DNA from: an uncultured Pelagibacteraceae bacterium
GTDB lineage: Bacteria; Pseudomonadota; Alphaproteobacteria; Pelagibacterales; Pelagibacteraceae
DNA length: 64,000 nt
Reading direction: 5' to 3'
Assembly (NCBI GenBank): GCA_902556905.1
Contig: CACDYK010000007.1
Span: forward strand, 1-64,000
Both the position numbers and the translations under genes were made by a program. Of this stretch, positions 1-64,000 are shown piece by piece. The notes beneath the pieces were generated by a model. It ran no database searches and was not told the origin of the DNA. It saw only the letters and a list, made by a program, of their open reading frames with translations. Each line of letters begins with the position of its first letter. Within the stretch, counting starts at the first letter, position 1.

Positions 1-69
1 ATCCTTTTTGAAGCGGTCTAAGTATTTTAATGGAAATAACTGATTACCAAGTATAAAAAATATTTTCAT
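1..69 (-). CDS. cryptochrome/photolyase-related protein, N-terminal fragment (truncated by window edge)
   Basis: Reverse strand reads MKIFFILGNQLFPLKYLDRFKKD...; an N-terminal 'LGNQLFP' motif resembles the (6-4) photolyase-related family. Only 23 aa visible. Confidence 0.5.
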   Translation of the reverse strand, partial: MKIFFILGNQLFPLKYLDRFKKD

Positions 70-96
70 AATTAAATATAACTAATTAAAAAATTT

Positions 97-807
97 ATGT
101 CAGAAAAATATCTAATCTTTGGTGCGACAGGATCTATTGGTTCAAGTCTAGCTGAACAATTAAAAAATTCTGGAAATGCTATTCACTTAATTGCAAGAAA
201 TGAAAGTGAGGTAAGTTCTATTGCAGAAAAATTAGGTTGCACATTCACTGTTGCTGATGTTTTAGAAGAAGGTTTTATTGAAAAAGTTAAAGCAGATGTA
301 ACTGAGATAAAAGGAATTGCATACTGTGTGGGTTCAATTGATTTGAAGCCATTAAGAATGGTTACCGAACAAGATTTTAATAAATGTATGAAATTAAATC
401 TTTATTCAGCTGTAGAGGCTATTAAAGGATGTCAAGAAAGTTTAAAAAAAAACAAGGGCTCTATTGTTTTATTTTCAACAGTAGCAGCTCAAAGAGGGTT
501 TACAAACCATGCAATTATTGCATCAGCTAAAGCTGCTGTTGAGGGGTTAACGGTATCGCTAGCAGCAGAATTTGCCCCAAACATAAGAGTGAATTGTATT
601 GCTCCAAGTTTAACAAAATCAAAAATTGCTGAGCCAATGCTAAAAAATACTACAATAGCAGAGGGTATTGCAAAAGCTCATCCACTAAAAAGATTGGGTG
701 AAGGAAAAGATTCGGCCTCTCTTGCAAAGTTTTTAATTTCTGAAGATAGTTCCTGGGTAACAGGTCAAATTATTGCAGTTGACGGTGGTAGATCAAAACT
801 ATCTTAG
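97..807 (+). CDS. SDR family NAD(P)-dependent oxidoreductase
   Basis: Rossmann motif GATGSIGSSLA, SDR-type C-terminus VTGQIIAVDGG. Confidence 0.9.
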   Translation: MSEKYLIFGATGSIGSSLAEQLKNSGNAIHLIARNESEVSSIAEKLGCTFTVADVLEEGFIEKVKADVTEIKGIAYCVGSIDLKPLRMVTEQDFNKCMKLNLYSAVEAIKGCQESLKKNKGSIVLFSTVAAQRGFTNHAIIASAKAAVEGLTVSLAAEFAPNIRVNCIAPSLTKSKIAEPMLKNTTIAEGIAKAHPLKRLGEGKDSASLAKFLISEDSSWVTGQIIAVDGGRSKLS

Positions 808-808
808 A

Positions 809-1873
809 GTGAGAAAATATTTTTTATTAATTTTTTTTCTTTTTTTTTCTTCAGTGAGTTTTTCTGATGATTATTCTTTAACTGAAATTACAAAATTAGA
901 TAAACCTTGGGGTTCCTCATTTATTAATAATGATGAAATAATTGTAACTGAGAAAGATGGAAAAATAAAAATAATTAATATTAATTCAAAAAATATATTT
1001 GAAGTTGAACACAACTTAAATTTTTTAAATGTTGGACAAGGTGGATTATTAGATATTATTTATCAAGACAATTATCTTTGGGTTTCGTATTCTGAAAATA
1101 GAGGTAACGGAAAAACAAGTACTTCAATTGCTAAAACAGTATTAAATAAAAAAAAATTAAATTTTAAAAATATATTTCAAGCAAATCCTCCTATAAACTC
1201 GGGCTATCATTTTGGCTCTAGATTAGCGATAAAAGGTAAATATCTTTATGCTTCGGTTGGTGAAAGAGGAATGGGAATGATTGCACAAGATCCTACAAAA
1301 CACCCTGGTAGCATTATAAGAATTTATACTGACGGTAGTATTCCAAAGGATAATCCAAAGTTTGAGGGTAAATCAGATTGGTTACCAGAAATTTATCAAA
1401 TTGGTGTTAGAAACCCACAGGGATTGGTACTATCTCCTTATGATGAAAAAATTTATTTAAGCAATCATGGAGCAAGAGGTGGTGACTGGTTTGGTGAAGC
1501 AAAAAAAGGGGGAAACTATGGTTGGAAGATATTAGGATGGGGCGGGAAGAACTATTCAGGTACTAAAATTGGACCAAAATGGAAACCTGGCTTTACTAAA
1601 GCTATTCAATACTGGGTGCCCTCAATTGCTAGCAGTGCAATAACTATTTATAAAGGAAATGAGTTTAAAGAATGGAATGGTCATGCTTTAATAACCTCAC
1701 TTAAAGATAAATCCTTAAGAAAAATAATTTTTAATAATTTATCTAATATAAATGAAGAAGTTATTTTTAAAAATAAAATAGGAAGAATTAGAGATATTCA
1801 AGTGCATCCAAACAACGGAAAAATTTTTTTTCTAGCAGGAGATAAATTGTGGTTAATGGAAAAAAATAATTAA
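809..1873 (+). CDS. PQQ-dependent sugar dehydrogenase-like (glucose/sorbosone dehydrogenase) protein, secreted
   Basis: Signal peptide-like N-terminus from GTG at 809; motifs GGLLDI, RNPQGL, HGARGGDWFGEAKKGGNYGW. Confidence 0.85.
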   Translation: MRKYFLLIFFLFFSSVSFSDDYSLTEITKLDKPWGSSFINNDEIIVTEKDGKIKIININSKNIFEVEHNLNFLNVGQGGLLDIIYQDNYLWVSYSENRGNGKTSTSIAKTVLNKKKLNFKNIFQANPPINSGYHFGSRLAIKGKYLYASVGERGMGMIAQDPTKHPGSIIRIYTDGSIPKDNPKFEGKSDWLPEIYQIGVRNPQGLVLSPYDEKIYLSNHGARGGDWFGEAKKGGNYGWKILGWGGKNYSGTKIGPKWKPGFTKAIQYWVPSIASSAITIYKGNEFKEWNGHALITSLKDKSLRKIIFNNLSNINEEVIFKNKIGRIRDIQVHPNNGKIFFLAGDKLWLMEKNN

Positions 1874-1881
1874 TTAAAGAT

Positions 1882-2868
1882 ATGGGAAAAAAACCTTACC
1901 ACCATCTTCCAGATGGAACCTTTAGGAATCCTGAAGGATCTCCAGTTAGGGCAAATGATGTAAGATTTTCCTACAGAACATTTATTAAAGAAAAAAAGAA
2001 AATTGATATTACTTTTCCAAAAGATCATGTAATCGATAAAAAAATTGTTAAAGAAAACTTAGAGAAATTTAAAGATGATGATTACATTGCATGGATTGGT
2101 CATGCTACTTATTTAATTAAATTAGGTAATACCACATTGATAACAGATCCTGTATTTTCAAAAAATGCAGGACCATTAATTTTTGGCCCAAAGAGATTTA
2201 CTGAACCGGCTTTAAAACTTAATGAAATTCCAAAAACAGATGTATTTCTATTAACCCATAATCACTATGACCATCAAGATATGTCTACAATTAGAGAATT
2301 TCCTTTCAAGGATGCAAAAGTATTGGTTCCTTTAAAGCTAGGAAAGTATTTTAAAAAATACAAAGATGTTAATGAAATGGATTGGTATGAAGAAATTAAA
2401 ATTAACGATCATTTAAAAATAACATTCTTACCAGCAGTACATTGGTCAAAAAGAAGTCTAACTGATACCAACAAAACTTTATGGGGTAATTTTTTAATTC
2501 AATATAAGGATATAAAAATTTTATTTGCATGTGACACGGGTTATGGAAATATTTATGAAAAAATTGGTAAAAAATATGGTCCAATTGATATTACAATGAT
2601 TAATATAGGTGCTTATGATTTTAGACCAATGTTTGATAAATCTATTTATCACACAACTCCTGAAGAGGCTCTTAATGTTGCACAAGATTTAAAAAGCAAA
2701 AAAGTATTGGGAATGCACTGGGGAACTTTTGTTTTGTCTCTTGAACCTATAATGGAACCTCCTATTCGATTTAAAGAAAATGCTGAAAAATTTGGGTTTA
2801 AAAAAAAAGATGCAATTACATTTAAGATTGGTGAAATTAGCTCTTTAAAATCAATTCTTAAAGATTAA
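1882..2868 (+). CDS. MBL-fold metallo-hydrolase (NAPE-PLD/UlaG-like)
   Basis: WIGHATYLIK, THNHYDHQD, ACDTGYG, GMHWGTF motifs. Confidence 0.85.
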   Translation: MGKKPYHHLPDGTFRNPEGSPVRANDVRFSYRTFIKEKKKIDITFPKDHVIDKKIVKENLEKFKDDDYIAWIGHATYLIKLGNTTLITDPVFSKNAGPLIFGPKRFTEPALKLNEIPKTDVFLLTHNHYDHQDMSTIREFPFKDAKVLVPLKLGKYFKKYKDVNEMDWYEEIKINDHLKITFLPAVHWSKRSLTDTNKTLWGNFLIQYKDIKILFACDTGYGNIYEKIGKKYGPIDITMINIGAYDFRPMFDKSIYHTTPEEALNVAQDLKSKKVLGMHWGTFVLSLEPIMEPPIRFKENAEKFGFKKKDAITFKIGEISSLKSILKD

Positions 2869-2870
2869 TT

Positions 2871-3746
2871 TTAAATTTGTTTTAGAAAAAAATTTCTTAA
2901 TTGAATAATTGTTTGTTTTGGATTTTGTTCTGGAATAAAATGTCCAGAGTCTATAGCTTTTCCTACAATTTTTTTGTTAGAATATTTTTGCCAAATTTTT
3001 ATTGAATTAAATTGTTTTCCTATTACCCCATTTTTTCCCCATAAAACTTGAATTGGGATGTTGAGTTTTTTATTTTTATCTTTTTTATCATGTTCTAAGT
3101 CAATTGTGTCTGAAGCTCTATAATCTTCACATGAAGCATGAATTCTTTTTTTTTGTTTAAATGACTTAAGATAAGCTTCTTCTGCTTTGCCAAACTTATG
3201 TTCTCCAGACCATTTGTGCAAACAACTTTTCATCCATTTTCTTGGGTCACTCATTATCATTCTTTCAGGTAACCATGATGGCTGGATCAAAAAAAACCAA
3301 TGAAAGTAAGCTTTTGCAAATTTTCTATCAGTAGTTTCATACATGTCTAGTGTTGGACAAATATCCAAAACACATAAGGCTAAAATTTTATTTCTAAAAT
3401 CTCTAGCCATCCTGTGAGCAACTCTCCCACCCCGATCATGACCTGCTAGAAAAAATTTTTTAAAATTTAATTTATTCATTAGCTGGATCATATCTTTAGC
3501 CATTTCTCTTTTTGAATAATTAATATGTTTTTTATCCCCAGGTAAAACTAAACTATTTCCATACCCTCTTAAATCAGCAACTACTACTGTAAAATTTTTA
3601 CTTAATTCTGGTGCACTTTTATGCCACATGACATGGGTTTGAGGATATCCATGAAGTAAAAGTAATGGGGGTCCATTACCCTTAATTCTACAAAAAATTT
3701 TTCCTTTATTTACTTTAATGAATTTTTTTTTAAATCCTTCAAACAT
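2871..3746 (-). CDS. alpha/beta hydrolase (haloacetate dehalogenase/epoxide hydrolase-like)
   Basis: LLLHGYPQTHVMWHKSAPEL, DLRGYGNS, GHDRGGRVAHRMA, DSGHFIPEQNP. Confidence 0.9.
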   Translation of the reverse strand: MFEGFKKKFIKVNKGKIFCRIKGNGPPLLLLHGYPQTHVMWHKSAPELSKNFTVVVADLRGYGNSLVLPGDKKHINYSKREMAKDMIQLMNKLNFKKFFLAGHDRGGRVAHRMARDFRNKILALCVLDICPTLDMYETTDRKFAKAYFHWFFLIQPSWLPERMIMSDPRKWMKSCLHKWSGEHKFGKAEEAYLKSFKQKKRIHASCEDYRASDTIDLEHDKKDKNKKLNIPIQVLWGKNGVIGKQFNSIKIWQKYSNKKIVGKAIDSGHFIPEQNPKQTIIQLRNFFLKQI

Positions 3747-3757
3747 CTTTAAAAGAA

Positions 3758-4018
3758 TTAATCATTTAATAATTTATTTTTAGCTTTTATAAATTCCTCT
3801 TGAGTAATTACTCCACTTTCTTTTAAATTATTTAATTTTGAAAGCTCATCACTTAAATTATCAGATAAAGATTCTTGATTATCTTCATAACTATTTGCTT
3901 CTTTTTCAGATCTATTTTCTTCTTTTGCAGCAAATCCCTTCATAATTGCCGTAGCACCCAAATATAAAACAAAGCCCATTATTGGAATTACTAAACCAAA
4001 AAATATTATCTTTTCCAT
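3758..4018 (-). CDS. small membrane protein with SHOCT-like C-terminal domain
   Basis: N-terminal TM; C-terminus 'LSKLNNLKESGVITQEEFIKAKNKLL' matches SHOCT pattern. Confidence 0.7.
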   Translation of the reverse strand: MEKIIFFGLVIPIMGFVLYLGATAIMKGFAAKEENRSEKEANSYEDNQESLSDNLSDELSKLNNLKESGVITQEEFIKAKNKLLND

Positions 4019-4021
4019 AAA

Positions 4022-4225
4022 TTAGTCTTCGTCCTCTTCTCTCCATTTTTTTTCATACATAAGCCATGCAGCATAAATTACGCATACTGTACCAACTATC
4101 ATACCATAATCAAATCCAGTTTGTTTATCATACAGATACCAACCTAATTGTGTGGCTCCTATCGGGGGAATGGTCAGTAAAAGAAAGATTATTCCAATCC
4201 TATAAGGATATTTTGGTTTTTTCAT
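4022..4225 (-). CDS. small two-TM hypothetical membrane protein
   Basis: Hydrophobic segments; start taken at internal Met (MKKPKYPYR). Confidence 0.5.
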   Translation of the reverse strand: MKKPKYPYRIGIIFLLLTIPPIGATQLGWYLYDKQTGFDYGMIVGTVCVIYAAWLMYEKKWREEDED

Positions 4226-4262
4226 TCCCAAAACTATCAAATTTAGTTAATAAATTTTATCT

Positions 4263-5108
4263 TTATTTTTGCGATCTTTTGAAACAGTCAATAGTATTCT
4301 TTAATAAACACGCAATTGTCATTGGCCCCACTCCACCAGGAACAGGAGTAAGTGCTTTGGCAACTTTTGAAACTTCATCAAATGCAACATCACCCACTAA
4401 ACCATTTTCAGTTTTATTAATTCCAACATCAATTACAATTGCATCTTTTTTAACCCAATCGCCTTTTACAAGTTCTGGGATACCCACAGCTGCAACTATA
4501 ATATCTGCTTCTAAACATTCAGCTTTTAAATCTTTTGTTCGTGAATGTGTAATTGTAACCGTACAGTTTTCTTTAAGAAGAAGTTGTGTCATTGGTTTAC
4601 CATTTAAATTTGATCTTCCTACTACAACTGCTTTTTTACCACTTAAGTTTGGTTCAATTTTTTTGATCATCAAATAACATCCAAGAGGAGTGCAAGGCAC
4701 TGAACTTTCATAACCTGAAGATAAGTTACCCACATTCATTGGATGAAAACCATCTACATCTTTTGATGGGGTAATTGTTTCTATTACTTTTTGTTTATCA
4801 ATATGTTTTGGGAGTGGAAGTTGAACTAAAATTCCCGAAACACTTTTATCATTATTTAATTCTTCAATTTTTTCTAAAATTATTTTTTCTTCGACTGTAT
4901 CTGGGTATCTTATAACTTCAGATTTAAGCCCAACCTCGTTTGCTGATTTTTCTTTGTTACGAACATAAATTTGGCTAGGAGCCATATCTCCAATTAAAAT
5001 TACTGTTAGTCCAGGAACTTTATTATATTTAGTTTTTAACTCTGCAACTTCTTCTTTAAGCTCTTCTCTAAGTTCGGCTGCTATTTTTTTTCCGTCGATT
5101 AAAATCAT
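4263..5108 (-). CDS. folD: bifunctional methylenetetrahydrofolate dehydrogenase/methenyltetrahydrofolate cyclohydrolase
   Basis: YVRNKEKSANEVG, QLPLPKHI, DVDGFHPMNVG, GRSNLNGKP, PVPGGVGPMT. Confidence 0.97.
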   Translation of the reverse strand: MILIDGKKIAAELREELKEEVAELKTKYNKVPGLTVILIGDMAPSQIYVRNKEKSANEVGLKSEVIRYPDTVEEKIILEKIEELNNDKSVSGILVQLPLPKHIDKQKVIETITPSKDVDGFHPMNVGNLSSGYESSVPCTPLGCYLMIKKIEPNLSGKKAVVVGRSNLNGKPMTQLLLKENCTVTITHSRTKDLKAECLEADIIVAAVGIPELVKGDWVKKDAIVIDVGINKTENGLVGDVAFDEVSKVAKALTPVPGGVGPMTIACLLKNTIDCFKRSQK

Positions 5109-5115
5109 AAATTTT

Positions 5116-5406
5116 TTAGAATATTAATGGTGCAATGTAGAGCTTCATACACATTTCAATAAACCAAATCAATAAAAGAAGAATTATTGGAGATATATCA
5201 AGTGAGCCTAGATTAGGCAAAAAACGTCTAATTCTATATAATATTGGATCTGTTAATCGATATGTCATTTCTAAAATTGAATAAACAAATCGATTTTGGG
5301 TATTTAAAACATTAAAAGCGATCAACCAGCTTATTAGGACATTTGCTATAACGACATAAGAATACAGTTTTAAAATTTGTAAAACTAAATAGAAAATCGC
5401 TATCAT
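5116..5406 (-). CDS. YggT family membrane protein
   Basis: YggT pattern 'DPILYRIRRFLPNLGSLDISPIILLLLIWF'. Confidence 0.85.
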   Translation of the reverse strand: MIAIFYLVLQILKLYSYVVIANVLISWLIAFNVLNTQNRFVYSILEMTYRLTDPILYRIRRFLPNLGSLDISPIILLLLIWFIEMCMKLYIAPLIF

Positions 5407-6488
5407 TTTTTCTCGATATAAATCGACTGACTTGGGAAAGCAAAAGCTGCTTTTTTATTTTCTACAATTTGTTTAATTTCAATTGCTAGTCTTTCTTTAA
5501 CAGAAAGCATTTCATTCCAACTGTTAGTTTTTGTAAAACAACGAACGTACATATCAATAGAGCTATCAGAAAATTTATCAATTCTAACTGCTACACCAAC
5601 GTTTACATCAAAATCTTCACTTTTATTAATGTAAGCTTCAATTTCATTTCTAATAGTCTTTAACTGATCAACTGTTGTGTCATACTGAAGAGTAATTATC
5701 CAGCTTATCAACCAATTAGAAGTTTCGCTTACATTTACAACTGCATTTTCAGCAAATTGAAAATTTGGAATAATTGCAAGTGACTTGTCAAATTTTCTAA
5801 TTGTTGTTGATCTAAATCCAATCTTTTCAACAATCCCTTCAATGATACCTTCAACAGCAATCCAATCACCTATCTTAAATCTTTTCTCAACTAATACTAA
5901 AATTCCTGAAATTAAATTTTTAAATAAATCCTGAGCACCTAATGCAACTGCTACACCAAACAAACCAAGTCCTGCAATGATTGGTCCTATCTTAATTCCC
6001 CATAACTCTAAAACTGCCGCAAGACCTAAAATAAAAATTAAAATTTTAAGAGATTTAATTATCCATCCAATTAACTCTCTAGTTAAAAGTTTATCAAGTC
6101 CACTTAAAATATAAGAAATTGGTTCAATGATTTGGTGAATAACCCAAAATATCAATATGGTAATTAACGTTCTGTTAATAGTATCAACAACCTCTCGACC
6201 CTCAATTGAAAAAGTCATATAATAACTTGCAATAAAAAAACCAAGAACAATTGGTAAAAATCTTGCAGGACCTTCAAGAGCGTGGACGAAAGTATCATCA
6301 AGTTTATTGGTTGTTCTCTTAGATATAATTTCTAACTTTTTAATTATAAGTTTAGAGATTAATCCTCTAAAAATTAAGAAAATAAAAAATATCCCAATTC
6401 CAATTAATATTTGAAAAATATCAACACCTAGAATTCCCTTTTTCCAAACAGACAAAAATATATCAGAAAAATTATTTATTATTTCCAT
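5403..6488 (-). CDS. small-conductance mechanosensitive channel (MscS family)
   Basis: MscS core 'GLGLFGVAVALGAQDLFKNLISGILVLVEKRFKIGDWI'. Confidence 0.9.
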   Translation of the reverse strand: MEIINNFSDIFLSVWKKGILGVDIFQILIGIGIFFIFLIFRGLISKLIIKKLEIISKRTTNKLDDTFVHALEGPARFLPIVLGFFIASYYMTFSIEGREVVDTINRTLITILIFWVIHQIIEPISYILSGLDKLLTRELIGWIIKSLKILIFILGLAAVLELWGIKIGPIIAGLGLFGVAVALGAQDLFKNLISGILVLVEKRFKIGDWIAVEGIIEGIVEKIGFRSTTIRKFDKSLAIIPNFQFAENAVVNVSETSNWLISWIITLQYDTTVDQLKTIRNEIEAYINKSEDFDVNVGVAVRIDKFSDSSIDMYVRCFTKTNSWNEMLSVKERLAIEIKQIVENKKAAFAFPSQSIYIEKK

Positions 6489-6490
6489 AG

Positions 6491-7189
6491 CTAAATTTTA
6501 TATAACAAAAACTCTTCTTCTCCAGGATTAAAAAGAAATATCTTCTTCCACTTAATTTCATTCAATATTGAGGAGGTTTTCTCGCCAATGCACATTAAGT
6601 TGGTATTCATCCAAAGTCTTTCGGAATGATGAATCTTAATAAAATTCAGTAAACTTAAGGCGCTATTTTGGGAGTAAACATAAACCATATCGGGTATTTT
6701 AAGCTTCAATTCCTTTACAAACTCATCATCAAAGTTTTGATTATGAGTAGTCCTATAATTTATAACCCTTTTAATATTATACCCCTCTTTTAATAGTTGA
6801 TGGTCAAGATCAACTGAAACTGTTTCACCGCTTATATAAATTAAATTTCCATCTTTCTGATTAAAATTTTGCAAAATTAACTCTTTTAAGTTTTCAACAT
6901 TGCCTTCAGCTGCAATTACATTTTGAAAACCTACACTTCTAGCTTTTTTTTCAGTAGCACTACCTACACAGAAACAAAGAAGATTTTTATCAATACTTTT
7001 TAAATCTAAAAACTTAATAGAATTTGCACTTGTGAAAATAACACCTTTAAAATCAAAAGAATTAATTTGCTCATAATCTACCTTGTCTATCTTTAACAAT
7101 TGAATATGAGAAACTTGATGTCCTAATGATTTAAATTTTATAATCATATCTGTGCAATCTTCTAAAGGTCTAGTTAATAAAATGTGCAT
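6491..7189 (-). CDS. hemD: uroporphyrinogen-III synthase
   Basis: LLTRPLEDC, GVIFTSANSIKFL, adjacent to hemC. Confidence 0.85.
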   Translation of the reverse strand: MHILLTRPLEDCTDMIIKFKSLGHQVSHIQLLKIDKVDYEQINSFDFKGVIFTSANSIKFLDLKSIDKNLLCFCVGSATEKKARSVGFQNVIAAEGNVENLKELILQNFNQKDGNLIYISGETVSVDLDHQLLKEGYNIKRVINYRTTHNQNFDDEFVKELKLKIPDMVYVYSQNSALSLLNFIKIHHSERLWMNTNLMCIGEKTSSILNEIKWKKIFLFNPGEEEFLLYKI

Positions 7190-7190
7190 A

Positions 7191-8108
7191 TTATCTTTTA
7201 TAAGAATTATTTGATTTAGCTTTTAATATCTGTCCTACTTCTTTACCAAGAGTTTTTGCATTTTCAATTTTTGAAGATTTTTTTTCATAAAATCTATTAC
7301 TACCATCAAGGGAAAAAAGCTCTGCTTCTAAAATAATTTCATTTCCTTCTATTACAGCATGAGCTCCAACAGCTGTTTCACAATCACCCTCTAAAACTTT
7401 GAGAACATTTCTTTCTGTATGAGCTCTTATAGATGTTTCTTGGTTATTAATTTTATCTAAAATTGAAATAACTTCTTTGTCATTATTTCGACATTGAAGA
7501 GAGATAATTCCCTGTCCTGCACTTGGAATTAATTCTTCAGTTGAAAATATCTCTGCAACTTTATCCTCTATTGATAGAGATTTAATTCCTGCATAAGACA
7601 ATAATATTGCATCATACAAACCATCATTTAGTTTATTAATTCTCGTATCAACATTTCCTCTAATAAGCTTACAATTAAGATCGGATCTAATTTTTTTTAT
7701 TTGAAATTCTCTTCGATAGGACGATGTTCCAATTATAGCTTTAATTTTTAATTCTTTAAGTTTTTTTTTATCTTTAGTTATTAATATTTCTCTAGGATCA
7801 TTTCTTTCTAAAAATGTATCTGTTCTTAAACCATCAGTTTCAATTGCTGGCATATCCTTTAATGCATGAACAGCTATATCAATTTTTTTATCTTGAAGTT
7901 CTTTTTCTATGCTTGATGAAAATAAACCTTTTCCTCCAACTTCTGATAATCTTATATCTTGAACTTGATCTCCTTTTGTTGTTATTTCTTTAATTACAAT
8001 ATCTTCTTCATTTAAATCTGTATTTTGAATAATCTTATCCTTAGCATTTTGAGCATAAATTAATGCTAACTTGCTACCTCTTGATCCTATAATTATTTTA
8101 CTCTTCAT
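7191..8108 (-). CDS. hemC: hydroxymethylbilane synthase
   Basis: IGSRGSKLAL, GGKGLFSSSIEKEL, AVHALKDMPA, GQGIISLQCR, EGDCETAVGAHA. Confidence 0.97.
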   Translation of the reverse strand: MKSKIIIGSRGSKLALIYAQNAKDKIIQNTDLNEEDIVIKEITTKGDQVQDIRLSEVGGKGLFSSSIEKELQDKKIDIAVHALKDMPAIETDGLRTDTFLERNDPREILITKDKKKLKELKIKAIIGTSSYRREFQIKKIRSDLNCKLIRGNVDTRINKLNDGLYDAILLSYAGIKSLSIEDKVAEIFSTEELIPSAGQGIISLQCRNNDKEVISILDKINNQETSIRAHTERNVLKVLEGDCETAVGAHAVIEGNEIILEAELFSLDGSNRFYEKKSSKIENAKTLGKEVGQILKAKSNNSYKR

Positions 8109-8164
8109 AAATAAATATATTTCTTTCTTGTATTGAGATTGTACAATTAATAAAAACTATTTGA

Positions 8165-9238
8165 ATGAGTAAAAAACCCTTAATTCTTGGAATTGAATCT
8201 AGCTGTGATGAAACGGCAGCATCAATAATTACAGAAAATGAACAAGGAATACCAATAGTTTTATCCAATATTATTTCAGGCCAAGTCAATGTTCATAAAG
8301 AATTTGGAGGAGTTGTACCTGAATTAGCAGCAAGATCTCACATGGAAAAAATTGATTGGATTGTTCAAAAAGCAATTGATGATAGTGGACGAAAGATAGA
8401 GGAAATTGATGCGGTAGCTTCAACAGCTGGTCCGGGTCTTATAGTTTGCTTATCTGTTGGGCTTAGTTTTGGAAAAGCTTTTGCGTCTGCTTTAGAAAAA
8501 CCATTCATTGCTGTTAATCACTTAGAAGGTCACGCCTTAAGTCCAAAACTAAATTCAGAACTTAACTACCCATATTTACTTTTATTAATTTCAGGTGGTC
8601 ATTCACAATTTTTAAATGTTCAAGGTTTAGGAAAATATAAAAGATTAGGAACTACTATTGATGACGCCTTAGGAGAAGCATTTGATAAAACTGCTAAACT
8701 TTTGGGAATTGAATTTCCTGGAGGACCTCAAATAGAAATTCTAGCAGAAAAAGGTAATCCAAATAAGTATGATTTACCCAAACCTATTTTTAATAAAGGA
8801 GGATGCAACTTATCTTTTGCAGGCCTTAAAACAGCAATTTTAAGAATAGCAAAAAATATTAAAACTGATCAGGAAAAATTTGATCTTGCTGCTTCTTTTC
8901 AAAAAACAGTTGAACAAATTTTATATAAAAAGACCAAGATTGCATTTTCTGAATTTGAAAAACAAAATGATCTGCAAGAGAAAATATTTGTTGTTGCTGG
9001 AGGAGTGGCTGCTAATAAAAAAATTAGATCTATGTTAATTAATTTATGTAATGAAAAAAACTATCAAAGCATTTTTCCACCAATAGAATTTTGTGGGGAC
9101 AATGCTGCTATGATAGCTATGGTTGGTTTAGAAAAATTTAAATTAAAACAATTTGATAATTTAGATCATCCAGCAAAACCAAGATGGCCTTTAGATGAAA
9201 AAGCTGCTTTTCTTAAAGGAGCAGGAGTAAAATTATAA
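8165..9238 (+). CDS. tsaD: tRNA N6-adenosine threonylcarbamoyltransferase
   Basis: LGIESSCDETAASI, VNHLEGHALSP, LLLISGGHSQ, GGVAANKKIR, FCGDNAAMIA. Confidence 0.97.
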   Translation: MSKKPLILGIESSCDETAASIITENEQGIPIVLSNIISGQVNVHKEFGGVVPELAARSHMEKIDWIVQKAIDDSGRKIEEIDAVASTAGPGLIVCLSVGLSFGKAFASALEKPFIAVNHLEGHALSPKLNSELNYPYLLLLISGGHSQFLNVQGLGKYKRLGTTIDDALGEAFDKTAKLLGIEFPGGPQIEILAEKGNPNKYDLPKPIFNKGGCNLSFAGLKTAILRIAKNIKTDQEKFDLAASFQKTVEQILYKKTKIAFSEFEKQNDLQEKIFVVAGGVAANKKIRSMLINLCNEKNYQSIFPPIEFCGDNAAMIAMVGLEKFKLKQFDNLDHPAKPRWPLDEKAAFLKGAGVKL

Positions 9239-9244
9239 TAAAAA

Positions 9245-10066
9245 ATGAAAATTTATATTATTTGGATAATTTCAATTCTGAAATTTTTTTTAGTTAAAAA
9301 AAGATTTTTGTTATTATCCCCTCCATTTTTAGAGAAACAATATTTTTATGATAGAAAAAGTAAAAGATTTTTTCTTTTATATAATAGAAATAAGATTGAC
9401 TGGGGAACAAACTGGCAGGTTTTTTTGGATGATCAATTTTCGCTGCCATTTACAAATTATAATGATACAAGAAATAAAGACTTATTAAATTATACAAAAA
9501 AGCAAAATAATAACAATAAAACACCTATAATAATTGATTGTGGAAGTAACACGGGTGCCAGTAGTATTTACTTTAAATTAACTTATCCAAAATCTAAAAT
9601 AATTGGACTTGAAATTGATAAAAATAACTTTCTTCACAGTAGAAAGAATGTTGAAACAAATCAATTGGATATTGATATAATAAATGAAGGTATTTCTTGC
9701 GATAACGGTTTTGGAAATATAATTAACCCTGAAGAAGAAAATAACGCTTATCAAATTCAAAAAGAGACAAAGGCATTAAGCGGAATACCATTAATTTCAA
9801 TTGATACTGTACTCAAAACATACTTCAATGACGATAAATATTTTCCCTACATTATTAAAATTGATATTGAAGGTGGAGAAGAAGATCTTTTTCAAAAAAA
9901 CACTAATTGGATAAATTATTTTCCTATGATTATTATTGAGTTACATGATTGGTTAATGCCAAAAAAAAAAACTTCTATAAATTTTCTACGAACTATCTCT
10001 AAGGAGAATAGAGATTTCATAATTAAGGGTGAAAATGTATTTAGTATAAAAAATAATTTAGATTAA
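9245..10066 (+). CDS. FkbM family methyltransferase
   Basis: IIDCGSNTGASSIYF (SAM motif I), ISIDTVLKTYF, IIKIDIEGGEEDLF. Confidence 0.85.
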   Translation: MKIYIIWIISILKFFLVKKRFLLLSPPFLEKQYFYDRKSKRFFLLYNRNKIDWGTNWQVFLDDQFSLPFTNYNDTRNKDLLNYTKKQNNNNKTPIIIDCGSNTGASSIYFKLTYPKSKIIGLEIDKNNFLHSRKNVETNQLDIDIINEGISCDNGFGNIINPEEENNAYQIQKETKALSGIPLISIDTVLKTYFNDDKYFPYIIKIDIEGGEEDLFQKNTNWINYFPMIIIELHDWLMPKKKTSINFLRTISKENRDFIIKGENVFSIKNNLD

Positions 10067-10119
10067 ATATTATGATATTTTTACTATAAAAGTTAGATGT
10101 TTATAATTAAAACAATAAT

Positions 10120-10533
10120 ATGAAGTACTGGTTATTAAAATCTGAGCCTGATGTTTGGTCAATTGATCAACAAAAAAAAGCAGGTGCTAATGGTGCGCCC
10201 TGGGATGGTGTTAGAAATTATCAAGCTGCAAAAAATTTAAAAAGTATGAAAAAAGGTGACCTTTGTTTTTTTTATCACTCAAATATTGGTAAAGAAATTG
10301 TTGGAGTTGTTGAAGTAATTAGAGAGGCTTATATAGATAAAACTGATAAATCAGGACGGTTTGTAGCTGTTACTGTTAAATTTTTAGAAAAATTATCCAA
10401 ACCCATAACCCTTGAAAGCATAAAAAAATCAAAGGAATTAAGCCATTTAGCCCTTATTAAACAAAGTAGACTATCGGTAATGCCAATCGACTCTAAAAGC
10501 TGGAAAATATTAAATAAGATGAGTAAAATTTAA
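10120..10533 (+). CDS. EVE domain-containing protein
   Basis: MKYWLLKSEPDVWSIDQ...WDGVRNYQAAKNLKSMKKGDLCFFYHSN. Confidence 0.93.
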   Translation: MKYWLLKSEPDVWSIDQQKKAGANGAPWDGVRNYQAAKNLKSMKKGDLCFFYHSNIGKEIVGVVEVIREAYIDKTDKSGRFVAVTVKFLEKLSKPITLESIKKSKELSHLALIKQSRLSVMPIDSKSWKILNKMSKI

Positions 10534-10548
10534 ATATAAAATTATTTC

Positions 10549-12603
10549 ATGCCATTAAAAAAGAAGAAAAAAACTAAAGTTAGAAAAAAAAAAGTTACTA
10601 AAAAAGTAACCAAAAAAACTAAAGTTAGAAAAAAGATTGTTCGTAAAAAAATTTCTAAAGAAAGTTCAAATGAGCTTATTATCAAAACCAAGCCTCAATG
10701 GGTTAAAAGCAGTTTAGCTACAAAAAGCAAATACCAAGATAAATACTCCAAGTCTATTAAAAGTAACGATGAGTTTTGGAGAAAAGAAGGAAAAAGAATA
10801 ACATGGATAAAGCCATACAAAAAAATTAAAGATGTAAAATACAGTACTAAAGAAGTAAAAATCAATTGGTTCCAAGATGGAACTTTAAATGCTTCGGCTA
10901 ATTGTATTGATAGACATTTGAAAGATAAAAAAGATAAAACTGCAATTATTTGGGTTGGGGATGATCCTAAAGATAGTCAAAAAATTTCTTACAAACAGCT
11001 TCATGAAAAAGTTTCAAAAGCTGCTAATGGTTTAAAAAAATTAGGGATTAAAAAAGGAGACAGAGTTACTATTTATTTAACAATGATACCTGAGCTTGCT
11101 ATTTTAATGCTCGCTTGTGTTCGAATTGGTGCAGTTCATTCTATTATTTTTGGAGGTTTTTCAGCAGATGCAATTTCTGATCGTGTTAATGATTGTGAGT
11201 CTGAATATATTATTACAGCTGATGAGGGAGTTAGAAATGGAAAAACTATTCCCTTAAAATATACAGCTGATGAGGCATTAGAGAGTTGTCCTGATGTTAA
11301 AAAGTGTATTGTTGTTAAACGAACTGGAAATTACATCAATTGGGATAATGATAGAGATGTTTGGTATCATGATTTAATTAAAGATGTTTCAAAAAACTGT
11401 GAACCTGAAGAAATGAATGCTGAAGATCCTTTATTTATTTTATATACTTCAGGCTCAACTGGTAAACCTAAAGGAGTTTTACACACAACGGGGGGTTACA
11501 TGGTGTATGCTTCAATGACTCATCAATATATCTTTAATTACAAACCAAAAGATATTTACTGGTGTACAGCTGACATTGGGTGGGTCACAGGCCACAGCTA
11601 TATTATCTACGGTCCACTTGCAAACGGGGCAACAACAGTTATGCACGAGGGTGTCCCAAATTATCCTGATTGGTCAAGATGGTGGCAAATAATTGATAAA
11701 TTTAAAGTTAATATTTTTTATACAGCTCCTACAGCTATAAGATCGATTATGAAAGAAGGTGATAAGTTTGTTAAAAAAACTTCTAGAAATTCTCTTAAAC
11801 TTCTTGGAACTGTTGGAGAGCCAATAAATCCTGAGGCATGGATGTGGTACTATAAAATAGTTGGAAATTCTAAATGTCCAATAGTTGATACTTGGTGGCA
11901 AACTGAAACAGGTGGAATAATGATTGCTCCTCAAACTGGAGCGATAGATTTAAAGCCTGGTTCAGCAACAAAACCTTTTTATGGAATTAAGCCTGCTATA
12001 GTTGATAAAAATGGGAGAGAAATAAAAGGCGCAGGGGAAGGTAGGCTTTGTATTGCACAATCTTGGCCTGGACAAATGAGGACTGTCTATGGCGATCATC
12101 AAAGATTTATTGATACTTATTTTTCACAATTTGATGGAAAATATTTTACTGGAGATGGATGTAGAAGAGATAAAGACGGTTACTATTGGATCACAGGTAG
12201 AGTTGATGATGTTATAATCGTATCAGGACACAATCTAGGTACTGCAGAAATTGAAAGTGCATTTGTATCGCACTCAAAAGTAGCTGAGGCTGCTGTAGTT
12301 GGTTACCCACACGATATTAAAGGTAACGCTCTTTATTGTTATGTTACTCTTAAAACTGGTGAGAAAGAAACTGGAGACCTAGAGAGAGAACTTAAAAATC
12401 ATATAGCAAGAGAACTTGGGGCTTTTTATAGACCAGAAATTATACAATTTAGTCCCGCACTTCCAAAAACAAGATCTGGAAAGATTATGAGAAGAATTTT
12501 AAGAAAAATTGCAGCCAACGAACATGATCAATTAGGCGATACAAGTACTTTAGCTGATCCAAGTGTGGTTGAAAGTTTAGTAGATAATAGAAAAAATATT
12601 TAA
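10549..12603 (+). CDS. acs: acetate--CoA ligase with Lys/Arg-rich N-terminal extension
   Basis: [86 protein letters not shown]. Confidence 0.97.
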
Positions 12604-13223
12604 AATTGAATTAGCTTTTCAAATTCCTGCTTAATAATATCCCATTTCAAAATCATAGAATTTAATACAATTTTTCGGTCTAAAGATTTGAGTTCCTCGG
12701 CTATGGGAGCCCATTTGTACAATGAAAGTGCGCTTGGATTAAATGGAAGATCTTTGTAATAAATTTCCCAATTTAAATTTTGAAATCTTTCATTAAAACT
12801 TTTTTTTGCTTCTTCAACTATATCAAGTGGCATCTTATTAGATATCTCATCATCTAAAATTTTATTAAAAATTTCTTTAGCTTGAGTAGTATTTTGGTAA
12901 TTAAAATTAACTTTTAAGTAAGAAAAGGTAAAAAAAGTTAAATCTTGAAGTGCTATAGAATAAATATTCCATTTAGCTAAATTAACTGATGACATAAACT
13001 CATCATTATCAAAATGAAGAACATATCTGGTTCCCATTCGAGTTTTCAAATAACTATATAAAGTAACTTGTGATACCCACGCAGATTTCGTTTGAATAAA
13101 ATATTCAAGTTCATCTAAATTTTTTATTTTTTTCTTTGGAATAAAAGCTTTAAACAGAGCAAATAAATAAACCTTAAAATCTTTAAAAGACAAATCTTTT
13201 AATGATAATTTATATTTTTGCAT
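12600..13223 (-). CDS. conserved hypothetical protein
   Basis: Long intact ORF (207 aa) with a plausible start; no family recognised. Confidence 0.7.
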
Positions 13224-13355
13224 AAAATTTCTGTTTGGAACAATTATACCTTAAAAAAGTAAGTAATTAAGCCCCTATTATGAACAATTTTCAGCTTTTC
13301 AAAACCTTTAGAATGGTTATGGTTTTCACAGTTATAACTAAAAAGAGAGGTATAA

Positions 13356-13616
13356 ATGTCAAACGCAGAAAAACACTGGGAAAAAACCAGGTCACTGTTA
13401 CTTGTAACATTGGTAATTTGGTTTGTATTCTCAATTGGCATCTTCCTTTTTGCAGCTGAAATGAATGAGGTTACGGGACCTTTCGGATATCCATGGACAT
13501 ATTGGTTTACATGTCAGGGATCTCTTGGAATTTTTGTAATCTTGTGTTTCTGGTTTGCTAATAGGCAAGAGAAAATCGACGAAGAGTTCGGCTTCAACGA
13601 AAGAGGAGATGACTAA
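13356..13616 (+). CDS. DUF4212 domain-containing protein (symporter small subunit)
   Basis: Two TM small protein directly upstream of SSS symporter; 'YWFTCQGSLGIFVILCFWFANRQEKIDEEFG'; RBS-like agagaggt. Confidence 0.9.
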   Translation: MSNAEKHWEKTRSLLLVTLVIWFVFSIGIFLFAAEMNEVTGPFGYPWTYWFTCQGSLGIFVILCFWFANRQEKIDEEFGFNERGDD

Positions 13617-15424
13617 TGATTAAAGGTAAATTTATAGACAATTTGCCAAAAGTTTACGGGATCTATACTGGAGGTTTTATAGGTTTCATAATCTTAATGG
13701 CAATTGGTGAACAGATGGGTATGAGTGCTAAAGCAATAGGTGTTGCTTTTGTAGCTTTTACAATATTCATCTATGCATTAATCGGTTATCTATCAAGAAC
13801 AGCACAAGCAGACGCATATTACGTAGCTGGAAGGCAAGTTCCAACAGTATTCAATGGAATGGCGACAGCAGCAGACTGGATGTCTGGTGCTTCATTCGTT
13901 GCGATGGCAGGTGGTATTTATTTCAAAGGTTATGGATATATGGCTCTACTTGTTGGTTGGACTGGTGGTTACATATTAGTTGCAACTTTATTAGCACCAT
14001 ACTTAAGAAAATTTGGCTGTTACACAGTTCCAGATTTCGTAGGTACAAGATACGGTGGTAATTTAGCGAGACTATGTGCGGTAATAGTTTTAACTGTTGC
14101 ATCATTTACTTATGTGACTGCTCAAATTAACGCTACAGGTACTATTGCATCTGTTGCTCTAGATATCGACTTTAAATATGCTGTATATATTGGGCTAATA
14201 AGTATTTTACTTTGTTCAATGTTGGGTGGTATGAGAGCGGTAACTTGGACACAGGTTGCACAATATATCGTACTAATTATAGCTTACTTGCTTCCAATTT
14301 TTTGGATCAGTAACAAAATGGGTGCAGGTTTCTTCCCTCACTTTATGTTGGCTGATGAAGTGGCTAGAATTGGTGAATTAGAGCAACAGTTTGGGTTTGT
14401 AAAAAACTCTGCTGCTGATCTAGCAACGGTACCTAAAGGGTTGGCAGGAATAACTAAAGCACACTCTGCAGTAAATGCAACACCTTGGGCATTTATTTCA
14501 TTGGCACTAGCGATGATGATGGGAACAGCATCATTACCACACGTGATGATGAGATACTTTACTACTCCAAGCGTAAAAGCTGCTAGAAAATCAGTAGGTT
14601 GGTCATTATTCTTTATCTTCCTTCTGTATTCTTCTGCACCAATGTTAGCAACACTATCTAAACTATCGTTGATTGATCCAACTTTATCTACAGGTATTAT
14701 TGGTAAATCATTTGCTGAAGTTCAATCAATTGATTGGTTCCAAAACTGGAATCAAGCAAACTTGATGTTCATCAGTGACTTTAACGGAAATGGAACTCTT
14801 GAATTAAATGAGTTTTTCATGGGCGGTAAAGCTGTAGTATTAGCAACACCAGAAATAGCTGGATTACCATATGTAATTTCAGGTCTGGTTGCTGCTGGAG
14901 GTATGGCTGCTGCCATGTCAACTGCTGATGGTTTAATTCTAGCAATTGCAAATGCGATTTCTCATGATGTTTATTACAAAATGATTGATCCAAAAGCAGA
15001 GACTGCAAAAAGACTTCTTGTTGCAAGGGTATTACTTGTAGTAATTGGTTTTGCTGGAGCAACTATTGCGGCAATGGAAATCCAAGGAATCTTGGGTTCA
15101 GTGATCTGGGCTTTTGACTTTGCGATGTCTGGTTTGTTCTTCCCACTTGTACTCGGTGTATGGTGGAAGAGAGCTAACAGAGAAGGTGCTATTGCTGGTA
15201 TGGTTTTAGGTCTTGGTTCTGCTATTTGGTACCTAGTTTGGGTACGAACAGGTGGAAGTGGGTTCCTAGGACTTACTCAGTTAACATTTGGTATCTTCGG
15301 AGCAGGTGTTAGTTTTGTTGCTATGGTTGTAGTGAGTTTAATGACTCAAGAACCAGATAAAGCAACTCAAAAAATGGTTGACGAAGTTCGAATTCCTACT
15401 GGCAGAACTGTCACTGGTAAATAG
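13616..15424 (+). CDS. sodium:solute symporter (SSS family, VC_2705/ActP-like cation acetate symporter)
   Basis: AYYVAGRQVPTVFNGMATAADWMSGASF, MMGTASLPHVMMRYFTTPSVKAARKSVGW, DUF4212 partner upstream. Confidence 0.93.
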   Translation: MIKGKFIDNLPKVYGIYTGGFIGFIILMAIGEQMGMSAKAIGVAFVAFTIFIYALIGYLSRTAQADAYYVAGRQVPTVFNGMATAADWMSGASFVAMAGGIYFKGYGYMALLVGWTGGYILVATLLAPYLRKFGCYTVPDFVGTRYGGNLARLCAVIVLTVASFTYVTAQINATGTIASVALDIDFKYAVYIGLISILLCSMLGGMRAVTWTQVAQYIVLIIAYLLPIFWISNKMGAGFFPHFMLADEVARIGELEQQFGFVKNSAADLATVPKGLAGITKAHSAVNATPWAFISLALAMMMGTASLPHVMMRYFTTPSVKAARKSVGWSLFFIFLLYSSAPMLATLSKLSLIDPTLSTGIIGKSFAEVQSIDWFQNWNQANLMFISDFNGNGTLELNEFFMGGKAVVLATPEIAGLPYVISGLVAAGGMAAAMSTADGLILAIANAISHDVYYKMIDPKAETAKRLLVARVLLVVIGFAGATIAAMEIQGILGSVIWAFDFAMSGLFFPLVLGVWWKRANREGAIAGMVLGLGSAIWYLVWVRTGGSGFLGLTQLTFGIFGAGVSFVAMVVVSLMTQEPDKATQKMVDEVRIPTGRTVTGK

Positions 15425-15443
15425 AACTATCAAATCTTAATTT

Positions 15444-15470
15444 AGGGGCGATTAATTTCGCCCCTTTTAA
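15444..15470 (+). terminator. Rho-independent terminator after symporter gene
   Basis: AGGGGCGA-TTAATT-TCGCCCCT stem-loop followed by TTTTAATTT; 20 nt after the stop codon. Confidence 0.85.
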
Positions 15471-15500
15471 TTTAATCTTTTTTCCAATATAAATTTCTTA

Positions 15501-15857
15501 ATGTCAGCGAACTTTCATCCATTAGTTTACTTTATTGACTACCTTTTTGGGGTGATCATGTGGACCTTAATAGGAAGAGTTGCGATGAATATTTTTCAAA
15601 AAGAAGACTCTGAATTCTTTTTTATGAAGATATTTGTGAAATATACTAATCCATTGATTAAAATTTTTAAGCCTATAACCCCATCCTTCATTATCGCACC
15701 TCTTGTTCCACTATATGTTGCTTGGTTCTTTTATATGATTAGATTTTATTTTATGCCTTGGATCTTGGGATATTCTGTAATGGGCATGTTATCCTTTCCG
15801 CTAGAAAGTGAAATTTCGAGACAAATTTATCAATTATTTAATTCAATTAAATTTTAA
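15501..15857 (+). CDS. small integral membrane protein (YggT-like topology)
   Basis: 118 aa hydrophobic ORF; NPLIKIFKPITPSFIIAPLVPLYVAWFFYMIRF. Confidence 0.6.
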   Translation: MSANFHPLVYFIDYLFGVIMWTLIGRVAMNIFQKEDSEFFFMKIFVKYTNPLIKIFKPITPSFIIAPLVPLYVAWFFYMIRFYFMPWILGYSVMGMLSFPLESEISRQIYQLFNSIKF

Positions 15858-15885
15858 AAATTGATACTAGTAGATCTAGTAATCA

Positions 15886-16545
15886 ATGAAAAAAATAAAA
15901 ATTTCACCGTCAATCTTATCTGCAGATTTTAGTCAATTAGGCAATGAAATTAAAAGGCTTGAAGAAGGTGGTGCAGATATGATTCATGTAGATGTAATGG
16001 ATGGTCATTTTGTGCCCAATTTAACTATTGGGCCCCCAGTGATTAAGGCATTAAAAAAACATTGTTCAATTAAATTTGATGTTCATCTAATGATAGCTCC
16101 TGTTCACAGATATATTCAAGCTTATTCAGACGCTGGAGCTGATATTATTACAATTCATCCTGAAGCAACTGATAATTTAGAGAACTCTATTTTGAAAATT
16201 AAAAGTTTGAATAAAAAAGTTGGAGTTTCACTCAACCCCAATTCTAAAATTGATCTAATTAGAGACTATCTTGAAAAAATTGATCTAGTTTTAATAATGA
16301 GTGTAAATCCTGGATTTGGAGGCCAAAAATTTATGCCTGAAGTTCTTAATAAAGTTAAGGAACTAAAAGAAATTCAATCTCAAAATAATATGAATTTTGA
16401 TATCGAAATTGATGGGGGAATTAATTTTGATAATTGCCAATCAGCTATCGAGGCTGGTGCCAACATACTTGTTTCTGGTACAACTGTATTTAAAAGTAAT
16501 AATGGAGATATAAAGAAAAATATTAATTTATTAAAATCAAAATAA
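15886..16545 (+). CDS. rpe: ribulose-phosphate 3-epimerase
   Basis: ISPSILSADFSQLG, MIHVDVMDGHFVPNLTIGP, MSVNPGFGGQKF, EIDGGIN. Confidence 0.97.
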   Translation: MKKIKISPSILSADFSQLGNEIKRLEEGGADMIHVDVMDGHFVPNLTIGPPVIKALKKHCSIKFDVHLMIAPVHRYIQAYSDAGADIITIHPEATDNLENSILKIKSLNKKVGVSLNPNSKIDLIRDYLEKIDLVLIMSVNPGFGGQKFMPEVLNKVKELKEIQSQNNMNFDIEIDGGINFDNCQSAIEAGANILVSGTTVFKSNNGDIKKNINLLKSK

Positions 16546-16549
16546 GTTA

Positions 16550-18178
16550 ATGATCATTAAAAATTTAATAGTTAGTTTAAGCCAATTTTATTTTAAATTA
16601 AAAGCAAGTTTAAAAGAATTTTATCAAAACTCTAATTTTTACGATAAAAAAATATCTAAAACTAAAAATATTACTTTTGATTACAAACCAAGTCCCTACT
16701 TATTATCTTCAATAGTCAAATATCAAAAAAAAAAATACAATATTGAAGACTTTGCTTTAGAAACTATTTGGCAAAATAATTTAAAATATGAAGAATATGA
16801 AAAGTTAAATAATTTTTTTTGGTTTTTTAGTTTAGATTTAAAATCTTCAAAGAAAACTACTCAATCAATTATTAATAACTGGATTAACAGGAATGATTGT
16901 TATAATCCAAAAAGTTGGGATTTTGATATAACTTCTAAAAGAATAATTTCCTGGCTATCAAATCATCAATTGACTTATGAAAATTGTGATGAAGATTTCA
17001 AAAAAAAATTTAATCTAAGTATTCAAAAACAAACAAACCACCTATTAAATGAAATAAAAAATTTAACTGAGGTTGAAAATAAGATTATTGGATGCGCAGC
17101 AGTTATTTTAACAGGCTTAGCTTATCAAAATAATAATGATTATCTTGTTAATGGTTTAAATCTTTTAAAAAAAATTATTAAATCTTCAATTAATAATCAA
17201 GGATTTCCAAAATCTAGAGATATTAAACAACTTATTTTTTACTTAAAATATTTTATTATAATAAGAGAATGGTTTAAAGAATCTCAAAATACAATTCCAG
17301 AATATATTGATGAAACAATATATTACCTTGGTCAAAGCTATGCATTTATATGGCAAAATATTAATCAAGACATTTTTTTTAATGGTAACTACATTTCAAA
17401 CAATAATGAGTTTGATCAGTATCTTAAAAGATTTGGATATGTATTTAAAAATGAAAATAAGGAACTTGCGGGTTATGTAATTCTTAAAAATAAGAAAATT
17501 ATATTAACAATGGATATTGGAGATAGTCCAAGTAATAATTTTTCTAAATCTTACCAGGCTGGCGCACTTTCATTTGAGATTATTTCAAATGGTAAAAAAT
17601 TGATAACTAATTCTGGTTATTTTGTTAATAAAAATAATAAGTTAAATAAACTTTCGAAAAGTTCTGCTTTACACAACACATTAACAATTGAAGACCATTC
17701 TTCTTGTGATTTTAAAAAAATAAATAAATCAAATCTGATTATTGGAAAAGGTATAAATATAAATAAAAAAAATATTGTATTTGAAGATAATTATTGGAAG
17801 ATATCTGGTTCTCACGATGGTTACTTAAAAAAATTTAAATCGATACATGAAAGAGAGGTTGAATTTTATCCAGAACAAATGAAATTTGTTGGTTTTGATA
17901 AGTTATCAAGAAAAGATGCATCCCAAAATATAAAATTTGATATACGATTTCATTTAGATCCAAACACCAAAGTAATGAAGACACAAGATAATAAATCAAT
18001 TCTTATAGAATTAGAAGATGAAGGTTGGAAATTTAATTGTGATAATTTTGATATAAATATTGATAATGGATTATATTTAGGTATTAAAAATTCATACAAA
18101 GAAAATCAAAACATATGTATATCAGGAATAAGTACAATAAACAATCAGACAATAAAATGGGAAATTACTAAGTTATAA
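16550..18178 (+). CDS. heparinase II/III family protein
   Basis: Long ORF with HNTLTIEDHSS and GGxGD-like C-terminal region; located between rpe and purH. Confidence 0.8.
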   Translation: MIIKNLIVSLSQFYFKLKASLKEFYQNSNFYDKKISKTKNITFDYKPSPYLLSSIVKYQKKKYNIEDFALETIWQNNLKYEEYEKLNNFFWFFSLDLKSSKKTTQSIINNWINRNDCYNPKSWDFDITSKRIISWLSNHQLTYENCDEDFKKKFNLSIQKQTNHLLNEIKNLTEVENKIIGCAAVILTGLAYQNNNDYLVNGLNLLKKIIKSSINNQGFPKSRDIKQLIFYLKYFIIIREWFKESQNTIPEYIDETIYYLGQSYAFIWQNINQDIFFNGNYISNNNEFDQYLKRFGYVFKNENKELAGYVILKNKKIILTMDIGDSPSNNFSKSYQAGALSFEIISNGKKLITNSGYFVNKNNKLNKLSKSSALHNTLTIEDHSSCDFKKINKSNLIIGKGININKKNIVFEDNYWKISGSHDGYLKKFKSIHEREVEFYPEQMKFVGFDKLSRKDASQNIKFDIRFHLDPNTKVMKTQDNKSILIELEDEGWKFNCDNFDINIDNGLYLGIKNSYKENQNICISGISTINNQTIKWEITKL

Positions 18179-19713
18179 TGAAAAAAATACAAACAGCTCT
18201 TATTTCTGTCTCAGATAAAAAAAATTTAAAGCCACTTTTAAACTCATTAAAAAAGAATAATATAAGAATTATCAGTTCAGGTGGCACCTATAAAGAAATT
18301 AAAAAATTAAAATTTAAATGTCTTGAGGTTTCAGAGTTTACCAATTCACCTGAAATATTAGAAGGTAGAGTAAAAACTCTTCATCCTAAAATTCATGCAG
18401 GGATCTTAAATAAAAGAAAAAACAAAACTCACCTAAAAGATCTTAAGAAAAACAATTTTGAAAATATAGATTTAGTTATTGTAAACTTTTATCCATTTGA
18501 AGAAACACTAAAAAAAACAAAAAATCATAATAAAATAATTGAAAATATCGATGTGGGGGGACCAACAATGGTAAGATCTGCTGCTAAAAATTATAAAGAT
18601 GTAACTGTTATTACCTCATCAGATCAATATGAAGATCTAATTGATGAATTAAAAAAAAATAAAGGTTTTACTTCATTAAAATTTAGGGAAAAATTATCTA
18701 GAATTGCTTTTACTGAAACCGCTTATTATGATTCTGCTATTTCTGAATATTTTAATAAAAAAAATAATATAAATTTTCCAAAAAAAATAGTTTATCATGC
18801 AAATCTTATAGAAAATCCACGTTACGGAGAAAATCCACATCAAGAAAGTGGTATATATTCTAAAAATAATTCTATGGAAATAAATCAAATTCATGGGAAG
18901 CAATTAAGTTACAATAATTACAATGACATATTTTCAGCTCTAACTATTTCCAAATCACTCCCAAAAAATATTGGAACAGTAATAGTAAAACATGCAAATC
19001 CTTGTGGAGTTTCAGTAAATAAAGATCATCTTAAAAGTTATAAATTCGCATTAGCAAGCGATCCTATAAGTGCATTTGGAGGAATTGTGTCATGTAATTT
19101 TAAAATTAAAAAAAATGTAGCAATGGAATTAAATAAACTGTTTCTTGAAGTAATTATTTCAAATGGTTTTGATAGAGAAGCGCTAAAATTATTAAAGAAG
19201 AAAAAAAATTTAAGATTAATTGATGCTACTAATTATTCTTTCAATGAAAAATTAAAAGTTATATCTTCAAATAAAGAGTTATTGGTACAGACTGAAGATT
19301 TAAAAAAATTCAACAATAAAGATTTTAAAATTGTATCCAAGAGAAAACCAAATTCAAAACAAATGAAAGATCTTGTTTTTGCATTTAATATTTGTCGATA
19401 TGTAAAGTCTAATGCTATTGTGCTTGCAGTCAATGGAACAACAGCAGGCATCGGTTCTGGACAACCAAGTCGTTTGGATAGTTGTCAAATTGCAATAGAT
19501 AAAATGAAAAAATTTTTTAATGCAGAAGAAGAATTAGTAGCTGCGTCAGATGCCTTTTTTCCATTTGTTGATGGCATTGAAAAATTGATTCAATCAGGTG
19601 TAACTGCGGTCATACAGCCTTCTGGATCTATTCGAGACAAGGAAATAATTAATTTTGCCAACGAAACAAATACAATTTTAGTTTTTTCAAAAACTAGACA
19701 TTTTAGACATTGA
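18178..19713 (+). CDS. purH: bifunctional AICAR formyltransferase/IMP cyclohydrolase
   Basis: ALISVSDKKNL, EGRVKTLHPKIHAGIL, NFYPFEET, RYGENPHQ, KHANPCGVS, SDAFFPFVDGIE. Confidence 0.97.
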   Translation: MKKIQTALISVSDKKNLKPLLNSLKKNNIRIISSGGTYKEIKKLKFKCLEVSEFTNSPEILEGRVKTLHPKIHAGILNKRKNKTHLKDLKKNNFENIDLVIVNFYPFEETLKKTKNHNKIIENIDVGGPTMVRSAAKNYKDVTVITSSDQYEDLIDELKKNKGFTSLKFREKLSRIAFTETAYYDSAISEYFNKKNNINFPKKIVYHANLIENPRYGENPHQESGIYSKNNSMEINQIHGKQLSYNNYNDIFSALTISKSLPKNIGTVIVKHANPCGVSVNKDHLKSYKFALASDPISAFGGIVSCNFKIKKNVAMELNKLFLEVIISNGFDREALKLLKKKKNLRLIDATNYSFNEKLKVISSNKELLVQTEDLKKFNNKDFKIVSKRKPNSKQMKDLVFAFNICRYVKSNAIVLAVNGTTAGIGSGQPSRLDSCQIAIDKMKKFFNAEEELVAASDAFFPFVDGIEKLIQSGVTAVIQPSGSIRDKEIINFANETNTILVFSKTRHFRH

Positions 19714-20047
19714 TTAGTTGATCTATTTTTGCAGCTAAAATAAAGTCATTTTCTGATAAACCCTCAATAGCATGAGTTGTAATTTTTATTTCCGCATAAC
19801 CCCAACCAAATGATATGTCTGGATGATGCCCTTCATCTTCTGAAATTTCTCCAACTCTATTAATAAAGTTCTGGCTTTCTAAAAAATTTTTAAAATTAAA
19901 TTTTTTATTTAAAAAAAAAACTTTTTTTTCATCTTTAAAAATATCCCAACCTTCAACTTTTTTTTGGTATTTATGAATTTCAGATATATCAAAAGGTAAA
20001 ACTCCACCTTCGCAAGGAATACATTTTTTATTTAAAAGATCACTCAT
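19703..20047 (-). CDS. 4a-hydroxytetrahydrobiopterin dehydratase
   Basis: CxxCEGG N-terminus; 'F..NRVGEISEDEGHHPDISFGWGYAEIKITTHAIEGLSENDFILAAKID'. Confidence 0.93.
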   Translation of the reverse strand: MSDLLNKKCIPCEGGVLPFDISEIHKYQKKVEGWDIFKDEKKVFFLNKKFNFKNFLESQNFINRVGEISEDEGHHPDISFGWGYAEIKITTHAIEGLSENDFILAAKIDQLINV

Positions 20048-20057
20048 ACTTGAATTT

Positions 20058-20132
20058 TGGAGCGGGCAAAGGGGGTCGAACCCTCGACCTTCTCGTTGGC
20101 AACGAGACGCTCTACCACTGAGCTATGCCCGC
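20058..20132 (-). tRNA. tRNA-Gly (GCC), CCA encoded
   Basis: Reverse strand GCGGGCATAGCTCAGTGGTAGAGCGTCTCGTTGCCAACGAGAAGGTCGAGGGTTCGACCCCCTTTGCCCGCTCCA folds as a cloverleaf; anticodon loop TTGCCAA. Confidence 0.97.
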
Positions 20133-20207
20133 TTATTCATTCAGATATGAAAATAGAAGCTTTTTGTAAATTTAGCAAGGAATAATGTGTGAATAGTCCC
20201 AGGAACA

Positions 20208-21068
20208 TTAAGATTTTTCATATGATAATTCCTCTAATTTTTTTTTAAAAATATTATTTAATTTATCTTTAAGATCATCATTTAGAATTATTTTCCAATT
20301 ATTTTTTGGACCTAAGTTAAAAAAAGGAATTTTTTTATCTCCAAATTTTGACTTTGGTGATTCTGAAAAACCCTCATTTTTTTCTTTTTCTTTTAACTTT
20401 GAAAATGATGTTGAGCCAATGGCATTTTTAATTTTATTCTTATTTATTTTTTCTTTGCTTTTAGTAGTCTGATTAATAAAAGTAATTACTTCAGTTAATA
20501 CTTTGTAAGTTTGATTTAGTAAATCCTCATATCTAATTATCTTAATTGGTATTTTTTTTTGAATTTTCCATGACTCAAAATTTGTGTCCCATGAACTGAT
20601 AAATTGAAAATCACTATACCCATCTTTTTCAAACTTATTAACATCATATATGTATTGGTTTTTATTTGTTATCCATTTAAATGCCTGATCATCATTCATT
20701 TCATAAAAGTTTTTAAGTGAAGTAATCACATTTCTTGGGTCTCTAACAACATAAATACAACCGATAGAGTTTTCTTTATTAGTAAAATCAAAATTATTTA
20801 ATGCCCCAAATGCATTATGAGTTTTAAAAAATCTTAATTTTTTATCTTGATTAATTTTTTCTTGAGCTTTTATCCAAAATTTTATTGTATCAGTAACAAC
20901 TTTAGGGTCATAATTGAATTCATTAAAAAATTTTTTTTGTGGAAATTGATCAATATTTTTTAAAACACTTTCATCATAAAAACCATCTTTAGTATAATAA
21001 TATGATGATAGTAAAATTCTAAGCCATGTATTTCCACTTTTAGGGTAAGATGTAATCCAAAATATCAT
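20208..21068 (-). CDS. sulfotransferase domain-containing protein (paralogue 1)
   Basis: 5'-PSB motif 'WITSYPKSGNTWLRILLSSYYY', 3'-PB motif 'VRDPRNVITSL', 'RYEDLL'. Confidence 0.88.
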   Translation of the reverse strand: MIFWITSYPKSGNTWLRILLSSYYYTKDGFYDESVLKNIDQFPQKKFFNEFNYDPKVVTDTIKFWIKAQEKINQDKKLRFFKTHNAFGALNNFDFTNKENSIGCIYVVRDPRNVITSLKNFYEMNDDQAFKWITNKNQYIYDVNKFEKDGYSDFQFISSWDTNFESWKIQKKIPIKIIRYEDLLNQTYKVLTEVITFINQTTKSKEKINKNKIKNAIGSTSFSKLKEKEKNEGFSESPKSKFGDKKIPFFNLGPKNNWKIILNDDLKDKLNNIFKKKLEELSYEKS

Positions 21069-21117
21069 TGTATAAATATTATAGATGATTAATATTAGTT
21101 TTAATAATTTATTTTAA

Positions 21118-21756
21118 ATGAAAAATTTACCTAAAATTTTACCTATTTTTCCTCTTAGCAATTTTATAATATTTCCAAAAACCACTGTCCCATTAAATAT
21201 ATTTGAACCAAGATATATAGATATGATAAATGACAGTATGAAATCCAATAAACTTATTGGAATGATTCAGCCAAAAAAAGTAAACGATGATTTAACTCCT
21301 CCTATTTTACACAATATTGGCTGTCTTGGAAAAATAACAAGTTTTAGGGAAACTGAAGATAAAAGGTATTTGATAGAGTTAAAAGGTTTAATTAGATTTG
21401 AAGTTATAAAAGAAATTGAGTCTAACAAAAAATATAGAGAATATAGTGTTGATTTTAAACGTTTTGAAGATGATCTTAATGACAAAAAAGAACAACTTAA
21501 ATTTTCTGACCTAGAATTAATTTTTAAAGATTTAAAAACATTATTCGAAAAAAGAGGTTTTATAATAAATTGGAAAGAACTTGAAAAGCAAAGTTTAGAT
21601 GAGACAATTAATGCTTTAGCAATGGCCTCACCATTCTCGTTAGAAGAAAAACAAGTCTTATTAGAGGCGGAAAACCTTAATATAAGAAAAAACAAAATAG
21701 CTGAGATTTTAACTACTTATACATACGATATTTTTGATAATACAACTCTTCAATAA
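21118..21756 (+). CDS. LON peptidase substrate-binding domain protein
   Basis: LPIFPLSNFIIFPKTTVPLNIFEPRYIDMI; no ATPase or protease domain. Confidence 0.92.
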   Translation: MKNLPKILPIFPLSNFIIFPKTTVPLNIFEPRYIDMINDSMKSNKLIGMIQPKKVNDDLTPPILHNIGCLGKITSFRETEDKRYLIELKGLIRFEVIKEIESNKKYREYSVDFKRFEDDLNDKKEQLKFSDLELIFKDLKTLFEKRGFIINWKELEKQSLDETINALAMASPFSLEEKQVLLEAENLNIRKNKIAEILTTYTYDIFDNTTLQ

Positions 21757-21757
21757 A

Positions 21758-22837
21758 CTAAAATAAAACGCCTCTATCTGCAATTGTGGTAAACATTTTA
21801 TTTATAGGCGGATACTTGCCAATGAGTTTAACTGACTTACTTAAAAAACTAGTTTTCATTTTTCTCTCTATATTAAAAAATTCATGAATTAGATCTACAC
21901 CATTTGAAAAAATAAAGTTTTTATGTCTTAATTTTTTTTGAAATTCTGAATTGATAGAGATATCTAATGACAAACCAAGATCCAATTTTTTTTTAATGAT
22001 CTCTGAAAGAATTTTTATATCTCTAATTGTCATATTAAATCCTTGGCCAGCTAGGGGATGAACCTTATGCAACAAATCTCCAAATGCTAAAATATTAGCA
22101 TGATAATAAGATCTTAAATTTAATGATTTTAACTCAAAACTATTAATTTTATCTATATTTCTAATTTTATATTTAAAATTTTTATCTTTTATTAGTTGCT
22201 CTATATTTTCTACTCTTCGATTATTTGAATTATGAACTGAGTATACAATAGAAGTTTTTTTATTTGAAATTGGTAAAAAAGCTAAAGGTCCTTTTTTTGT
22301 AAAAATTTGAGAAGCTGTATCATTTTCAATTTGATCATGTGTAATAATAGTCGTATATGCGGTACTGTTATACTTTTTAGTTATCTTTTTACTAAAATAT
22401 CGAGTTGTAATAAAATTAGATGTATCGCAATTTATTATAAGTTCATATTTATTCAAAAAATGAAAGTTTTTTATATTTGAAAATCTTGATCTAAAAAATT
22501 TATTTTTTGATAAATCTTTCTCAAGTAATTTATATAATTCAAAATTTTTAAGAATTGAAAAAAGTTGGTCGTTATTAGTTTTGAAATCAATTATCTTTTC
22601 TCTATTTAAATTTTCTGAAAATATTTCTATTCTTTTTAATTTCCAAATAAGTTTTTCAATATTAATTATATTACTATTAAAAAAATCAATATTATTCTTT
22701 GAAATTCCAATTGTTCTTAGATCAGTAATTTTTAAATTTTTTTTGTTAAAAAATACATCAACATCAATTTCATAATTAACAAGCGCCTTAGCCAATGTCA
22801 GGGCTGTCAAACCACTACCAAGTATACAAACTGTCAT
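21758..22837 (-). CDS. UbiH/UbiF-family FAD-dependent monooxygenase (ubiquinone biosynthesis hydroxylase-like)
   Basis: MTVCILGSGLTALTLAKAL, AFGDLLHKVHPLAGQGFNMTIRDI; start placed at internal Met 22837. Confidence 0.85.
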   Translation of the reverse strand: MTVCILGSGLTALTLAKALVNYEIDVDVFFNKKNLKITDLRTIGISKNNIDFFNSNIINIEKLIWKLKRIEIFSENLNREKIIDFKTNNDQLFSILKNFELYKLLEKDLSKNKFFRSRFSNIKNFHFLNKYELIINCDTSNFITTRYFSKKITKKYNSTAYTTIITHDQIENDTASQIFTKKGPLAFLPISNKKTSIVYSVHNSNNRRVENIEQLIKDKNFKYKIRNIDKINSFELKSLNLRSYYHANILAFGDLLHKVHPLAGQGFNMTIRDIKILSEIIKKKLDLGLSLDISINSEFQKKLRHKNFIFSNGVDLIHEFFNIERKMKTSFLSKSVKLIGKYPPINKMFTTIADRGVLF

Positions 22838-22899
22838 AATATTTTTAATTTTAACAATAAAAATTAGATGATACAAAGTGATTAAATTGATTCATTTAT

Positions 22900-24984
22900 A
22901 TGAATATTAAAAAAATAGCTAATTCATTGCTTAATTTCGCCATTAAAAGATTGGCAGAAATATTTGGTATTTTAATTTCTCTAACAGGTGTGATGTTATT
23001 TTTGGCACTAATAACTTATTCGCCAAATGATCCAAATTTCATTTTTCCTGAAAATACAAAGATTGAAAACTTAATGGGTTTTCAGGGTAGTTTTGTATCT
23101 GATTTATTTTTTCAATCAGTCGGATTAATATCCTATCTAATTCCTTTTACGCTTATATTTACAGGTATTAACATTTTAAATACAAAAGATTTTTTTTTAT
23201 TTATTGAAAATAATTTTTTTGTAATTTTATATTTAATATTTGGAACACTTTTTTTTGCTCATTATTATTCTGATACATATGCTCTTTACATAAATGGTAA
23301 TAGCGGATTTGTTGGAGATTATCTAGGTCAAACATTTCTTAAATCTATAATATTAATGAATGAAGGTATTTTTTTTTATACTTTAATTTTAATTATTATA
23401 ATTTTATTTTTAATTAGTATTAATTTTAGTCCAAGAAATTTTTTAATGTTTATTAAAAAAATTTTAAATATTTTTAATAAGAATGATAAAAAAAATTATA
23501 CAGATAAAAGTGAAATAATTAGTGAGTATATACCACAAGATCAAATAAAAAACCTTATTCAGGAAGATTTGCCTTTTATAAAAAGTGAAAATAAGTCAGA
23601 AACAAAAATTAGATTCAAACTACCAAATCTTGAATTATTGAAAATTCCTACTAAAAAAGAAAGAGAAAATTTTGAAAAAAATGAAACACATGATCCAGAA
23701 TTTTTAGAAAAGATACTGATGGATTTTGGTGTTAGTGGAAATATTAAAAAAGTTAGTCATGGACCTGTGGTTACTCTTAATGAGTTTGAGCCTGCAGCTG
23801 GAGTAAAAGTTTCTAAAATAATAAATTTATCAGATGATATAGCAAGAAATACAAGTTCTGAATCTGCTAGGATAGCAACAATACCAGGAAGTAATACCGT
23901 GGGGATAGAGCTTCCAAACAACATAAGAGAAAATGTTTATTTAAGTGAAATTTTGGCTAACTCTGACTTCAAGAAAAAAGATATTAAATTGCCAATAGCG
24001 CTTGGTAAAAACATTTCTGGCAAACCAGTTGTTGACGACTTAGCTTCCATGCCTCATCTTCTTATTGCAGGAACCACAGGATCAGGAAAGTCAGTTTGTA
24101 TCAATACAATTATTTTATCTCTTCTTTATCGGCATACACCTGATAAATGTAAATTTATTTTAATTGACCCAAAAATGCTTGAACTATCAACGTATGAGGG
24201 TATTCCACATTTACTTTGTCCAGTAATTACTGAAGCTAAGAAAGCAGCTTCTGTTCTCGGTTGGGTCGTTAAAGAAATGGAAAGCAGATATAGATTAATG
24301 ACAAAAGAAGGTGTTAGAAACATTGATGGATATAATGCTAAACATAAATTGCCTATGCCATATATAGTTGTTGTTGTCGACGAAATGTCAGACTTAATGT
24401 TAGTTGCTGGTAAAGAGATTGAAAATTATATTCAAAAATTATCTCAAATGGCTCGAGCTGCTGGCATTCATATAATAATGGCAACTCAAAGACCAAGTGT
24501 TGACGTCATTACTGGTACTATAAAAGCTAATTTTCCAACTAGAATATCTTTTCAGGTTACCTCAAAAATAGACAGTAGAACTATTCTTGGAGAACAGGGG
24601 GCTGAACAGTTACTGGGTAAAGGAGATATGCTTTATATGTCTTCTGCTAACAGAATAGTAAGAATACATGCACCATTTGTGTCAGATAACGAGATTGAAA
24701 AAATAAATAATTCTTTAAGAATTCAAGCTGAGCCAGATTATATCGACGAAATATTAAACTTTGCTGATGAAAAGGAGATTGGCGATAGTCAAAGTCAAGG
24801 TGATAAAGATGAATTGTATCAACAAGCACTAGAAATAATTAGATCAGAAGGTAAAGCCTCAACTTCATTTTTACAAAGAAAACTACAAATTGGTTATAAT
24901 AGAGCTGCAAGAATTATTGACATGATGGAAGCTGATAGAATTGTGAGCAAAGCGAATCATGTTGGTAAAAGAGATGTTCTTTAA
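22900..24984 (+). CDS. ftsK: DNA translocase FtsK
   Basis: N-terminal TMs, PHLLIAGTTGSGKSVCIN, VVVVDEMSDLMLVAGKEIE, TQRPSVDVITGTIKANFPTRISF, gamma domain STSFLQRKLQIGYNRAARI. Confidence 0.97.
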   Translation: MNIKKIANSLLNFAIKRLAEIFGILISLTGVMLFLALITYSPNDPNFIFPENTKIENLMGFQGSFVSDLFFQSVGLISYLIPFTLIFTGINILNTKDFFLFIENNFFVILYLIFGTLFFAHYYSDTYALYINGNSGFVGDYLGQTFLKSIILMNEGIFFYTLILIIIILFLISINFSPRNFLMFIKKILNIFNKNDKKNYTDKSEIISEYIPQDQIKNLIQEDLPFIKSENKSETKIRFKLPNLELLKIPTKKERENFEKNETHDPEFLEKILMDFGVSGNIKKVSHGPVVTLNEFEPAAGVKVSKIINLSDDIARNTSSESARIATIPGSNTVGIELPNNIRENVYLSEILANSDFKKKDIKLPIALGKNISGKPVVDDLASMPHLLIAGTTGSGKSVCINTIILSLLYRHTPDKCKFILIDPKMLELSTYEGIPHLLCPVITEAKKAASVLGWVVKEMESRYRLMTKEGVRNIDGYNAKHKLPMPYIVVVVDEMSDLMLVAGKEIENYIQKLSQMARAAGIHIIMATQRPSVDVITGTIKANFPTRISFQVTSKIDSRTILGEQGAEQLLGKGDMLYMSSANRIVRIHAPFVSDNEIEKINNSLRIQAEPDYIDEILNFADEKEIGDSQSQGDKDELYQQALEIIRSEGKASTSFLQRKLQIGYNRAARIIDMMEADRIVSKANHVGKRDVL

Positions 24985-25529
24985 TGCTTAAATACTATTT
25001 TATTTTTATTTTTATTTTTATTTTTTCTAACACAAATGCAAGTAATAAAGATAAAATAATAGAAAATTTGCAGAATACGGAAAACTTAAAATTTAAGTTT
25101 GAACAAAATATCAATGGAAAAATAGAAAATGGAAATTGTATAATTCAGTATCCAAAGAAAATTTATTGTAAATATATTAAAAATAATAAGATCTTAGTTT
25201 CCAATGGTAAATCCTTAGTAATTAAAACTAGAACTAGCTTTTATAGATATCCTTTAAAAAAAACACCACTAGATTTAATATTAGATAAACAATTTTTAAT
25301 CAAAAAAATAGGTAATTTAAAAGAACAAATATTAGATAGGACTTATATAAATTTTGAAATAGTAGAAAATAACAATGAAATAAATATTTTTTTTGATGAT
25401 CAAACATATAATTTAATTGGCTGGCAGACCAAAGATATTTATCAAAATGTTAATGTTACTTTACTTTACTCTATTCAATTAAATCAACAAATTGATAAAG
25501 ATTTGTTTAAACTACCTACACAAAACTAA
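24984..25529 (+). CDS. LolA-like outer-membrane lipoprotein carrier protein
   Basis: Signal peptide; F.FEQNI..., 'YPKKIYCKY', 'DLILDKQFLI'; follows ftsK as in many Proteobacteria. Confidence 0.78.
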   Translation: MLKYYFIFIFIFIFSNTNASNKDKIIENLQNTENLKFKFEQNINGKIENGNCIIQYPKKIYCKYIKNNKILVSNGKSLVIKTRTSFYRYPLKKTPLDLILDKQFLIKKIGNLKEQILDRTYINFEIVENNNEINIFFDDQTYNLIGWQTKDIYQNVNVTLLYSIQLNQQIDKDLFKLPTQN

Positions 25530-26029
25530 ATTCTAATTTTTTCAGTTTTAAATATTTTCATTCCTCTGGCCAAATAATTATTTAAAGCATTTTTGTGATC
25601 TAGAGAACATGTATGAACCCAAACTCTATTGGTATTTTCTTTGAAAGATTTCTGAATTGCTTTTGATAATAAATATGATCCAAGCTTTTTATTTTGAAAT
25701 TCTTCTAACAACCCAAAGTAAGCAATTTCTACTTCTTTTTTCTCAGAATGAAATATCAATTCAAAGAAACCAGCTAAATCATCTTTAAATTTAAATACAT
25801 ATGTTTTAACTTTTTCACTAGAAACGTAATCTATCCATTGAGTTTCTGTCCAAACTAGTCGATCTATCCATTTATGTTTTTTACCAATATTTTTATAAAA
25901 AAATTTATTTAATTGAAAATTAATTGGATTTAACAAATTTAAAGAATAATCTTTAGTAGGTTGAATAACTTCATTCAAATCTTGAATAGAATTGATTTCT
26001 AAGTAGTTTCTTTGGACTTCTTCTGTCAC
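25526..26029 (-). CDS. GNAT family N-acetyltransferase
   Basis: EIAYFGLLEEFQNKKLGSYLLSKAIQKSF. Confidence 0.85.
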   Translation of the reverse strand: MTEEVQRNYLEINSIQDLNEVIQPTKDYSLNLLNPINFQLNKFFYKNIGKKHKWIDRLVWTETQWIDYVSSEKVKTYVFKFKDDLAGFFELIFHSEKKEVEIAYFGLLEEFQNKKLGSYLLSKAIQKSFKENTNRVWVHTCSLDHKNALNNYLARGMKIFKTEKIRI

Positions 26030-26391
26030 TCAACCATTTTTCCAACTTTTTCACCTCCAAATAAATGAAAGTGTAAGTGTGGAACCTCTTGACCACCATC
26101 GTCACTTATATTAGCGAGTGCTCTATAACCTCTGCCTACTTCTGTTGAAATACCTAGCTTTTTGGCTACTATATTGATACCCTTAAACAACCCAACCATT
26201 TCTTCTGAAGAGGCATTTAAACTAAATTCATCCAGATTAACATATTTTCCTTTTGGAATAATTAAAGCGTGAATTTTTTTTTGTGGATTAATATCATGAA
26301 AAGATAAAACAAACTCATCTTCATAAATTTTGTTACAAGGTATCTCTCCTCTTAAAATTTTTGCAAATATATTACTATCGTCATAACTCAT
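26026..26391 (-). CDS. HIT family protein
   Basis: FAKILRGEIPCNKIYEDEFVLSFHDINPQ, histidine triad HLHFHLFGG. Confidence 0.95.
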   Translation of the reverse strand: MSYDDSNIFAKILRGEIPCNKIYEDEFVLSFHDINPQKKIHALIIPKGKYVNLDEFSLNASSEEMVGLFKGINIVAKKLGISTEVGRGYRALANISDDGGQEVPHLHFHLFGGEKVGKMVE

Positions 26392-26660
26392 TTTTTTCTT
26401 TTTTCTAATTCCTGCATCACTTCTTCGATTTTTACATCATTGGCTTCCAGGTACATTAATAAATGATAAAATACATCTGCTGCTTCATGTATTTTATTTG
26501 TATCTTCCTCTATAGCTTCAATTAATTCATCAACTTCTTCTAAAACCTTTGCTTTACTTAACGCTTTATCTGTAAGTAACTTATTTGTATAAGATCCATC
26601 TACAGGTGCCGATTTTCTTTCTCGTGCAAGTTTTATTAAATTTTCTAATGTATTAAGCAT
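26388..26660 (-). CDS. hisE: phosphoribosyl-ATP diphosphatase
   Basis: MazG-like EEVDELIEA...EAADVFYHLLMYLE in his cluster. Confidence 0.93.
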   Translation of the reverse strand: MLNTLENLIKLARERKSAPVDGSYTNKLLTDKALSKAKVLEEVDELIEAIEEDTNKIHEAADVFYHLLMYLEANDVKIEEVMQELEKRKK

Positions 26661-26661
26661 G

Positions 26662-27417
26662 TTAAATTCTAACAGGAATCCCCTTTAAATCCAAATATTC
26701 CTTAGCCTCTTTGACTGAATATTTTCCATAGTGAAATATAGATGCAGCTAAAACGGCACTCGCGTTTCCTAATTTTATTCCCTCTACTAAATGATCAAGA
26801 TTACCAACTCCTCCAGAGGCAATAACAGGAATATTTACTTTAGAGGATATCTTTGACATTAGTTCAATATCGTAACCAACCTGAGTGCCATCTCTATCCA
26901 TCGAGGTTACTAGCAGTTCTCCTGCCCCACAATTTTCCATTTTTTTTGCAAATTCTATTGCATCAATCCCTGTATTATTTCTTCCACCATGGGTAAAAAT
27001 TTCCCAATTATCAGAATTTTTTTTGGCATCAATTGCGACAACAATGCATTGTGAACCAAATTTCTTAGAACTTTCTACTACTACTTCAAAGTTTTGGACT
27101 GCAGCGGTATTTATTGACACCTTATCTGCACCACAGTTTAATAGCTTATTAATATCATCAACGCTTCTAATTCCTCCTCCAACAGTTAAAGGAACAAAGC
27201 ATTTCTTAGAAGTTTTCTCTACCACATCATAAATGGTATTTCTATTTTCATTTGAAGCAGTGATATCTAAAAAACAAATTTCATCTGCTCCACCATCAGA
27301 ATAAATTTGAGCTTGTTCAACTGGATCTCCAGCATCCTTTAAATCTATAAAATTAATACCTTTAACAACACGACCATTTTTAACATCTAAACAAGGTATA
27401 ATTCTATTTTTAAGCAT
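26662..27417 (-). CDS. hisF: imidazole glycerol phosphate synthase subunit HisF
   Basis: [45 protein letters not shown]. Confidence 0.97.
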
Positions 27418-28135
27418 CTAATTCCTTGACCAACTCTTCTAGCTTAATATCACCATCATATATAGCTTTCCCGACTATTATACCTTCTACATTATTATTA
27501 TTTAATTCCTTGGCTTTTTTAATATCAAAAATTGATGAAACTCCACCAGATATAATTACTGGACAATTAGATACATTAGCAACCTTTGCTGTTTCTTGGA
27601 AATTAGGACTTTGCTTCATTCCGTCTCTATTAATATCAGTATAAATTAATCTACTCGCACCATAATCATTCACTTCTTTCAAGTAATCTATAGTTAATTG
27701 ATTAGAATTTTCTTTCCAGCCAGACACTGATAAGTATCCACCTTTAGCATCTAAACCTAAAGCAATTTTATTTGGGAATTTTTCACAAGCTTCTTTTAAA
27801 AAATTTTTATCTTTTATAGCAGCACTTCCCAAAATAACTTTTTCAACACCAATATCTGTATATTGTTGAATACTATCAATAGTTCTAACTCCACCTCCCA
27901 CTTCAATTTTTAAGTCAAGTTTTTTAACTATTTTTTTTATAATATCCAAATTAACTGTCTCTCCAGTCAAAGCTCCATCTAAGTCAACTATGTGTAAATT
28001 TTTAAAACCATGATCTTTATATTTGCCCGCTTGATCTAATGGGGACATTTCATATTCAGTTTTATTATCAAAATCTCCTTTAATTAATCTGACACATTTT
28101 TTGTCTTTAATATCTATTGCAGGTAATATTTTCAC
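27410..28135 (-). CDS. hisA: 1-(5-phosphoribosyl)-5-[(5-phosphoribosylamino)methylideneamino]imidazole-4-carboxamide isomerase
   Basis: [45 protein letters not shown]. Confidence 0.97.
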
Positions 28136-28137
28136 AA

Positions 28138-28764
28138 TTAAAGCCTTATAAAATTATCAATTATTTTAAGTCCAATTTTATCACTCTTTTCAGGATGAAA
28201 TTGGGTTCCAAAAATATTTTCTTTTTCAACAGCACAAACAATATTTGATGAATAATCTATTGTTGCTGAGATTACATTTTTATTTTCTGGAATAAATTCA
28301 TAGCTATGAACAAAATACATGTGAGAGTTATTTTTAATATCTTTAAAAATCTTACTATCTTTAACAATATTAATTTCGTTCCAACCAATGTGTGGAAGTT
28401 TGTATTTATTATTTTGATTATTTATTCTTGATACTTTCCCCGAAATCCAACCAAGCCCTTTAGTTTCTTTTTCTTCATAACCAATGTCAGCAAACATCTG
28501 TAAACCAACACAAATTCCAAGCAGTGGTTTTTTATCATTAAGTACAAAATCGCTTAAAGTATCAACTAAGCCATTTAAACTGTTTAAAGCGTCAACACAG
28601 CTCTTAAACGAGCCCTGACCTGGCAACACCACCTTATCACTTGATTTGATCTTATTTAAATCTGAAGTTACTTCTATATTAACTTTATCTTTAGCAACTT
28701 CCTTAAAAGAGTTAATAACAGAGCTTATATTTCCTGAATTATAATCAACGATCGTGACATTCAT
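28138..28764 (-). CDS. hisH: imidazole glycerol phosphate synthase subunit HisH
   Basis: VDYNSGNISSV, LPGQGSF, LGICVGLQMF, YFVHSYE, GTQFHPEKS. Confidence 0.97.
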   Translation of the reverse strand: MNVTIVDYNSGNISSVINSFKEVAKDKVNIEVTSDLNKIKSSDKVVLPGQGSFKSCVDALNSLNGLVDTLSDFVLNDKKPLLGICVGLQMFADIGYEEKETKGLGWISGKVSRINNQNNKYKLPHIGWNEINIVKDSKIFKDIKNNSHMYFVHSYEFIPENKNVISATIDYSSNIVCAVEKENIFGTQFHPEKSDKIGLKIIDNFIRL

Positions 28765-28769
28765 TAAAC

Positions 28770-29360
28770 TTATAGTGAGCCTTTAGTGGATGGGATGCTT
28801 TTCTTACTTCTAGGATCCATCTCTAATGCTTCTCTCAGTGATCTTGCTAAAGCTTTATAACAAGACTCAATAATGTGGTGACTATTGTCTCCATAAATAT
28901 TTTCAACATGCATAGTAATTCCAGCAGATTGTGAAAAAGCTTGGAACCATTCTTTGAATAGTTCTGTGTCCATCTCACCAAGTTTCTCGACTTTTAATTT
29001 TACTTTCCAAATTAAATAAGGTCTATTTGAAACATCAATTGCAACTCTAGTTAAAGTTTCATCCATTGGAATAACTCTGTGGGCATATCGTTTAATACCA
29101 ACAAATTTTTTTGCTGCTTTTTTTAAAGCTTCCCCAATCGCAATTCCTGTATCTTCGGTTGTGTGATGAAGGTCAATATGGGTGTCACCTTTTGCTTTGA
29201 CTTTTAAATCAATAAGGGAATGCTTTGATAACTGTTCAAGCATATGATCTAAAAAACCAATTCCAGTATCAATTTTATATTGACCTTTTCCATCAATGTT
29301 GACTTCAACACTAATGTTGGTTTCTTTGGTTTTTCGAGATACTTTTCCTTTTCTTGCCAT
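28770..29360 (-). CDS. hisB: imidazoleglycerol-phosphate dehydratase
   Basis: [55 protein letters not shown]. Confidence 0.97.
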
Positions 29361-29414
29361 ATATTTTAAAGATATACATGCATAATCTCTCTATATCAAT
29401 ATCAGCAATCAACA

Positions 29415-29442
29415 CTTGAAGAATAAAAAATAGTTACCATTT
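29415..29442 (+). promoter_or_regulatory. sigma32 (RpoH)-like heat-shock promoter of hslVU
   Basis: CTTGAAG-N13-TACCATTT; matches E. coli sigma32 consensus CTTGAAA-N(11-15)-CCCCATNT at most positions; 7 nt upstream of the hslV ATG. Confidence 0.55.
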
Positions 29443-29449
29443 ATCAGTT

Positions 29450-29965
29450 ATGACAACGATTGTATTGGTAAGAAAAAATAATGAAGTAGTTGTGGCTGGA
29501 GATGGCCAAGTAAGTATGGGAAATACAGTGGTTAAAAGCACTGCTTCAAAAATTAGAAAAATTGAAAAAAGAGATGTGGTTGCAGGTTTCGCAGGATCAA
29601 CCGCAGATGCTCTTACATTATTTGAGAGACTTGAAGCCAAAATTGAAAAGCATGCAGGAAATTTATCAAGAGCTGCTGTTGAACTAGCAAAGGATTGGAG
29701 GACTGATAAATACTTAAGAAGATTAGAAGCGTTAATGGCTATAGGGGATAAAGATAATAGTTATATAATTTCTGGAACAGGAGATGTTTTAGAGCCAGAG
29801 GGTGATGTAATAGGAATAGGCTCAGGTGGAAATTACGCTTTAGCTGCTGGAAAAGTTTTAATGGAAACAGATAAAAGTGCAGAGGAAATTGCAAAAAAAG
29901 CAATCAAAGTTGCTTCCGAGATTTGTGTTTTTACAAATGATAAAATTAAAGTTTTAAAGATATAA
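29450..29965 (+). CDS. hslV: ATP-dependent protease subunit HslV
   Basis: [43 protein letters not shown]. Confidence 0.97.
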
Positions 29966-31338
29966 TGGAAAATTCAAACGTAACTCCTTTGGTACCCAAA
30001 GATAAAAACAATAAAGAAGAAAGTTCTCTAGTAAGTTCACTATCTCCTAGAGAAATAGTTTCTGAATTAGATAGATTTGTAGTTGGACAAAAAAAAGCTA
30101 AAAAAGCTGTTGCAGTTGCACTAAGAAACAGGTGGAGAAGACAAGCTCTAAAAGGTGAAATGAAAAATGAAGTTTTACCAAAAAATATTTTAATGATTGG
30201 ACCAACAGGAGTTGGGAAAACAGAAATTTCTAGAAGATTATCTAAACTTGCTGAAGCTCCTTTTGTAAAAGTTGAAGCAACAAGATTTACCGAAGTTGGA
30301 TATGTCGGAAGGGATGTTGAACAAATTGTAAGAGATCTAATTGAAATTGCTATCGGTATGGAAAAAGTAAAAATGAGAAAAGAAGTACATGCCCAAGCTC
30401 AAAAATCTGCTGAAGAGAAAGTCTTAGATGCTCTAGTTGGTAAAAAAGCAAGTTTAGCAACAAGAGAAAGTTTTAGAAAAAGATTAAGAAATGGTGATCT
30501 AGATGATAACGAAATAGAAATCGCTGTTAGTGATACTGGATCAAACAATACTTCTTTTGAAATTCCTGGAATGCCTGGTGCAAATGTTGGCATGATTAAC
30601 ATTGGTGAAATGATTGGAAAATCAATAGGTAACAAAGAAAAGAAGAAGAAGATGACCGTAAAAGAGTCTCATGAAATTTTAATTAATGATGAGTCTGATA
30701 AATTAATTGAACAAGATAAAATTATTAAAGCTGCAAAAATTTCAACAGAGAATAATGGTATAGTTTTTTTAGATGAGATTGATAAAATCTCAGCAAGAAC
30801 AGATCGTGTAGGTGGAGATGTATCTCGAGAAGGAGTTCAAAGAGATTTACTACCATTAATAGAGGGAACTACAGTTAATACAAAACATGGTCCAATTAAA
30901 ACTGATCATATTTTATTCATAGCATCAGGCGCGTTTCAACTTGCCAAACCATCAGATTTACTTCCTGAACTACAGGGAAGATTACCAATCAGAGTTGAAC
31001 TAGAAGCATTAACTAGTGATGATTTTAAAAGAATTTTAAGAGAGCCAGATTATAGTTTAATCAAACAATATGTTGCATTATTAAAAACTGAAAATGTAGA
31101 TCTTGAATTCTCTGATGATGGGATTGATACAATTGCGAATATTGCATCTGAAGTTAATGCTACTGTTGAAAACATAGGTGCAAGAAGACTGCATACAATA
31201 ATTGAAAAAATACTTGATGAAATTAGTTTTACAGCAACAGATAGATCAGGTGAAAAAATTATTATTAATAAAGAATATATTAATAATAATTTAGATAATT
31301 TAGTAAAAGATACAGATTTATCAAAATTTATCCTCTAA
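29965..31338 (+). CDS. hslU: ATP-dependent protease ATPase subunit HslU
   Basis: [82 protein letters not shown]. Confidence 0.98.
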
Positions 31339-31341
31339 AAA

Positions 31342-32202
31342 TTATAAATAACCCAATTCTTCCATTTCTCTTTTGAGTGAAACTTCCAATTTTTCCTTTA
31401 TTGTAGCTGGCAAAGTCTCGGGGGTATTAACTTTAGGACCATATTTAAAAAAAACAATTTTTTTATTATTTTGAATGTTTACTGACTCTTGAAAGCCTTT
31501 GTTTTTTTCTAAATTTTGCATGTATTCAAAAGTTGTTGTTTTTAAAATATTTTTTAATTTTTTTTCATCAATTGAAATTTTTGTTTTTGCTAATTTATGT
31601 ACAAATTTAAGGATAGACAAAAAGACTTTTTCTTTATTATTTATTAAATCCTCATATTTTATAAGAAGATAACGATCAAATTTCTTAAATACTTTCCAGG
31701 ACTCGTAATTTAATGACCAGGAGTTCATATGAGTTATTACTTTATCTACATCATTAGTTGAATTTTTAATCCCCCCTAATGTTGCTCCATATTCCAACAT
31801 TCTATTTGATGCCCTCTCTAATGTCATTTGATTGTGATTAGCATATGATTTTACAACACTTCTTGGGTCACGAACCATATATATTACACCTAAAGAATTC
31901 TTTAAATTGGTAAATTGATGACCGTTAATATCTGAAAGTCCACTGTGAGTTTTAATAAATCTTACTGAGTTTTTATCTTTTTTATTAATTTTGTTTTGTA
32001 CATTTATATAATTTTTAACAATTTCAATCTGATCAGAAATGTTAACTCCATAATTTTCAAAAAGTTTTAAATCTGGAAATTGGTTTATTTTTTTAATAGT
32101 ATCAAAATTGAATTTTCCATCCTCAGTAAAAAAATATGCTGAAAGCATTGATCTTAACAATGTGTTTCCACTTTTAGGATAGGATGCTAACCAAATAATC
32201 AT
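31342..32202 (-). CDS. sulfotransferase domain-containing protein (paralogue 2)
   Basis: MIIWLASYPKSGNTLLRSMLSAYFF, VRDPRSVVKSYA, KYEDLI. Confidence 0.88.
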   Translation of the reverse strand: MIIWLASYPKSGNTLLRSMLSAYFFTEDGKFNFDTIKKINQFPDLKLFENYGVNISDQIEIVKNYINVQNKINKKDKNSVRFIKTHSGLSDINGHQFTNLKNSLGVIYMVRDPRSVVKSYANHNQMTLERASNRMLEYGATLGGIKNSTNDVDKVITHMNSWSLNYESWKVFKKFDRYLLIKYEDLINNKEKVFLSILKFVHKLAKTKISIDEKKLKNILKTTTFEYMQNLEKNKGFQESVNIQNNKKIVFFKYGPKVNTPETLPATIKEKLEVSLKREMEELGYL

Positions 32203-32207
32203 TAAAA

Positions 32208-33062
32208 TTACAAATATTCCAATTCTTTCATTTCTTTTTTAAAAGCTTTTTCTATTTTTTTTACTATTTCTAAGTCTAATAATTTTTTCCATTCATTTTT
32301 CGGTCCCAGATTAAAGAAAGGTATTTTTTCTTTTGTTACTATGTTAATTCGTGCCTCCTCAAATCCCTTTTCTTTTTCTAAATTCTTCATATTTTCAAAG
32401 TTAGTTGATAGAATAACATTTTTTATTTTGGTCTCATCAATTTCAAGGTTAATATTTCTAAGTTTATAAATAAATTTTAAAATTTTTTTTAAATTTTCCT
32501 CTTTATTGAAAATTAAATCTTCGTATTTAATTAGTAAATATTTCCTATTAGACTTAAATGACTTCCAGCTATTAAAGTTACCACTCCATGTACCTGTATA
32601 AGTTTTCATTATTTCTTCTATTTTATTGCTATTTGACACTCCACCTATATATGGCGATTGAGTCAGGTGATCTGTGGCTTTAGTTATTGAGATATCTAAA
32701 AAATTTGCCAGCGAAGTAACAACATTTCTAGGATCTCTAACAATATAAATTACTCCAAGAGTATTATTTAAATCAGTAAAGCCACTGCCTTCAATATTAA
32801 AAAGATAACTATGTGTTTTCAAAAATTGAGTTGAATTTTTTTGATTGATAGATTCTTGAACTTTAATGTAATTTTTAATTAACTCTTTTTCATTTTTTAT
32901 ATCAAAACCAAGTGATTCGAATAAAGGTGCATGAGGAAACTGTTTTATATTTTTTATTAAATCAAAATTAAAAATTCCATCTTTAGAAAAAAAGTATGAA
33001 GCCAACATCGATCTAACTAGGGTGTTTCCACTTTTTGGATACGAGGCTAACCAAACAAACAT
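32208..33062 (-). CDS. sulfotransferase domain-containing protein (paralogue 3)
   Basis: MFVWLASYPKSGNTLVRSMLASYFF, VRDPRNVVTSLA, KYEDLI, PFFNLGPKNEWKKLL. Confidence 0.88.
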   Translation of the reverse strand: MFVWLASYPKSGNTLVRSMLASYFFSKDGIFNFDLIKNIKQFPHAPLFESLGFDIKNEKELIKNYIKVQESINQKNSTQFLKTHSYLFNIEGSGFTDLNNTLGVIYIVRDPRNVVTSLANFLDISITKATDHLTQSPYIGGVSNSNKIEEIMKTYTGTWSGNFNSWKSFKSNRKYLLIKYEDLIFNKEENLKKILKFIYKLRNINLEIDETKIKNVILSTNFENMKNLEKEKGFEEARINIVTKEKIPFFNLGPKNEWKKLLDLEIVKKIEKAFKKEMKELEYL

Positions 33063-33072
33063 AAAAAAAATA

Positions 33073-33615
33073 TTATTTATCTAGATATATAGTTTTTTTT
33101 TCTTTAATCATCTTATTTTTAAGAAAAATATAAAAAGCTCCACTTCCACCATCCTCTATTTTAGCATCTGTAGTTTCAATAATAAGCTCTGTAAGGCTTT
33201 TATTATTTTCAATAAACTCAGGTACTGAATATTTTAGTAAACTCAAATCTTTTGAACGGTAGGGATTTTCAATATTACTAGACCTTAGTCCTTTGCCTGT
33301 AATCACTATTATTTTAGTCACATTTTCATCAAAACTTTTTTGAATAAATTGTTCTATAGCATTATTTGCTTCTTCAATCGTGTAACCATGAAGGTCTATT
33401 TTTTTGATCTTCTCATATCTTACTTTTTTTTTATGAACAAAATCTTTATCGTAAATTTTCTGTTTATTGTTTAAGAAATTTTCCCAGTCCTGCTTATCTT
33501 TATTAAGAATTTTTATATCTTTTTTATTTATATAATTTTTATTAAGATTTTTTTTTTTGTTATTTAGGAAATTTTCCCAATCTTTTTTATCTTTGTCTGA
33601 GATTTTATTTATCAA
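33073..33615 (-). CDS. Smr/MutS2 domain-containing protein
   Basis: KIDLHGYTIEEANNAIEQFI, IVITGKGLRS, GGSGAFYIFLK. Confidence 0.92.
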   Translation of the reverse strand: MINKISDKDKKDWENFLNNKKKNLNKNYINKKDIKILNKDKQDWENFLNNKQKIYDKDFVHKKKVRYEKIKKIDLHGYTIEEANNAIEQFIQKSFDENVTKIIVITGKGLRSSNIENPYRSKDLSLLKYSVPEFIENNKSLTELIIETTDAKIEDGGSGAFYIFLKNKMIKEKKTIYLDK

Positions 33616-34212
33616 TTAAGTTAAGGTACTAACTAATTGCCAATTAGGGTTAATAGAAGTAGTATCTCTTGAAAAAACCCAGGTATCATATATTTTTTTG
33701 ATTTTTACAGGATCACCAGATATGATTTTTTTATTTTTATCTTTTATACAAGTTATTACTTCGGCTATGAAATCTACTGTCACATTTAAAATTTGATCTA
33801 CTTTTTTATGTTCTTTAATAACTGCTGAATTTATACCTATAAAAGTAATTTCAGCATAATGTCCTTTCAAACTTCTTTCCTTTAATGCTTCATTAAACTG
33901 ATTATAAATATCGTTATTAAGCAAAGGTTTACTTGTAGTTATTTTGTTATCATTGTCGCTAAAATCAGTAATTATAGTCTCATAAGCAATTTTTGCACCT
34001 TTTAAAAACTCTTTCTGCGCTTTATCATCAAAGTTATCATTAGTTTTAACTGCTTGTTTAACAATTTCTTTTTTTAAAATCTTATCAAATTGAGCAGTTG
34101 TTTTTCCCTCAAATCCACTTCTTTTTCCGAGTATTCCTCTTAATCTTAAAAAAATAAAGCCAGCAATCATTGCTAGAAGAATTATATCGATATATTCAAA
34201 GCTGTAACTCAT
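33616..34212 (-). CDS. Tim44/TimA-like domain protein
   Basis: N-terminal TM, IDIILLAMIAGFIFLRLRGILGKRSG, C-terminal Tim44-like 'VTVDFIAEVITCIKD...VKIKKIYDTWVFSRDTTSINPNWQLV'. Confidence 0.9.
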   Translation of the reverse strand: MSYSFEYIDIILLAMIAGFIFLRLRGILGKRSGFEGKTTAQFDKILKKEIVKQAVKTNDNFDDKAQKEFLKGAKIAYETIITDFSDNDNKITTSKPLLNNDIYNQFNEALKERSLKGHYAEITFIGINSAVIKEHKKVDQILNVTVDFIAEVITCIKDKNKKIISGDPVKIKKIYDTWVFSRDTTSINPNWQLVSTLT

Positions 34213-34270
34213 ACTTCTATACTAATTACTATGTTGATTAATTTCAACTAGCAATTTAGATTGCAGACAA

Positions 34271-34702
34271 ATGAACTCAGTTTTATTATTAGTAATTTTA
34301 ATTCCTGCTATTGAAATATTTCTTTTTATAAAAATTGGTTCACAAATTGGTGCAATTACTACAATTTTGCTAATATTCACTACAGCAGTCGTTGGGGTTT
34401 ACTATGCCAAATATGAGGGCTTAAACACTCTAAAATCTGGCTTCGCACAAATAAGCAAAAATAAAGCACCAACATATGAAATGATTTCAGGGGCTGCAAT
34501 TGCTTTTGCTGCTCTTCTTTTGATAATTCCTGGTTTTGCCACAGATATTCTTGGATTTTTAATAATATTTCCTGCTACTAGAAATTTATTTTTAGAAAAG
34601 TTTTTTAGTAAATTTAAAAACAGAGAAAAAGTAAATAAAAAAAATAATTTTATTGATGGAGACTTTGAGGATATAGAAGATGAAGATGACAGAAAAATAT
34701 AA
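34271..34702 (+). CDS. FxsA family protein
   Basis: PAIEIFLFIKIGSQIGAITTILLIFTTAVVGVYYAKYEG, LLIIPGFATDILGFLIIFPATR. Confidence 0.92.
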   Translation: MNSVLLLVILIPAIEIFLFIKIGSQIGAITTILLIFTTAVVGVYYAKYEGLNTLKSGFAQISKNKAPTYEMISGAAIAFAALLLIIPGFATDILGFLIIFPATRNLFLEKFFSKFKNREKVNKKNNFIDGDFEDIEDEDDRKI

Positions 34703-35108
34703 AATTTTAGGCAAGTACATAAAGGATATGTCCAGTGAGACTCCCGATGTCGAAACTTATATCTTTGTAAGAGATTATATTTCAAAATATCAACTTAATA
34801 TTGATATAAATTCTAAAGTGTTAAAAAAAAAAATGATTGAAATTAATACAATTTTAAAATTTGAAGATAAGCAAGAAAACAAAAAAAAATCTTATTTTGA
34901 AATTAATTATTCTACTATTGTAGAGATAAATGATGAAATTAAAGAAAAAAAAGATCTTGAAAAAATAATACTGTGCGATGTTCAAATTGAAATTTATCCT
35001 GAACTGGAAAAATCATTTTTAAATTTACTGCACAATTCTGGATACCCAGATGTTAAATTTGAAAAAAAGGTTGATTTTGAACAACTTTACAATCAAAGAT
35101 TAAATTAA
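34686..35108 (+). CDS. secB: protein-export chaperone SecB
   Basis: YIKDMSSETPDVETYI...; conserved neighbourhood (Tim44/fxsA/secB/dnaQ/coaE). Confidence 0.88.
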   Translation: MTEKYKILGKYIKDMSSETPDVETYIFVRDYISKYQLNIDINSKVLKKKMIEINTILKFEDKQENKKKSYFEINYSTIVEINDEIKEKKDLEKIILCDVQIEIYPELEKSFLNLLHNSGYPDVKFEKKVDFEQLYNQRLN

Positions 35109-35767
35109 AAAAAATTCTTTTTAAGATTATTTTTTAGGTATTCTTTATGTTTTTTTAACTCTTCGATAGTTGGTTGGATTACTTTTTTAAAATAATCAAT
35201 GTTAACATTATTTTTTTGATTAATCTTTTCCTCTTCACTTTGAAAATTTAATGTTGGTTCTTTTTGATCTATCAAATTAATATAAACTTTGGCTAGTAAA
35301 TCACAGTCAATTAGTGCTGTGTGTTGAGTTCTTTTTGAATTATCAATCCTATATCTTTTACAAAGAGCATCTAAACTCACAGGAGATCCTGGAAATTTAT
35401 CTCTAGCTAAAATTAATGTATCAATAATGTCATTATCTATTTTTTTTTTTCCAAATATTGCTAATTCATTATTCAAATGACCCAAATCAAAATCAGCATT
35501 ATGAATAATAAGTCTTTTATCTTTAATAAATTCCAAAAAATGTTCGCCAATATCACAAAATTTTTTTTGTTTAGCTAAAAATTCATCTGTATATCCATGA
35601 ACTTCTAAGGCTTTTTCTGAAACTTTTCTCTCTGGATTTAAATAACAATGAAATCTATTTTTTGTTGGGATTAAATTTTCCAGTTCTATACAACCTATTT
35701 CAACAATCCTATGACCTTCTTTTGTTGATATACCTGTAGTTTCAGTATCTAATATTATTTCCTTCAT
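35105..35767 (-). CDS. dnaQ: DNA polymerase III subunit epsilon
   Basis: EIILDTETTGISTKEGHRIVEIGCIEL, HNADFDLGHLN, HTALIDCDLLAKVY. Confidence 0.97.
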   Translation of the reverse strand: MKEIILDTETTGISTKEGHRIVEIGCIELENLIPTKNRFHCYLNPERKVSEKALEVHGYTDEFLAKQKKFCDIGEHFLEFIKDKRLIIHNADFDLGHLNNELAIFGKKKIDNDIIDTLILARDKFPGSPVSLDALCKRYRIDNSKRTQHTALIDCDLLAKVYINLIDQKEPTLNFQSEEEKINQKNNVNIDYFKKVIQPTIEELKKHKEYLKNNLKKNFF

Positions 35768-36337
35768 CTAAGTAATCTCTTTTAAGATATTTTTTATACC
35801 ATCATTAACAGATTTCTTTGTAAAATCATTCTTAATAATAAAGTCAGATTTTTTCTTTTTAAAACTAATTGGTAATTGCATTGCTTTAAATTTTTTCATT
35901 AATTTATTATTAAAATTTTTTCTTTTTTTCAATCTTTTTAAGATATTAGATTTAGAGGACTGCACATACACCAATATATCTTCTTTCTTATTAATTTTAT
36001 TTTCTAATAATAGTGGAATATCCAATATAACAATTTTTGAATTTTTATTTTTTTTTAAAAATAAATTCATTTTTTTTCTTATTTCGGTATGAACAATTTT
36101 GATAATTTTATTTAAATTATTTTTATTATCTAAGATTGCATTAGAAATTTCTATTTTCTCTATTGGAAATGAATGAATATATTTTGGTAGTTTTATTTTT
36201 AAATTTTTAAAAACATTTTTATTTTGTTGATATAATTTTGCTACCTCATAATCAGCATTGAAAACTGGGTAACCAAAATTTTGAGCTACATAACTCTTGC
36301 CAGCACCTATATCTCCTAAAATTCCAATTTTAATCAT
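35768..36337 (-). CDS. coaE: dephospho-CoA kinase
   Basis: IGILGDIGAGKSYVAQ, DIPLLLENK. Confidence 0.93.
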   Translation of the reverse strand: MIKIGILGDIGAGKSYVAQNFGYPVFNADYEVAKLYQQNKNVFKNLKIKLPKYIHSFPIEKIEISNAILDNKNNLNKIIKIVHTEIRKKMNLFLKKNKNSKIVILDIPLLLENKINKKEDILVYVQSSKSNILKRLKKRKNFNNKLMKKFKAMQLPISFKKKKSDFIIKNDFTKKSVNDGIKNILKEIT

Positions 36338-37128
36338 TAATCTAAAAGTTTAATTACATTTTCATCAACATTAGGTTCTATTTTATGCCAAATATTGAAA
36401 GCCAAAAGAGCCTGATAAATAAACATCAATTTACCATTTAAAGTTGTACAGCCTAAGCTTTCTCCTATTTTTAAAAAATTTGTCTCTCTAGGATTATAAA
36501 TAACATCATAAAAAAATCCATTTTTAGAAATTAATGAAAAATCAAGATTTATTTTATCTTCTTTTTTTAAACCTAAACTTGTTGCATTAATAATCATATC
36601 AACATTTGGAACTTCGCCCCATTCTATAATTTCTATATTCTTAAAAAGTGTTTTTAAATTCTCTGCCTTATCTTTAGTTCTATTACTTATTTTAATTTTA
36701 GAGATTTTCATTTTATTTAAGGCAAAAATAATTGATGGCACTACTCCGCCAGCTCCTAATATTAGAACTTCTTTATCGGTAAGATTATATTTTGTTTTTT
36801 TAATACTAGTTTCAAAACCAAATATATCTGTATTGTGCCCTATTACCTTGTTGTCTTTTAAATAAATGGTATTAACTGATTGTGTATTTTCGGCTTCAAT
36901 ACTTAATTCGTCTAGAAAAGGAATAATGGTTTTTTTAAATGGTACAGTAACATTAATACCACTTATTTTTTTTTCTTTAACTTGTGAAATTTGTTGCTCT
37001 AATTCGTCTTTATTTAATTTTTGCTTTTCATAAATTGCATCAATACCATTATTTTTAATCCAAAAATTATGTAATATTGGAGATAATGAATGTTCTATAG
37101 GATTTCCTATGACTACAAATTTTTTCAT
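36337..37128 (-). CDS. aroE: shikimate dehydrogenase
   Basis: VIGNPIEHSLSPILHN, GINVTVPFK, LILGAGGVVPSI, NATSLGL. Confidence 0.96.
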   Translation of the reverse strand: MKKFVVIGNPIEHSLSPILHNFWIKNNGIDAIYEKQKLNKDELEQQISQVKEKKISGINVTVPFKKTIIPFLDELSIEAENTQSVNTIYLKDNKVIGHNTDIFGFETSIKKTKYNLTDKEVLILGAGGVVPSIIFALNKMKISKIKISNRTKDKAENLKTLFKNIEIIEWGEVPNVDMIINATSLGLKKEDKINLDFSLISKNGFFYDVIYNPRETNFLKIGESLGCTTLNGKLMFIYQALLAFNIWHKIEPNVDENVIKLLD

Positions 37129-37712
37129 TGTTGAGTTTTTAAATATTCTTTAATTTTTAAGACGGGTAATCCCATTATAGTATCTTCATCTCCAGAGATA
37201 CTTGAAAATAAATTTCTTCCCTCCCCTTCTATTTGATAAACGTTATAAGCATATAAGGTTTCGTCAGGTATTTTTGATAAATAAATTTTTAAATCTTCAT
37301 CTGTGAAATTTTTCATTGTTAACTCCGCTTTTTCAGTATAATTCCAAATCATTGAGCCATTTTTTGAAATACAGACAGAGCTTATCAAATGATGTTTTTT
37401 TCCATTAAGTTTTTTTAAGATTATTAAAGCTTTTTCTCGACTTTCGGGTTTCGAAATTAATTCATTATCCAAATCTATTACACTGTCAGCACCCAGAACT
37501 AGTTGATCTCTTTGACTTAAACTAACTTTATTAGCTTTTAATTCAGCCAAATTTTTCGAGATAATTTCTGGCGAAGCTAATTCTTTAGTGAGACTTTCTT
37601 TAACAACATCTTCGTCAACGTTTGATGGCTTAACTTCACAGGGTAAATTGTGTTTTTCTAATATTTCTTTTCTAACTTTACTCTTGGAAGCAAGAATAAT
37701 TTTATCTGACAT
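37125..37712 (-). CDS. maf: Maf family nucleotide pyrophosphatase
   Basis: ILASKSKVRKEIL, VLGADSVI, YNVYQIEGEG, MGLPVLKIKEYL. Confidence 0.94.
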   Translation of the reverse strand: MSDKIILASKSKVRKEILEKHNLPCEVKPSNVDEDVVKESLTKELASPEIISKNLAELKANKVSLSQRDQLVLGADSVIDLDNELISKPESREKALIILKKLNGKKHHLISSVCISKNGSMIWNYTEKAELTMKNFTDEDLKIYLSKIPDETLYAYNVYQIEGEGRNLFSSISGDEDTIMGLPVLKIKEYLKTQQ

Positions 37713-38529
37713 TGTTTAAATATATTTCGTGTATTTTTATTATTGAAGCAGCAGTTTCTTCTACTGATTTTCTAGTAACATCAATTGATGGCCATTTATA
37801 TTTTTGAAAAGTCTTTTTTGCGTCTATAATCTCTTTTTTTATATTTTTTATATTTGTATATTTTATATTTTCAGTCTCTTTTAAAGAAGTCATTCTATTT
37901 TTTCTTAAATCAACTAAGCGTTCTGGCTCTGTGTTTAAACCCACAACACAAGTTAATTGCGGATTATCTCTGAGTTTTTTTGGTAAAGAGTTTTCATTTA
38001 CAAGTGGTATATTTGAAGTTTTAAAGCCTTTGTTAGCTAAATAAATTGATGTAGGTGTTTTACTTGTTCTACTAACGCCAACTAAGATAATATCTGATTT
38101 TTCTATATCATTTACTAAATTTCCATCATCATGGTTCATTGTAAATTGTATAGCTTCAATCCTTTCATAATATTCATCATTAAGAGCATGTTGTCCGCTT
38201 GGTTCATGAGAAGCTTTTTGATTTAAAATTTTAGAAAAATTTAAAATTAAATTTCCTAATACACCAAAACATGGGATTTTTTTATCCTCACTTACATTGG
38301 CTAAATATTTTGCTAAGTTGTTGTCCACTATAGTATAGAGAATTACTGAATTTTCATTTTTTTTAGCATCTTCTAAAATTTTAAGAATTTGGTTTTCAGT
38401 CCTTGTGAAGGAATAAGAGTGTACTTTATATTTAATATTTTTGAATTGAGCTTTTAAGGCTAAAAAAATTCGATCAAGCGTTTCTCCTGTCGAGTCAGAT
38501 ATGAGATATATTTGATATGTATTGCTCAT
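37702..38529 (-). CDS. ppsR: pyruvate, phosphate/water dikinase regulatory protein (DUF299)
   Basis: IYLISDSTGETLDRI, HEPSGQHALNDEYYERIEAIQFTMNHDDG, VGVSRTSKTPTSIYLANKG. Confidence 0.95.
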   Translation of the reverse strand: MSNTYQIYLISDSTGETLDRIFLALKAQFKNIKYKVHSYSFTRTENQILKILEDAKKNENSVILYTIVDNNLAKYLANVSEDKKIPCFGVLGNLILNFSKILNQKASHEPSGQHALNDEYYERIEAIQFTMNHDDGNLVNDIEKSDIILVGVSRTSKTPTSIYLANKGFKTSNIPLVNENSLPKKLRDNPQLTCVVGLNTEPERLVDLRKNRMTSLKETENIKYTNIKNIKKEIIDAKKTFQKYKWPSIDVTRKSVEETAASIIKIHEIYLNNVR

Positions 38530-38801
38530 GAATAAATTGTTAATAAATTTGTATTATTTTAATAAAATTACTCAATTTAAATATTGGTTAATAATCATTG
38601 TAAAATAAGGGTTTTATTAACATTAATAAATTAATGAATAAAATTATACAATTTATTGAATAAATATTTAAAAAGCTTCAATTTTATCAATATTATTAAA
38701 CAATAATTGTGATTAACTTGTTAATAAAATGTTTAAAAATACTTATCATCATTATTCACAATACATAATACTAATACAATAAATATATATACTATTTTAA
38801 T
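38530..38801. other. candidate chromosomal replication origin (oriC)
   Basis: AT-rich divergent intergenic region next to hemE; four GTTAATAA copies (both strands), CtrA-like TTAA-N7-TTAA at 38577-38591, perfect CATTAATAAATTAATG palindrome at 38621-38636, DnaA-box-like TTATTCACA at 38752-38760. Confidence 0.6.
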
Positions 38802-39809
38802 ATGACACCTCTTCACGAAGTAATAATAAATAAAAATACAAAAATAAATCCAATATGGATAATGAGACAAGCTGGAAGATATCTCCCTGAATTTAGAGAG
38901 ATTAGAAAATTAAATCCAGATTTCATAAAGTTATGTTTAGATGAAAATCTATCGTCAGAAATTACTTTACAACCTTTAAAAAGGTTTAATTTAGATGCTG
39001 CAATAATTTTTTCAGACATTTTAATTTTACCATATGGCTTAAATCAAAAAGTAGAGTTTGAGAAAGGCTTTGGTCCAAAACTTGGAGAAGTAAATATAAA
39101 TGAAATGTCTAAATTAGATAAAGTTGATTTTGTTCAAAAAATTTATCCAGTTTATAAAGCAATTCAAAAAGTAAGCTCAAACAATATTATAAAAAATAAA
39201 AATAAAAATACCATAGGTTTTGTGGGTGCGCCTTGGACTTTATTGGTTTATATAATTAATCAACAATCTCCTAAAAAAAAATTAAAAGAAAATTTTTTCA
39301 AAAATGATTTTTTAATAAACAGAATTTTATTAATTCTAGAAAAATTTTTAAAAATACATATTAAAAATCAGATTGATAATGGTGCTAATGTAATACAAAT
39401 TTTTGATAGTTGGGCAGGATTATTAGAAGAAAAAGATTTACCAAATTATGTTTATTCACCAACTTTGAATTTGGTTAATTATGTGAAATCATTAAATACC
39501 CCAGTTATTTGCTTTCCTAGAGAAATCAAAAACTATAAAGAATTTTGTGACATTGTTAAACCAGATGTGGTTGGTATTGATTATAATGTTGATCCGAAAA
39601 AAATTTTACAAGATATAAAAATTCCAGTTCAAGGCGGGCTTGATCCCAAAATATTACTTACAGACACAGAAACTATCAAAAAAGAAACAATAAAATATTT
39701 AGATATTTTTAAAAATCATCCTTATATCTTTAATTTAGGCCATGGTGTTTTGCCTGAAACAGATCCTAATATGTTTGAATACATGGTAAATACAGTAAAA
39801 AACTATTGA
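38802..39809 (+). CDS. hemE: uroporphyrinogen decarboxylase
   Basis: PIWIMRQAGRYLPEFREIR, FVGAPWTLLVYI, FDSWAGLL, VQGGLDPKILL. Confidence 0.97.
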   Translation: MTPLHEVIINKNTKINPIWIMRQAGRYLPEFREIRKLNPDFIKLCLDENLSSEITLQPLKRFNLDAAIIFSDILILPYGLNQKVEFEKGFGPKLGEVNINEMSKLDKVDFVQKIYPVYKAIQKVSSNNIIKNKNKNTIGFVGAPWTLLVYIINQQSPKKKLKENFFKNDFLINRILLILEKFLKIHIKNQIDNGANVIQIFDSWAGLLEEKDLPNYVYSPTLNLVNYVKSLNTPVICFPREIKNYKEFCDIVKPDVVGIDYNVDPKKILQDIKIPVQGGLDPKILLTDTETIKKETIKYLDIFKNHPYIFNLGHGVLPETDPNMFEYMVNTVKNY

Positions 39810-40843
39810 TGAGAAAAGCTGTAATACTTTTTAATCTAGGTGGGCCCGATAAACTTGAGAATGTTAAGCCTTTTTTGTTTAATTTATTTAATGACCCAGC
39901 GATATTAAACTTACCCTCTCTCTTTAGATATCCTTTAGCTAAGCTAATCTCCAGCAGAAGAACACCAACAGCTAAAAAAATTTACCAAGAGCTTGGCGGG
40001 TCATCGCCTATCTTAAAATTAACAGAGGAACAATCAAAAGCTCTTGAATTAAAACTTAATAATGATGATAAAACTTCAGAATATAAGTGTTTCATAGTTA
40101 TGAGATGTTGGCATCCAAGAGCGGAAAAAGTTGTTAATAATGTAAGAGATTTTAACCCAGATGAAATTATATTAATGCCTTTATATCCACAATATTCTGC
40201 AGCAACATCTGGATCATCAATTAAAGAATGGAAAGATATTTGTAAAAAAAATAATCTTAATATTAAAACAAGTACAATTTGCTGTTATCCAACAGATGAG
40301 AATTTCGTTCTGGCTCATAAAGAAGAAATAATCAAAAAGATTAATAATTTAGAAAGCTTCAAACTAATATTCTCTGCACATGGTTTACCTGAAAAAAATA
40401 TAAAAAAAGGTGATCCCTATCAATGGCAAGTGGAACAATCAGTTAATAAAATCGTCGAATCTTTAGATATAAAAAACTTAGACTGGATATTAAGTTATCA
40501 AAGTCGTGTTGGACCCTTAAAATGGATAGGTCCATCAACAGAAGATATAATTATGGAAAATTCAAAATTAGGAAAACATATTGTTTTAGTTCCCATCGCA
40601 TTTGTATCAGAACACTCAGAAACTTTAGTTGAGCTTGATATAGAGTATAAGGAATTGGCTGACAAAAATGGATGTAAAAATTATACCAGAGTACCAGCTT
40701 TAGGTATCAATGAAAACTATATCAAAGCTATGTCAAATTTAATAATTAATAAACAAGATTATAATTTGAATGGAGAAATTTTTCCTCCAAAGATACAATG
40801 TCCAAATCAATTTATTAAATGCCCATGTTTAAATCATGAATAG
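39809..40843 (+). CDS. hemH: ferrochelatase
   Basis: VILFNLGGPDKLENVKPFLFNLF, FSAHGLPEKNIKKGDPY, YQSRVGPLKWIGPST, FVSEHSETLVELD. Confidence 0.97.
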   Translation: MRKAVILFNLGGPDKLENVKPFLFNLFNDPAILNLPSLFRYPLAKLISSRRTPTAKKIYQELGGSSPILKLTEEQSKALELKLNNDDKTSEYKCFIVMRCWHPRAEKVVNNVRDFNPDEIILMPLYPQYSAATSGSSIKEWKDICKKNNLNIKTSTICCYPTDENFVLAHKEEIIKKINNLESFKLIFSAHGLPEKNIKKGDPYQWQVEQSVNKIVESLDIKNLDWILSYQSRVGPLKWIGPSTEDIIMENSKLGKHIVLVPIAFVSEHSETLVELDIEYKELADKNGCKNYTRVPALGINENYIKAMSNLIINKQDYNLNGEIFPPKIQCPNQFIKCPCLNHE

Positions 40844-41276
40844 TTATTTATTATTTAAAAGTTTACATTTAATAGCCGTTGTTTCCTGGATGGCTGGTCT
40901 TTTGTACCTTCCAAGAATTTTTGTTTATCATGTTGAAAATAAAAACAAAAGAGAAGCCACAGAAATATTCGAGGTAATGGAAAAAAGACTTTTCTTTTAT
41001 ATCATGCGTCCAGCAATGATCTTTACATGGATTTTTGGGTTAATTTTAATCTATTTAATTGGAATAGAAATTTTTTCTCAACTATGGATGCAGTTAAAAA
41101 TAGTGTTGGTTATTTTATTGTCATTCTACAATGATTATCTTGGGAAATGTCTTTTATCTTTAAAAAATAATTCTAATACAAGATCTGCAAAATTCTTTAG
41201 AATAATTAATGAAATTCCAACAGTAATGCTTATTTTTATTGTATTTTTGGTTATTTTTAAGCCAATCTGGGGTTGA
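40836..41276 (+). CDS. hemJ: protoporphyrinogen oxidase HemJ (CopD family)
   Basis: KSLHLIAVVSWMAGLLYLPRIFVYHVEN; adjacent to hemH. Confidence 0.92.
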   Translation: MNSYLLFKSLHLIAVVSWMAGLLYLPRIFVYHVENKNKREATEIFEVMEKRLFFYIMRPAMIFTWIFGLILIYLIGIEIFSQLWMQLKIVLVILLSFYNDYLGKCLLSLKNNSNTRSAKFFRIINEIPTVMLIFIVFLVIFKPIWG

Positions 41277-41335
41277 AATATTAATCTAAGCATATATATT
41301 AAACCTATCCATTTAGTCCTTACAAAATTTAAATC

Positions 41336-42604
41336 ATGAATATCCAAGAGTTAAAACTAAAATCATCCGAGCAACTTATTACTCAAGCTGAAGAACTTGG
41401 CATAGAGAATGCCAGCACTTTAAGAAAACAAGAAATTCTTTTTGCTATCTTAAAAAAAGTTGCAGAAAAAGAGGAAATTACTGGAGCAGGTGTTTTGCAA
41501 TTGTTACAAGATGGATTTGGTTTTTTAAGAGCAATGGAATCAAACTATTTGCCAGGACCAGATGATATTTATGTAAGCCCAAGCCAGATTAGAAAATTTG
41601 GACTAAGAACTGGTGATACAGTTGAAGGACCAGTTAGGGCCCCTAAAGAGGGTGAAAGATATTTTGCATTACTTCAAGTTAGTAAAATTAATTTTGAAGA
41701 ACCAGAAAAGGCAAGACATAAAATCGCATTTGATAACTTAACACCTCTTTATCCAGACCAACAAATGGTCATGGAGGTGGAGACAACAAAAATTGAAAAA
41801 AAACCAGATTTAACACCAAGATTAATTGATCTTGTGAGCCCAATTGGAAAAGGGCAAAGATCCATTATTATCTCACCACCAAAGGCTGGTAAAACAATGA
41901 TATTACAAAGTATTGCAAACTCAATTGCTAAAAATTATCCAAAAAGTTATTTGATGGTTTTACTGATTGATGAAAGACCAGAAGAAGTCACAGATATGCA
42001 AAGAACAGTCAAAGGTGAAGTTATTAGCTCTACTTTTGATGAACCGGCACAACGCCATGTTGCTGTTGCTGAGATGGTTATTGAAAAAGCAAAAAGATTA
42101 ACTGAACATAAAAAGGATGTTGTTATATTATTAGATTCAATCACAAGATTAGGAAGAGCTTACAATGCCGTTATTCCAAGTTCTGGAAAAGTTTTAACTG
42201 GTGGTGTTGATGCTAATGCACTTCAAAGACCAAAAAGATTTTTTGGTGCAGCAAGAAATATTGAAGAAGGTGGATCTTTAACAATTATTTCAACCGCTTT
42301 AATCGATACAGGTAGCAGAATGGACGAAGTAATTTTTGAAGAATTTAAAGGAACAGGAAATAGCGAAACTGTTCTTGATAGAAAGATAGCAGATAAAAGA
42401 ATTTATCCTGCAATAGACATAACAAAATCTGGAACGAGAAGAGAAGAATTATTGTTTGATAAAAATGATCTTCAAAAAATGAATGTTCTCAGAAGAATTA
42501 TTGCTCCAATGGGAACAATGGATGCAATTGAATTTATTAATTCAAAACTAAAAGACACAAAAAATAATGCTGAGTTTTTTAACTCAATGAATAGGCCGGC
42601 ATAA
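41336..42604 (+). CDS. rho: transcription termination factor Rho
   Basis: [69 protein letters not shown]. Confidence 0.98.
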
Positions 42605-42609
42605 AAATT

Positions 42610-43485
42610 TTAAATATAATTAAGTTTTTTCATTTCTTTAGAAAAATTATTTTCAATCTGTTTTGTTAAATTTTCTGGTAGAACATTTTTCCAACTTTTT
42701 TTCTTACCTTTTCTAAAAAATTTTTTTTGTTTGTTGTTAATTTTAAATAATTTTTTTTTAGTATCATCTAACCAATCGTCATTTTCATCAAACCCTTTTT
42801 TATTTTCTAAATACCTTAATTTATTAAAATCACATTCATTAACAACTCTTGCTACTTTATCTTCATCAATTGTGATTTTATTATTTAAAAATTGATTAAT
42901 AAAAATAATTGTACTTCTTAATATTCCTGCTGTGTCTTTAAGTAAATCTTCATATCTGACTAATAATCTGGGTGCTGGAAAACTAAGCCACGAAACTAAA
43001 TGCGTTTTCCATGATAATCTAGCTTCAGGATAATATTTATCATTAAAAGATATTCTATTTTCATTGAACAGTAAACTTACAGATTCTTCATAAGATATAT
43101 CTGCAAATGAAGCATATGATACCGCCACATCTCTGGGGTCTCTTACTATATAAATTGACCCAATTGTATTTTGTTTATTTGTAAATTCATAACCATTTGA
43201 TGAACCACAAAAATTATGTGTTTTAATAATATGTAAATTTGGATCTTTATTTATTTTTTCTTGTGCTTTTATAAAATATTCATAAGCACCTAGTTTATTT
43301 TTAATTAAATAATCTTCATCTATTATACCTTTAAAGGCAAATTTCTTGGGAAAACTTTTTATAATTTTCATTTTTGAAAAAACATCTTGATTTTCATCAT
43401 GGTATTGATCAAATAAATAACAAGATAACAACGCTCTCATCCAAGTATTTCCACTTTTTGGATATGAGGCAAGCCACATAATCAT
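42610..43485 (-). CDS. sulfotransferase domain-containing protein (paralogue 4)
   Basis: MIMWLASYPKSGNTWMRALLSCYLF, VRDPRDVAVSYA, RYEDLL. Confidence 0.88.
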   Translation of the reverse strand: MIMWLASYPKSGNTWMRALLSCYLFDQYHDENQDVFSKMKIIKSFPKKFAFKGIIDEDYLIKNKLGAYEYFIKAQEKINKDPNLHIIKTHNFCGSSNGYEFTNKQNTIGSIYIVRDPRDVAVSYASFADISYEESVSLLFNENRISFNDKYYPEARLSWKTHLVSWLSFPAPRLLVRYEDLLKDTAGILRSTIIFINQFLNNKITIDEDKVARVVNECDFNKLRYLENKKGFDENDDWLDDTKKKLFKINNKQKKFFRKGKKKSWKNVLPENLTKQIENNFSKEMKKLNYI

Positions 43486-43532
43486 AAAAAAAAATTATAT
43501 TATTTAAGAATTTTGAAAGCTATAATATTTTA

Positions 43533-44864
43533 ATGACAATATTTGCTTTATCAAGTGGCCCTGGTATATCTGGTATTGCTGTAATAAGAATTTCGGGACC
43601 TGAAACTAGTAAGGCTATTGAATTATTAACAGGTAAAAATGTTCCAAAGCCAAGGGTAGCAACTCTTAGAAAGATCAATAAAATCAACACTTCTGAGTTA
43701 ATTGATGAAGGCATAATACTATGGTTTCCTGGACCTGAGAGCTACACAGGTGAAGATATGGCCGAAATACAGGTGCATGGAAGTAAGGCTGTAATAGATG
43801 CTCTGCATACTTCTATCTCAAAAATTGAGAACTGTCGTTTAGCAGAACCTGGTGAATTTACAAAGCTTGCTTTTCAAAATGGAAAAATAAACTTGCTCAA
43901 AGCCGAGAGCGTTGCAGATTTAATTTCTTCTGAAACTGAAATTCAAAGACAACAAGCGATTAAAATTATGAATGGAAAATCTGCTGATCAATTTAATTTT
44001 TTAAGAGAAAAACTTTTAAAAATATTATCTCATGTTGAAGCAAAAATAGATTTTCCAGATGAAGATTTACCAAGTGATATTTTAGGAGAAATTAAAAAAA
44101 GTTCAGATGAAGTTTTAATAAATATTGAAAAAATTTTAGATGATCAAAAAGTTGGCGAAAGAATCAGAGAAGGTTTTAAAATTGCAATTCTTGGACCCAC
44201 TAATGCAGGTAAATCTAGTTTACTAAATCATCTATCTAATAGAGATGTTGCAATTGTTTCAGAGATTGCAGGAACAACAAGAGATGTAATCGAAACCCAT
44301 CTAAACATAGATGGTTATCCAGTAATTGTTTCTGACACCGCTGGTATAAGAGAGTCTAAAAACGAAATTGAAAAGAAAGGTATTAAATTATCTTTAAATA
44401 GAGCAGAAGAAGCTGATCTGAAGCTGGTAGTTGTTGATGCCAAAAACCCTGATTTTACTGATGTTTTGAAGAGTTTGTTGGACCAAAATGCAATTTTAGT
44501 AATAAATAAATCAGATCTTTTAAAGGGAAATATTGATACAGAGATTAAAAAATTAAATCATGTATTAATTTCAATTAAAGAGAATTTAAATATTGATGAA
44601 TTAATTTTAAAAATAAAAAATAATTTAAAAAATAAATTTATAACAAGTGATGATATTTTAATTACCAGAGAACGTCACAGACAACATCTTGAACAGTGTT
44701 TAGAGCATCTAAAAAATTTTAATAAAAAAAATGAAGTTGAGGATTTTGATAAAGCTGCAGAAGATTTAAGATTAGCTACTAGACATTTAGGCATGATAGT
44801 TGGAAAAGTCGATGTAGAAGAGATATTAGGCAGTATTTTCAACGATTTTTGTATCGGTAAATAA
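43533..44864 (+). CDS. mnmE: tRNA uridine-5-carboxymethylaminomethyl(34) synthesis GTPase MnmE
   Basis: TIFALSSGPGISGIAVIRISGP, GPTNAGKSSLLNHL, VSDTAGIRES, C-terminal CIGK. Confidence 0.98.
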   Translation: MTIFALSSGPGISGIAVIRISGPETSKAIELLTGKNVPKPRVATLRKINKINTSELIDEGIILWFPGPESYTGEDMAEIQVHGSKAVIDALHTSISKIENCRLAEPGEFTKLAFQNGKINLLKAESVADLISSETEIQRQQAIKIMNGKSADQFNFLREKLLKILSHVEAKIDFPDEDLPSDILGEIKKSSDEVLINIEKILDDQKVGERIREGFKIAILGPTNAGKSSLLNHLSNRDVAIVSEIAGTTRDVIETHLNIDGYPVIVSDTAGIRESKNEIEKKGIKLSLNRAEEADLKLVVVDAKNPDFTDVLKSLLDQNAILVINKSDLLKGNIDTEIKKLNHVLISIKENLNIDELILKIKNNLKNKFITSDDILITRERHRQHLEQCLEHLKNFNKKNEVEDFDKAAEDLRLATRHLGMIVGKVDVEEILGSIFNDFCIGK

Positions 44865-44981
44865 TACCTCATTTTCCTTGTTTTTAAGCCTTTTTTTACT
44901 AAAAAGTGTTGATAATTAAAGCTTATTTAAGCAAAACTATACGTATCTTGTAAATATAATAATCAGTTATAAATTTAGCTT

Positions 44982-46853
44982 ATGAAAAATGATTTATCAT
45001 TCGATGTTGTAGTAATAGGTGGTGGACATGCTGGTTGTGAGGCTGCAGCAGCTTCTGCACGACTAGGAGTTAACACTGCCCTATTCACTCATAAGAAAGA
45101 AACTATTGGAGAGATGTCTTGTAACCCAGCAATTGGTGGTTTGGGTAAAGGTCATTTAGTAAGAGAAATAGATGCCCTTGATGGTGTCATGGGTGAGGTT
45201 GCAGATAAATCGGGTATACAATTTAGATTATTAAATAGAAGTAGAGGTCCAGCAGTAAGAGGACCTAGAACTCAATCTGATAGATCATTATATCGTAAAT
45301 ATATGCAAGAAAAACTTGCAAACTACTGTAATTTAAGCATTTTTTCTGATCCTGTAATAAAGTTTATTTTTGATAAAAATACAATAACTGGCTTCATAAC
45401 TAAAGAAGGTAAAAAAGTTTTATGTTCTAAGCTAATACTAACAACGGGCACTTTTTTAAATGGTTTGATACATATAGGCGATGAAAGAACACCTGCAGGT
45501 AGGTATGATGAGAAACCTTCAACAGGATTAAGTGAACAATTAGAAAAATACAATTTTAAAATAGGAAGATTAAAAACAGGAACCCCTCCCCGACTTGACT
45601 CGAGAACAATTAATTATGAAAATTTAGAAGAACAGTTCGCAGATGATGATCCTTATTTTTTTTCTTTCTTAACTAAAAAAAATATTAATAAACAAGTTTC
45701 ATGTCGTATGACTTACACTAACGATAAGGTTCATAAAATTATTGAAAAAAATTTATCTAAGAGTGCTATGTACTCTGGTAGCATACAAGGTGTTGGACCA
45801 AGATACTGCCCATCTATCGAAGACAAGATAGTAAAATTTGCTGATAAGGGTCGACATCAGATATTTTTAGAGCCTGAAGGGCTTAATGACCATACAATTT
45901 ACCCAAATGGCATCTCAACATCACTTCCAGCTAATGTACAACAAGAAATATGTAACAATATCAATGGTTTAGAGAATGTAACTATTATAAGACCAGGATA
46001 TGCCATAGAATATGACTATATAGATCCAAGAGAACTATTTTTAACGCTTGAGACTAAGAAAATTAGCAATCTTTATCTTGCAGGTCAGATTAATGGAACA
46101 ACAGGATATGAAGAGGCGGCAGCTCAAGGTCTTATCGCAGGGATAAATGCTGCTTTATCTTATAAAAAATTAGAACCCTTTATATTAGATAGATCTGATG
46201 CTTACATAGGGGTAATGATTGATGATTTAGTGACCAAAGGTGTAGCTGAACCATACAGAATGTTTACATCAAGAGCTGAATATAGATTAAGCCTTAGATC
46301 TGATAATGCTGATCAAAGATTAACTGCAAAAGGAATAGAAATTGGATTAATTGGTGATGTCAGAAAAGTTCTTTATCTAGATAAATTCGAGAAAATTAAC
46401 CAAATTAATGTAAAAATGAGTCAATCAACTATATCACCTAATAAAGCTGATGAATTTGGTGTAAAAATAGCAAAAGATGGTGTTTTAAGATCTTCTAATG
46501 AAATATTAACTCAAAAAGAGGTTGATATGAATAAAATTAGGAAAATTTGGACTGATATACCTTTTTTTAGCAAAGAAATTGATGAACAGGTTGAAATTAA
46601 TGCTCATTATAGGGGTTATTTGAAGAAGCAAAAAGCTGATATTCTAGCCTTTAAGAGAGATGAAAACCTTATAATACCCGATAAAATCAACTATGATGGC
46701 CTTTCAGGATTGTCAAATGAGGTAAAAGCTAAATTTAAGCAAATAAAACCAAAAACAATGGGTCAAGCACTGAGAATTGATGGAATTACTCCAGCAGCTG
46801 TATATATTTTGTTGTCACATGTCAAAAGAAAGTCTATTAAGCATATAGCTTAA
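44982..46853 (+). CDS. mnmG: tRNA uridine-5-carboxymethylaminomethyl(34) synthesis enzyme MnmG
   Basis: [69 protein letters not shown]. Confidence 0.98.
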
Positions 46854-47518
46854 TGGATCAAGAAATTTTAAAATCATATTCAAGATTAAATGGTTTAAAT
46901 GTTTCACGTGAAATATTTTTAGACTTTGAAAACTATATATCCATGATTATTGAAAAAAATAAAAAAATTAACATAATCAGCCAAAATACATCATCAAAAA
47001 AGACTATATTTGAACGTCATATTGTTGATTCTGCACAAATCATTGATTTTGTTGACTTTAATAGCAATACAACCACAGATTTAGGATCTGGAGCAGGTTT
47101 TCCGGGGATTGTAGTAGCAATTATACTCAAAAATATGAAAAATAATATGGACGTGCATCTTTATGAAAAAAGCTACCATAAAAGCCGTTTTTTAAAAGAA
47201 GTTTCTGAAAAACTAAATTTAAATACAAAAGTTTTTCAAAAAAATATTTTTGAAGTAAAAAATTTAGAAACAGGTACGGTTATGTCAAGAGCATTCAAGC
47301 CAATGCCAGTGGTTTTAGATTTAGTTTATGAAAATTTTTCCAAATATAAAAATTTAATATTTTTTATGGGCAAGAGTGGAAAAAAAATATTTCAAAAATC
47401 TAAAGATGATTGGAGTTTGGAATATGTAGAAAAAAAAAGTTTAACTAATGAGGATTCATTTTTATTAAATATAAAAAAAATTAGTAAGAAAAATAAAAAA
47501 AGATATAAGAAAAACTAA
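46853..47518 (+). CDS. rsmG: 16S rRNA (guanine(527)-N(7))-methyltransferase RsmG
   Basis: NIISQNT, ERHIVDSAQI, DLGSGAGFPGIVVAI; between mnmG and parA. Confidence 0.93.
   Translation: MDQEILKSYSRLNGLNVSREIFLDFENYISMIIEKNKKINIISQNTSSKKTIFERHIVDSAQIIDFVDFNSNTTTDLGSGAGFPGIVVAIILKNMKNNMDVHLYEKSYHKSRFLKEVSEKLNLNTKVFQKNIFEVKNLETGTVMSRAFKPMPVVLDLVYENFSKYKNLIFFMGKSGKKIFQKSKDDWSLEYVEKKSLTNEDSFLLNIKKISKKNKKRYKKN
46900..46915. promoter_or_regulatory. parS-like centromere site
   Basis: TGTTTCACGTGAAATA differs from the canonical parS TGTTTCACGTGAAACA at one position; lies immediately upstream of parAB. Confidence 0.85.
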
Positions 47519-48313
47519 ATGCAAATTATTTCAGTAATAAATCAAAAGGGTGGGGTAGGAAAAACAACAACCGTTATAAATTTAGCTGCTGGATTAACTC
47601 AACTTAATAAAAAAATTTTAGTTATTGATTTAGATCCTCAAGGAAATGCCACTACGGGTCTTGGATTATCTAACGTAGACAACTCAAGTGATACAATTTA
47701 TGGTGTACTGAATGGAACTAGACAGATTAATGAGATAATCAAGAGGACACAGTTTGAAAATTTAGATATTATCACCTCTAATGTAGATCTGTCAGGACTT
47801 GAGGTAGAAACGGCTGACGATAGTAATAGAGCATTCATATTAAAGGCTAAATTAACCGCTTATTTAAACAATTCTAGAGGATTATACGACTATGTGTTGA
47901 TTGATTGTCCGCCTTCCTTGAGTCTTCTAACGGTTATGGCGCTCGTCTGCTCAAACTCACTTCTAGTACCCTTGCAAACAGAATTTTTTGCTCTAGAGGG
48001 TTTAACCCAATTAATGAAAACTATTGAAAGGATAAAAGTAAGTTTAAATCCAGATTTAAAAATTCGAGGGATCCTTCTGACCATGTATGACAAAAGAAAT
48101 AAACTTTCTTCACAAGTTGAAAAGGAAGCTAGAGATTATTTTCATGAAAAAGTCTATTCAACTGTAATCCCAAGGAATGTGAGATTGTCTGAGGCACCCT
48201 CACATGGAATGCCAGTTTTAATTTATGACAAATCTTGTCCTGGTAGTAAATCCTATTTTAGTTTTACCGATGAATTTATAAATCAAGAGTCAATAATTGG
48301 GAGTGCTGCATAA
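47519..48313 (+). CDS. parA: chromosome partitioning ATPase ParA
   Basis: IISVINQKGGVGKTTTVINLAAGL, DLDPQGNATTGLG, YVLIDCPPSLSLLT. Confidence 0.97.
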   Translation: MQIISVINQKGGVGKTTTVINLAAGLTQLNKKILVIDLDPQGNATTGLGLSNVDNSSDTIYGVLNGTRQINEIIKRTQFENLDIITSNVDLSGLEVETADDSNRAFILKAKLTAYLNNSRGLYDYVLIDCPPSLSLLTVMALVCSNSLLVPLQTEFFALEGLTQLMKTIERIKVSLNPDLKIRGILLTMYDKRNKLSSQVEKEARDYFHEKVYSTVIPRNVRLSEAPSHGMPVLIYDKSCPGSKSYFSFTDEFINQESIIGSAA

Positions 48314-49155
48314 TGGATAAAATTAAAAAGGGTCTTGGAAGAGGTTTATCATCGCTAATTGGTGAAACTAAAGTAGAGGTTCAAAAAAACCAATTACCAG
48401 TAAGCGACTTAATACCCAATAAATACCAACCAAGAAAAAATTTTGATGAGGTAAACTTAGAAGATTTAACAAATTCTATAAAAGAAAGAGGAATTATTCA
48501 GCCGATCATAGTTAGAAAATCAAATAGTGAAAATTCAAAATTTGAAATAATTGCAGGTGAGAGAAGATGGCTAGCGGCACAGAGAGTGGGTATTCATAAT
48601 GTTCCTGTAGTAATCACAGAGGCAGATGATCTAAAATCTTTAGAATTTGCAATTGTTGAAAATGTTCAAAGACATGATTTAAACCCACTAGAAGAAGCCC
48701 AAGGTTATAAAAAATTAATTGATGAATTTTCTTATGATCAAGAAAAAGTATCAAAATTTATAGGTAAAAGTAGAAGCTATATAGCTAATTCATTAAGAAT
48801 ATTAACTCTACCAACTGAAGTTATAAAACTAATAGAGACACAAAAATTAACTGCAGGTCACGCAAAAATTTTAGTTGGATTAGAAAATGCATCTTTTGTT
48901 GCAAATAAAATTATTGAAAAAAAATTATCTGTAAGACAAGCAGAAAAATTTGTTCAATTATTTAAAAAGAACAGACAAAATTCAAAGATAACAAAAGATA
49001 CAAATATTATTGCTCTTGAACTTTCAGTATCAAATAAAATAGGATTAAATGTTGAAATTCAAAACAGTAAGAGAAATAAAGGAAAAATCTCCTTTGAATA
49101 TAAAGATCTAGATCAGTTAAATAAAATTATAGATATAATTAAATCTAACTATTAG
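48313..49155 (+). CDS. parB: chromosome partitioning protein ParB
   Basis: KGLGRGLSSLIGE, YQPRKNFDEVNLEDLTNSIKERGIIQPIIVR, AGERRWLAAQRVG, ENVQRHDLNPLEEAQGY. Confidence 0.97.
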   Translation: MDKIKKGLGRGLSSLIGETKVEVQKNQLPVSDLIPNKYQPRKNFDEVNLEDLTNSIKERGIIQPIIVRKSNSENSKFEIIAGERRWLAAQRVGIHNVPVVITEADDLKSLEFAIVENVQRHDLNPLEEAQGYKKLIDEFSYDQEKVSKFIGKSRSYIANSLRILTLPTEVIKLIETQKLTAGHAKILVGLENASFVANKIIEKKLSVRQAEKFVQLFKKNRQNSKITKDTNIIALELSVSNKIGLNVEIQNSKRNKGKISFEYKDLDQLNKIIDIIKSNY

Positions 49156-49156
49156 C

Positions 49157-50137
49157 TTAAGCAGAAGACTGGCTTAATATAAAATCTGTAATTAAATTTA
49201 TTGAATTATTTAGATTTTTTTTAATCTGTAATTCAGTCTCACTTAGTGCATAGATTAGTTGTTTAATGTTTTTTGGGGTCCACTTATAAATCTGCAGTTT
49301 TGTTATTTCTTTTTCTTTCCAAAAAATAGGTGGTTTTGCTGAGGAAATTGTTAAATCTATATTTTTATTTATCTCAAATGCTTTTGATAATGCCAATAAT
49401 TTTTTTGCTTTAATTATAAAGGATCTAATAATCATAACACAGTCATCATTACTAAAATTATTTTCATTTAAAATACTAATTATTTTCTTTTTGTTTTTTG
49501 CAAGGCAATTATCAATAAGTTCGGAAACGTTGTGGTTTTCGCTTAAATTGATCAGTTTAGATATATTCTTATTGTCAATTTTTTTTCCATTCATACTAAA
49601 ATATTCAATTTTTTTAAGTTCATTAATGAGATTTTCTCTGTCCCCACTACATTTGCTTACTATCAAGTTTATATTCGAAGATGAAATTGAAATTTTTTTA
49701 TCTTTTAAAAAATTATATACAAATTTAGATAATGTTTGATTATTATCAGGATAAAAGGGGACACAAACTAATGTTTTATTTTTTTCAAAAAAAGATCTCA
49801 ATTTTGATTTTTTTTCTAAATTATTTGAAATTAAAATAATTGTTGTATCTTCTAAGTTTTTCGAGTGTAAAATTTCTAATATTTTTAAAATTTTATCTGT
49901 AGCTCTTTTAATAACAAAAAATTTTTCTTGTTCAAAAAGAGATTTAGATAAAATGTTTTCAATAAAATTATTCTCATTATCTAAAATTTCTTTTTCTTCA
50001 TAGTTCGAAATATTTTTTTTATTTTTAATTAAGAAATCAAGGGTTTCATTTTTTAAACCCTCATTCTTTCCATAAAATAATATTAGATGATTAATACTTG
50101 GATTAATTTTGTTAATCTCAAAAGATTTTAAAATCAT
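49157..50137 (-). CDS. holA: DNA polymerase III subunit delta
   Basis: HLILFYGKNEGLKNETLDFL, CSGDRENLINELKKIEYF; adjacent to lptE and leuS. Confidence 0.88.
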   Translation of the reverse strand: MILKSFEINKINPSINHLILFYGKNEGLKNETLDFLIKNKKNISNYEEKEILDNENNFIENILSKSLFEQEKFFVIKRATDKILKILEILHSKNLEDTTIILISNNLEKKSKLRSFFEKNKTLVCVPFYPDNNQTLSKFVYNFLKDKKISISSSNINLIVSKCSGDRENLINELKKIEYFSMNGKKIDNKNISKLINLSENHNVSELIDNCLAKNKKKIISILNENNFSNDDCVMIIRSFIIKAKKLLALSKAFEINKNIDLTISSAKPPIFWKEKEITKLQIYKWTPKNIKQLIYALSETELQIKKNLNNSINLITDFILSQSSA

Positions 50138-50586
50138 TGATTAATAGTTAATTCTGCTAAAAGCTTACTAGATATTGAAGAAGCAAAACTTTGTTTTACA
50201 GATTTTTCAAGTCTAGCTTCTTCAAATTTATCATCCATACTGTCTATAATCTTTTTTTCATTAATCTTTATATTTTTATTATTTGATTTTATTGAAAAGA
50301 TTACTTCTGCTTCAAGTTTGTAGCTAGTCACTTTTCCAGTACTATCTTTGGTTAAAATATTTTTTTCATACTTACTTTGTGCTTTCAAGAAAATCTTGTT
50401 ATCAACTTTTTCATTTTTGTATTTATTTAGATTTATCTTTAAAAAATTATTGAGCTGTCTGTCACCGGTATAATCAACATTTTCAATTGAAAAATTGACA
50501 TTACTATTATTATAATAAATTGGTGAAAATCCACAACTAGTCAAAAAAAGTATAAGTGATATGATTATAGTATTTTTTTTTGACAT
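50134..50586 (-). CDS. lptE: LPS-assembly lipoprotein LptE
   Basis: Lipobox-like LTSCGFSPIYY; location between leuS and holA. Confidence 0.82.
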   Translation of the reverse strand: MSKKNTIIISLILFLTSCGFSPIYYNNSNVNFSIENVDYTGDRQLNNFLKINLNKYKNEKVDNKIFLKAQSKYEKNILTKDSTGKVTSYKLEAEVIFSIKSNNKNIKINEKKIIDSMDDKFEEARLEKSVKQSFASSISSKLLAELTINQ

Positions 50587-50587
50587 C

Positions 50588-53122
50588 TTAATTTGTAATT
50601 ATATTTATTAATTTATTAGGTATAAAAATTTTTTTCTTAATATTTTTATTATTTAAAAATTTATTTAATTTAGTATCTTCTTTAATTTTTTCTATTAATA
50701 AGTCTTCACTAGTATTTTTTTCTGTTTCAATAATTTTTCTAGTTTTACCATTAAATTGAATAATAAATTTTATATGGTCCTCTAATAAATAATTTTCATC
50801 TACATCGGGCCAAGATAATTTTTCTTTAATATTCATCATTTCCAAACATTCACATGAAAAATGAGGTATTATAGGGCTCATTGCAATTAAAATTTTTTTA
50901 TAATTTTTAATTAATTTTTTTTTTTCTATTTTACTTAATATTATCTTATTTAGTGCGGTATAAATTTCATGCAAGTTGGCAATTATTTTATTGTATGAAA
51001 AATTCTCAATATTGTGAGTAATTTCTTTTATAAATTTATTTGTTATTTTTTCTAACTCGTTGTTTTCATTTAAAGGATGATTTTTGCTTATTTCTTCATT
51101 AATTTTTTCATTTAAAACCCATAACTTCTGAACAAATTTATAGGATGATTTAATGCCCTCATCTGACCATTGGACATCTTTCTCAGGTGGGCTATCTGAT
51201 AGAATAAATAATCTAACAGAGTCAGCTCCATAATCTTTTATAATTATTTCAGGATCGATAGTATTTTTTTTTGATTTTGACATTGACTCCGAAGGCCCAA
51301 CTTTGACAGGTTCTTCATTATTCTTTAGAAATTTTTTTCCATCTATGGTAATAAGCTCATCTGGACTGACCCAATTATTGTTTTTATCTTTATATGTTTC
51401 ATGACAAACCATACCCTGAGTAAATAAACCACTAAAAGGTTCTTTCAAATCGAATGAGTCATTTTTATATGATAAAGCTTGCATAAAAAATCTAGAGTAT
51501 AAAAGGTGCAGAATAGCATGTTCTACACCGCCAATGTATTGATCTACAGGCATCCAATACTTAATTTCATCAGATTTAAATCCATAACTATTATTTTGAG
51601 GCGAACAAAATCTTAAAAAATACCAGGAGGAGTCAACAAAAGTATCAAGAGTATCTGTTTCTCTAGTACATTTTTTTCCATCAATTGTAATATTTTTCCA
51701 TTCTTTCATTTCATCAAGTGGATTTCCAGCTGAACTCAATTGATCAATTTTTGGTAACTGAACTGGTAACATTTCTCGAGGAATTTTAACTGGATTATTG
51801 TCTTCATCATATGCAATTGGTATTGGACATCCCCAGTATCTTTGGCGTGAAATACCCCAATCTTTTAATCTATAATTAGTTTTTTTTTGACCTATATTAT
51901 TTTCTTCTAAGTAATTAATTGTCTTAGAGATGGACTCATCTGGAACTTTTAGATCATTTAAAAATTTTGAATTAAATAAATAACCAGAGTCTGTAAAAGC
52001 TTTATCATCAATTGAAAAAACTTTATCTTTTTTGGGTCTGACAACTGGTGTAATTTTTAGATTATATTTTATTGCAAAATCTAAATCTCTTTGATCGTGT
52101 GCGGGGCACCCAAATACAGCACCTAATCCGTAATCCATCAAAACAAAATTAGCAAAATAAACAGGTACTTTTATGTTTTCGTCTAAAGGATTAATTGCTA
52201 ATAAATCGGTTTTAAAACCAAGTTTATCAGCTGCTGCAATCGACTCTTCTGTAGTTCCAGTTTTAGAACACTCTTTTTTAAATTTAATAAATTCAAGATC
52301 ATCTGCATAGAATTTTGCAATTGAATGATCAACTGAAACTGCTAAAAAAGACATGCCAAATAAGGTATCTGGTCTAGTAGTATAGCATGCTATTTCACTA
52401 ATATCTTTTTTTGACTCAATCTTAAATTTTATCTCACAACCAAAAGATTTCCCTATCCAATTTTTTTGCATTACTTTAACTTTATTTGGCCAATTTTTGA
52501 GAGTGTCTAAACTTTCTAGAAGTTCTTTTGAAAATTTAGTGATTTTAAAAAACCATTGATTAAGCTTTTTTCTTTCAACAATTGCCCCTGATCTCCACCC
52601 TTTACCATCTATTACTTGTTCGTTAGCTAAAACAGTATTGTCTACTGGATCCCAATTTACATAACTTTCTTTCCTGTAGACTAATCCTTTATCATAAAGT
52701 TCTAAGAAAAATTCTTGCTGATGTTTATAATAATCGGGCGAACAGGTAGAAATCTCTTTATCCCAATCTATTGATAAGCCAAGTTTTTTTAGTTGTATTT
52801 TCATTACTGAAATATTTTTTTCAGTCCATGTTTTAGGGTCTAATTTGTTTTGTCTAGCTGCATTTTCTGCTGGCATACCAAAAGAATCCCAACCCATTGG
52901 ATGAAGCACATTATAGTCTTGCAAAGTCTTATATCTTGCTAGCACATCTCCGATTGTATAATTTCTAACATGGCCCATATGGATTTTTCCAGATGGATAA
53001 GGAAACATTTCAAGGCAGTAAAATTTTTTTTTGTTCTTATCTACTTTTGTTGAAAAAGTTTTTTCACTTTCCCAAATTTTTTGCCATTTAGACTCTGTCT
53101 CTTTAAAATTATATCTTTCCAC
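50588..53122 (-). CDS. leuS: leucine--tRNA ligase
   Basis: [44 protein letters not shown]. Confidence 0.98.
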
Positions 53123-53164
53123 AAAATTAATTATTTTCTATGACTACAGTTTTTTAATAATTAT

Positions 53165-53719
53165 TTATTTTTTCTTTTTCTCTTTTTCTTTTTTCTCTTT
53201 TTTATAAATGGTCGCTTTTTTTAATATTTCTTTTCTTAATTCACTTACTATAGATTTGTTTGAATCAATATATTTGCAATTAACTAAGGTTTCTTTACAT
53301 ATTCTAGTAAAAATTTTTATATCTAAAGCATCAGATCTAATTTCATTTGTAAGAAATCGAATTGTGATTTTTATACTTTCATTTTGTTCTTTTTCATTTG
53401 AGTACCAATCTGTGATAATAATTCCTCCACTGTAATTTACCGAAGTAAGAGGCATGAAATCAATGACATCAAGAGAAGCTCTCCATAATTCATTGGAACT
53501 TGCAAATTCAAAAACACCTCCTTTAGGAGATTTAAATGCATCATTGATCTTAAAACCACGACCTTCTTCAAGATTTTTTTTAACTCTTAGCTTAGGATCA
53601 TCCGGAAATTTCCTTGCATCACCCCCAATTTTTCCGTTACATCCATTAAGTAAAAGCGCAGATAATATGAAGAAAAAAAATATTTTTGTAAACGATACCT
53701 GGTGAAATTTCTTATTCAT
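53165..53719 (-). CDS. DUF3576 domain-containing lipoprotein
   Basis: Lipobox LLLNGCNG, 'LWRASLDVIDFMPLTSVNYSGGIIITDWYS'; next to leuS. Confidence 0.9.
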   Translation of the reverse strand: MNKKFHQVSFTKIFFFFILSALLLNGCNGKIGGDARKFPDDPKLRVKKNLEEGRGFKINDAFKSPKGGVFEFASSNELWRASLDVIDFMPLTSVNYSGGIIITDWYSNEKEQNESIKITIRFLTNEIRSDALDIKIFTRICKETLVNCKYIDSNKSIVSELRKEILKKATIYKKEKKEKEKKKK

Positions 53720-53781
53720 TTATTCTCGCTTATACAGCATAAATTTTCAAAATTACTAAATATATCTAAATAAATGGAGAA

Positions 53782-53805
53782 AAGTGATGCATAAATGCAA
53801 CACTT
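53782..53805. promoter_or_regulatory. inverted repeat in porin upstream region (operator or leader hairpin candidate)
   Basis: AAGTG-A-TGCAT-AA-ATGCA-A-CACTT, followed by ATGGTTTTTTT. Confidence 0.5.
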
Positions 53806-53913
53806 ATGGTTTTTTTAACAACAATTATGAATTTTAGGAAAAATTTTTAGTAAAAATGCTAATAACACAGTGTTTATTATTAATAATTAACATTTAACAA
53901 AGGAGTAATTAAT

Positions 53914-54849
53914 ATGAACATTAAAAAAATAGGTTTGACTGCTTTAGCAGCGTCACTTGTTTCTGTATCGGCTCATGCTGGTGCTATGTCAGTGGCTGGT
54001 GGAGCATCAATTGGTGTTAAAAACAACGCTGGATCTGATGGTGGTAAATCAATCACTATGGGTAACCAGTTAACTTTCACTGGTGGTGGAGAGTTAGATA
54101 ACGGTCTAAACGTAGCTTTATCTTTCATAATTGACCAAGCTGATGGTGTAACAGCTGGAACAGCTCCGTTTGATAGTCACTCAATCACAATTAGCTCAGA
54201 TGCTATGGGATCTATAGTTATTGCTGGTGAAGGTGCTGGAAATGCTCAATCAGCTTTAGATACTACAGCTGCTGGAGATATCTGGGATAACGGCTTTTCA
54301 TATACTGCTATGGCTGGATCTGACGCTTCTTCAAGCTCAATAAACTACACTCTACCTACTTTGATGGATGACTTGTCTGTCTCTGCTTCGTACAGTCCAA
54401 GTGGAGCAGCTGTAGAGTCGACTACTGCAATAGCTTTCACTTATACAGGTGTTGAAGGTTTATCAGTGAGTTATGGTTCAGGTGAAGCTGGCTCAACAAC
54501 AGCTACTGCATCAGGTGATGTAACAACTGTTAAAGGTTCTTACGCGATAGGATCATTCACAGCTGCTTACTCAAACACTGAGTCTGATAAAGATAGCACT
54601 GGTACAGATGAAGAGATGACTTCATTTAAACTTTCATACACAGTAACTGATGATTTATCTATTAGTTATGGTGAAGAAGTTCACGAAACATCTGGTCAAG
54701 CTACTGATGAAGAGTTTGAACAACTTTCTGTATCATACACAACTGGTGGTATGACACTTACAGCTTCTCAAACTGATGCTTCTGGACTTGGAAATAGTGC
54801 AGGAACTACAGGTGAAAGATGGAAATTAGGTGCTTCATTTGCATTCTAA
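53914..54849 (+). CDS. porin (Gram-negative outer membrane porin)
   Basis: MNIKKIGLTALAASLVSVSAHAGAMSVAGGASIGVKN signal peptide, beta-barrel repeats, C-terminal ...WKLGASFAF; strong RBS aaggag. Confidence 0.88.
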   Translation: MNIKKIGLTALAASLVSVSAHAGAMSVAGGASIGVKNNAGSDGGKSITMGNQLTFTGGGELDNGLNVALSFIIDQADGVTAGTAPFDSHSITISSDAMGSIVIAGEGAGNAQSALDTTAAGDIWDNGFSYTAMAGSDASSSSINYTLPTLMDDLSVSASYSPSGAAVESTTAIAFTYTGVEGLSVSYGSGEAGSTTATASGDVTTVKGSYAIGSFTAAYSNTESDKDSTGTDEEMTSFKLSYTVTDDLSISYGEEVHETSGQATDEEFEQLSVSYTTGGMTLTASQTDASGLGNSAGTTGERWKLGASFAF

Positions 54850-54874
54850 TTAAATCTAGATAAAAATATTAAAG

Positions 54875-54900
54875 GGCCCCTTTTTAGGGGCCTTTTTTTT
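54875..54900 (+). terminator. Rho-independent terminator after porin
   Basis: GGCCCC-TTTTTA-GGGGCC stem-loop plus T8 tract. Confidence 0.95.
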
Positions 54901-55417
54901 ATTCAAAATAAGATATTCCAGCAAAGTCAGATCGATTTATTAGAGAAAGTTTTTTTTTATTTTTATTTGAAATTCCACCAAGTATGACAACGTTTTTTTT
55001 GGTTAGTTTAGAGAGTAATTTGAATTTATTTATTCCTAGAAAGTTTTTATTTTTTTTAAACAAAGAAGATAAAAAAATCTTTCTTACATTTTGATTTTCT
55101 TTTGTTCTGATTTCTTTAAGATTATGAGCAGATCCAACTATTTTAAAGTTTTGTTTATAAGAGTAAGCCAAATGTTTTAAGCTTTTATTAAAAGCTGGGA
55201 TATAAACTCCATCTAAATCTAGTTTAATTGCCATCTTAACATTATTTGATAAATAAAACTTAATAGATTTTTTTTTACAATATTTTTTAATTTTTAGAAT
55301 AAGCGTCTCGTTTAATGTTTTTGTTGAATAGTTTCTGTAAATTATTGTAGTTTGTTTATCTTGTTTATCGATATTAATTGTGTCAAATTTGTTAATAAAG
55401 TAATATTTTCTGATCAT
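54899..55417 (-). CDS. divergent thiamine-phosphate synthase (ThiE/TenI)-like protein
   Basis: LDLDGVYIPAFN, FKIVGSAHNLKEI, VVILGGISNKN; TIM-barrel-like motifs but weakly conserved. Confidence 0.55.
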   Translation of the reverse strand: MIRKYYFINKFDTINIDKQDKQTTIIYRNYSTKTLNETLILKIKKYCKKKSIKFYLSNNVKMAIKLDLDGVYIPAFNKSLKHLAYSYKQNFKIVGSAHNLKEIRTKENQNVRKIFLSSLFKKNKNFLGINKFKLLSKLTKKNVVILGGISNKNKKKLSLINRSDFAGISYFE

Positions 55418-55423
55418 ATTTAT

Positions 55424-56083
55424 ATGCATAATACTGTTAAAAATTTACTAGACATTGAAAATAATATCAAAATTTATCTTAATAAATTAAATATCAATAA
55501 TAATCCTAAAATTGTTGCAGTATCAAAGACTTTTGGAATTAATAAAATTTTACCCCTTATTAAGTATGGTCATATAGATTATGGTGAAAATAAAGTCCAG
55601 GAGGCAGTTGCAAAATGGACAGAGATAAAAAAAACAAATTCAAAAATAAAATTACATATGATTGGAAAATTACAAACGAATAAAGTGAAATTTGCTGTTC
55701 AGGTATTCGATTATATTCATTCAGTAGATAGTGAAAAACTTGCAAAAAAAATTGCAGATGAACAAAGTAAAATAAATAAAAATATTAAAATATTTTTACA
55801 AGTTAATATTGGTGATGAAAATCAAAAATCTGGGATTAATAAAAATGATGTGAGCAAACTAGTTTCTTACTGCAAAAAAATTGATTTAGATTTAATTGGT
55901 TTAATGTGCATCCCACCTGCTAATATTGATCCAGAACATTACTTTGAGGAGATGAATAAATTAAATAAATCTTTAGATCTTATCGAATTAAGTATGGGCA
56001 TGTCTTCAGATTTTCTAATAGCTACTAAACACCTATCAACATACATTAGAGTTGGTTCTGGTATTTTTGGTCAAAGATTTTAA
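55424..56083 (+). CDS. YggS family PLP-dependent protein
   Basis: KIVAVSKTFGINKILPLIKYGHIDYGENKVQEA, HMIGKLQTNK, GLMCIPP, LSMGMSSDFLIA, RVGSGIFGQR; start at 55424. Confidence 0.95.
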   Translation: MHNTVKNLLDIENNIKIYLNKLNINNNPKIVAVSKTFGINKILPLIKYGHIDYGENKVQEAVAKWTEIKKTNSKIKLHMIGKLQTNKVKFAVQVFDYIHSVDSEKLAKKIADEQSKINKNIKIFLQVNIGDENQKSGINKNDVSKLVSYCKKIDLDLIGLMCIPPANIDPEHYFEEMNKLNKSLDLIELSMGMSSDFLIATKHLSTYIRVGSGIFGQRF

Positions 56084-56574
56084 AAAATTTTTATTTTTGA
56101 ATTTTTTTCAAGTAATTTTAGTAAAATCAAAAAATCTTTTTCTTTCAAAGCAATGCATCCATCTGTTGGTTTATAATTATTAGTTAAGTGAATAAAAATA
56201 CAACTACCTTGACCAACAATGGGTTTATTAAAATTATACTTAATTGGAATTAGGAAATCATATTTATGATCTTTTCTTCTTAACTTTTCGTGTCCGATTC
56301 TTTCTTCTATCTTAGAAAGCCTGTTATATTTTTTTGGATAACGAACATCATCACACCAACCCATATCTTCTTTAATTTCAATACATTTTAGTAAAGTTGA
56401 AGGCTTTTCTTTACGATCTTTCCTAAAATAGAGATTTTCAATTTTAAAGGTTCCTTTTGGTGTTTTTTTATCTCCCTCTTTTTTATTCCTTGTTGAGCCA
56501 TTTTTTCCAATACAACACTTAAATTTAAATTCATCTACTTGAAGAGTGTGTTTATTTTTTACAAAAATTGTCAT
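56080..56574 (-). CDS. L,D-transpeptidase family protein (YkuD-like)
   Basis: CCIGKNGSTRNKKEGDKKTPKGTFKI, CIFIHL....PTDGCIAL. Confidence 0.9.
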   Translation of the reverse strand: MTIFVKNKHTLQVDEFKFKCCIGKNGSTRNKKEGDKKTPKGTFKIENLYFRKDRKEKPSTLLKCIEIKEDMGWCDDVRYPKKYNRLSKIEERIGHEKLRRKDHKYDFLIPIKYNFNKPIVGQGSCIFIHLTNNYKPTDGCIALKEKDFLILLKLLEKNSKIKIF

Positions 56575-56586
56575 ATTCTCTTTTCT

Positions 56587-57150
56587 GTGAGCACACAGTA
56601 TTTAATAATATATAAGTTTACCTCATTATTTCAAATTCTTGAAGAACTTGGTTCAGATTTAAATTTTAAGATCACTTTTGTAGATAGTAATAAATCTCTA
56701 AACGATAAAGTAAAAAATCTTAATAATTATTTAATTATATCTAATAAAAAATATTCAGACATTGGTAATCAATTTATTTTAGACAATACACCAATTAAAA
56801 TTTTTAAATTAATGGAAAAGATAAATATTGAATTTTTAAAATTACAATTCAACAGTCAGTCTGAAGTGAAAATAAGCAATTATATTATAGATCTAAATTC
56901 AAGAGAAATGTGTAAAAATAATACAAAGCTAAAATTGACTGAAAAAGAAATTAATACAATTAATTATTTATCAAAATCAAACAAGCCGGTTAGTATTGAT
57001 GAATTACAAGAAAAGGTGTGGAGCTATCAATCTGACATAGAAACTCATACTGTTGAGACTCATATTTATCGATTAAGAAAAAAATTTTTAAAAACCTTTA
57101 ATGATAATGAATTTATTATTAGTAAAAAAAATGGCTATCAAATCAAATAA
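56587..57150 (+). CDS. OmpR-type winged-helix regulator with degenerate receiver domain
   Basis: C-terminal wHTH 'IDLNSREMCKNNTKLKLTEKEINTINYL...HTVETHIYRLRKKF....ISKKNGYQIK'; GTG start at 56587. Confidence 0.82.
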   Translation: MSTQYLIIYKFTSLFQILEELGSDLNFKITFVDSNKSLNDKVKNLNNYLIISNKKYSDIGNQFILDNTPIKIFKLMEKINIEFLKLQFNSQSEVKISNYIIDLNSREMCKNNTKLKLTEKEINTINYLSKSNKPVSIDELQEKVWSYQSDIETHTVETHIYRLRKKFLKTFNDNEFIISKKNGYQIK

Positions 57151-57250
57151 GAAAAACCCAATAATTAAAGACCTATTTACAAAAAAATATAAGCCAAAAA
57201 TAGTCAAACCTAAAAAGGGAAAAGGAAGTTTTAAAAGAAAAAAAATTTAA
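57131..57250 (+). CDS. ArfA-like alternative ribosome-rescue factor (39 aa small ORF)
   Basis: MAIKSNKKNPIIKDLFTKKYKPKIVKPKKGKGSFKRKKI*; resembles the E. coli ArfA core '...[21 protein letters not shown]'. Confidence 0.65.
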   Translation: MAIKSNKKNPIIKDLFTKKYKPKIVKPKKGKGSFKRKKI

Positions 57251-57252
57251 GC

Positions 57253-58182
57253 TTAAAGTCTTGCTCCAATTTGTTGTATTACTCTAGAAGACATTTCTGT
57301 ACCTTTTTCTAAACTTTCTTTGATTGATAATTTATTAACATAACCATGTAGAAAACCAGCAGCGAAGAGGTCTCCAGCACCTGTAAGGTCAACAATTTTT
57401 AGATTTGGTTGTATGTCACTTTCAAAAATTTCTTTTCCATTAATAGCAACCGCACCTTTCTCACCTCTAGTTATAACTACTAGCTTATTCAGTTGCTTTG
57501 AAAAATCTATAACTTCATTAAAATTTTTTGCTTCAATTAATGAAGTAATTTCTTGTTCATTAGCAAAAGTTATATCAAGTTTATTTTTTACTAAGTTTAA
57601 AAAATGAATTTTATGTCTATCTACACAAAACAGATCAGAAAGTGACATAGCAATCTTACTTGCATGATTAATAGCTTTATCGAATGCTTTTTTAGGTTCT
57701 CCTTCATCCCACAAATACCCTTCTAAAAATACTATTTCACTTTTTTTAATTGCTTCAGGACTAACATCATTTTCATTAATTTTTCCTGCTGTTCCTAAAA
57801 ACGTGCACATTGTCCTTTCTGAGTCTGGAGTGATTAATATCAAACAAGTACCAGTTGGTAATTCTTCTTTCTTTTTTGAGTAAAAATATTCTACGTTTTC
57901 TTTTTTTAGACCCTCTTCATATTTGCCACCAAAGTCGTCATTAGAAATTTTTCCAATAAAACCTACTTGGTTACCAAGTTGAGATAGCCCAACTATAGAA
58001 TTTGCTACTGAGCCTCCAGAAACAGTTTTTTCAATTTTGAGATTTATTAATAATTGCTTGAATTCATTTTCATCAAAAAATAATTTCATTGTACTTTTTG
58101 TAAGATTATTCTCTTGAATAAAACTATCTTCAACTTTACAAATGACATCGACTATTGCGTTTCCTATTCCTAAAATTCTCAT
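57253..58182 (-). CDS. PfkB family carbohydrate/adenosine kinase
   Basis: GIGNAIVDVICKVED, GGSVANSIVGLSQLG, VDLTGAGDLFAAGFLHGY. Confidence 0.95.
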   Translation of the reverse strand: MRILGIGNAIVDVICKVEDSFIQENNLTKSTMKLFFDENEFKQLLINLKIEKTVSGGSVANSIVGLSQLGNQVGFIGKISNDDFGGKYEEGLKKENVEYFYSKKKEELPTGTCLILITPDSERTMCTFLGTAGKINENDVSPEAIKKSEIVFLEGYLWDEGEPKKAFDKAINHASKIAMSLSDLFCVDRHKIHFLNLVKNKLDITFANEQEITSLIEAKNFNEVIDFSKQLNKLVVITRGEKGAVAINGKEIFESDIQPNLKIVDLTGAGDLFAAGFLHGYVNKLSIKESLEKGTEMSSRVIQQIGARL

Positions 58183-58183
58183 A

Positions 58184-58837
58184 TTATGCTTTTTGGGTAA
58201 TAACAGTTTTTTTTCTATTTGGGTAGCAAGTAGTGCATATTTTGCATACTAAACCATAACAATTTCTCGCCTTACAATATTCTCTGCCATAAAAAATTAT
58301 TTGTAAATGAAGTTTAGACCAAGTTCTTTTAGGAAAAATTCGTTTTAAATCTTTTTCAGTTTGAACTACATTTTTCCCATTTGTTAATCCCCATCTTTGG
58401 GCAAGTCTATGAATATGAGTATCAACTGCAAAAGCTGGATACCCAAAACCTTGAGACATCACTACGCTAGCTGTTTTATGGCCTACACCAGGTAGATTTT
58501 CTAGTTCTTCAAAGGTTTTAGGCACTTTTCCGTTGTGTTTTTCCAAAACCTGTTTTGACATTAAATAAATACTTTTAGCTTTAACTCTAAAAATACCAAT
58601 TTTTTTAATTAATTTTTCGATTTTTTTTCTTCCTAATTTTACAAAATGTTCTGGTTTGTAGTATTTTGGGTATATATCTTTTGTCACATTATTTACATTC
58701 ACATCGGTACATTGAGCTGAAAGAAGTACAGAAATTAATAGTGTAAAAGTATTTTTACTTTTAAGAGGGACTGGCGCTTTAGGATAAATTTTATTTAGAG
58801 TTTTAATTATAATTTTTGCCTTTTGTTTTTCATTCAT
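58184..58837 (-). CDS. nth: endonuclease III
   Basis: LLSAQCTDVNVN, LPGVGHKTASVVMSQGFGYPAFAVDTHIHRLAQRWG, 4Fe-4S Cys cluster at C-terminus. Confidence 0.97.
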   Translation of the reverse strand: MNEKQKAKIIIKTLNKIYPKAPVPLKSKNTFTLLISVLLSAQCTDVNVNNVTKDIYPKYYKPEHFVKLGRKKIEKLIKKIGIFRVKAKSIYLMSKQVLEKHNGKVPKTFEELENLPGVGHKTASVVMSQGFGYPAFAVDTHIHRLAQRWGLTNGKNVVQTEKDLKRIFPKRTWSKLHLQIIFYGREYCKARNCYGLVCKICTTCYPNRKKTVITQKA

Positions 58838-59613
58838 TATGAAAAATTAAGCAAATCTCTCATAGAATATAATCCTGGTTTTTTTTTCATTAACCATTTA
58901 GAGGCGGTCAAAGCTCCATCAGAGTAAAGTGTTCTATCAAAAGCCTCATGGTTTAATGTTATTATTTCTTTTCCACTTGAGAATTTTACTTCATGTTCAC
59001 CAATAATTTCGCCTTTTCTTATAGAATTAAAATTAATTTTTTTTCCATAAGGAATAGATTTTTTATTTAAAAATTTTTTACCAATTAAATTATATAAATT
59101 TTTATTTTTTCCATCTGCTATCCCTTTCCCTAGCATTAATGCTGTACCTGATGGGTAGTCTTTTTTGTGTTTGTGGTGAACTTCAAATATTTTACTTAAA
59201 TAATTATCACCCAGAGATTTCGAAGCGATCTCAGTTAAATACATTAATAAATTAACTCCTAAGCTCATATTACCAGCTTTTAAAATAGGTATTTTTTTTG
59301 AATATTTCTTTATTTGATTTTCTTGGGTTCTGCTGAAACCAGTTGTGCCAATAACAACTTTCTTTTTAAGTTTCGATGCTATCCTTAATATTTCTAGGGT
59401 GCACTCTGGAACAGTAAAATCAATAATTATATCTGTTTTTTTAAACGCAATATCTGAATTTAATTCTGGTCTAATCCCATTAAATTTTTTATTCACCAGT
59501 CTATTTTCTGTAAGTGTAACTAACTTAAAATTTTTATTTTTTTTTGATGACTTAATTAGTTGTTGGCCCATCCTGCCCATACAACCTGAAATCGCTAAAT
59601 TAATTTTTTTCAT
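58837..59613 (-). CDS. dapB: 4-hydroxy-tetrahydrodipicolinate reductase
   Basis: ISGCMGRMGQQLI, IDFTVPE, IGTTGFSRTQ, EVHHKHKKDYPSGTAL. Confidence 0.97.
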   Translation of the reverse strand: MKKINLAISGCMGRMGQQLIKSSKKNKNFKLVTLTENRLVNKKFNGIRPELNSDIAFKKTDIIIDFTVPECTLEILRIASKLKKKVVIGTTGFSRTQENQIKKYSKKIPILKAGNMSLGVNLLMYLTEIASKSLGDNYLSKIFEVHHKHKKDYPSGTALMLGKGIADGKNKNLYNLIGKKFLNKKSIPYGKKINFNSIRKGEIIGEHEVKFSSGKEIITLNHEAFDRTLYSDGALTASKWLMKKKPGLYSMRDLLNFS

Positions 59614-59649
59614 TTATTAAATATTAACTCTTTTTAAAAGATTAGTCTT

Positions 59650-60777
59650 TTAGTTTTTCCAAAAATCTTTTGCTTTTTGAAAAAACCTTTTTATACTTGG
59701 ATTAGATTTATCGTTCTCAATTTCTCTAAATTGCTGCAATAACTCTTTTTGTTTTTTATTTAAATAAACTGGAACTTCTGTTTTAACCTGAACATATAAG
59801 TCACCAAAATCCCCTCTCCTCATAAATGGCATTCCTTTACCCTTTAATCTGAATTGTTTACCATTTTGAGTTCCATCAGGAATTTTTATTTTAGCTTTAC
59901 CTCCATCAATAGTTGGAATTTCAATAGTAGTTCCTAATGCTGCATCTGCGAGAGAAAGTGGAAATTCAAAAAATAAATTTTCATCTGATCTTTTAAATAA
60001 GTTGTGAGAATGAACGTTAATAAATAGATATAGATCACCTGTTGCCCCACCTCTACTCCCAGCCTCTCCTTTGCCTGCTAATCTAATTCTTGTTCCATCG
60101 TCAACACCTTGAGGAATTGTAACTGATATTTTTTTAGATGCTTGTTTTTTCCCTTGACCATTACAGTCACTACACGGATTTGTAATTTCCTCTCCATTAC
60201 CATTACATTGAGGACAGGTTTGTTGGACAGTAAAAAAGCCTTGATTAGATCTTATTTTTCCATTTCCACCACAATAAGTACATCTGTCAGGTGAATGACC
60301 TGGTTTTGAGCCATTTCCTTTACAAGTGTTACATTTTTCTGTCGTAGAAAATTTAATATCCTGTTTTTTACCTTGGTATGCTTCCTCGAGTGTAATTGAT
60401 AAATCATATCTTAGGTCTGAGCCCCTATTATTCGTGCTTCTATTTCTTGATCTTCCTCCACCACCAAAATCACCAAAAAAATCTTCAAAAATATCTGAAA
60501 AGTCTGCTCCACTAAAACCTCCGAAGCCACCACTTTGTCTTCCACCGCCATTTTCAAAGGCAGCATGACCGAAATTATCGTAATTTTGTTTCTTTTCTTT
60601 ATCTGAGAGAATTCCGTAAGCTTCACTAGCTTCTTTAAATTTTTCTTCTGCAACTTTATCACCTGGATTTTTGTCAGGGTGGTGTTTAACTGCAAGTTTT
60701 CTATATGCTGACTTTAGCTCATCAGGAGAAGCATTTTTTCCAACCCCTAAAACATCATAGAAATCTCTTTTAGCCAT
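59650..60777 (-). CDS. dnaJ: molecular chaperone DnaJ
   Basis: J domain with [10 protein letters not shown] region, four CxxCxGxG zinc motifs. Confidence 0.98.
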
Positions 60778-60808
60778 AAGTTACTCTAATATAATGGTTG
60801 TTGAGATT

Positions 60809-62743
60809 TTAAGCGCTTTTTTCTTTATCTTCTTCTTTATTCTCTTCTTTTACTTCTTCAAAATCTGCATCAACTACATTATCGTCTTTTTTTCCTTCAT
60901 CATTATTTTTACCGTCGTCAGGTGAATCTGGTTTCTTCTCTTGAGATTTATATATAGCTTCTCCTAATTTCATCGATGCTTGAACTAACGTTTCTGTTTT
61001 TTTCTTAATATCTTCATTATCAGTTCCTTTAAGAGCTTCTTTTAAACTGGATGATGCATCTTCGATTGCTTTTTTTTCAGCATCAGTAATTTTAGATCCA
61101 TGCTCTTTAAGATTTTTTTCAGTTGAATGAATTAGGGTGTCAGCTTGGTTTCTTGTATCTACAGATTCTCTTTTCTTTTTATCTTCTTCTTTATTAGCTT
61201 CTGCATCTTTAACCATTTTTTCAATTTCCTCTTCACTTAATCCACCAGAAGCTTGGATTTGAATTTTTTGTTCCTTACCAGTTCCTTTATCTTTTGCTGA
61301 AACACTAACTATACCGTTAGCATCAATATCAAAAGTAACTTCAATTTGAGGAACCCCTCTTGCTGCTGGAGCTATACCAACCAATTCAAAGTTTCCTAAC
61401 ATTTTGTTATCAGTGGCCATTTCTCTTTCGCCCTGAAGCACTCTAATAGAAACTGCTGGCTGATTATCTTCTGCAGTAGAAAATACTTGGCTCTTTTTTG
61501 TTGGTATTGTTGTATTTTTCTCAATTAGCTTAGTTGATACACCACCAAGAGTTTCAATACCTAGAGATAAAGGTGTAACATCTAAAAGAAGTACATCTTT
61601 AACATCACCCTGAAGTACTCCGGCTTGAATAGCAGCACCCATCGCTACAACTTCATCTGGATTAACACTTTTGTTTGGGTCTTTACCAAAAAAGTTTTTA
61701 ACTTCAGCTAGAACCTTAGGCATTCTAGTCATTCCACCAACCATAACAATTTCATCAATATCACTTGCGGATATACCAGCATCACTTAATGCTGTTTTAC
61801 AAGGTGGCAATGTTCTAGCAATTAAATCTTCAACAAGAGCTTCAAGTTTTGCTCTAGTCATTTTTAAATTAATATGTTTTGGACCTGTTTTATCAGCAGT
61901 GATAAATGGCAAATTAATATCAGTCTGTTCTGCTGAAGATAGTTCAATTTTTGCTTTTTCTGCAGCTTCTTTTAATCTTTGAAGTGCAAGCTTGTCTGAT
62001 GTTAGATCAATACCATTATCTTTTTTAAACTCTGCAATTAAGTAATCTACGATTGTGTTATCAAAGTCTTCACCACCTAAAAAAGTATCTCCATTAGTTG
62101 ACTTAACTTCAAATACACCATCACCTAATTCAAGAATAGAAACGTCAAATGTTCCACCACCTAAATCGTATACTGCAATTTTCTTATTTTGTTTTTTATC
62201 TAAACCATATGCCAATGATGCAGCAGTAGGCTCATTAATAATTCTTAAAACTTCTAGACCTGCAATTTTACCAGCATCTTTTGTTGCTTGTCTTTGTGCA
62301 TCATTAAAATAAGCAGGTACGGTTATTACTGCCTTAGTAACTTCTTGACCCAAGTATTTTTCAGCTGTTTCTTTCATTTTTTGAAGAATAAAAGCAGATA
62401 TCTGTGAAGGTGAGTATTTTTCTCCTTTTGCTTCAATCCAAGCATCACCCTTTTCAGAGTTAACTATTTTAAAAGGAGCTGCATTAATATCTTTTTTTAC
62501 AGTTGGGTCTTCAAAATTTCTTCCTATTAGTCTTTTAACAGCAAAAATTGTATTTTCAGGGTTCGTTACAGCTTGTCTTTTGGCAGGTTGACCAACTAGC
62601 TTTTCACCATCATCAGTAAAAGCCACAACTGAAGGAGTTGTTCTTGCACCCTCAGCATTTTCTAATACTTTAGGTTGGCTTCCTTCCATTATTGATACAC
62701 ATGAGTTTGTTGTACCAAGATCTATTCCAATAATTTTGCTCAT
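60809..62743 (-). CDS. dnaK: molecular chaperone DnaK
   Basis: [53 protein letters not shown]. Confidence 0.99.
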
Positions 62744-62764
62744 AATTTAAATTCTCTCCTTCAT

Positions 62765-62790
62765 ATATGTGTTAATATTAATTCTACAAG
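62765..62790 (-). promoter_or_regulatory. possible sigma32-like promoter of dnaK
   Basis: Reverse strand CTTGTAG-N11-ACACATAT upstream of the dnaK start. Confidence 0.35.
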
Positions 62791-62804
62791 TTCAACAAAT
62801 GTAA

Positions 62805-63440
62805 TTATTTGTCTAAATTCTCCTTATTTTCCTTACTTTTATCGTCCTTTTTTTCAGTTTTTTTAGATACACCAACTAAAGACGGTCTGAGCAATCTGTC
62901 TTTTATCATAAAACCTTTTTGAACTTCTTGAACAATTGTTCCAGGTTCTTTTTGATCATCTTCTATTTCCATCATTGCTTGATGCAAATTTGGGTCTAAT
63001 TTTTTATTAAGACAATCTATTGGTTTAATATTATTTTTAGTAAAAATTGAGATTAAATCTTTATTAATTATATCAAAATGTTCTACAGTTTTTTTTAATG
63101 CTTCAGTATCTTTAAGAGCTTCATCGCTTTCTAATATTAATTTTGACCTTGCAAGGTTATCAATTAAATTCAATGCCTCTTTTGCAAATGCAAAGCCTCC
63201 ATAATCAAATGCATCATCTTTTTCTTTCTCAAACCTTCTTCTTTGGTTTTCCATTTCAGCAAAAGTTCTTGCAAGCTTATCCTCTAATTCATTTATTTTT
63301 TCCTCGGGAGATAATTCAATTTTTTCTTCTACACTTTTGTTTTCTTTTTGCTTATCACCTGACTGCTTATCAGCTTCTTTGTTCTCATTTGAACTTTCAG
63401 CTTCAGTATTATCCTGGTTTAGGTTTTCTTCTTTTTCCAT
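62805..63440 (-). CDS. grpE: nucleotide exchange factor GrpE
   Basis: ELEDKLARTFAEMENQRRRFEKEKDDAFDYGGFAFAKEALNLIDNLARS, HQAMMEIED, GFMIKDRLLRPSLVGVSK. Confidence 0.96.
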   Translation of the reverse strand: MEKEENLNQDNTEAESSNENKEADKQSGDKQKENKSVEEKIELSPEEKINELEDKLARTFAEMENQRRRFEKEKDDAFDYGGFAFAKEALNLIDNLARSKLILESDEALKDTEALKKTVEHFDIINKDLISIFTKNNIKPIDCLNKKLDPNLHQAMMEIEDDQKEPGTIVQEVQKGFMIKDRLLRPSLVGVSKKTEKKDDKSKENKENLDK

Positions 63441-63448
63441 GTCAGCTT

Positions 63449-63476
63449 ATATGGTAAGAAATCCCAGAATTGCTAG
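63449..63476 (-). promoter_or_regulatory. sigma32-like promoter of grpE
   Basis: Reverse strand CTAGCAA-N13-TACCATAT ending 8 nt before the grpE ATG; same spacing and -10 type as the hslV promoter. Confidence 0.5.
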
Positions 63477-63482
63477 GTATTA

Positions 63483-64000
63483 ATGAAAAAAATTTCAAAA
63501 CTGCTTATAGGCACTAATAACAAGGGAAAATATAAAGAAATTAAAGATTTATTGCCAAAATACATTAAAACGTACTCAACATCTGAATTTAAACTTAAGA
63601 GTCCAGCAGAAAATGGGCGTACATTCATAGAAAACTCAATCATCAAATCAAAATATTTTTCAAAAAAAACAAAATTAATTTGTTTAGCGGACGATTCAGG
63701 GCTCGAGATAGATATTTTAGATAAAAGTCCAGGAATTTATTCAGCTAGATGGGGTGGAAAAAAAGCTGATTTTAAAAAAGCAACAAAAAGAGTGTATAAA
63801 GAATTGTCAAAAAAAGACATAAACTGGAAACTAAAGAAAGTTAAAGCTAGATTTATTTGTGCGTTATCAATTTGTTATTTAGATAAAAAAATAGCGTCTG
63901 TTTTGGGTAAAGTTGAGGGATATATTTCAGTAAAACCAAAAGGAAAAAATGGTTTTGGTTATGATCCAATTTTCATTCCCAAAAATAAAAGAAAAACTTT
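63483..64000 (+). CDS. rdgB: RdgB/HAM1 family non-canonical purine NTP pyrophosphatase (3' truncated by window end)
   Basis: KLLIGTNNKGKYKEIKDLLP, LADDSGLEIDIL, GIYSARWGG, KGKNGFGYDPIFI. Confidence 0.95.
   Translation, partial: MKKISKLLIGTNNKGKYKEIKDLLPKYIKTYSTSEFKLKSPAENGRTFIENSIIKSKYFSKKTKLICLADDSGLEIDILDKSPGIYSARWGGKKADFKKATKRVYKELSKKDINWKLKKVKARFICALSICYLDKKIASVLGKVEGYISVKPKGKNGFGYDPIFIPKNKRKT

Follow-up and report, generated by a model that had tools for sequence, protein, structure and literature searches.

Does the intergenic gap between ppsR and hemE in a SAR11 genome hold the chromosomal origin of replication and, if so, is that origin a reduced one? The window analysed here, a 64,000-nucleotide stretch of DNA from an uncultured Pelagibacteraceae bacterium, contains such a gap, for which the earlier note had proposed an origin that was reduced or divergent, with a single DnaA box among copies of a non-DnaA repeat, GTTAATAA. 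Few kinds of cell on Earth are as abundant as SAR11 bacteria, which are hard to manipulate, and a precise origin anatomy would provide an anchor for peak-to-trough growth estimates from ocean metagenomes. We found no published account of SAR11 oriC anatomy in the open literature; predictions in DoriC or other databases may exist. Here we report that the gap is very probably the chromosomal oriC of this SAR11 (Pelagibacteraceae) genome, as had been proposed, an identification based on where the gap lies, on the conservation and spacing of its sites, and on skew and strand bias. The oriC is well supported and ordinary in kind. It is not reduced: about six conserved putative DnaA sites, rather than one, are found in the gap (Table 1). 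We hold with high confidence the whole explanation, in which about six DnaA sites in a ppsR–hemE oriC would lead to strand opening beside hemE.

Table 1. Features of the ppsR–hemE locus and its surroundings. For DnaA sites, percentages show how many of 40 dereplicated genus loci match TTATNMACA with at most 1 mismatch.
Feature	Position	Strand	Details
ppsR (COG1806/DUF299), left boundary gene	37702–38529	−	NCBIfam NF003742, 301.9 bits (cut-off 225)
oriC candidate, ppsR–hemE intergenic region	38530–38801		272 bp, 87% AT; gap length, skew, strand bias
DnaA box TTATTAACA, holds GTTAATAA copy 1	38538–38546	−	75% within 1 mismatch
CtrA-like TTAA-N7-TTAA	38577–38591		Kept in 5 of 40 relatives
GTTAATAA copy 2 (TTATTAACC), probably incidental	38586–38594	−	5% of relatives within 1 mismatch
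DnaA box TTATTAACA, holds GTTAATAA copy 3	38614–38622	+	85%; reads TTATTCACA in 4 of 40
Degenerate DnaA-like TTATTCATT, decayed here	38633–38641	−	Box intact in half of relatives (50%)
Tandem array box 1, TTAATCACA	38708–38716	−	68% within 1 mismatch; 11-bp pitch
Tandem array box 2, TTATTAACA, holds GTTAATAA copy 4	38719–38727	−	57%; 11-bp pitch
Tandem array box 3, TTTTAAACA	38730–38738	−	78% within 1 mismatch; 11-bp pitch
Inverted DnaA box TTATTCACA, exact consensus	38752–38760	+	93%; 22 bp after array box 3
Conserved 3-bp-periodic element	38765–38780	+	Columns 90–100% conserved; right of last box
Putative AT-rich unwinding segment before hemE	38777–38801		Composition and position beside last DnaA box
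hemE, right boundary gene	38802–39809	+	TIGR01464 equivalog, 312 bits (cut-off 303)
parS-like site TGTTTCACGTGAAATA	46900–46915	+	1 mismatch to parS pattern used; 8.1 kb from origin
parA	47519–48313	+	ParA-family matches to ORF upstream of parB
parB	48313–49155	+	Domain TIGR00180, 192 bits

The genes on either side provide the first indication. The origin proven in Caulobacter and the one predicted in Rickettsia both have hemE and a COG1806 gene as neighbours (PMC1914354). An intergenic position between these two genes and an AT content above the genome's average are characteristic of the alphaproteobacterial oriC class, and the gap has both: it is 87.1% AT against 71.5% for the window, and at 272 bp it is the largest gap there (median 2 bp). 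Its length is held to 258–289 bp across 128 family loci, comprising 104 distinct gaps from the genus (261–285 bp) and 24 further loci, and ppsR and hemE are adjacent in five of six sampled genera of the same family. In genus g5 (L261, L262), hemE is a divergent form with only about 32% identity and is located at a distance from ppsR, which gives the impression of a replacement. None of the genomes searched in the sister family f2 (L196–L208) yielded a ppsR; hemE is preceded there by a gene that reads as maf, and in some members the gap still carries DnaA boxes and CTACTACTACTA-type elements. Searches of the 272-bp gap gave no Rfam match and no GANTC (CcrM) site. A further conserved short block, TGTAAAA at 38599–38605, falls outside the DnaA-box explanation.

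The parAB genes with a parS-like site close by, also pointed out previously, are borne out: TGTTTCACGTGAAATA adjoins parAB and sits inside the gene directly upstream of parA. Also around the origin are four ORFs (20208–21068, 31342–32202, 32208–33062 and 42610–43485) that, by eye, share N-terminal SYPKSGNT-type motifs and resemble sulfotransferase-like paralogues.

Because the window is contig 7 of a genome assembled in 42 contigs (1.28 Mb), skew was computed instead on complete relatives of the same genus, of which G012 (1,343,202 bp) was read whole and G086, G088 and G090 were sampled at about 30%. Cumulative GC skew in G012 bottoms out at 1.291 Mb and peaks at 0.616 Mb, with the ppsR–hemE gap at 1.262 Mb, inside the 1.23–1.31 Mb supported by a third-codon likelihood model. 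The likelihood support also spans the gap in G086 (1,308,759 bp; support 270–400 kb, gap at 336 kb) and in G090 (880–1000 kb, gap at 910 kb), and the GC-skew shift that marks alphaproteobacterial origins is found in these three genomes. The skew check suggested for the locus thus agrees with it in G012, G086 and G090 and says nothing in G088, where GC skew is uninformative and the locus is favoured by strand bias but not by the likelihood. Gene-strand bias optima fall 0–30 kb from the gap in all four complete genomes. GC skew is weak in the genus and resolves the origin to about 50–100 kb only.

Within the gap, the four copies of GTTAATAA lie exactly where they had been reported (38539–38546, 38587–38594, 38614–38621 and 38720–38727), and they are indeed far above chance, with 0.12 expected and none of 5,000 dinucleotide shuffles reaching four; across the whole window there are 15 copies against 8.9 expected. 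What did not hold is the description of the repeat as unrelated to DnaA. Three of the four copies read TGTTAATAA; its complement, TTATTAACA, is one substitution (at position 6) away from the DnaA box TTATNCACA, and the aligned columns of the TTATTAACA sites in relatives read TTATTCACA, TTATAAACA or TTATCAACA. The repeat arises because most boxes carry A, not C, at position 6 (TTATNAACA). Alignment of relatives, put forward as a test of GTTAATAA, shows copies 1, 3 and 4 to be conserved and copy 2 not. The single DnaA-box-like TTATTCACA recognized at the outset is correctly placed at 38752–38760.

Over 50 dereplicated loci, TTATNMACA (A or C at position 6) occurs 145 times, against 9.2 ± 3.1 expected, divided between 107 copies of the A form, TTATNAACA, and 38 of the C form, the exact TTATNCACA, for which 1.7 would be expected. 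Several DnaA boxes, beyond those of other regions, are typical of alphaproteobacterial origins; the gap holds the densest cluster in the window (5 boxes with at most one mismatch versus 0.4 expected), which is unique there, and in G012 one coding-region cluster (1,324,348) has more one-mismatch boxes than the gap. Box columns are conserved at 0.84, compared with 0.66 elsewhere, and rank first among 272 rotations. Avoidance of TTATTAACA genome-wide, as a sign of DnaA binding, was not seen, there being no depletion (70 copies versus 65.9 expected). Separately, CATTAATAAATTAATG, described before as a perfect palindrome, consists by inspection of two inverted 7-bp arms around AA; neither strictly palindromic nor present in more than 1 of the 128 orthologous gaps, it was rejected as an origin element.

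The boxes are also regularly spaced. Those in the same orientation lie mostly 11 or 22 bp apart, an inverted box follows at a distance of 22, 33 or 44 bp, and A-form and C-form sites fall in one common 11-bp register. The arrangement of a box and, 22 bp away, an inverted box recurs in 40 of 50 dereplicated family loci, whereas none of 100 shuffles gave more than 6. Tandem pairs at 11 bp occur in 26 of the 50 loci, compared with at most 2 in shuffles. The window fits this family layout exactly, with starts at 38708, 38719 and 38730 on the minus strand and then 38752 on the plus strand.

These alignments bear directly on the view that GTTAATAA is a distinct, non-DnaA element of a reduced origin with one DnaA box, which we consider very improbable. 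The predominance of A at position 6 speaks for it, as does the status of A-form recognition by DnaA, which is predicted only; against it, the aligned positions are TTATTCACA in other species and the two forms keep to the same 11-bp register. As a separate motif, GTTAATAA was rejected on the alignment of relatives.

The putative reader of the boxes, DnaA, is present in SAR11 with its RDHTT recognition motif intact. Among the DnaA domain IV sequences read (loci L209–L238, L185–L187), all 31 genus proteins have FSNRDHTT and two of sister family f2 have FGGRDHTT, as do E. coli and B. subtilis, and the FSN/FGG turn adjoins the DNA-recognition residues. One speculative idea, which we judge unlikely, is that SAR11 DnaA and its box co-evolved to an AT-richer code, the FSN turn going with A-form TTATNAACA boxes; should FSN enable efficient reading of TTATNAACA by DnaA, the DnaA-box specificity would have shifted. 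The f2 origins weaken the link between FSN and the A form, since TTATNAACA occurs there too (15 to 6 across 13 partly redundant loci).

We propose that DnaA would occupy about six sites, the strongest being the consensus TTATTCACA at 38752–38760 and most of the others being A-form sites with A at position 6, which are predicted to be weaker. As the three tandem sites have an 11-bp pitch, about one helical turn, DnaA molecules bound to them would all sit on the same side of the DNA; the inverted box, 22 bp beyond the third site, would direct the DnaA filament towards the AT-rich segment near hemE, where the strands would open. Both the binding at each site and the place of opening beside hemE are predictions from the sequence.

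To the right of the last box, a conserved element has adenines at 38767, 38770, 38773, 38776 and 38779 (each 90–100% conserved) and NAN triplet runs longer than in 300 of 300 shuffles. The rule for a DnaA-trio element asks for three or more 3′-NAN-5′ trios no further than 16 bp from a DnaA box (PMC8287927). The element at 38765–38780 may be such a trio, the −10 of the hemE promoter (TACAAT, 38775–38780) or both; assignment as a trio is ambiguous because, in the window's family, the polarity known from B. subtilis trios would put the conserved adenines on the other strand and because the likely hemE −10 overlaps. Some f2 loci have CTACTACTACTA after a box, an arrangement like that of the DnaA-trio in C. 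difficile. The 272-bp fragment is a candidate for an oriC plasmid, and its regular 11-bp array of AT-shifted boxes would make DnaA site-finding testable in a very AT-rich, streamlined and probably CtrA-less genome.

It is very improbable that the gap is only a divergent promoter/operator of ppsR and hemE, with GTTAATAA a transcription-factor site and the origin at another place no more than tens of kilobases off, such as near dnaA. Two divergent genes do share the gap, with 9 promoter-like hexamers against 5.7 expected; as both promoters lie within it, they could explain part of its conservation, and the coarse resolution of skew leaves room for a neighbouring origin. However, the sequence of the sites is that of DnaA boxes in which C and A are exchanged at one position across species, and a transcription-factor site fits poorly with the excess of exact TTATNCACA. 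In G012, dnaA lies about 64 kb from the gap, and skew favours it less (delta log-likelihood of about 6 at 1.20 Mb versus 2.2 at 1.26 Mb).

Regulation of the origin by CtrA in the manner of Caulobacter, where CtrA at TTAA-N7-TTAA would block DnaA, is barely credible: the motif is about twofold in excess over 50 loci (29 versus 13.7 in shuffles), but of 40 relatives only 5 retain the copy in the window, at least 7 of 26 genus-level sites lie inside tandem boxes and five SAR11 genomes gave no CtrA match over the model cut-off of 350 bits (best match 133). The CtrA-like box noted at 38577–38591 is exact in position and not conserved, and part of the mild excess arises because GTTAATAA repeated at 11 bp itself spells TTAA-N7-TTAA. 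Two regulators that were checked had PhoB or OmpR as their best matches; the CtrA model is a Rhodobacterales one, which makes the absence of CtrA from SAR11 likely rather than proven. The window also encodes, at 56539–57150, an orphan protein resembling winged-helix response regulators, in which the receiver domain is degenerate or missing and which matches the MtrA/RpaB/PhoB type weakly. Of the CtrA-binding sites associated with alphaproteobacterial origins, the gap thus has one, unconserved; not all elements of the class are required, however, and some members are without CtrA sites (PMC1914354), so what falls here is the CtrA-regulated origin and not the oriC.

Set beside known systems, the ppsR–hemE oriC resembles Caulobacter crescentus Cori (hemE–CC0001) in its hemE/COG1806 flanks and AT-richness (PMC1914354) and in having several DnaA boxes, many of them weak (PMC1914354; reference list of PMC4285127). 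Unlike Cori, the SAR11 gap is without conserved CtrA sites or GANTC, apparently in a genome without CtrA, and in place of TGATCCACA G-boxes it has TTATNAACA/TTATTCACA boxes in tandem at an 11-bp pitch. The Rickettsia prowazekii origin, predicted from DnaA, CtrA and IHF sites (PMC1914354), is similar in its hemE–COG1806 neighbours and its AT-rich, low-GC genome. It differs in its CtrA sites, which are unconserved in the SAR11 gap. In E. coli oriC, the 3′ side of the strong R1 box faces the AT-rich segment, and low-affinity arrays are closely spaced and in register. The SAR11 locus likewise pairs a predicted strong box facing an AT-rich segment with predicted weaker boxes in register, in a different gene context and array layout. 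Although the putative trio is degenerate in the window's family, with its conserved adenines on the opposite strand, the locus shares with the basal unwinding system of B. subtilis and C. difficile a 3-bp-periodic element no more than 16 bp after a box (PMC8287927, PMC7561715).
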